Below, in pieces: positions 1-28,081 of a stretch of DNA of 28,081 bases. Each line of letters starts with the position of its first letter. Within the stretch, counting starts at the first letter, position 1. The position numbers and the translations under genes are program-made. Under the pieces are notes generated by a model that saw only the letters and a list, made by a program, of their open reading frames with translations, was not told the DNA's origin and made no database searches. Source of the DNA: a virus; the IMG/VR virus record IMGVR_UViG_3300006802_000416, positions 1 through 28,081 of that record; one strand, 5' to 3'.

Positions 1-38
1 AATTCAAGTGTCATGAGTCTTACAATAACAAGTCAGAC

Positions 39-69
39 AGACTTGCGTTGGTCGGTGCCACGCAAGTCT
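39..69. promoter_or_regulatory. Perfect 10-bp hairpin upstream of the methyltransferase gene pair
   Basis: AGACTTGCGT (39-48) is the exact reverse complement of ACGCAAGTCT (60-69), with an 11-nt loop. It lies 24 nt before the first start codon and has no T-run, so it is not a typical intrinsic terminator. It may be an operator, an RNA leader structure, or another member of the hairpin set seen across the window. The repeat is seen directly; the role is inferred. Confidence 0.55.
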
Positions 70-79
70 TAGCTCAACA

Positions 80-85
80 TATAAT
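80..85 (+). promoter_or_regulatory. Possible -10 box (TATAAT)
   Basis: A consensus TATAAT ends 8 nt before the ATG at 94. No acceptable -35 hexamer sits 16-18 nt upstream, and there is no TGn extension. If used, transcription would begin almost at the start codon and give a nearly leaderless mRNA. This is weak evidence, because the hexamer could be chance in an AT-rich stretch. Confidence 0.2.
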
Positions 86-93
86 GGCAGGCG

Positions 94-909
94 ATGAATG
101 AGCTGGCTCTTTTCGCGGGCGCTGGTGGAGGAATTCTCACAGGGCAAATCCTTGGATGGAGAACAGTATGCGCCGTTGAAAGCCACAGGTATGCCGCCAG
201 CGTTCTTGCTCGCAGACAAAACGAAGGGCATCTGGAGCCCTTTCCGATTTGGGATGACGTATGTACGTTTGACGGAAAGCCTTGGAAAGGAATTGTTGAT
301 GTGGTTTCTGGAGGGTTTCCCTGTCAAGACATCTCCCTTGCAGGAAGCGGAGACGGAATCGAAGGAGCAAAGTCAGGACTCTGGGTGGAAATGGCAAGAA
401 TCGTTGGTGAAGTACGACCCAAGTACGTCTTCGTGGAAAACTCGCCAGCACTTGCTACTAGGGGGCTTGGAAGAGTTCTCGGAGACTTGGCCTTACTGGG
501 GTACGATGCGGAGTGGGGAGTCATGGGGGCGCACCATTCCGGCGCACCTCACAAAAGAAACAGGATCTGGATTCTTGGTGCCGACACCTCAGTCACGAGA
601 CTGGGCAGACACAACAGCGTCTCAGGGGAAAAGGAAAAGCATAAACCTAGGCACTTGGGCAAAAAGATACCCGACTTTAGCAGCATCCGAGACAAAGCAA
701 AAAAAGAACCCGCACAATCAGAAGAGGGAAACGTCGCCATGCGAAGTTGGTGGGACACTGAACCCGAATTGGGTCGAGTGGCTAATGGGGTGGCCCGTAG
801 GATGGACAGGCTGCGAACCATTGGAAACGGACAAGTACCAATCGTGGCTGCAACAATTTTCAAAACACTCTTAAAAAGAATTACTTCCAGAAATCGTGGT
901 AGCAAGTGA
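94..909 (+). CDS. C5 cytosine-specific DNA methyltransferase (Dcm-like)
   Basis: This 271-aa protein should transfer a methyl group from S-adenosylmethionine to C5 of cytosine. Motif I (FAGAGGG, 7-13) binds the cofactor. Motif IV GGFPCQDIS carries the catalytic Cys77, motif VI is VFVENSP (113-118), motif VIII is HKRNRIWIL (153-161), and motifs IX/X appear as EPELGRVANGV (223-233) and GNGQVP (244-249). Only about 60 residues separate motifs VIII and IX, so the target-recognition region is short or absent compared with classical enzymes. No restriction enzyme is visible beside it, which suggests an orphan phage enzyme for evading host restriction. The ribosome site is weak (GGCAGG, 86-91). A second gene is read in the +1 frame over almost the whole length. 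Confidence 0.93.
   Translation: MNELALFAGAGGGILTGQILGWRTVCAVESHRYAASVLARRQNEGHLEPFPIWDDVCTFDGKPWKGIVDVVSGGFPCQDISLAGSGDGIEGAKSGLWVEMARIVGEVRPKYVFVENSPALATRGLGRVLGDLALLGYDAEWGVMGAHHSGAPHKRNRIWILGADTSVTRLGRHNSVSGEKEKHKPRHLGKKIPDFSSIRDKAKKEPAQSEEGNVAMRSWWDTEPELGRVANGVARRMDRLRTIGNGQVPIVAATIFKTLLKRITSRNRGSK
98..874 (+). CDS. Overprinted gene inside the methyltransferase gene (+1 frame), Trp-rich conserved phage protein
   Basis: A complete 258-aa frame starts 4 nt after the methyltransferase start (ATGAATG) and ends 35 nt before its stop. The product begins MSWLFSRALVEEFS and is tryptophan-rich. Landmarks are LVKYDPSTSSWKT (103-115), WPYWGTMRSGESW (131-143), VPTPQSRDW (161-169) and LNPNWVEWLMGWPVGWT (221-237). 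From memory, these match a widespread phage/bacterial family often annotated as hypothetical or as a methyltransferase. The LNPNWVEWLMGWP patch is encoded by the same bases as EPELGRVANGVA of the methyltransferase. I know of no demonstrated function; a partner or specificity subunit of the enzyme is a guess. The alternative is a frame kept open by methyltransferase conservation without being translated. Confidence 0.7.
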   Translation: MSWLFSRALVEEFSQGKSLDGEQYAPLKATGMPPAFLLADKTKGIWSPFRFGMTYVRLTESLGKELLMWFLEGFPVKTSPLQEAETESKEQSQDSGWKWQESLVKYDPSTSSWKTRQHLLLGGLEEFSETWPYWGTMRSGESWGRTIPAHLTKETGSGFLVPTPQSRDWADTTASQGKRKSINLGTWAKRYPTLAASETKQKKNPHNQKRETSPCEVGGTLNPNWVEWLMGWPVGWTGCEPLETDKYQSWLQQFSKHS

Positions 910-921
910 GTAAGAAGCAAT

Positions 922-1263
922 ATGCAAAGGGTTTTTAAGCAAGTTATCGCAAGCGCAGCCGCCAGTGGCGAGGCGGTTTTTTACATGGCAGATCATGGCT
1001 CTGCGGCTATCGCTCTGGGGGCCTATGGCGGCACAAATCCAGTAGCTGCCTATACCGTGAGCCTGTACGCAACGCCAGACACCCCGGATAGCATGGCCTA
1101 TACGTATAAAACGCAGACGCCAGCAGCGGTTCTAGTCTACGAGAACGTTACGGACTCAGACGGCGTAGCCTACCCGTTTTATAAAATGAAAATCGCCTAC
1201 AGCGATCTAACTAACAACGAAGGTAGCGGCGCTTATTTTGTGGCGTATGTTATTGCCAGCTAA
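922..1263 (+). CDS. Hypothetical protein, 113 aa, last plus-strand gene
   Basis: I do not recognise this protein. It is rich in Ala, Gly, Tyr and Val and has no clear membrane segment or signal peptide. Alternating polar and hydrophobic stretches suggest beta structure, as in small virion proteins. It starts 12 nt after the methyltransferase stop behind a weak purine-rich site (TAAGAAG). A later ATG at 985 would give a 92-aa product starting MADHGSAAIAL. A terminator-like hairpin overlaps codons 12-20, so expression may be attenuated or may use the later start. The gene converges on the minus-strand module, with 48 nt between the stop codons. Confidence 0.6.
   Translation: MQRVFKQVIASAAASGEAVFYMADHGSAAIALGAYGGTNPVAAYTVSLYATPDTPDSMAYTYKTQTPAAVLVYENVTDSDGVAYPFYKMKIAYSDLTNNEGSGAYFVAYVIAS
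957..982 (+). terminator. Terminator-like hairpin inside the start of the 113-aa ORF
   Basis: CCGCC (959-963) pairs with GGCGG (972-976), with possible A-T and G-T pairs extending the stem outward, and a run of six T follows (977-982). It has the form of an intrinsic terminator for plus-strand transcripts, about 50 nt after the methyltransferase stop. The stem is only 5-7 bp and the sequence is also coding, so activity is uncertain. Confidence 0.4.
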
Positions 1264-1311
1264 CGGCTGCATTTGATCCAGAGTTTACCGCGCAATTAGG
1301 AAATTTTCTTG

Positions 1312-1581
1312 TTACTTCTTTTTTTGAGTAGACTTACGCTTCTTTGTAACAGTCTTGGTGGCTTTTTTCCTATTGACAGCCCTAGAAACAACACGAAGAT
1401 TATCCTTTCCATTGCCGCCGCCCTTGCTAAGCGGCGTCTTGTGGTCAACTTCTTTGCCCGGGCCCGGCTTTAGCTTGCGGTTTGCTGCGTTTCTCTTTGC
1501 TCTATCTTTCTTGTCGCTAGTGGAGGCATGGTCGCGAGCATACTCTTTCTTGTAGTTTCGTTTTGACTTTGGAGTAGGCAT
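1312..1581 (-). CDS. Small HNH-family endonuclease with Lys-rich tail
   Basis: The 89-aa product carries EVDHKTPLSKGGGNGKDNL followed by NRKK, the DH...N...N/K pattern of the HNH nuclease fold that binds a divalent metal. The first His of the usual motif is read as the DH pair. The N-terminus is very basic and the last 20 residues are mostly Lys, Arg, Ser and Thr. The ATG at 1581 is preferred over a longer frame (to 1608) because it overlaps the preceding stop (TAATG) and follows AAGGTGAAG. Small HNH proteins in phages can assist packaging or act as free nucleases. This one is far from the terminase but in the same transcription direction, so its role is open. Confidence 0.75.
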   Translation of the reverse strand: MPTPKSKRNYKKEYARDHASTSDKKDRAKRNAANRKLKPGPGKEVDHKTPLSKGGGNGKDNLRVVSRAVNRKKATKTVTKKRKSTQKKK

Positions 1582-1901
1582 TACCACTTCACCTTGTCTG
1601 CCCACCAAGCGGCAGACATCTTCCCTTTTGCAATGTTCTTTGCGTGTCTGGCTTTGAATGACTTGCGCTTAGCCTTCATTCGGTCTGACTCGCCTGCTTT
1701 GGGTGCTCCTGCTGTGCCAGAAACGGTACCAACCTTCTTACCCTGCTGTCCAAAACGGATGGTTTTAATTTTATCCCCTTCCTTAGCAACAACAACATGG
1801 CTTTTGGTAGGGTGAGAGGGTGTTCGTTTTGGTTTGTTGTACCCAGAGACTCCCGCTCTTGTGAGGCGGGAGTCTTTCCCGGTAGTTTTTTTAGTCGGCA
1901 T
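1581..1901 (-). CDS. Conserved small basic phage protein, 106 aa
   Basis: The protein is strongly basic, with DSRLTRAGVSGYNKPKRTPS near the N-terminus, IRFGQQGKK in the middle and FKARHAKNIAKGKMSAAWWA towards the C-terminus. From memory this resembles a small conserved protein common in aquatic phages, with no function I can name. The start follows AGGAGAAAGCT, a good ribosome site. The gene overlaps the upstream Cys-rich gene by 11 nt and the downstream HNH gene by 1 nt. Its charge suggests nucleic-acid contact. A perfect 9-bp hairpin sits within codons near residues 9-18. Confidence 0.75.
   Translation of the reverse strand: MPTKKTTGKDSRLTRAGVSGYNKPKRTPSHPTKSHVVVAKEGDKIKTIRFGQQGKKVGTVSGTAGAPKAGESDRMKAKRKSFKARHAKNIAKGKMSAAWWADKVKW
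1848..1874. repeat. Intragenic hairpin, 9-bp perfect stem, 9-nt loop
   Basis: GACTCCCGC (1848-1856) is the reverse complement of GCGGGAGTC (1866-1874). CTC/GAG pairing across the loop could add 3 bp with one bulge. It lies in the coding sequence of the 106-aa basic protein. Confidence 0.7.
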
Positions 1902-2424
1902 AGCTTTCTCCTATACATTGTGATCTGTAACAGTAAGCAACAGCGTTAACCGCTTCTCTCTCCGTCTCCATCGTTGTGTCCAGCACGCACTGTCGGATGG
2001 TTTCTAGGTTCGATTCCTCTACACAACCAACACCACCAGCAACCACAAAACTCGACCTCGCGGCACTTGTCAGTCCTTTCAGAAGGCACAAGCCTAAACC
2101 CTTGCTGGAGCAAGATTTCGATTTCTCTACCAGACATTCCGCGTATTCTCCAAAGTTGCCAGATTCATCAGGCGCAGCGCAGCCAGCAGTAGACTGCGCC
2201 GCACACGCGACAGACGTGTGAAAGGCGCAATCAGTTACTGTAACAGTAGCAGTTTTAACAATATCAATTGTCTTTGGATTGCACGCAAGAATGTTAATAA
2301 GTGCTGCAATGATAATTGCAATTCCTGAAAGAATCAGGATCTTCGAAACAGCATCTGGGAAATCACTCTCCTTTTGGAAGTGATTGTTCTCCTGCTGTTG
2401 ATTTGGCTGCTTGCTCAAGGACAT
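1891..2424 (-). CDS. Membrane-anchored Cys-rich protein, 177 aa (possible lysis-cluster member)
   Basis: A polar N-terminus (about 25 residues) precedes a hydrophobic segment (about 27-47) ending ILAC, with Cys48 in a lipobox-like context. The 130-residue remainder holds ten more cysteines (eleven in all), suggesting an exported, disulfide-bonded domain. The start follows GAGGG with 9-nt spacing. The gene overlaps the preceding small membrane-protein gene by 62 nt, an arrangement reminiscent of nested spanin genes, but the Cys-rich domain is not typical of a spanin. I do not recognise the family. A surface or superinfection role is equally possible. Confidence 0.65.
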   Translation of the reverse strand: MSLSKQPNQQQENNHFQKESDFPDAVSKILILSGIAIIIAALINILACNPKTIDIVKTATVTVTDCAFHTSVACAAQSTAGCAAPDESGNFGEYAECLVEKSKSCSSKGLGLCLLKGLTSAARSSFVVAGGVGCVEESNLETIRQCVLDTTMETEREAVNAVAYCYRSQCIGESYAD

Positions 2425-2740
2425 GAATAAGACCCTCTATTTGGTGGCTATCAATGCTTCCTGAACCCATAAAACGATTGAGAATCCCATCGCCAAGGCC
2501 AAGAAACAGAGCAACAAGTACAATAAACACAAGAGAGATAAGTGCTTGGCTGTTCCCAAGGATAGCCTCAAGAGCAGTCTTGGGACGCGCCGATTGTTCG
2601 CCAACTTTTTCAATGAGGACATCCATCTTTTGGTTAAGAATAACAAGCTGGCCGTTAAGATTCAGGGCTTCCTTCTGGTTATCCCGAATCTCTTTCAACA
2701 TATCTTGCGTATCAATTGTCCCGCTTGGTTGCTTAAGCAT
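2363..2740 (-). CDS. Small membrane protein with coiled-coil N-terminus (holin-like candidate)
   Basis: The 125-aa product has a charged helical N-terminal region (about 13-50), one strong hydrophobic segment (about 66-82, ALISLVFIVLVALFLG) and a short polar tail. One membrane span with a soluble coiled coil fits several phage membrane proteins, including some holins, but there is no signature. ATG at 2740 is chosen because AGAGGA lies 8 nt upstream and it overlaps the preceding stop by 8 nt. A GTG at 2773 is an alternative. Its place after a possible hydrolase and before a second membrane protein suggests a lysis cluster by context only. Confidence 0.65.
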   Translation of the reverse strand: MLKQPSGTIDTQDMLKEIRDNQKEALNLNGQLVILNQKMDVLIEKVGEQSARPKTALEAILGNSQALISLVFIVLVALFLGLGDGILNRFMGSGSIDSHQIEGLIHVLEQAAKSTAGEQSLPKGE

Positions 2741-3575
2741 TTCTTGATCCTCTGAGAATATACTTAACTGCACTTACCTGCTCCGATAATACAGGATTAA
2801 TGTCATTTGGTTCTACCATTATATCTTCTTTCCCAACTAATCCAGCCCTGAAATAATTAACGTAGGTGGGTTTAAAGTTCGGGATAAGGTCTTCGAGTCC
2901 ATGCTGCTCAAGACTTTTGCCAGTGGATCTAAGGTACCCCCACGCTTGCTTAGGATTTTTAGGGTTTTTCCTTCCTGTACCAACCATAACGCATCGTTTG
3001 GATCCATTGATACTAGGGGAGCTGAACCGCTTCTGAAACTTAGAAGCGATAGTAGATATTCTCGTTCCATAAACCATTGGTTCATAGTAATCAAAGTGCT
3101 CCATCATCTCTTTGGTAACAGGCGCTGAGAAACAATTGGCAAAAAGCTTCACGTTTGGAGCGTGAAGCTTGAATGTTTCAGCAAATGCAATGGCGTTTGA
3201 TTCTGGGTCCTCAGAGGCCGCCCACTGCTTTTCTGCGTTCCAGTGATACCCAGACAAGGAAAGCTCCTCACAAAGCCCAGCAGCAGTCTCTGCCTCGCGC
3301 TTAGCGTCAATTACAGATTCGCAGTAATGGAAGCCCCAACCGTGGGCTTCCTTCCCAAGCTCTTCAGCAATCGCAATAATGTCGGCAGCGTTCCGTTTGT
3401 TGTAAGCCTTGTATCTGTCGCACACTTTTACAGACAGCACATCAAACCCACCAACATACATTGCCCAGTCTTTATTGAGTTGGCTTTTGAGCCAGATCGT
3501 CAGAATAAACTTAGGCTCATACTTCTTTGGAAGGGTGGACTTAATAGAGTCCATCACGCTTTTAAAGAAACTCAT
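2733..3575 (-). CDS. Predicted TIM-barrel-like hydrolase, 280 aa (endolysin candidate)
   Basis: I cannot name the family with confidence. The sequence alternates beta-like strands and helices with acidic residues near strand ends: GWGFHYCESV, then EELSLSGYHWNAEKQW, then VKLFANCFSA and DYYEPMVYGT. This is the rhythm of a glycoside-hydrolase-type barrel. No signal peptide is visible. It overlaps the basic-protein gene upstream by 4 nt (ATGA) and is followed by two membrane-protein genes, so a cell-wall-degrading role is a reasonable inference. Three hairpins (3028-3048, 3144-3170, 3329-3351) lie within it. Confidence 0.5.
   Translation of the reverse strand: MSFFKSVMDSIKSTLPKKYEPKFILTIWLKSQLNKDWAMYVGGFDVLSVKVCDRYKAYNKRNAADIIAIAEELGKEAHGWGFHYCESVIDAKREAETAAGLCEELSLSGYHWNAEKQWAASEDPESNAIAFAETFKLHAPNVKLFANCFSAPVTKEMMEHFDYYEPMVYGTRISTIASKFQKRFSSPSINGSKRCVMVGTGRKNPKNPKQAWGYLRSTGKSLEQHGLEDLIPNFKPTYVNYFRAGLVGKEDIMVEPNDINPVLSEQVSAVKYILRGSRNA
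3144..3170. repeat. Intragenic hairpin, 10-bp perfect stem, 7-nt loop
   Basis: AAGCTTCACG (3144-3153) pairs with CGTGAAGCTT (3161-3170). Read on the minus (coding) strand the stem runs directly into a T-run, so it looks like an intrinsic terminator placed in the middle of the hydrolase-like gene. Confidence 0.7.
3329..3351. repeat. Intragenic hairpin, 8-bp perfect stem, 7-nt loop
   Basis: GGAAGCCC (3329-3336) pairs with GGGCTTCC (3344-3351), inside the hydrolase-like gene and about 185 nt from the 3144-3170 hairpin. Confidence 0.6.
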
Positions 3576-4012
3576 TTCTTTTTTCTCACTGTTGGCTTTG
3601 AACTGCTTCTAACCGACTTGCTTGCTTTGGCAGCAGCAGTCGTGTTCTTGACGAACTGTTTGCCTTTCTTTGAGGCAGCCACCTTCTTCTTGTTGGTGGC
3701 TGCCTTTTCAGAAGAGCTAAGTTTATCCCATGCCTTTTCAGGCAGGTATCTTTTCGTGACTTTCTTTCCAGATGAATCGGTTCGTATTGCAGGTTTCTTG
3801 TCAGATGTCTGCCATTTCTCTCCGGTCCATTTCTTCAAACTTTTTTGGGAAGATGTTTTAGCACCAGAGTAACCGCCACCAGCTTTCTCGTATTCAGAAG
3901 CAAGGAGTTGCGCTTTGCGCGCACTCCATTGGCCAGCATTACCGCCCTTAGTGCCAGCCATGATCTTCTTTTTAAGACGCTCTCTAAGCGAAGGCTTTGT
4001 GTATGTAGCCAC
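3572..4012 (-). CDS. Conserved basic phage protein, 146 aa (DUF5872-like)
   Basis: The protein has KPSLRERLKKKIMAGTKGG at the N-terminus, then QWSARKAQLLASEYEKAGGGY, QKSLKKWTGEKWQT, RYLPEKAWDKLSSSEKAA and a Lys-rich tail ending RKKK. From memory this matches a family of unknown function found in aquatic viruses (DUF5872, moderate recall). The start is GTG at 4012, one nucleotide after the preceding stop. It is preferred over the internal Met18 because the KPSLRERLKKKIMAG segment looks like a conserved part of the protein. The high charge suggests nucleic-acid binding. It overlaps the hydrolase-like gene by 4 nt. Confidence 0.75.
   Translation of the reverse strand: MATYTKPSLRERLKKKIMAGTKGGNAGQWSARKAQLLASEYEKAGGGYSGAKTSSQKSLKKWTGEKWQTSDKKPAIRTDSSGKKVTKRYLPEKAWDKLSSSEKAATNKKKVAASKKGKQFVKNTTAAAKASKSVRSSSKPTVRKKK
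3673..3705. repeat. Intragenic hairpin, 11-bp perfect stem, 11-nt loop
   Basis: AGGCAGCCACC (3673-3683) pairs with GGTGGCTGCCT (3695-3705), inside the C-terminal half of the 146-aa basic protein gene. It is followed by TTT on the plus strand, which is the non-coding sense. Confidence 0.75.
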
Positions 4013-4013
4013 T

Positions 4014-4166
4014 CTACTTCTTCTTGGCCTTCTTCATGGCTGCTGCGCGAGCGCCACGAGTGGGAAGAGACATTGACTTACCGCCAGTAGCCTTAGCGCG
4101 CTTCTTAGCGGCGCTAAGGGTCTTGTGCATTTTCATCTTACCAGACTTTGATTTAGACATTGGCAT
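4014..4166 (-). CDS. Very small basic protein, about 50 aa
   Basis: The reading frame gives MPMSKSKSGKMK at the start, TGGKSMSLPTRGARAAA in the middle and MKKAKKK at the end; nearly one residue in three is Lys or Arg. The ATG at 4166 overlaps the upstream stop (TGATG). A second in-frame ATG at 4160 gives 48 aa and is equally plausible, with GGTGA upstream of both. The 150-nt slot has no other gene and both flanks are tightly coupled, which supports it being real. A DNA- or RNA-binding role is inferred from charge only. Confidence 0.7.
   Translation of the reverse strand: MPMSKSKSGKMKMHKTLSAAKKRAKATGGKSMSLPTRGARAAAMKKAKKK
4091..4119. repeat. Intragenic hairpin, 9-bp perfect stem, 11-nt loop
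   Basis: CCTTAGCGC (4091-4099) pairs with GCGCTAAGG (4111-4119) within the about 50-aa basic protein gene. Confidence 0.65.
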
Positions 4167-4366
4167 CACTTCACCGCCTTTTTTGCAGCAGCCTTTTTAA
4201 CAGGCTTTTTATCAGCCTTCTTAAGCTCAGCAAGCTCATCAGACAGAACCTTAACCAAAGTAATCATGTCGTCTACTTTGGTTTCAAGAGCATCAATATG
4301 AGTCTCAAGCTCTTCAATTCCTTCAAGAGAAATAATTACTTTACGACTATTTTTCTCCAAGCCCAT
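4166..4366 (-). CDS. Small coiled-coil protein with Lys/Ala-rich tail, 66 aa
   Basis: The N-terminal 45 residues form one likely amphipathic helix with heptad-like Leu, Ile and Val (ISLEGIEELETHIDALETKV, then LVKVLSDELAELKK). The last 20 residues are Lys/Ala-rich (KKPVKKAAAKKAVK), like histone H1 tails. The ATG at 4366 is preferred to a start at 4393 because AGGAGA sits 8 nt upstream of it. The start overlaps the end of the 173-aa gene by 20 nt. It may oligomerise and bind nucleic acid. The function is unknown. Confidence 0.7.
   Translation of the reverse strand: MGLEKNSRKVIISLEGIEELETHIDALETKVDDMITLVKVLSDELAELKKADKKPVKKAAAKKAVK
4253..4283. repeat. Intragenic hairpin, 10-bp perfect stem, 11-nt loop
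   Basis: AACCAAAGTA (4253-4262) pairs with TACTTTGGTT (4274-4283) within the 66-aa coiled-coil gene. Confidence 0.7.
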
Positions 4367-4868
4367 AACACATATCTCCTTCGTTCCAACCAATGACGAA
4401 ACAATCTACAACAGGGTCACCAGTAAAACCTGAAGTAGAAAACTCAAAGAAAGAAACTGGTCCGCAAATCTTTTCATTTTCATGACCTCCATATGTAAAG
4501 GATAAAGGAGCAGCTCCCCCTAAGTCACCACCAGCACCCGTTATTTCAAGAACAGTTTCTGAGATTCCTGTGGGCCTATACGCTTTTACAGTAATAGCCA
4601 CCGCAGCCCCAGCTGGTGGGGTTCCTTTGTCAGTGACATTTACCTGAACAATCCAGTTAGATTTTGTGCCCCATCCAGAAAGGTCGAAAGAAGACATCGG
4701 CCCAGCATTGCCATCACCAGGAAGAGGTGCAGTGTTTTTGTTTGTCCCAATAGGGAAATAAACTTTCTCAGCACTTCCAGTAATCTGGTTATCAGTGTTG
4801 CTTCCAACACCCCAGTTACCTTCACCAAGATTAGAGACTAATGCTCTATGATGATTACTAATTCCCAT
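4347..4868 (-). CDS. Hypothetical beta-rich virion-like protein, 173 aa
   Basis: I do not recognise a family. The protein is Gly-, Ser- and Thr-rich and beta-strand-like throughout (WIVQVNVTDKG, AAVAITVKAYRP, FFEFSTSGF), ending with an acidic/aromatic stretch GWNEGDMCYGLGEK. It has no signal peptide or membrane span. It resembles small decoration or fibre-tip proteins in composition, which is a weak argument. It lies just downstream of the giant virion gene. The ribosome site is poor, so translation may be coupled to the 57-aa gene 3 nt upstream. Confidence 0.6.
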   Translation of the reverse strand: MGISNHHRALVSNLGEGNWGVGSNTDNQITGSAEKVYFPIGTNKNTAPLPGDGNAGPMSSFDLSGWGTKSNWIVQVNVTDKGTPPAGAAVAITVKAYRPTGISETVLEITGAGGDLGGAAPLSFTYGGHENEKICGPVSFFEFSTSGFTGDPVVDCFVIGWNEGDMCYGLGEK

Positions 4869-4871
4869 TGG

Positions 4872-5045
4872 TTATGCCCCCGGGTATTTGCCATCGCCAC
4901 CTGTGGTGGGAGCAGTCTTCTTATCTTTACCAGCAGCACCTGTTGTAAGCTTTGTGCTAGATGCTTTTGACCCAGCAGGCAGCGCATCACGGCTGCCTGT
5001 GTGTGAGTATTTGGGCAATGAGTAGTTCATATCTGTGTGTGCCAT
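4872..5045 (-). CDS. Small hypothetical protein, 57 aa
   Basis: Reading the minus strand gives a 57-aa product beginning MAHTDMNYSLPKYS and ending GGDGKYPGA, rich in Lys, Thr, Gly and Ala and probably disordered. The evidence that it is real is a strong Shine-Dalgarno (AGGAG with 7-nt spacing) just after the giant gene's stop, and an end 3 nt before the next gene. The stretch would otherwise be an unusual gap in a densely packed module. I recognise no family. Confidence 0.7.
   Translation of the reverse strand: MAHTDMNYSLPKYSHTGSRDALPAGSKASSTKLTTGAAGKDKKTAPTTGGDGKYPGA
4976..4999. repeat. Intragenic hairpin, 8-bp perfect stem, 8-nt loop
   Basis: CAGGCAGC (4976-4983) pairs with GCTGCCTG (4992-4999) in the 57-aa gene. 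Confidence 0.6.
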
Positions 5046-5054
5046 TTGTAACTC

Positions 5055-8000
5055 CTATTCGTTTGCTTTTTCCATAAGTAGGATAAATTCTTCTTCAGTC
5101 AAATTTCCCATAATATGTTCTAAAAATATATTGTTAATTATCATATCAAGCTCTCTTGCAGCAATTACCTTTAAAGAACCGGAATCTTCTTTTGTCGATT
5201 CCCGAAGTTTGTCTGACGTGATTCTTGCTTTAGCTGCAACATCAATGAATTCTTTATAAGTTTTTTCATCAATGCCTTGAGCCTTAGCAATCTCAGCTAC
5301 ATTGATTGCTGCTGTTGTTTGAGCCTTTAGATCTGAAGCCGTTTCTGTATCAATCAAAGAAGATGTAACCAAGCTTCTTATTGATGATGGAGCAATATTA
5401 AAACCAAGAAGAGGTCTTGCAAGTGGACCAGATGACCCTTCTCCGGTGACAGCACCCTTAAGATTAACAGAGCTTGTAAAAAATGTTGGTGTTACCATTT
5501 TTACAATTTCATCTCCTAGCTGCCCAATTCCACTTGTTTGAGACTCTTTTCTCATCCAATCTCTCAAGAGCTTTACTGTTCTAGTGTACTCTCTACTGTC
5601 TTCTCCATACTTTAAGGCTAACTTTTCAAGATTTTTTGAAATAGCTTGGTTTTGTTGGTCCCTCATTTTTTGAGTATTGTATACATTAAATGAAGTCATA
5701 ATTGATTTAAGTGGACCACCAATTGTTTTTGAGAATCCTTCAAGGATGCTCCAAGCGTCAGCTTCTTTTCCTTCTCCAAGTGGGCGTGTTGTTCTTGCAA
5801 CTTGTTTTAAATCAATTGCCGATGGGACAAGAGAAGTCGCAGAACCAGTAAAAACTCCAGACACTTTGCCTTCCAATGGAAGCGATTGTCCTCCGTACTC
5901 GTTTGGTTTGGCTTGATCAACACCCTCATATGGAAACAAAAGCAGTGTAGGATCTCTAAATATAGACCTGTATTCTTGAGCAGTCATCTCAAGATCTAAC
6001 ATGGCTTCAAGTGTAGTGTCATTTGCTCTAGCAAGAAGACTACCAAGGTAAGATCTTTTTGTATTTTGAGTTAACATTCTTGCATAAAGATTCATACCGT
6101 TTGCAGTATATCCAACAAAAGGCATACCCAGCACACCACCACTTAACTGATACCTGAATGTATTTAAAAAACTAGAAACATCAAAGTAATCCACAAAAAC
6201 GTCTTCTGCGATTGACGTAGCATGTCTTACAGAAAGGTTGTACTCTTCCATAAGCTGCAATATGTAGCCACCTTTAAGCTTTTCATCTACATAAGAATAA
6301 CCTTTAAGAAGTCTATTAAAAGAACCTTCTCTAAATTTAGATAAAGCTCCACCTAACTGCTCAAATCCTGTTGGATCAGAAAGAGTATAGGACGGAACAG
6401 CCCTTGGGTCTGTTTCCGTTTTCATTGTTCGCAGAAACGCATTAAGCTCGTCATCAAACCCTTCCAGATTCAAAGCACTTGCAATTCTTTGAATATCACC
6501 AAGAGAGTCAGCAGTAAGAGAATCGATTTCCTCCATGATTCTATTGTTTTTCTTGAAGTATTTGTAAAGAAGATCAGAAAAAGCATCATGGCCGGCAGCA
6601 ATATTAAACTCAACTCTTCTTGTAGAAAGCTCAATACCAGCATTTACAATACTTTCTACTCTTGGATTTAATGGCTGCTCTCCCTTCTCCATTCTTTTTA
6701 TGTCATCCATAAACTGAAGAATGTATTTTGGCTTTGAAATAACAGGGCCAGCCCCATACCCATGAAACGTAATAGAGCTAATTGCATTTCTTGTATAAGC
6801 ACCACCAACCGGATCAATTATTTTTGCAAGCTTAAACAACTGAAGTCCTTGTTGCATGAACTCATTTGAGAGCAAAGAAAGCCCAGCTTGTTTTGAAAGA
6901 AAGCTGCCCATTGGTTTGCTAATATGGAAACCATCCATTGTTGATCCAAACATTGGAGCGGTTGCAGCTTCAACAACAGGGGAGCTTTCGTTAAGACTAG
7001 CTCCTTTTGGCTTAAACACTCCTCTGGATATTGTTGAAGGTGTTCTTGGTCTTACATTTCCAACAGGCATAAAGCTTCGCGCAACATCAGGACGAGACAC
7101 TTTTAATGCTTTTAACTCTGAGTCAGTTATAAGTTGCCCGGAGTTTCTCAAGAAGTTCCACGTTCTGTTAATGTCTATTGCTTGCTGTATAGTTTCGTAT
7201 GTTTTGTAAATTGAGAATTTGTAGTTAGCGTGAGCTTCAAGTCTTTCCCTTGGTGTAAGGCTGTCTGCTGAAGCATTCTTGTGAAAGAATCTTTCTTCTG
7301 GTGATATAACCCTAGAGAAGAGACGTTGAGACTCAGCATCAGACATATTCATGACCTCATCCCAAACCTTGGTAATATCGTTACCATGCTTAGCAAGACG
7401 CTCTTTTCCATCAGGGACAAGGTACAGCAGCTTTCTTTGGAGAAGCTGCTGCTTTTCAGCAAGCTCAGGGCCAGTAAGATTATTTAGTCTCATCTCTTCG
7501 AGATTAGCTTTAATTACTCTAAGGATGCCCTCGTTTGTTTGGTATGTTGAGAAGTACCCAATAGTTCTCTCAAGAAAGCTACCCGGCTCAAATGTTATTT
7601 GAGGTGCAGTGGTTGGAGGAGGAATATAATCCTTTCCGTACTGTAGTCTTGCTGCAAGCCCATCGTCATTAAGAACTATGAATTTTGTGTTTCCGCTGGC
7701 AAGCAAAACATTTTCATTTGATTGAACGATCTCTTCTGCTGCGCGTATTTCATTTTCAGTCGCGCCAGATTTCCTTAGAGCCTCTAATTCTTTCTCCGCG
7801 GCTTCCCGAGAGAGCCGCGCTTCAGCATTGTTTAGCTCAAGCATTAAGGCTTCTGCTTTTGCTGCGCCTAACTTGTCTCCACTAAAGTCTTTATGAACAG
7901 TGTACTTCTGACCAACACTAGATTCTGTGACTTTCACAACAATCTTTTTGGGTGCAGGTGATCCTTCAAGAAGGATACGCCGAGAGTCCTGTCCTGTTAG

Positions 8001-11000
8001 AAGTTGAGCAATAAGGTTAAAGAGTTTTTCCTGCGCAGGTCTAATGTGATTCTGAGCAATAGCAAAAACAGCTTTCTGGTAATCTGTCATTTCAGAGACA
8101 GGAATCTTTGGATAAAACCTAAAGTCTCCAACCCCTTCGTATTGCTCTTTGTTAGAGATATACTTTGTGTCTTCAAAAACTTCTTCTATTGGAAGATATG
8201 TTTTCTCTTCTGACGTAAGTTGAAATCTTCTTTTATCAAGCTCTTCTAAAAGTTCTGTTTTTCTTTTAAGAAATCTGGGGTCATCAGGAAGTTTATCAAG
8301 CATTCTAGTCAGCTTGTCTATTTCTGATTTCAAGAATTGAGTTGCATCTATCTCAATACCCATTAGCTGTGACGGAACTGTGCCGTCTAAAAGCGGCACA
8401 TCCATGCTTGAGTGTATGTTAACAAATGTTTTATCAAGGTCAGACTTTGGAATGGTTACGTTTTTGTATCCTTGTTCTGCGCCTCTTCCAAAAGCCTCTA
8501 TAATTTCTTCTTCTGCAACAACAAAATCTTTTGAAAACTCAGGCAACTCATCAAGGACTTTTGCAAGCTCTCTTTTGGAGAGATTTGATTGATGAGCTAT
8601 TTCTCTAGTAATTCTATACGAATCTCCAACCTCAAGGGATGGCTTAACCAAAGACTGCAAAAGCAGTCCTAGACGCGTGTCTTCCTTTCCCGTAGCGTAA
8701 TGGTACCGCATTGCTTCAGCAACGCCTTCACGGTACCAATTCGGGATGTTCACAGCAGCAAATGGGGCATTCATAAACTCAAACGCACCTAGCGCTGTAT
8801 AGTAAAACTTATCGCTTTTTACTTTGGAATCTTTTGCCCTATCGAAAAGACGCATTGGCCTATTACCAAATATGCCTTTCCCGAGGGTTCTTATGATCGG
8901 CTGTCCTGCGCTGGAGTATTCATAGAAGTTGCTAAATTTTGCAGAAGAAGGAACAACCGTAGAGTTTTTAAACCCAACCCATGTTCCATCATGGTCAACA
9001 ACGTGCTCCATTTGATTTGATGATTGCTTTCTAGAAAGGGCTACCTTTTGATCGCGTACATTCCTTCCTCTGGCAGCAAACTTCTCAAGCTCTGCATCTG
9101 TAATATTAAGGCCAGCATATGCGCCAACATCAGAAGAACCACTTGATGCTAGGTATTCAGCAATAACAATTGAGTCCTGCCTGTCTGTGACAAAGGCAGG
9201 ACTTTTCTTTGTTGTTTCAGACAGGATTGTTTCAGGGGCATCTTTGAGAATTTCTTCAATTGCTTTTGACCTTGTTGTTTTTGAATTTTCCCAAGAAAAT
9301 CTTTTTGCTCTGGACATAAAGTCTAAGATCTGAGCACTTGTCTTAGGCATATCACTTCGAGCATTTGTAACAAGAACAGAATATATTCTGGGGTCTGTAA
9401 CGCCCTTCTCCATCAAAAGGTTTGCAGTAAAGTATGCGTTTTCGTATGGGTCAAAATTGTAAGCTTTGCCCAGCTCATCAAGCCGCTTCCCGTAAGTTGC
9501 CATGTCTTCGGCTTTTTGCTCTGGATTTGAACGATAAAGCTCATTAAGGTTTCTTAAGGCTTTTTCAGATTCTATGTCATACTGAGTCTTTCTGTTTCTA
9601 TATGCTACTTTGTTAGATTGATTAGGTGTTAAAGGTTTTCCTTTTGGAATGCTTTTATCTAAGAATTTATTTCTTTCTTTTTCTATCAAGAAGTTTCTCC
9701 ACTCATTCAAAGTAGAAAAAGCATTCTCTTTCATCTTGGTTACGCCGGGGACACCGCCGTTTGACCATGCTTTGTTTTCAAAAGTTTCCCTTACTTTCCC
9801 CTCATCAATAAGCACCTTATTGTTTTTAGTGTCTGCTCTGACTGGAACAAACGTTTTATTGTTGCCAGATTTAAGACCGCTAACTTCTTCCAAAGGTATT
9901 GACTTGTCCCGCTTTGACTCCCACTCAGATATTCTTTTTGCTTCTTTAGATACAGTTGCTGGAGGTGTTGGTCCAGATGGCTCATCTGCAAAACGAAGAA
10001 CCATCCCATCTTTTGTTGTGTACCCTTCATCATATTCTTTTCTTGCGACTGAGGCATACTCTTCGTGAGCCTTTGCTTGTTTCTCTAGGGTAGACGCCTC
10101 TTCTGTGCTAGATACTTTTTTAGCCTGTTCTCTTAGCTTAAATGCTTCTTTTTCATTATATACAATGGTTGCCTGTGTTTGGTCTTTTTTAATCGCCGTT
10201 ACTGGAGCGTCAGATGTATGAATATCAGCAGAAGTCACAGGCGTTTCTTCCGGAATCATTTTAATTGCTTCTATTCTTTTTATCTCTTTTGCTACTTCTT
10301 TTCGAATAAGAGAAAAAAGTTTTACTTCATTCCCAGCGGCAGCTTCAGTGGCTGCCGCTGCTAAGGCATTGCGGATACCTCTTGCTGATGTCGTACCTAG
10401 CGTTGCTGTTTTTCCAACAATGCTAGTAAACAAAGCAGCGTCAAGAGCTGAGTAAACAGGGTGCTGTGTCCATTTTTTAGTAAACCTTTCTATGCCTTCT
10501 TCAGACTGATCAAAGACTATTCTGACGCTATCAAGCATATCTTCAACGATAACATCTAAAGAAATTGCTTCAGAAAGATTTGAAATGTATTCTTCTGTTG
10601 CGTTTCTAAATTCAGGCGTATTTTTGTTTGAAAAGATTGATATTGAAGTAGCTGCGGCTGTGGCTGTAGCGCCATTCTTAGACCAAACATTTCCAAATGC
10701 TCCAGCTTTTGCTGCATTTAGATTTGAATCAAAAACTTTTTTGTCATAGTAATCTTTAGACAGTCTCTTAAAGCTATCCCCAGAAACTTCTTTGCCGCCA
10801 GTTACTTTTTCCCAATTGCTACGCATTCGGGAAAAGTTTTTCCCAAAAGCTTGTTCGCCAGTTAATCCTTTTAACCTTGGATCTCGACCTTCTTCTTTCT
10901 TTGATTCAAGAAAGTTTTGATACTCTATTGCATCAGATATTTCATTGGAAAGAGATTCTCCAACTGGCTTTCCGTATTTGTTTAGAATTGGCTCTATGAC

Positions 11001-12443
11001 TTCTTTTTGGATTTTTTCATCAAAGTCAGTAAAGACATCACTCCCCGGCCTTGCAAACGCAAGATTAATTGCGCGTTCTACACGCTTTTTAATTTGCATT
11101 TCTTGTTCAGGGGTTATAAACGCTGGTTCTTTTCCACCGTACAGTAGTTTTACAATTCCTTTCTTTATGCTTTCTTTGTTATCTCTTAAGCCTTTAATAT
11201 ATGATGGAAGCTCCCCAGCGGTATATTTTGAGCCTTCATAAAGATCGTCTGATCTTTGGCCTCTCAAAGAAAGCTCTTCAAAAGATTGGACGGTTGAGGC
11301 CCCAGAAAGCGTAGAAGGGTCTTCAAAGTATGCAAGAATGTTTGCGCCTGTTTCAAACGGCTCTTCTGATGATGATGGCCTATAATTACTCAGATCACTG
11401 GTTAACCTAATTGTTTTAGCAGCATTGTCTTCTTTTGAGATTTGTTCGCCAGCAAGAGTTGTTTGCCTTGGGACTCCAAAGCCAGTGCTTCCAGCAGTTG
11501 TGTAAGCAAGACTTCCGGCAATAGCAACAGGAGCCAAAACAATACCAGCAACATCGGAAAGAGCATTAACGATTACATCGTTTGACTTTGACGCATCTCT
11601 TAACAGATCTTCAGGTTTAAACTGTTTTGATATGTCATATCTGATATTTAGGTTTTCCCTAATTTCCTGTTTTAATAAGTTGTCTAGGTCTTTTGTTTCA
11701 AGCAAGAATGCTTGATCAACATACTCTTTTGGAGAAACATAGTATGTACTTTCAAACCCGTAGTCTCCAATTCCAGCCTGTTCTAAAACCTCTTCTCCGA
11801 TTCCTTGGACGCTAACACTTCTTGTTCCTTCTCTGTTTGTTTTTTTGTTTAACTCAAACTTTTCACGGTAAGGTCTAGAGTCATTTGGGTAAAAAGCTTC
11901 GTCAGCCAACGATTGGACATATAGGTCTATAAGTCTTTGTTTGTCTTGCCCCTTGGCATACTGGATCGCCAAAAGAAGTTCATTACGAAGGTAAGAGGAA
12001 GATGTTTCTTTTGGTTGAGAAGGTGTTACTTTCTCGTCTTGAACAACAAATTTGGTTTGCCCAACAGGAGCATCAAGCATTGCATCTGCTTCAAGAGGGT
12101 CAATGCTTACGTCACCAATGGGTGGTGTCTGCAAAGGCTCTACAGGGGTAGATGCGACCGTGCTTCCGTAGCCAGTGTATTGGTACCCTTCTGGCGTTTC
12201 TGTGTACCCGTATTCTCCTAGATCTAATGGTGCAGGCGGCTCCTCTGGAGAGGCCGCCTGCTGTAACAACAATCCACTAGAGTCAAGCCAAGATGAAAAT
12301 GAATTGTCATTTTGTTCTGGTGTTTCTATGGGTAGCTCTTCATTGGCAACTGTTGTTGTTGAAGATGTTGGCGCGTCTCCAGAAAGAATCCCTGAATTGC
12401 TAAGCCAACTGCTAAAAGAATTATCTTGGTTTTTTTCTGCCAT
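5055..12443 (-). CDS. Giant 2462-aa virion-associated protein (candidate internal/ejected protein)
   Basis: At 7.4 kb this is a quarter of the window. The first 60 residues carry a 14-residue motif twice (7-20 and 46-59). A Pro/acidic linker follows, then long helical, charged regions with patches such as AAAATEAAAG and a Lys/Glu-rich stretch. The last quarter contains GAYTRNAISSITFHG, VFVDYFDVSSF and GVLGMPFVGYTANG. These recall the C-terminal parts of very large phage 'polyvalent' proteins, from memory and weakly. I find no T7/N4 polymerase, lysozyme or protease motif by eye. Size and position after the 515- and 674-aa genes fit a podovirus protein ejected with DNA. The 14-nt leader has no Shine-Dalgarno, so translation may depend on the upstream gene. 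Confidence 0.75.
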   Translation of the reverse strand: MAEKNQDNSFSSWLSNSGILSGDAPTSSTTTVANEELPIETPEQNDNSFSSWLDSSGLLLQQAASPEEPPAPLDLGEYGYTETPEGYQYTGYGSTVASTPVEPLQTPPIGDVSIDPLEADAMLDAPVGQTKFVVQDEKVTPSQPKETSSSYLRNELLLAIQYAKGQDKQRLIDLYVQSLADEAFYPNDSRPYREKFELNKKTNREGTRSVSVQGIGEEVLEQAGIGDYGFESTYYVSPKEYVDQAFLLETKDLDNLLKQEIRENLNIRYDISKQFKPEDLLRDASKSNDVIVNALSDVAGIVLAPVAIAGSLAYTTAGSTGFGVPRQTTLAGEQISKEDNAAKTIRLTSDLSNYRPSSSEEPFETGANILAYFEDPSTLSGASTVQSFEELSLRGQRSDDLYEGSKYTAGELPSYIKGLRDNKESIKKGIVKLLYGGKEPAFITPEQEMQIKKRVERAINLAFARPGSDVFTDFDEKIQKEVIEPILNKYGKPVGESLSNEISDAIEYQNFLESKKEEGRDPRLKGLTGEQAFGKNFSRMRSNWEKVTGGKEVSGDSFKRLSKDYYDKKVFDSNLNAAKAGAFGNVWSKNGATATAAATSISIFSNKNTPEFRNATEEYISNLSEAISLDVIVEDMLDSVRIVFDQSEEGIERFTKKWTQHPVYSALDAALFTSIVGKTATLGTTSARGIRNALAAAATEAAAGNEVKLFSLIRKEVAKEIKRIEAIKMIPEETPVTSADIHTSDAPVTAIKKDQTQATIVYNEKEAFKLREQAKKVSSTEEASTLEKQAKAHEEYASVARKEYDEGYTTKDGMVLRFADEPSGPTPPATVSKEAKRISEWESKRDKSIPLEEVSGLKSGNNKTFVPVRADTKNNKVLIDEGKVRETFENKAWSNGGVPGVTKMKENAFSTLNEWRNFLIEKERNKFLDKSIPKGKPLTPNQSNKVAYRNRKTQYDIESEKALRNLNELYRSNPEQKAEDMATYGKRLDELGKAYNFDPYENAYFTANLLMEKGVTDPRIYSVLVTNARSDMPKTSAQILDFMSRAKRFSWENSKTTRSKAIEEILKDAPETILSETTKKSPAFVTDRQDSIVIAEYLASSGSSDVGAYAGLNITDAELEKFAARGRNVRDQKVALSRKQSSNQMEHVVDHDGTWVGFKNSTVVPSSAKFSNFYEYSSAGQPIIRTLGKGIFGNRPMRLFDRAKDSKVKSDKFYYTALGAFEFMNAPFAAVNIPNWYREGVAEAMRYHYATGKEDTRLGLLLQSLVKPSLEVGDSYRITREIAHQSNLSKRELAKVLDELPEFSKDFVVAEEEIIEAFGRGAEQGYKNVTIPKSDLDKTFVNIHSSMDVPLLDGTVPSQLMGIEIDATQFLKSEIDKLTRMLDKLPDDPRFLKRKTELLEELDKRRFQLTSEEKTYLPIEEVFEDTKYISNKEQYEGVGDFRFYPKIPVSEMTDYQKAVFAIAQNHIRPAQEKLFNLIAQLLTGQDSRRILLEGSPAPKKIVVKVTESSVGQKYTVHKDFSGDKLGAAKAEALMLELNNAEARLSREAAEKELEALRKSGATENEIRAAEEIVQSNENVLLASGNTKFIVLNDDGLAARLQYGKDYIPPPTTAPQITFEPGSFLERTIGYFSTYQTNEGILRVIKANLEEMRLNNLTGPELAEKQQLLQRKLLYLVPDGKERLAKHGNDITKVWDEVMNMSDAESQRLFSRVISPEERFFHKNASADSLTPRERLEAHANYKFSIYKTYETIQQAIDINRTWNFLRNSGQLITDSELKALKVSRPDVARSFMPVGNVRPRTPSTISRGVFKPKGASLNESSPVVEAATAPMFGSTMDGFHISKPMGSFLSKQAGLSLLSNEFMQQGLQLFKLAKIIDPVGGAYTRNAISSITFHGYGAGPVISKPKYILQFMDDIKRMEKGEQPLNPRVESIVNAGIELSTRRVEFNIAAGHDAFSDLLYKYFKKNNRIMEEIDSLTADSLGDIQRIASALNLEGFDDELNAFLRTMKTETDPRAVPSYTLSDPTGFEQLGGALSKFREGSFNRLLKGYSYVDEKLKGGYILQLMEEYNLSVRHATSIAEDVFVDYFDVSSFLNTFRYQLSGGVLGMPFVGYTANGMNLYARMLTQNTKRSYLGSLLARANDTTLEAMLDLEMTAQEYRSIFRDPTLLLFPYEGVDQAKPNEYGGQSLPLEGKVSGVFTGSATSLVPSAIDLKQVARTTRPLGEGKEADAWSILEGFSKTIGGPLKSIMTSFNVYNTQKMRDQQNQAISKNLEKLALKYGEDSREYTRTVKLLRDWMRKESQTSGIGQLGDEIVKMVTPTFFTSSVNLKGAVTGEGSSGPLARPLLGFNIAPSSIRSLVTSSLIDTETASDLKAQTTAAINVAEIAKAQGIDEKTYKEFIDVAAKARITSDKLRESTKEDSGSLKVIAARELDMIINNIFLEHIMGNLTEEEFILLMEKANE
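5474..5506. repeat. Intragenic hairpin, 11 bp with one bulge
   Basis: TTGTAAAAAATG (5474-5485) pairs with CATTTTTACAA (5496-5506), leaving one A bulged, with a 10-nt loop. It lies in the 3' part of the giant gene. Confidence 0.5.
7425..7451. repeat. Intragenic hairpin, 9-bp perfect stem (11 bp with one bulge)
   Basis: CAGCAGCTT (7425-7433) pairs with AAGCTGCTG (7443-7451). Two more inner pairs are possible around one bulged T. It lies in the giant gene. Confidence 0.65.
9173..9203. repeat. Intragenic hairpin, 10-bp perfect stem, 11-nt loop
   Basis: AGTCCTGCCT (9173-9182) pairs with AGGCAGGACT (9194-9203) in the giant gene. The plus strand continues TTT after the second arm, antisense to the gene. 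Confidence 0.7.
10334..10360. repeat. Intragenic hairpin, 10-bp perfect stem, 7-nt loop
   Basis: CAGCGGCAGC (10334-10343) pairs with GCTGCCGCTG (10351-10360). It encodes part of the Ala-rich stretch of the giant protein, so repeated Ala codons may contribute to it. Confidence 0.65.
12232..12261. repeat. Intragenic hairpin, 9-bp perfect stem, 12-nt loop
   Basis: GCAGGCGGC (12232-12240) pairs with GCCGCCTGC (12253-12261). CCTC/GAGG inside the loop can extend the helix. It lies near the start of the giant gene, just after the second copy of the duplicated peptide. Confidence 0.65.
12267..12308 (-). repeat. Second copy of duplicated 14-residue peptide in the giant protein
   Basis: Residues 46-59 read DNSFSSWLDSSGLL. 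This matches residues 7-20 (DNSFSSWLSNSGIL, 12384-12425) at 11 of 14 positions; the three differences are S/D, N/S and I/L. The copies are 25 residues apart in a Pro/Thr/Glu-rich, probably flexible N-terminus. Confidence 0.8.
12384..12425 (-). repeat. First copy of duplicated 14-residue peptide in the giant protein
   Basis: Residues 7-20 read DNSFSSWLSNSGIL. The aromatic/aliphatic core (F-SSWL---G-L) in a disordered tail looks like a short docking motif for another virion protein. Confidence 0.8.
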
Positions 12444-12457
12444 TTATTTTAATTATC

Positions 12458-14482
12458 TTATTTTTCAACTAGTTTTTTAGTTACAATACTGTTTCTTTGT
12501 TCAGGGGTTGAGTTTTTAAACTTAAGACGTTCACTTGGATCTGTAATAAGATCACCAACAAAAGATCCAAACTCTTTAACAAAGTCACTTTCAACCGTTC
12601 CAAATTGGACGATAGGGCTATCTACTGGAAGTTTTTTATACAATTCTAACACATGAGCAGCTTCACTTGGGCTAAGAGTCTGATTGTTTATAACTTTACC
12701 AGCAATCTCTTTAGCCATACCTTGGCCGACCAAATCATTTATTCTTGCTTGAGGCAAAGCCCCTTTTGCTGAATCTCTAAAGGCAGCTACAGCTTCTTCT
12801 GCTTGAGCTGTTCTTTCTTTCTTAGACTTTCCAACAGGAGTACCTTTTTGGTAAATATCTTGAGCGACAAGAGATCTTAGAGATTGATCGCTTGCAAAAA
12901 GCACAGCTTCAGCTTGCTCTCTGCTTACATTGTTTTCTTCTGCAATGCGGCTTACCAAAGCATCTACTTTGTCTTTGTTGTTTAAATAATCGCGAATTTT
13001 ATCATTGGAAACACTTGGTCCCTTTGGAATACTAACACCAAGTATTTCTGCTGAATTTTCTGAAGTAGCATCTTGGATTTTCCCCAAAAGGTTTTGGAAG
13101 TCTTTTGATGTGCTATTTTTAGGATCTGTTAAATAACTTTTTAGAGCATTTTTAGCTGTCTCACCTAAATTAGATGATTCAGGTGACCCGAGTTGTTTGG
13201 CTTTCTCTTCTCCGATGACACTCTTGATGAAGCTAAGAGCGTTGTCGTCAGAAAGATTGTCAATCATTACAGCAACAGCACCGGGGTAACCTCCCGTTGA
13301 AAGCAGATCTCTAGAAGTAAGATCCTTCCTAATGTCAGAAGCTTGGCCTCCTTCCCCTTCTCTTAAAACCATAACCCTTCGGACGCCAAGTTCATTTGGG
13401 CTTACTGTAAAACTATTTTTAAGTCCAAGCTTGCCTAAACTACTAACCAAACTTTCTTGATTGTTTGCATGGTCCTCTAGTTCCTTGAAAAACAAATCTG
13501 ACTTATCTTTATATTGTTGTGCTAGACCTTCTTTTGGTGAACCATCTGCATTCAAAATGTTAGCGTCAATGAGGGCTTTTCGTTTTGCCGCAAGTCCGGC
13601 TGCTTGTTTATCCAGTTCTGTTTGTTGCCGGATAACATCTTTGACGCGGTTTTCTTTTACCTTTGCCCAACCCAAAGCGTCCATTTGATTTGATGCAATT
13701 TGACCTGCCTTGCCTCTTCTTGCGGCGGCTTTGAGCGCCGCTATTCCTTCCTCATTTACGCCAGAATTAATTATAGCTGAGTCTATTACATCGAGAGCCA
13801 TTCTCAGTTCTGTTGGGTGTTTTTCCCCATACAGTTCTGTAAGGTTAGCAACAAGACCTTCTAGTTTGTTTAGTGCGTTTTTTACGTCCGTTGGGCTAGC
13901 AGCAGCACCATACTCTAGGAATCGCTCAGAAAGGCCATCAGTTGCTTCTTTAACAAATTCATTCATCTCCTTGACGGATTCGTTTCTTTTTTCAGTAGCA
14001 CGGGTATTTGCATCTTTAACTTCATCTGATGTGTAGAATCTAGGAAGTCTACCAAGCTCTTGATCAAGGAAATAATCACCAGTTTTAGTGGTTGTTGATT
14101 TAGGGCTTTGGGCAGAAGGACTATCTAACTTAGGAGCTTGGCTAGAAAGACTGCGTTGACCGAAAAGGTTTCCAAAAGCGATTTCTCGTAATTCCGGTAC
14201 CTTAAGACCAACATCAATATCTTGTTGAATCTTTGCTCTGTTTTCTGCCATACGAGCTGTCTCGGCTGTTTTTTGGCGCGTTTGCATATCTTCTTTGCCA
14301 CCAAGGGCGTAATACCCAAGAGTATTAACGCCCATCTGCCCAAGCGCGCTGAATGTTGCTTGTGGTGCAGACTGGGCCATTGCCTTTAAGAAGACAAGGC
14401 CCGGGTCATTTGCAAGCTCAACCTGTTTTTCCTGAAGCCTTTGCTGTCTATACGCAAGGTTTGTTTTAGGATCAAAAGCCAT
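12458..14482 (-). CDS. 674-aa helical protein, candidate internal virion protein
   Basis: I do not recognise a family. The protein is almost wholly helical and charged, with coiled-coil-like stretches (KTAETARMAENRAKIQQDID; REQAEAVLFASDQSLRSLVA) and no Cys-rich, membrane or catalytic motif visible. It sits between the 515-aa and 2462-aa genes with gaps of 8 and 14 nt. Podoviruses place internal core or ejected proteins after the tail nozzle genes, so that role is inferred from order and size. The start follows AGAGGAATT, a good ribosome site. A chaperone or tail-associated role is an alternative. Confidence 0.65.
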   Translation of the reverse strand: MAFDPKTNLAYRQQRLQEKQVELANDPGLVFLKAMAQSAPQATFSALGQMGVNTLGYYALGGKEDMQTRQKTAETARMAENRAKIQQDIDVGLKVPELREIAFGNLFGQRSLSSQAPKLDSPSAQSPKSTTTKTGDYFLDQELGRLPRFYTSDEVKDANTRATEKRNESVKEMNEFVKEATDGLSERFLEYGAAASPTDVKNALNKLEGLVANLTELYGEKHPTELRMALDVIDSAIINSGVNEEGIAALKAAARRGKAGQIASNQMDALGWAKVKENRVKDVIRQQTELDKQAAGLAAKRKALIDANILNADGSPKEGLAQQYKDKSDLFFKELEDHANNQESLVSSLGKLGLKNSFTVSPNELGVRRVMVLREGEGGQASDIRKDLTSRDLLSTGGYPGAVAVMIDNLSDDNALSFIKSVIGEEKAKQLGSPESSNLGETAKNALKSYLTDPKNSTSKDFQNLLGKIQDATSENSAEILGVSIPKGPSVSNDKIRDYLNNKDKVDALVSRIAEENNVSREQAEAVLFASDQSLRSLVAQDIYQKGTPVGKSKKERTAQAEEAVAAFRDSAKGALPQARINDLVGQGMAKEIAGKVINNQTLSPSEAAHVLELYKKLPVDSPIVQFGTVESDFVKEFGSFVGDLITDPSERLKFKNSTPEQRNSIVTKKLVEK

Positions 14483-14490
14483 AATTCCTC

Positions 14491-16038
14491 TTAAAGTGTA
14501 ATTCCGTACTGGTCGTAGGAGTATTCAAGATCAGCTCCAAGAGAACCAAACCATTCCTTAATCATATCATTAACCTTACTTTGGTAGTAAGATTTTGCAC
14601 TTACATATGAGCCTGTCTCGGGGTTCCATTGCATCTGTCCCTCAAGAGCACCGCCTTTGTTATTGTTCTGGTTGTAGTATTTCATGATGGTAAACAACCC
14701 AACAATTTCCTCGTCAAACTGTTGCTTAATAGCTTGGATTTGTTCTGGAGTTTCAGCGCTCATAAACAGATCTTGGAAGTAATTTTCTAGTGGCTTAAGA
14801 ATATTTGTTGCCCATTCTCCAAGACCAACAGCTTCTCCGAAGGCAGCAACTTCATTTGAAACATCAGCAACAAGTCCATTCGTAAGATTTGTTTTTTCAA
14901 CGAAGTCAGTCATCCCTCCAATTTCTTTAAGCCTATCTGCAATTTGGAGTTTTTGCCCAAACTTCAATGCAATATCAGTTTCAACTTGCTGGAGATCTGC
15001 CTTCTCAAAAGCAAAAATGTTATCAGCATAATTGGCTTCAATCTGAGCATACTGGTCAGCCATGCTTGCCAGAACCTGAGCCATAGCATTGTTCATGTTC
15101 ATCATATGGGCACCTGATCCAAAGGTGCCCATCATGGCCATTTGCCTATCAATTCCAGCCAAAGCATTTTGAAGACCAAACGCAGTCTTTTCATCAAGCG
15201 TTGCTTTTGCTTGATTATAATTTTCTTCATACTGGCTTATTGCAGCTTGTTTTTTTTCTTGGTCGTAGCCTTGTTGGTTGCCAAGAATATCATCATACCA
15301 AGCGCTGGTATAAATCTCTTCTTCTGTGGGAAGAGGCTGGCCGTTTTCGTCAACCTGAACATCTTCTTGTTGTTTGGAGTCAAGGTACTTTTGTTTTTCT
15401 GACTCCAGATAGGCCTGTACTCCTTCTGGCAAATTTGAATTGCCTTTGTAATCTTCTATGTTTCCACCACTTGTTGTCACACCAAAAGCAGTTGATGTAA
15501 TTTCTCCCGTGTTTGGATCCACAAAAACGCTACCGCCAGCACCCGGAACACCATAGTTATAGCCACCCCCAGTGCCAGACATAAGCTGCGTACTCATTGG
15601 CCTGCCCGGAGGCGCAAGGCCAAAGCCAGCGCCTGATTCTTGTGGTGGCACAAGTGACGGCAATGAAGTCATGTTAGACAGCCCCATTGATTGGTTCATA
15701 TTGTTAATCTGGTTTGCATCCATCCCAGAAAATATATTGTACCCACGACCTTGGTCCATCTGCGTTCTTGTAACAGTTGGCGTAGGAACAAACTGCTGTC
15801 TCTGTTGTGGCCGTTGAACAGGCGCAGCAGGTCTTGGAGCCTGCTGCTTCATAAGACCCTGTTGATAACCGCTCTTCATTTGTTTTTGAATCTGTGGAGC
15901 GGCTGGCATATTTGGGTTGATATTAGGAGACGCCCCAACATTCTGCATTCCTGCAAGTTGTGTCCCGGGGGTCTGAATCATGCCCGTTGAATTGCTAGGG
16001 CCCTGATTTGTCTTTCCTGCATTGTAGTCAATGGCCAT
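14491..16038 (-). CDS. 515-aa protein with Pro/Gln/Met-rich N-terminus, candidate internal virion protein
   Basis: The first 210 residues are low complexity (Pro, Gln, Gly, Met, Asn) and probably disordered. About 230-400 is a helical domain containing DEKTAFGLQNALAGIDRQMA and a Met/Asn-rich patch (HMMNMNNAMAQ). The C-terminus is acidic/aromatic (SLGADLEYSYDQYGITL). I see no catalytic motif. The start follows AGGTGAATC. Its place between a fibre-like gene and two larger proteins suggests the smallest of three ejected proteins, analogous in position only to the T7 gp14-15-16 set. Hairpins at 15106-15132 and 15824-15847 are intragenic. Confidence 0.65.
   Translation of the reverse strand: MAIDYNAGKTNQGPSNSTGMIQTPGTQLAGMQNVGASPNINPNMPAAPQIQKQMKSGYQQGLMKQQAPRPAAPVQRPQQRQQFVPTPTVTRTQMDQGRGYNIFSGMDANQINNMNQSMGLSNMTSLPSLVPPQESGAGFGLAPPGRPMSTQLMSGTGGGYNYGVPGAGGSVFVDPNTGEITSTAFGVTTSGGNIEDYKGNSNLPEGVQAYLESEKQKYLDSKQQEDVQVDENGQPLPTEEEIYTSAWYDDILGNQQGYDQEKKQAAISQYEENYNQAKATLDEKTAFGLQNALAGIDRQMAMMGTFGSGAHMMNMNNAMAQVLASMADQYAQIEANYADNIFAFEKADLQQVETDIALKFGQKLQIADRLKEIGGMTDFVEKTNLTNGLVADVSNEVAAFGEAVGLGEWATNILKPLENYFQDLFMSAETPEQIQAIKQQFDEEIVGLFTIMKYYNQNNNKGGALEGQMQWNPETGSYVSAKSYYQSKVNDMIKEWFGSLGADLEYSYDQYGITL
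15106..15132. repeat. Intragenic hairpin, 10-bp perfect stem, 7-nt loop
   Basis: ATGGGCACCT (15106-15115) pairs with AGGTGCCCAT (15123-15132) in the 515-aa gene. Confidence 0.7.
15824..15847. repeat. Intragenic hairpin, 8-bp perfect stem, 8-nt loop
   Basis: GCAGCAGG (15824-15831) pairs with CCTGCTGC (15840-15847) in the low-complexity 5' part of the 515-aa gene, where Gln/Ala codon bias could generate it by chance. Confidence 0.55.
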
Positions 16039-16045
16039 GATTCAC

Positions 16046-16636
16046 CTATGATGTGTGTTCAGTCTTGTATGTAACAAGAAGAGTAAACGGAGGGGGAAAA
16101 GCGGCCCCGCCAGTTCCGTTGTACACTACAACTCTAAGATAGCTATTTGCGGCAACCCCAGTAAAAACAGTAGTAAACTCTTGTTCGAGAGCAGTAAGGG
16201 AAGCTGAATTAAACGTAAATGTCTTAGAGCTATACGTTGTAAACGCGCCGCCAAGGGTTGAGCCTACCTGAAAATAAATTGTCCAATCCCCGCCAAGTGT
16301 TGGCCCAGAAGCTCCAAGCAGTCTTACACTCTGAATATTAAAAGCAAAGTCAGTTTTGATATACGAAGATTTCAAACTGTTGTAGGAACCGGAGGCATTG
16401 TTTCCAGTTAGGGCTGAAAAAGAACCACTTGTGGCAGATGGTATTTCATAAAGCTCAGCACCAGAAGAAATGCCTGTGCCATGAAAATGGAATGCCCCAA
16501 AATTATTCGGGTTTGCCAGATTCTCAAGATCAATGTTTCCATTCAGTACACTAGCAATAGCGCCAAACTTGCTGTTGTGCATCGCTGCATCGTGCAAGTC
16601 GCCATCTGAATCTCCGGGAATAGTAATGTACGCCAT
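16046..16636 (-). CDS. Fibre-like virion protein, 196 aa
   Basis: The N-terminus (GDSDGDLHDAAMHNSKFGAI, then SVLNGNIDLENL) has the 'set up the mesh' helix pattern common at the base of phage head or tail fibres. The rest is beta-rich and Ser/Gly/Thr-heavy (DWTIYFQVGSTLGG; YLRVVVYNGTGG), like a jelly-roll or lectin-type domain. The start has AAGGA upstream. It lies right after the nozzle gene, so attachment to the tail tip is likely. A head-fibre role cannot be excluded. Family recall is moderate. Confidence 0.65.
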   Translation of the reverse strand: MAYITIPGDSDGDLHDAAMHNSKFGAIASVLNGNIDLENLANPNNFGAFHFHGTGISSGAELYEIPSATSGSFSALTGNNASGSYNSLKSSYIKTDFAFNIQSVRLLGASGPTLGGDWTIYFQVGSTLGGAFTTYSSKTFTFNSASLTALEQEFTTVFTGVAANSYLRVVVYNGTGGAAFPPPFTLLVTYKTEHTS

Positions 16637-16663
16637 GTCTTGTTCCTTTTTTTAAAACTATAT

Positions 16664-18697
16664 TTAAGACTGTTCCCTTTGTGAACCACCTTTTATGCTT
16701 CCGTGGACTCTAATCTCAGAAATTTTTATTCTGGCTGGCTCATCTGTAGGTAAACAGTATAGATCAACATAAGCAGCCCTGCCTTCGTCGTCAGGCGTGT
16801 TTACACGAGCATATGCCTCAATGTACTCGGACTGCATCAAAGGAGCGTTAGAGCCTGTAGGAGAGGCTCCTAGAGTCAGTGTCTTTAGGAAGGAGTTGGA
16901 GTTAGCGCTAACTCCTTCCTGGCTGTTTACAATTGTGTCTGAAAATTCAACGTCTGTTTCATCTACGTCAAAGTATCTTAAACCCTCCCCTTCAGATCTA
17001 ACAATTGCAATAAGCTTTGCTGGGTCTGATGTTGGGAGTCTACCGTCTGCGTAATTTGTTGAGAGCTGTTTTCTTCTAACAGCAACATCTGTACAAATAA
17101 TTCTTCCATCAGAATCTACTCTGCCAACAAGACCAAGCCCAATTACAATCGGGGACCGAACAATGGTCCCCGAGCTTGTTTGAACTCCTGCACGAGTGTA
17201 TGTTGGAAGCGTTGAGTAATCATGGGGAGAGGATCCAAACTCAAGCACCATTCCCCGGCTTGTACCAAAAAACAAACGCTGTTTTCCTTCGTTATTGTCT
17301 ACTGCTCCGCAGGTCCAATGATAAAGGTATGATGGGGAGTTTTGAATCGTTGGGCTTGGGGCGTCTGCGTTTGGAAACGCAACGCCCGGAGTCAGGCTTG
17401 TTCCTGCACCACCGTATTTAGGCTCTAGTTCTCCACCCCAGATTGACCATTTCCCTTGGCTTGAAACTCTTTCTGTAATGTCAGAGTAGTTGTATACCCA
17501 CACCATGTTGCACACGGCAGATCCATTGGCGGGGAGTCCAATCATTACTTGCTTTCTGTCGGTATCGTTAATACAGAAAGCAACGGATAAGCCAAAACGG
17601 TTAACATGGTATGGGTATACAGTGTCTTTGATTCTTAACTGAGTATATCTCGTTATCTGGGGTACATCTGTGCCAAACCAAAGTGGATCCATTTCATGGG
17701 AAACTTTCTGGACCGTTTGACCATTGGTAATGTAGCAACCATCAAGAGCCACAAAAAATAAAAAGTTATCATAATAAGCCATTGCTTGTGGGCCGACCAA
17801 AGAAACATCAGCAAGCCATGTGACTCTTGGGGATGCTCCGCCGTGGCCAATAATAACTCTTACACTATCTCTTCCAAATACAATTAGGTTTGTACCAATC
17901 CCAGCAGTAGCAGTCACATCTTCGTTGTAGATCCAGTAAAAACCACCGGGGTCTTCAATTGGATAACTTCTCCAAAGACCCGGCTCAGCAACAAAAATAC
18001 AACCAGTATCAACATTGAACTTGTCTCTTTGAGCACTCAGTGTTTCTTTCGGAGGCCAAGGCTTATCTTTCTTTGGGGGATCTGAAACTTTCGTCAATGA
18101 AACTTGTTTAGACTTTCTGAAGCCAGAAATCACAAGCTGCTGGAAGAAGTAAGTTAATGATGATGGAGACAAATCATCTTCAATGTATGAGTAAACTTCT
18201 GGTCTTGCTCCAGCTTCAAGCTCAATGCTTTGCTTATTTATATTGTAGGACCCTTTGACCTCAAGCTGCCAAAACAAGCCGTATCCATTGCAGAAATAGA
18301 CAAAGCGTCCAGCATTAACAAAAGAGTATCTATACCTTTTGTTTAAAGGTTCACCACGCAAAGCAGATGGAAATCCATTTGCGTCAATCTGTTCGCCAAA
18401 AGAATTGAATATAGATATGTTTACATTCTTGTCTGTGTCATCTGAGTAAACAACAATAATGTAAAGATTACCGTCTACTCGCGTAGTGTGCATTCCAAGA
18501 ACAAAGGGCCTTGTTATTCCCGGTATATCATTGAGATCGAATACAGGTCTTACCCTTGGTCTTTCTTGATAATAAGCTCTGTTAGAAAGATCAATATTGT
18601 ACAAAAGGTTAGGCGCATCTTGCGGCCTAACCTCTCTCGCATCCATGCCTTTTAGTGGCGTTGCATAAATTGCTATAGGAGGAGAAGAGGATCTCAT
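16664..18697 (-). CDS. Tail nozzle protein (T7 gp12 / P22 gp10-like role)
   Basis: The 677-aa protein is beta-strand-rich, with the podovirus nozzle beta-propeller hallmarks TNLIVFGRDSVRVIIGHGG, WLADVSLVGPQAMAYYDNFL and FFVALDGCYITNGQTV. The N-terminus (PLKGMDAREVRPQDAPNLLYN) matches the usual opening of this class, from memory. The nozzle closes the tail tube and carries the fibres. Its ATG directly follows the adaptor stop, which fits the usual adaptor-nozzle order. Five hairpins lie within the gene, including two perfect 11-bp stems (16887-16920, 17549-17583) and a composite one at 17359-17387 that pairs GGGCGT with ACGCCC around an inner GCGTT/AACGC stem. Confidence 0.82.
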   Translation of the reverse strand: MRSSSPPIAIYATPLKGMDAREVRPQDAPNLLYNIDLSNRAYYQERPRVRPVFDLNDIPGITRPFVLGMHTTRVDGNLYIIVVYSDDTDKNVNISIFNSFGEQIDANGFPSALRGEPLNKRYRYSFVNAGRFVYFCNGYGLFWQLEVKGSYNINKQSIELEAGARPEVYSYIEDDLSPSSLTYFFQQLVISGFRKSKQVSLTKVSDPPKKDKPWPPKETLSAQRDKFNVDTGCIFVAEPGLWRSYPIEDPGGFYWIYNEDVTATAGIGTNLIVFGRDSVRVIIGHGGASPRVTWLADVSLVGPQAMAYYDNFLFFVALDGCYITNGQTVQKVSHEMDPLWFGTDVPQITRYTQLRIKDTVYPYHVNRFGLSVAFCINDTDRKQVMIGLPANGSAVCNMVWVYNYSDITERVSSQGKWSIWGGELEPKYGGAGTSLTPGVAFPNADAPSPTIQNSPSYLYHWTCGAVDNNEGKQRLFFGTSRGMVLEFGSSPHDYSTLPTYTRAGVQTSSGTIVRSPIVIGLGLVGRVDSDGRIICTDVAVRRKQLSTNYADGRLPTSDPAKLIAIVRSEGEGLRYFDVDETDVEFSDTIVNSQEGVSANSNSFLKTLTLGASPTGSNAPLMQSEYIEAYARVNTPDDEGRAAYVDLYCLPTDEPARIKISEIRVHGSIKGGSQREQS
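16887..16920. repeat. Intragenic hairpin, 11-bp perfect stem with an alternative fold
   Basis: AGGAAGGAGTT (16887-16897) pairs with AACTCCTTCCT (16910-16920). A nested 18-nt perfect palindrome (16898-16915) competes for the same right arm, because GGAGTT is tandemly repeated. Two mutually exclusive structures are therefore possible, as in attenuators. It lies within the nozzle gene. Confidence 0.7.
17149..17173. repeat. Intragenic hairpin, 9-bp perfect stem, 7-nt loop
   Basis: TCGGGGACC (17149-17157) pairs with GGTCCCCGA (17165-17173), in the nozzle gene. Confidence 0.65.
17549..17583. repeat. Intragenic hairpin, 11-bp perfect stem, 13-nt loop
   Basis: TTGCTTTCTGT (17549-17559) pairs with ACAGAAAGCAA (17573-17583), in the nozzle gene. 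Confidence 0.7.
18606..18633. repeat. Intragenic hairpin, 11 bp with one bulge, 5-nt loop
   Basis: AGGTTAGGCGC (18606-18616) pairs with GCG-G-CCTAACCT (18622-18633), leaving one G bulged, near the 5' end of the nozzle gene. Confidence 0.6.
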
Positions 18698-19495
18698 CTA
18701 GTACTCCCAACGCATAGTGTTTCTCTGGTTAGGCTGCTGCCGCTGTCGGGTGCGGCAGCCCATCTTTAGATTAGAGTCATACTGTCCAACAATCTCTTGA
18801 TAAAGCCCTACAAGCTGTTGAGTATTTTCTCCCTTTGCGCTCTTAGCGGAGATCGCAGCTTTGTAAACAATAGCTGGATGAAACTGTGGCAAGAATCCAC
18901 CTAGCAAAACATCGCTGTCATCTGTTAATGGAGAAAGCTCATCAGGTGTCCACCTAAGGTAAAGAGTTAGATCTTTTTTTGGAATTGGGCGCATTGAAAG
19001 GCTGTTGCCGAGAAAGTATGCGAAGACACCACTGAGGCCACCAAAGCCTAAACTAAAGTCAGTAAGTGTAATTGTTGCTGGAGACTCTGCTCCACTGCCA
19101 GCAGCAACTGCTCCAGAGAAGCCCGTAGAAGATCCAAACCCATTGTTTGAGTAGGATGAGTCAAGGTCAGTCCTTCTAGCCATTTGAATCTGCAATGGCA
19201 TATTGTTTGGGCCAACGTCTTCGTCTTTAGGCAAACTGCCAAGATACCAGATAGCCATTGGCGTTCCGCCAAGCTTTGATGTTAGGTTGATACTATCTAG
19301 ATCTTTCTCGTAAGTAATTCTGCTAGTGGTCTGAAAGATCTCAGGCCCGTAGTTTACCACCCTGTGGTACATATCATTGTTAGCATCTGTAAGTAGATCT
19401 AACAGGTATTGGTTAGTCCAACCACCTGAGCCATCCACCGTTCCACGGCGTTGCAAATAACCATTCAATCGACGGAGAGCTTCACTTACATTCAT
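18698..19495 (-). CDS. Tail adaptor protein (T7 gp11-like role)
   Basis: The 265-aa protein starts with a helical segment (VSEALRRLNGYLQRR; QYLLDLLTDANNDMYHRVV) and has the pattern LSMRPIPKKDLTLYLRWTP followed by FLPQFHPAIVYKAAISAKS. This is typical of podovirus proteins that join portal to tail ('tail tubular A'). The C-terminus is Arg/Gln-rich. The ATG overlaps the preceding stop (TAATG), and the stop abuts the nozzle start, supporting co-translation of the tail pair. Family assignment rests on pattern and gene order. An 8-bp hairpin (18736-18759) lies in the 3' end. Confidence 0.75.
   Translation of the reverse strand: MNVSEALRRLNGYLQRRGTVDGSGGWTNQYLLDLLTDANNDMYHRVVNYGPEIFQTTSRITYEKDLDSINLTSKLGGTPMAIWYLGSLPKDEDVGPNNMPLQIQMARRTDLDSSYSNNGFGSSTGFSGAVAAGSGAESPATITLTDFSLGFGGLSGVFAYFLGNSLSMRPIPKKDLTLYLRWTPDELSPLTDDSDVLLGGFLPQFHPAIVYKAAISAKSAKGENTQQLVGLYQEIVGQYDSNLKMGCRTRQRQQPNQRNTMRWEY
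18736..18759. repeat. Intragenic hairpin, 8-bp perfect stem, 8-nt loop
   Basis: GCTGCCGC (18736-18743) pairs with GCGGCAGC (18752-18759) near the 3' end of the adaptor gene. Confidence 0.55.
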
Positions 19496-20103
19496 TATAG
19501 AATAATCCCGGATGCAGTTTTGTTTCTGTCAAACGCAGAACCAAAGTATTTGCTACCATGATTAGGTCCATTGCCATCTGGTCCAAGCCGCAAGTCTAGG
19601 CTTTCGCCCATTGCTCTTTTCCAAATCCAAAAGACTTCATCTACTCTACCTTCAGCCTCATTGATAGCATCTTTTACTTTTGCGTCGTTAGCCTTTTCTT
19701 TTTCTTCTTCCATTCTCTTGAGGGCCGCATGACGCCCCTCTCGCCAGTCTAGAACAAGCATACGCAATCCATCAAGGTGGACGTCACGAGGCGTATCAAA
19801 CGAATCTGCTTGGCCCGGTGGCTCAATAGTCATAATGGTAAAGATAGGCTTTTCGCCACGATACATCTGGTTGTTTGGCTTCTGTCCAAAAACAATCCAT
19901 TTGTTAATTGGCTGTCCATCAAAATTCTTTTCAATAAAACGAAGATAAAACTCTTCATCAGGAAGTAACCCATCAAGGGAATTGGCCCGCCGCTCCCACT
20001 CTATGTGGGGAGCGGCAGTCCCGTTCCTGACTATGTTGCGAAAATAATCCATCTCCATGCGGATTAGATCATCTCTATTTTCCATAGCAGAAAGCATAGT
20101 CAC
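19495..20103 (-). CDS. Hypothetical protein, 202 aa, between capsid and tail genes
   Basis: I do not recognise this family. It is a soluble mixed alpha/beta protein with a charged helix (about 125-155, EGRHAALKRMEEEKEKANDA) and a basic/Gly tail (PNHGSKYFGSAFDRNKTASG). It sits directly before the adaptor gene (1-nt overlap) and 2 nt after the 183-aa gene. This position often holds head-completion proteins, which is only suggestive. An internal Met (MENRDDLIRM, residue 7) could be the true start. A strong hairpin (19989-20016) is inside. Confidence 0.65.
   Translation of the reverse strand: MTMLSAMENRDDLIRMEMDYFRNIVRNGTAAPHIEWERRANSLDGLLPDEEFYLRFIEKNFDGQPINKWIVFGQKPNNQMYRGEKPIFTIMTIEPPGQADSFDTPRDVHLDGLRMLVLDWREGRHAALKRMEEEKEKANDAKVKDAINEAEGRVDEVFWIWKRAMGESLDLRLGPDGNGPNHGSKYFGSAFDRNKTASGIIL
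19989..20016. repeat. Intragenic hairpin, 9-bp perfect stem, 10-nt loop
   Basis: GCCGCTCCC (19989-19997) pairs with GGGAGCGGC (20008-20016). Two more pairs (AC/GT) can form inside with one bulged G. Confidence 0.65.
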
Positions 20104-20105
20104 CT

Positions 20106-20657
20106 TTAGTCAGAGTAGTAAGATCCAGAAACGGGAAGAAGCTCTGCATAGCAAACAATCTTTCCGTTTCCACCGCTACTACCAACAGCTTTTATACCAA
20201 GAAGCTGGTTGCTAGAACCCCCAACAAGGTAGTTTGAGTTATCAGGATCTGTAGAAGTTGGGTCTAGCCCAGCACCTGCACCGGTAAGCGTAAGCTCAAA
20301 CAATGCACCATTTTTTACGCCGTTTGAAATTGGCTGGCCAGCTGTTACAAAAGCATCAGCATCAACTGCATCAAAGTTTCCTGTACCTACGTTGTAGGTG
20401 TAAGTGCCAACTGTAAGGTTTGTACCTGCGGCAGCATAAGTTTCACTTACAACAACAAACACTCTTTTTACCTTGTACCCAGCAGACTTTCCATCAAGCG
20501 GTGCCCACACTCTAAGCAAGTCAGCGTTTGTTGTTCCGCTTTCATCAATCTCAGGGTTTACTCCGCCATAATCCGCAAGTTGAACTGTAATCGGATGAAG
20601 TAGTGCTGCCTGATCACTGGACCCTCGGGGTCCTCCTCGCATACTATCGTTTGCCAT
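20106..20657 (-). CDS. Beta-rich virion protein, 183 aa
   Basis: The protein is Gly/Ala/Thr/Val-rich with alternating strands (GYKVKRVFVVVSETYAAAG; LFELTLTGAGAGLDP) and no enzymatic motif. Composition and location right after the capsid block fit a capsid decoration or head-tail structural protein. It resembles the neighbouring 157-aa protein in style, and both could be head-surface proteins. The start follows AAGGTGACATAAA, a good ribosome site. The family is not recognised. Confidence 0.65.
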   Translation of the reverse strand: MANDSMRGGPRGSSDQAALLHPITVQLADYGGVNPEIDESGTTNADLLRVWAPLDGKSAGYKVKRVFVVVSETYAAAGTNLTVGTYTYNVGTGNFDAVDADAFVTAGQPISNGVKNGALFELTLTGAGAGLDPTSTDPDNSNYLVGGSSNQLLGIKAVGSSGGNGKIVCYAELLPVSGSYYSD

Positions 20658-20668
20658 TTTATGTCACC

Positions 20669-21142
20669 TTATCCTTTGTATTGTACGTTTGGCGCAAGTC
20701 GCGCAAAGAAAATTACTTTTGGTCCATCTGTAACATTCCCGCCTCCAGTCACAAGAATTCTTTCTCCTGACTCAAGCTGGGGCACTCCATCTGCATCAAT
20801 GCTTCCAGTACTAGCAGGCTGAAACTTGCATTCAGCTAAGGCATTTTCTGATGTTGAAACGGTAAGTTTTGCAGCAGGATTAGCGGGAAGACCGCAATCT
20901 CTTACAAAAGAATCGCTAGTTCCATCAATACCAAATTTTACAAATGCAGCATCAGCGGTATTGGTTCCGGCAACAATTACAGTGTAACCAACTTCAAGAA
21001 CCCTGTAGTTAATCCCAGCAACAGCAACCGCGGGAGAAAAAGGATAAACACCTGTCCCAAGAGAAGTAGTATCAACCAAATCGCTTGTCACAATAACTTC
21101 AGCCAATTCATTTGAAATTTGATGGCCTTTTTGAAAACTCAT
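20669..21142 (-). CDS. Beta-rich virion protein, 157 aa (candidate decoration protein)
   Basis: The product starts MSFQKGHQISNELAEVI and continues with strands such as YRVLEVGYTVIVAGTNTADA and VPQLESGERILVTGGG, typical of small capsid-associated beta proteins. The ATG at 21142 is preferred to one at 21169 because GGAGG lies 5 nt upstream. The longer frame would begin inside the hairpin between this gene and the capsid gene. It is the first gene after the major capsid protein, where decoration proteins commonly lie. The function is inferred from position. Confidence 0.65.
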   Translation of the reverse strand: MSFQKGHQISNELAEVIVTSDLVDTTSLGTGVYPFSPAVAVAGINYRVLEVGYTVIVAGTNTADAAFVKFGIDGTSDSFVRDCGLPANPAAKLTVSTSENALAECKFQPASTGSIDADGVPQLESGERILVTGGGNVTDGPKVIFFARLAPNVQYKG

Positions 21143-21160
21143 AATTCCTCCATAGAAGGA

Positions 21161-21180
21161 GGGGGGCACTTAGGCCCCCC
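21161..21180 (-). terminator. GC hairpin in the gap after the major capsid gene
   Basis: GGGGGGC (21161-21167) pairs with GCCCCCC (21174-21180) around a 6-nt loop, just after the capsid stop. On the minus strand it is followed by TCCTTCT rather than a T-run. A partial terminator or a 3'-end stabiliser of capsid mRNA is more likely than full termination, since the tail genes continue in the same direction. Confidence 0.55.
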
Positions 21181-21187
21181 TGCCGTA

Positions 21188-22549
21188 TTAGGTAAAGATC
21201 AACCCGGTTGGTACCCGAATATCTTCTTCACGTCCTTGGCATCGTGGGTTTTCACACACAAGCTCAAACTCGTTGTACGCATATGCTTGGAAAGCAAAGG
21301 TACCCGGAATCTGCTTGAAGATAGAACCTGTTGAGGTATCCCAACCGTAATCTCCCAGCTTCACCCGCTTCATCGAGCTTCGGTCCATGATGGTGTAGCT
21401 GTTCATTGGGGCAGAACGTGCTGTTTCCCAAGGAATCTGCTTTGCACCGTACTGGTAAGCGATTGTGGTGTGTCCCTTAAGAGCCTTAAGGTCAGTCTGC
21501 ATATATACAGGATCAATCTCTTGCAGGTAAACCTGAAGCAAAGAACTGTGTGAGAAGATCACTGGATCCATTTCATCAACAGCTTTTGGCCCCAACTCTC
21601 CCATACGCATCAGCAAGCTGGTAATACGGAAGTGGTTGAAGTCACGAAGTGTGTTGTTGTTACGGACAATGAATGACTGCCAAGTGGGAGCCAATGAACG
21701 GTCAATACCATGATATGTCCCGGTATCGTTAATCGCGTCATAAAGACCTGTGATTACATTCCCGTACTCGTTTCCGTTAGCATCACCTTCAACAACAAAG
21801 CGATTTGCTACACCTGCTGGCAAGTCAACATCAAGGTCAAATGTTTGGTTTGTTTGGTCAACCGCAGTAATCACACCACTTGTGCCAGAATTAGCTGTCA
21901 ACTCAGCAGCAGTACCAACTTGAACCTGCATACCAACACGAAGGAATCGGGCACCAGCATATGCACTCATGTATGATTTAGCGTTGCCAGCATAACCTGT
22001 AGCACATTCTCGCTGATTAACCGTAATTGGGTTCCCAGATGTTACTGCCCCAGTTCCGGGAACAATGCAAAGAATACCAGCATTTGCATTTGCTCCACCA
22101 ATTGCACCAGCAGATCCATCCCAGTACTTAGGCCCGACTCGGTTACGGTGGGAATCCTTTGCGTCAGATACAAGCTCTTCCATGATCTGGCGGTACATGC
22201 CGGGACGTTCGTGAGCACGAATCAACTTGGGTCCAGTAATCTCCACAATGTCCATGTGTGGGAACAACTTGACAGTTGATTCTGTGTATCCCGGAGGATT
22301 GTACTTGGGAAGAACAGGTGCAGCAGCACCGGGCCCACCAGATACAAAACGGCTACCACTACCCTCAGAAGTCTTGTAGAGGTAGTACTGGGAATCTCCA
22401 CCATTCCAATCTTCTTGGTTAATGGAGTCAATCCACTTCTCAACGTCATCAACGCTATCGAGAAGCTTGATAATCACATCTGCGTAAGTGTACTGAAACA
22501 GCTCACTAAACGCTCCAAACGCACTTTGTGGGTTTTTACTAAACGCCAT
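21188..22549 (-). CDS. Major capsid protein
   Basis: This 453-aa protein is in the expected place, after the portal and a scaffold-like gene. It shows GLYDAINDTGTYHGIDRS near residue 275, a helical stretch (DFNHFRITSLLMRMGELG), FSHSSLLQVYLQEID, then IPWETARSAPMNSYTIMD. This is the order expected for an HK97-fold capsid protein, with the spine helix and P-domain strands late in the chain. An insertion-like Gly/Ala-rich, strand-rich region (about 150-250) may be an extra surface domain. The start has AGGAGA 6-7 nt upstream. I see no hairpin of 8 bp or more in the gene, unlike its neighbours. No protease gene is visible, so the protein is probably not cleaved by a phage protease encoded here. 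Confidence 0.85.
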   Translation of the reverse strand: MAFSKNPQSAFGAFSELFQYTYADVIIKLLDSVDDVEKWIDSINQEDWNGGDSQYYLYKTSEGSGSRFVSGGPGAAAPVLPKYNPPGYTESTVKLFPHMDIVEITGPKLIRAHERPGMYRQIMEELVSDAKDSHRNRVGPKYWDGSAGAIGGANANAGILCIVPGTGAVTSGNPITVNQRECATGYAGNAKSYMSAYAGARFLRVGMQVQVGTAAELTANSGTSGVITAVDQTNQTFDLDVDLPAGVANRFVVEGDANGNEYGNVITGLYDAINDTGTYHGIDRSLAPTWQSFIVRNNNTLRDFNHFRITSLLMRMGELGPKAVDEMDPVIFSHSSLLQVYLQEIDPVYMQTDLKALKGHTTIAYQYGAKQIPWETARSAPMNSYTIMDRSSMKRVKLGDYGWDTSTGSIFKQIPGTFAFQAYAYNEFELVCENPRCQGREEDIRVPTGLIFT

Positions 22550-22565
22550 TGTATTCTCCTATAAT

Positions 22566-23255
22566 TTAATTACGCTGCCTTTTAAGCAAGCTTTCGAGGA
22601 GATCCCCAGCTTCCTTTGTACTTTCAGGAGCTTTGGGCATTTCCTCAAATCCAGCAGAAGCAAACATATCAGGCACCATTGCCTTACGCTCCGCCTGTTC
22701 ACGGCGACGCCTGTTCTCTTCTGCTACAGCGGATTCTAGTTTGTTAAACTTTGTTACCCTGTCTTGAGCGATCTTCAATGCAATTTCTTTTACATCGCCA
22801 ACAGGTTGGTTTAGTGACTGTAGACGTTTAACCTCATCGGCAGCATCCAACATAATCAAACGATCAAAGTCCATAATCCTTGCAGACTCTGGGTGTTTGT
22901 CTTTGAATGATTTCAATGCACGGTCAACCTCTCTACCAGCAGTTTGCTGAAGTGCATCGGTTGCGTACTTCTCAACCATTTGCATACGTGGCTCAAGCTT
23001 GTCTGAAACAATTCTTTCTAGCATTGAACGGATAGAAGAAGATTCAGTTGTGTCTGCGTATGATTCTTGTTCGTAAGGTTGAGAAGTCCTTTGGTAAGAC
23101 TCTAGCTGTCCCTTTAGATAAGATTCATTTTTGCGGGCATCTTCCATTGCCTGATATGCTTGGTTGTAATAATTTTGTAGCTGTGAGTTTTCTTTCCCCA
23201 TTTCAGCAATGCGGCTTTCCAACTCTGCAATTCTTTCTTCTGCTGTTTTACTCAT
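22566..23255 (-). CDS. Candidate scaffolding protein
   Basis: The 229-aa protein is highly charged and helical. Residues 1-60 form a clear coiled coil (AEERIAELESRIAEMGKENS; YYNQAYQAMEDARKNESYLK), and another helical segment near 180-195 is Arg/Glu-rich (AEENRRRREQAERK). The C-terminus ends in basic residues (LLESLLKRQRN), as needed for contact with the coat protein in P22-like scaffolds. It lies between portal and capsid genes, the normal scaffold position. No protease motif is seen. The start follows GGGAAGGG. Confidence 0.75.
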   Translation of the reverse strand: MSKTAEERIAELESRIAEMGKENSQLQNYYNQAYQAMEDARKNESYLKGQLESYQRTSQPYEQESYADTTESSSIRSMLERIVSDKLEPRMQMVEKYATDALQQTAGREVDRALKSFKDKHPESARIMDFDRLIMLDAADEVKRLQSLNQPVGDVKEIALKIAQDRVTKFNKLESAVAEENRRRREQAERKAMVPDMFASAGFEEMPKAPESTKEAGDLLESLLKRQRN

Positions 23256-23267
23256 AACCCTTCCCTG

Positions 23268-25349
23268 TTAGTTTGGCGCATTACCCTTTACGCCTAGTTC
23301 ACCTGTAAACCCTGAAGCAACTGCGGGAGTCATAGCGGCTCCCTTTTGATCACCGCCCAATAGGGCAGCAATGTCTGGTACGCCTCCGGCTCCTTCTGGA
23401 GAGCCGGGAGGCATTGGCATTGGCGCTTGGTTTGGAGCAATAGCAGATTGATGCTGTTGAAGCAGCGCTTCAAGTCTTTGCTGTTCTTGAGGAGAGTATT
23501 CCAAGAAGAACTTTGGATCTCTCATTGCTTCCAATAAAACGCCAATGTGTTTCTGATGGTCCATCCAAGGTCTAAAGAAAGGCTCTTGGCCGGATTTGAT
23601 TCTGATAATGTTTATGTTTGCTACGGCTTTGTCTCCCGGCTCTTCAACATCTGTAAGTCGTGCAGCAACAGGAGCGCCGAGCAAAAGTTCTACAATAGCA
23701 TCATTTCTTGGATTGCTTTCCTGAAGCATACCATTTGATGCAAGTTGCATAATTGCTGTTCGTATTTGATTTGGATACGAGACAGCGGCAGATCCGGGTA
23801 CCATCCTAACCTGAAGTAGGTTGAATGGAGTGCCATCGTACTCGTATACTGCTGCCTGCTGGTCACTCCCCATTAGTGCAAAGGTATAGCCAATTGGAAG
23901 GTAGTCTTGGCAAAGTCGTACAAGATGGGTCGCCTGATGAGCTTGCGAAGCTTCAATCTCTTGAACTGTAGGAGCCATTGCAATTTGGTTTTCTTGCAAT
24001 AGTCGATCAAGAAACGCTCCACTGTCACCTCTAGCGGGAGCAGATCCACCTACAGGAGAAGCGGTAAGGCTCAAGGACTCCAGATCTGCCATCGCATCCT
24101 GCCTCATTTGGTAGAGATGCGGTGCAATCTGAGGAGGAACCATAAAGGAGGGCTTCTCTTCACCGTAGGGAACGTACTCGTATATTTCACCGGGGCGACC
24201 CTGAAAGTTGTTGTCGCTAGAACCGTGTGGCTTTAGCAAAGGTGGATCAGCAGTACGCTCTGCTGCCCGAATTTCAATTTGCTCTACAAGGTCAAGCCTC
24301 TTCTGGGCTTGACGAAGGACATCTACAACGCAAAGCCCCCAGCCTCTGTCCGTAAATTGGCGATCTCGGTAGGTTGTGTGCGGGTAATCGTTGTATGGCA
24401 AGCCATCAACAAGCTTGATTACTTGATCTCCTGTATAAATACACCTAAAACCAGACTTATAATTGATACCAAGAGACTTTGAGCTAATTGGGGCGTGGTA
24501 AAAGTCCCAAACTTCTACCATTGGTTGCGCTACGTCGCTATAAGTCTCCCGAAGTCCAAAAGTTTGATCTACTTCTCTAAAAAGAAACGCATCTTCAGGC
24601 TCATAGCTCTTAGAAATCTTAGACATATCAACTTCAGGAAAGTAAATTTCCATCAAATCGTAAGGAATAAGCTTTCTTTCTGCGTAATTCATGCACTGAT
24701 CTACAGTCAGATGCCTCCAATGTGGGTCTGGAAAGAAATTAAATGGATGCACAGACCGGATTCTAGGGAGTCCGGTCTGGTATGAGACGGTTTTAAGAGT
24801 CACTTCTTGACGAAATGGTTCGTCAAAAAGATTTGGCATCCCTTCTTCGTCTGTTTGTGGGATTTCTAGCGTTGAATACTCTGGGTTTCCGTCTGAATAA
24901 GAGATCTCTTCGACAACTTCTCCAGAATTTAGATCCCATTGCGTTGCCCAAATGCCATTGCCAAACACCATCATGTTCATCATTGCAGCATGGTTAGCGT
25001 AAACCGTTTCTTTACGTTCCCAAAAATGAAGAATTAAGCTGTTGGCAACAAGCGCTTTCTTTCTTGCGTCACGGTCGTTAGTACCGGGGACGCATTCAGG
25101 CATCATGCGCGGAGAAATAAGCTTAGCATGGTACTTTCTAAGCTTATCCATAACCTGCGGATTGCTTGTTTGCCCACCGCCCATGTTAATGGGTCGCTGA
25201 GTGCGGGGATCATACTCAACATTTGTATAGCCAGCAGCAAACGCAGCATTCTCATACCACCTATATTCCAATGGCTTACGAGCGTCTTTGTTTCTTTTGA
25301 CGCACTTTTTAACGTAATCAAGAACAGCCTGTTCGTTATTTTTAGCCAT
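23268..25349 (-). CDS. Portal protein (P22-like podovirus type)
   Basis: The 693-aa protein should form the dodecameric portal for DNA entry. Features recalled for the family: an N-terminal helical region with Arg/Lys/Tyr (RNKDARKPLEYRWYENAAFA), VHPFNFFPDPHWRHLTVDQC in the wing, DYPHTTYRDRQFTDRGWGLC before the long helices, then LRQAQKRLDLVEQIEIRAAE, the clip/stem region, and a Gln/Pro/Met-rich C-terminal tail. The start overlaps the upstream stop by 1 nt (TAATG) without a clear ribosome site, so translation is probably coupled. Three hairpins lie within (23382-23412, 24291-24313, 24752-24779). Confidence 0.88.
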   Translation of the reverse strand: MAKNNEQAVLDYVKKCVKRNKDARKPLEYRWYENAAFAAGYTNVEYDPRTQRPINMGGGQTSNPQVMDKLRKYHAKLISPRMMPECVPGTNDRDARKKALVANSLILHFWERKETVYANHAAMMNMMVFGNGIWATQWDLNSGEVVEEISYSDGNPEYSTLEIPQTDEEGMPNLFDEPFRQEVTLKTVSYQTGLPRIRSVHPFNFFPDPHWRHLTVDQCMNYAERKLIPYDLMEIYFPEVDMSKISKSYEPEDAFLFREVDQTFGLRETYSDVAQPMVEVWDFYHAPISSKSLGINYKSGFRCIYTGDQVIKLVDGLPYNDYPHTTYRDRQFTDRGWGLCVVDVLRQAQKRLDLVEQIEIRAAERTADPPLLKPHGSSDNNFQGRPGEIYEYVPYGEEKPSFMVPPQIAPHLYQMRQDAMADLESLSLTASPVGGSAPARGDSGAFLDRLLQENQIAMAPTVQEIEASQAHQATHLVRLCQDYLPIGYTFALMGSDQQAAVYEYDGTPFNLLQVRMVPGSAAVSYPNQIRTAIMQLASNGMLQESNPRNDAIVELLLGAPVAARLTDVEEPGDKAVANINIIRIKSGQEPFFRPWMDHQKHIGVLLEAMRDPKFFLEYSPQEQQRLEALLQQHQSAIAPNQAPMPMPPGSPEGAGGVPDIAALLGGDQKGAAMTPAVASGFTGELGVKGNAPN
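23382..23412. repeat. Intragenic hairpin, 11 bp with one bulge, 8-nt loop
   Basis: GCCTCCGGCTC (23382-23392) pairs with GAGCCGGGAGGC (23401-23412), leaving one G bulged. It lies in the 3' part of the portal gene. Confidence 0.6.
24291..24313. repeat. Intragenic hairpin, 8-bp perfect stem, 7-nt loop
   Basis: GTCAAGCC (24291-24298) pairs with GGCTTGAC (24306-24313), in the portal gene. Confidence 0.55.
24752..24779. repeat. Intragenic hairpin, 9-bp perfect stem, 10-nt loop
   Basis: CAGACCGGA (24752-24760) pairs with TCCGGTCTG (24771-24779), in the portal gene. Confidence 0.65.
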
Positions 25350-25846
25350 TATACTCTATATCCATATGGGTTAGAGACACCGTACATTTGAGCAAATTGA
25401 TCTTGAGGAGGATACATAGGCTGAGCCGGCATTGGCAATGGTTGTTGCTGCGCTCTAAAAGCAAGCATTGGAGACAGTTGAGGTGGCTCCTGCTGCTGAT
25501 CTTCTTCAAAGAAAAGAGGCATCAAGGCTCCACCAAGTCCACCAACAAGAGCACCAACAGCAGTGCCAAGAAGAGGCCCACCAAACGCTGTACCAAAACC
25601 TGCGCCAGTTGCTGCTCCAGACAAAGCACCAGACGCTCCACCTACTGCCGCATTCTGCCCAGTAGATGGTGCTGCTGGCTGTACCTGAGGCTGGTATCTC
25701 ATCTCTTGCTGGATTCCTGCGTTGAGTCCAGCACCAAGTCCTTGGAACGCTGACCCAACTGCAAGCTTTGCTATATCTTGGCCAATCGTATCTTCTGGTT
25801 CTTGCAGCATATTGTACTGTTGACCAAGGTTATAATTGTAGGCCAT
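25349..25846 (-). CDS. Glycine-zipper protein between terminase and portal genes, 165 aa
   Basis: A central stretch (about 65-110) is a run of small-residue GxxxG/AxxxG repeats (GGASGALSGAATGAGFG; GTAVGALVGGLGGAL) followed by PLFFEED. This is a glycine-zipper pattern able to insert in or oligomerise at membranes. The flanks are Gln/Pro/Met/Tyr-rich and disordered. I do not know the family. It may be a minor virion protein that acts during DNA entry. It is coupled to the portal gene by TAATG. The 9-nt gap upstream contains a weak ribosome site (AGGAGC). Confidence 0.65.
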   Translation of the reverse strand: MAYNYNLGQQYNMLQEPEDTIGQDIAKLAVGSAFQGLGAGLNAGIQQEMRYQPQVQPAAPSTGQNAAVGGASGALSGAATGAGFGTAFGGPLLGTAVGALVGGLGGALMPLFFEEDQQQEPPQLSPMLAFRAQQQPLPMPAQPMYPPQDQFAQMYGVSNPYGYRV

Positions 25847-25855
25847 TTTTAGCTC

Positions 25856-26329
25856 CTAGTAAAATCTTGGGGTAGTCATGTAAGCCATATTGTTTTGCTG
25901 TTGCGGAGCAAATCCTTGGCCATTATATGAGCTAAGATTGTGATACATTTGCGGAGGCTGCGGAGAATATGCCTGCTGTTGTGGCATATATTGTGGTGAC
26001 ATCTGCTGACCACCACCAAATCTAGCTTGTGCTTGCTGCAAAACTCCGATTGTTTTTGGTGCCATTGACATAGGCATCTTGCCAGTCTGACGAGGAGGTG
26101 GCGCTGTCATTCTTTGAGATGGCAGCGAAGATTGCCGCATTTGAGGAGATGGCAGTCCTTGAGGAGCCATTGGCTGCTGCATGGGATCTTGGGCCATTTC
26201 TTCATCCACCCCACCAGACATAATTAGATCATAAAGTCTTTTACCAAGACTGTTAATGTCTTCGCTGGTATACCCAGAAGCCCCGCCCATTGACTGATTA
26301 TTCTGAATCATAACTACCTCTGTAGCCAA
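25856..26329 (-). CDS. Low-complexity Met/Gln/Pro-rich protein, 157 aa
   Basis: After a short helical N-terminal part (about 20-45, SEDINSLGKRLYDLIMSGG) the protein is Gln-, Pro- and Met-rich and probably disordered (MQQPMAPQGLPSPQMRQSS and similar). It overlaps the terminase stop by 16 nt. No catalytic motif is visible. The composition is shared with the C-terminal tail of the portal and the N-terminus of the 515-aa protein, so these phage proteins may share a disordered, interaction-prone style. The function is unknown. Confidence 0.6.
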   Translation of the reverse strand: MATEVVMIQNNQSMGGASGYTSEDINSLGKRLYDLIMSGGVDEEMAQDPMQQPMAPQGLPSPQMRQSSLPSQRMTAPPPRQTGKMPMSMAPKTIGVLQQAQARFGGGQQMSPQYMPQQQAYSPQPPQMYHNLSSYNGQGFAPQQQNNMAYMTTPRFY

Positions 26330-28081
26330 AAGTTTAACATTGAATTTGTATTTAAACTTTTATTTCTTCTGCTATTTGCCTTAACGGTCGCCCTAAGATC
26401 ATCAAAAGTCAAGACTTTAGGTTGTGCCGCTTCTATTGTTTTTCGACACTTTAAGCACACACTCCCAGCAACCACTAAGTGTTCGCATTCTTTTTTTTCT
26501 TCAACAGGCTGATACATGGCAGTGCCCATGTAGGGCAACTGCCTGCTTGCATAGATTCCAAGGACCAAGCAGGTGACTTCATCATCATGATAACGCTCGC
26601 CAGTAATTGGGTCGGTTCCATCCATAGCCTCCGGCAACATTTTAGAACTTTTCTTAACAAAAACTTCAAGCTCTCTTAGTGTATTTTGGTTTTTAACAAT
26701 ACACATCCCCTGCTTAAAAAAAGCAGTAGCTGCGCTTACAGCTTCTGATTTACTACGGCCAGTCATTCTCCAACCTAAATACTTAGTCGGAGAATCGCCC
26801 TGTATGTTGTCCATGTTCTTTCTTCGGAAGATTCTATGGAGTGGGTAACAAGATCTAAAAAGAGCCAATGCTGCTGCACCGCAAGAGTTAACTTCAGGTA
26901 TCTGCCAAGCCATATTGTAGTAAGCTCCCAAAGCAATTGCTTCAGATGCAGACTCCTCCGGGTAACACTTCTCCCTAAAATGCGCTACCTGAGTAAGTTG
27001 CTCGCCACGTTTGTAAACATGGATAACATTGTAGTCGCACTGGGCGCTTTGTCCTTCAGCATAGTCTGAAGAAACAATGTATTCTTCTCCCGGTATAGGC
27101 TCTTCGTATATCTTAATCGGCCCAAAGCTTTCCGGGACAAAAGTAAACATACCCTGCGAGACTGCATGAGTCTCGCGGTTGACCTGCCCCATCATTGCTT
27201 CAGAGTCTGGCTCCAAGGCCCTTCTGCCTGTATGCGTAATCAACTCTCCGCGAATAGGAGGCTGTTCTTCTTTCATCCTATCTGACTGAGTAGAAACCTG
27301 ACTCATGTCAAAAATGGTAAGCGTAGAAGACATAAATGCTTCACGCCAATGAGTTGGGTACTGGTTCTTGAATATAGCTGACTTACCATCGCAGCGATCT
27401 TGGATAGCCCAGCGTCTCCACTCAATCCAGCCCATAGGGTCTAGCTTGTCTGCTTCAGACTCTTTGTTCCATCGAGGCACGATATGGTTTGTTAAAAGGT
27501 CAAACTCATCATCGTCTAGATTCAACAATGAAGTGTAGCGCTCAAGGCCATGCGAATCCTTTCTCGCATGGCACTGCAACCAATCATAAAAAAGATCTGA
27601 GTTCTCCTGCGTTGGCTCTTGCCAGCACTGCTGCTCATCATCAAGCCAAGAAATAAACAAAGGTTCAAATTCAGACCTGCCCGCAACAGCCTCTTCCCAG
27701 AGACGAGAGTATGAATCCCCACGGCTTTCAGCAGTGGTATCAATGACAATAGCCCCGGTGTTCTTACGAACAGTAGGAAACATCTCTTTAATTATTGTGC
27801 TTTGATTACGGTACTTTGCAAACTCAGACAGAAGAAGGTACTGGATTGTAGCACCCGTTCTTGCAAGCGGTGTACGTTCAGTGAAGATAGAAATGGTAGA
27901 GTTCAAGCCAGAGTCTGGCTTAACTCCCCCCTTTTCCCATAGCAAGATCTCTTCTTCAGGTATGTCCCGCCTAAATTCCACAGGCTCTTTAAACGACCTT
28001 GAGCGTCCCCAACGCTCAGGGCGAAGGGACGCAGGGTAATTGCTGTAGAAGATATGGTTCCGTTTGTGGATCTCAGAAGCC
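26314..28081 (-). CDS. Large terminase subunit (5' end cut by the window edge)
   Basis: The frame stays open to base 28081, so the Walker A motif lies outside the window; 588 residues are visible. Positions below are within this visible part. A Walker B-type strand ends in Ser-Glu (YLLLSEFA, Glu about 86), then TTAESRGDSYSRLW. The C-terminal RuvC-like nuclease shows Asp at 339 (SSDYAEG), Glu at 396 (PEVNSCG) and the Asp pair near 499-500 (YHDDEV). The enzyme is the ATP-driven packaging motor and cuts concatemers. A C-terminal C-x-H-x7-C-x2-C cluster (CEH...CLKC, 532-545) looks like a small zinc ribbon. No small terminase is seen; it is probably upstream. Confidence 0.9.
   Translation of the reverse strand, partial: ASEIHKRNHIFYSNYPASLRPERWGRSRSFKEPVEFRRDIPEEEILLWEKGGVKPDSGLNSTISIFTERTPLARTGATIQYLLLSEFAKYRNQSTIIKEMFPTVRKNTGAIVIDTTAESRGDSYSRLWEEAVAGRSEFEPLFISWLDDEQQCWQEPTQENSDLFYDWLQCHARKDSHGLERYTSLLNLDDDEFDLLTNHIVPRWNKESEADKLDPMGWIEWRRWAIQDRCDGKSAIFKNQYPTHWREAFMSSTLTIFDMSQVSTQSDRMKEEQPPIRGELITHTGRRALEPDSEAMMGQVNRETHAVSQGMFTFVPESFGPIKIYEEPIPGEEYIVSSDYAEGQSAQCDYNVIHVYKRGEQLTQVAHFREKCYPEESASEAIALGAYYNMAWQIPEVNSCGAAALALFRSCYPLHRIFRRKNMDNIQGDSPTKYLGWRMTGRSKSEAVSAATAFFKQGMCIVKNQNTLRELEVFVKKSSKMLPEAMDGTDPITGERYHDDEVTCLVLGIYASRQLPYMGTAMYQPVEEKKECEHLVVAGSVCLKCRKTIEAAQPKVLTFDDLRATVKANSRRNKSLNTNSMLNFWLQR
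27156..27176. repeat. Intragenic hairpin, 8-bp perfect stem, 5-nt loop
   Basis: GCGAGACT (27156-27163) pairs with AGTCTCGC (27169-27176), in the terminase gene. Confidence 0.6.
27547..27572. repeat. Intragenic hairpin, 9-bp perfect stem, 8-nt loop
   Basis: GCCATGCGA (27547-27555) pairs with TCGCATGGC (27564-27572), in the terminase gene. Confidence 0.65.

Follow-up and report, generated by a model that had tools for sequence, protein, structure and literature searches.

How can one stretch of viral DNA keep two long reading frames open at once, and what does such a pair of frames encode? The window analyzed here, meaning the whole stretch of DNA, is a complete IMG/VR virus record of 28,081 bases whose plus strand carries the frame alpha (94..909, 271 aa, starting with ATG) and, in +1, the frame beta (98..874, 258 aa, also starting with ATG), which begins 4 nt after alpha and lies wholly within the alpha coding region. 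A preliminary description had pointed out these two frames with shared bases, and we find both of them open at exactly these coordinates. Judging from sequence analyses, we consider it very likely that the two frames specify the two subunits of a C5-cytosine DNA methyltransferase with a motif split like that of M.EcoHK31I and with almost complete overprinting of its two genes.

Viral relatives were gathered by alpha sequence alone and blind to the beta frame. All 77 distinct homologues obtained in this way carry beta in +1 and 76 of them keep it open over the entire match, while in the remaining one a stop interrupts beta 5 codons before the match ends. Synonymous-codon shuffling, which preserves the alpha protein and its codon usage, predicts 344 beta-frame stops across 73 non-redundant genes compared to the 1 that is observed, and the third bases of conserved four-fold alpha codons in these genes reach a uniformity of 0.71 versus 0.42+-0.004 in shuffles, with the limitation that the sequences are related and that neither stop nor constraint counts are independent events. 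Across alpha residues 224-242, four-fold third bases are even 0.97-1.0 fixed. For the alpha gene of the window alone, synonymous shuffles have a mean of 6.8 beta-frame stops with P(none) = 0.0001; in 2,000 such shuffles, no open beta run exceeds 214 codons, compared to the 258 observed. On the protein level, beta residues M1, S2, W3, and S6 are conserved at 98-100%. The preliminary description had proposed that both frames are conserved genes and had named frequent +1 stops among close methyltransferase homologues or a lack of purifying selection as observations that would speak against it; the counts given above bear out the proposal, and neither of these observations was made.

A frame that is open merely by chance is ruled out by the stop counts, the four-fold constraint, the shuffles of the window's own gene, and a flip in codon-position pattern described below. 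It could also be argued that methyltransferase codon usage keeps the +1 frame open as a side effect and that annotated proteins with the sequence LNPxWVEWLMGWP are mistranslations, given that both motifs are read off the same bases and that long chance open frames are frequent in high-GC genes (e.g., L173 and L176). However, the stop counts, synonymous-site constraint, and codon-position flip, together with a fixed AAT codon and the Shine-Dalgarno placement at the gene starts, imply selection on beta and leave this reading with next to no probability. As far as sequence evolution can tell, both alpha and beta are coding frames under selection, with an effect size that excludes chance. Searches with beta lead to the same loci, as all 234 distinct beta-found loci also match alpha, with beta in +1 at 233 loci and a frameshift at the remaining one (L249), and no stand-alone beta gene is found among these 234. 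The earlier idea that proteins with the LNPxWVEWLMGWPxGWT signature form a stand-alone family is thus not upheld by these loci.

To see which frame is constrained where, codon-position differences were counted in 188 unique dual genes forming 15,579 related pairs (not independent), with position 1 of alpha codons being position 3 of beta codons. In the catalytic part, alpha positions 1/2/3 differ at rates of 0.193/0.114/0.413, which is the ordinary alpha pattern. Between motifs VIII and IX, the rates at beta positions 1/2/3 are 0.149/0.134/0.362 (0.362/0.149/0.134 in alpha order), so the free position is the third of beta and protein-level constraint in this region acts on beta alone. Over motifs IX-X, rates of 0.206/0.091/0.184 at alpha positions 1/2/3 indicate that both frames are held. 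An OLGenie-like count for the region between motifs VIII and IX is in agreement, with a beta dN/dS of 0.22-0.29 and an alpha dNN/dSN of about 1 or more at short distance, albeit from 3-7 pairs only. In the window itself, this variable region spans 580..755 (+) and shows constraint in the beta frame (TP motifs) and none in the alpha frame; it is followed by a dual-coded block (755..808, +) in which motif IX of beta (GGTLNPNWVEWLMGWPVGWT) stands above EPELGRVANGVARRMD of alpha. Because the substitutions between motifs VIII and IX follow beta codons, the specificity region is assigned to beta, and it is there that the target-recognition region most likely sits.

Alpha has the features of a catalytic subunit, with motifs I-VIII in residues 1-165, motif X around residues 239-259, and no motif IX. 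It matches phrog_363 (PHROGs, E 5e-63) and, over residues 4-199 only, the C5-methyltransferase family PF00145 (Pfam, E 3e-30), of which it carries motif I (AdoMet), the Pro-Cys of motif IV, an ENV-like motif VI, and motif VIII, but the Pfam match stops at residue 199 without a motif IX in the same chain. G-F-P-C77, E115-N116, and R155/R157 are invariant over 92 alpha sequences. Alignments are similarly truncated, as alpha aligns in sequence only to residues 15-169 of M.HhaI and to single-chain actinophage methyltransferases only over motifs I-VIII (residues 5-163; hhalign 99.9%). The fold of an AF2 model of alpha matches M.HhaI (Foldseek, E 9e-10), with a confident motif X helix and pLDDT <50 over residues 173-244, so that the part of alpha between motifs VIII and IX is predicted to be a disordered linker.

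The motif missing from alpha sits in beta: by sequence comparison, the signature LNPxWVEWLMGWPxGWT is motif IX of C5-methyltransferases. Its relative LNPxFVEWMMGLPxGWV is found in 564 phage records, nearly all of them actinophages, in frame just upstream of the motif X sequence GNGVVPQQA. Alignment of the beta C-terminus with motif IX of five single-chain methyltransferases covers exactly the signature stretch (hhalign 93%, E 3e-7), and HMMER sets the motif IX segment of beta on residues 272-307 of M.HhaI (RKLHPRECARVMGYPDSYK...GNSVV) as a weak, secondary, collinear stretch. Since beta has motif IX and alpha aligns only over motifs I-VIII, both frames together would make up one complete C5-methyltransferase. 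Of the initial view that two unrelated genes share this DNA, the conservation of both stands, but with motif IX in beta the evidence speaks for two parts of one enzyme. Several relatives divide the motifs differently: in L244 (Spirochaetia), L252 (Paraburkholderia), and L253 (a Guaymas archaeon), alpha ends just past motif VIII and beta extends over the TP repeats and both remaining motifs, IX and X. In L202 and L210, alpha likewise stops directly after motif VIII, and beta is intact. In a beta frame from Spirochaetales (L239:3001-3732), motif IX is degenerate (ISHTETIQGWLRGWT).

PHROGs assigns beta to phrog_1008, which is filed as "DNA methyltransferase", plus small unknown families, but there is no match in Pfam (full alignment), NCBIfam, or PADLOC and no significant sequence relative in the PDB, so that beta as a domain of known fold was rejected. 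A hidden HNH homing endonuclease of the ShiLan type was rejected as well, with no match found and beta being no insert. Single-chain enzymes lack anything corresponding to the approximately 60 N-terminal residues of beta (MSWLxSxALVEE...). An AF2 model of beta alone is poor (pLDDT 58.6, pTM 0.26), which hints weakly at a piece that needs a partner for folding. It is conceivable that beta, although a genuine overprinted gene, serves a function outside the enzyme, e.g., as a regulator, inhibitor, or anti-restriction protein, and the lack of database matches and of any known relative of its N-terminal third would be in line with this. Yet such a function seems improbable considering the location of motif IX, the presence of motif X in beta of L244, L252, and L253 as well, and the constraint on the usual target-recognition region in beta only.

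Both frames of the proposed two-subunit enzyme start within the tandem sequence ATGAATG (94..100, +), with the alpha ATG at 94, the beta ATG at 98, and a TGA at 95-97 that ends the frame just ahead of the beta ATG. Upstream lies a Shine-Dalgarno-like AGG (84..93, +; the window reads ATGGCAGGCG ATGAATG) that is common to both starts and comprises 3 nt only in the window. Shine-Dalgarno elements of at least 4 nt are found in 130 of 187 relatives at a median of 4 nt before the alpha start and 8 nt before the beta ATG. Beta begins with ATG in 185 of 188 relatives, while the alpha start codon is ATG in only 110 of 188 and otherwise GTG, TTG, or a non-start codon, and where it is the latter, alpha must begin elsewhere. 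At codon 2 of alpha, 182 of the 188 unique relatives use AAT, while asparagine codons elsewhere in these relatives are AAC 1023 times and AAT 633 times. This geometry of starts and Shine-Dalgarno elements fits separate initiation, with beta if anything favored, although it is anatomy and no proof of translation. We infer that beta would be translated separately, bind alpha, set the recognized sequence, and be needed for methylation.

Programmed frameshifting could instead fuse the catalytic half of alpha to the segment of beta with the target-recognition domain and motif IX, resulting in one long enzyme. Single-chain phage methyltransferases with motifs I-VIII, TRD-like repeats, motif IX, and motif X do exist (L174), but the conserved ATG of beta with its own Shine-Dalgarno spacing of 8 nt argues against this scenario, and so does the N-terminal half of beta, which stays open and conserved ahead of every position at which a shift would be useful. 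Moreover, motif X is back in frame 0 and two shifts would be required in most members of the family, and we consider frameshifting improbable. We therefore return to the reading as two subunits. In this mechanism, one ribosome-binding site at ATGAATG would start both proteins, alpha (frame 0) would bind AdoMet and supply catalytic motifs I-VIII and X, beta (frame +1) would supply motif IX and, in all likelihood, the target-recognition domain, and the two probably assemble into one active enzyme.

The preliminary description had left open whether such an overlap has been described before, and a precedent does exist for the motif split. M.EcoHK31I (YGGCCR; Lee, Kam & Shaw 1995, Nucleic Acids Res 23:103, as described in PMC3404938) is a two-polypeptide C5-methyltransferase whose large subunit has motifs I-VIII and X and whose small subunit has motif IX, and its target-recognition domain is predicted in the large subunit. 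Alpha and beta of the window share this distribution of motifs, but the constrained region between motifs VIII and IX lies in beta, unlike the target-recognition domain of M.EcoHK31I. The gene for the small subunit of M.EcoHK31I is reportedly located inside the large one in another frame, and its large subunit is presumably 309 aa long like alpha of L270, which is no evidence of identity. The alpha/beta pair would then resemble M.EcoHK31I also in the overlap of its small-subunit gene with the large one, which is +1 and family-wide here. Further differences are the near-complete overprinting and the presence in a phage, and the likeness is one of motif split; an enterobacterial search for the M.EcoHK31I sequence gave the same layout in prophages and nothing bearing that name. 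A general description of the alpha/beta overlap was not found in the literature searched, which covered few restriction-modification papers. In our best reading of the sequences, three features would be new compared to M.EcoHK31I: how common the arrangement is, the placement of the recognition region in beta, and the tandem arrangement of the starts.

Other systems share single aspects of this organization. M.AquI (CYCGRG) is a split C5-methyltransferase with motifs I-VIII in alpha and IX-X in beta (PMC3404938), which is the division seen in L244, L252, and L253 but differs from the window, where motif X is in alpha. Single-chain actinophage C5-methyltransferases like Arthrobacter phage MidnightRain gp84 and Mycobacterium phage Wachhund gp69 share motifs I-VIII of alpha and motif IX of beta but differ in having IX and X in the same chain as I-VIII and in retaining the +1 beta frame only partially. 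L172-L176, which are single-chain with motifs IX and X in frame, still have a beta-like core (TWPxSGxMRxG and LPTP repeats) in +1, for which a simple motif split does not account; the open run in these GC-rich genes is mostly within chance; in L174, LPTP repeats are found in the methyltransferase frame. ShiLan has an out-of-frame HNH insert in phage methylases (PMC11855218) and resembles the window in hiding a second frame within a phage methyltransferase gene, but this frame is an inserted homing endonuclease, whereas beta of the window is neither an insert nor a nuclease.

Frames of the beta type overlapping methyltransferases are found at 80 loci in bacterial and archaeal genomes, on plasmids of Leptospira, Acinetobacter, and Methanomethylovorans, and in phages of many hosts. 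They also accompany more diverged methyltransferases, namely those of mycobacteriophages SG4, Nitzel, and Rhynn, a Bacteroides phage, Pseudomonas phage Marin, Stenotrophomonas phages, and enterobacterial prophages, with open-run P = 0.000-0.010 across this whole set. In the GC-rich MoxS-R1, L172-L174, and L176, the open beta run is within chance. The enterobacterial form (L270, L271, L280, L305, and L306) differs at the N-terminus of alpha, and its beta contains LNPxxSxWLMGxPxxW. We lean towards the view that these loci form an ancient and very common class of dual-coded C5-methyltransferases in phages, bacteria, and archaea in which a +1 subunit supplies motif IX and the target-recognition domain, so that catalysis and specificity would be tied at the nucleotide level, and which has been missed by one-frame annotation.

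The suspicion that databases annotate one frame or the other proved correct for the 12 GenBank/RefSeq loci compared (frame offsets derived from coordinates), of which 9 have alpha only (L081, L084, L292, L293, L294, L296, L297, L298, and L299), 3 have beta only, and none has both. The latter 3 are Virus Rctr197k (L302), phage phPA-G (L082), and Vibrio phage 1.291.O (L295), where beta is called a hypothetical protein and looks stand-alone because the alpha frame was left uncalled. In E. coli NZ_CP041110.1 (L305:3444-4658), alpha is open throughout its 404 codons, and RefSeq lists two incomplete pseudogene pieces with a gap at the variable region, in which constraint acts on beta only; in other E. 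coli prophages, two methyltransferase features lie beneath one match. The methylase of Mycobacterium phage Llama (L168:1932-2691) is annotated as two genes, and the open frames swap there from the N-terminal half of beta into the frame of the C-terminal half of alpha, as after a small indel, which is common to several related phages.

In the window, nearly all likely genes are on the minus strand, including terminase-, portal-, and capsid-like genes (26314-27981, 23268-25349, and 21188-22549), a single ORF of 2,462 aa that probably encodes a large virion protein (5055-12443), and, near the alpha/beta pair, a small HNH-endonuclease-like protein (1312-1608; phrog_1035 and phrog_589). The exceptions are alpha/beta and an ORF at 922-1263. 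The GC content of the pair is 0.52 compared to 0.44 for the window, and the contrast in strand and GC may point to a recent gain. No restriction enzyme was recognized in the 28,081-base window, and the phage would probably use the methyltransferase to methylate its own DNA as protection from host restriction.

If our interpretation is true, it would account for the many annotated phage C5-methyltransferases in which a recognition domain and motif IX seem to be missing and for the repeated appearance of "hypothetical proteins" that contain LNPxWVEWLMGWP. It would also be a warning that cloning the annotated frame alone, recoded or codon-optimized, may yield an inactive enzyme and that an intact gene can be annotated as a pseudogene, as in E. 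coli L305. Beyond this, alpha and beta would represent a clear case of an overprinted and functionally coupled gene pair, with hundreds of natural variants for studying the evolution of overlaps.
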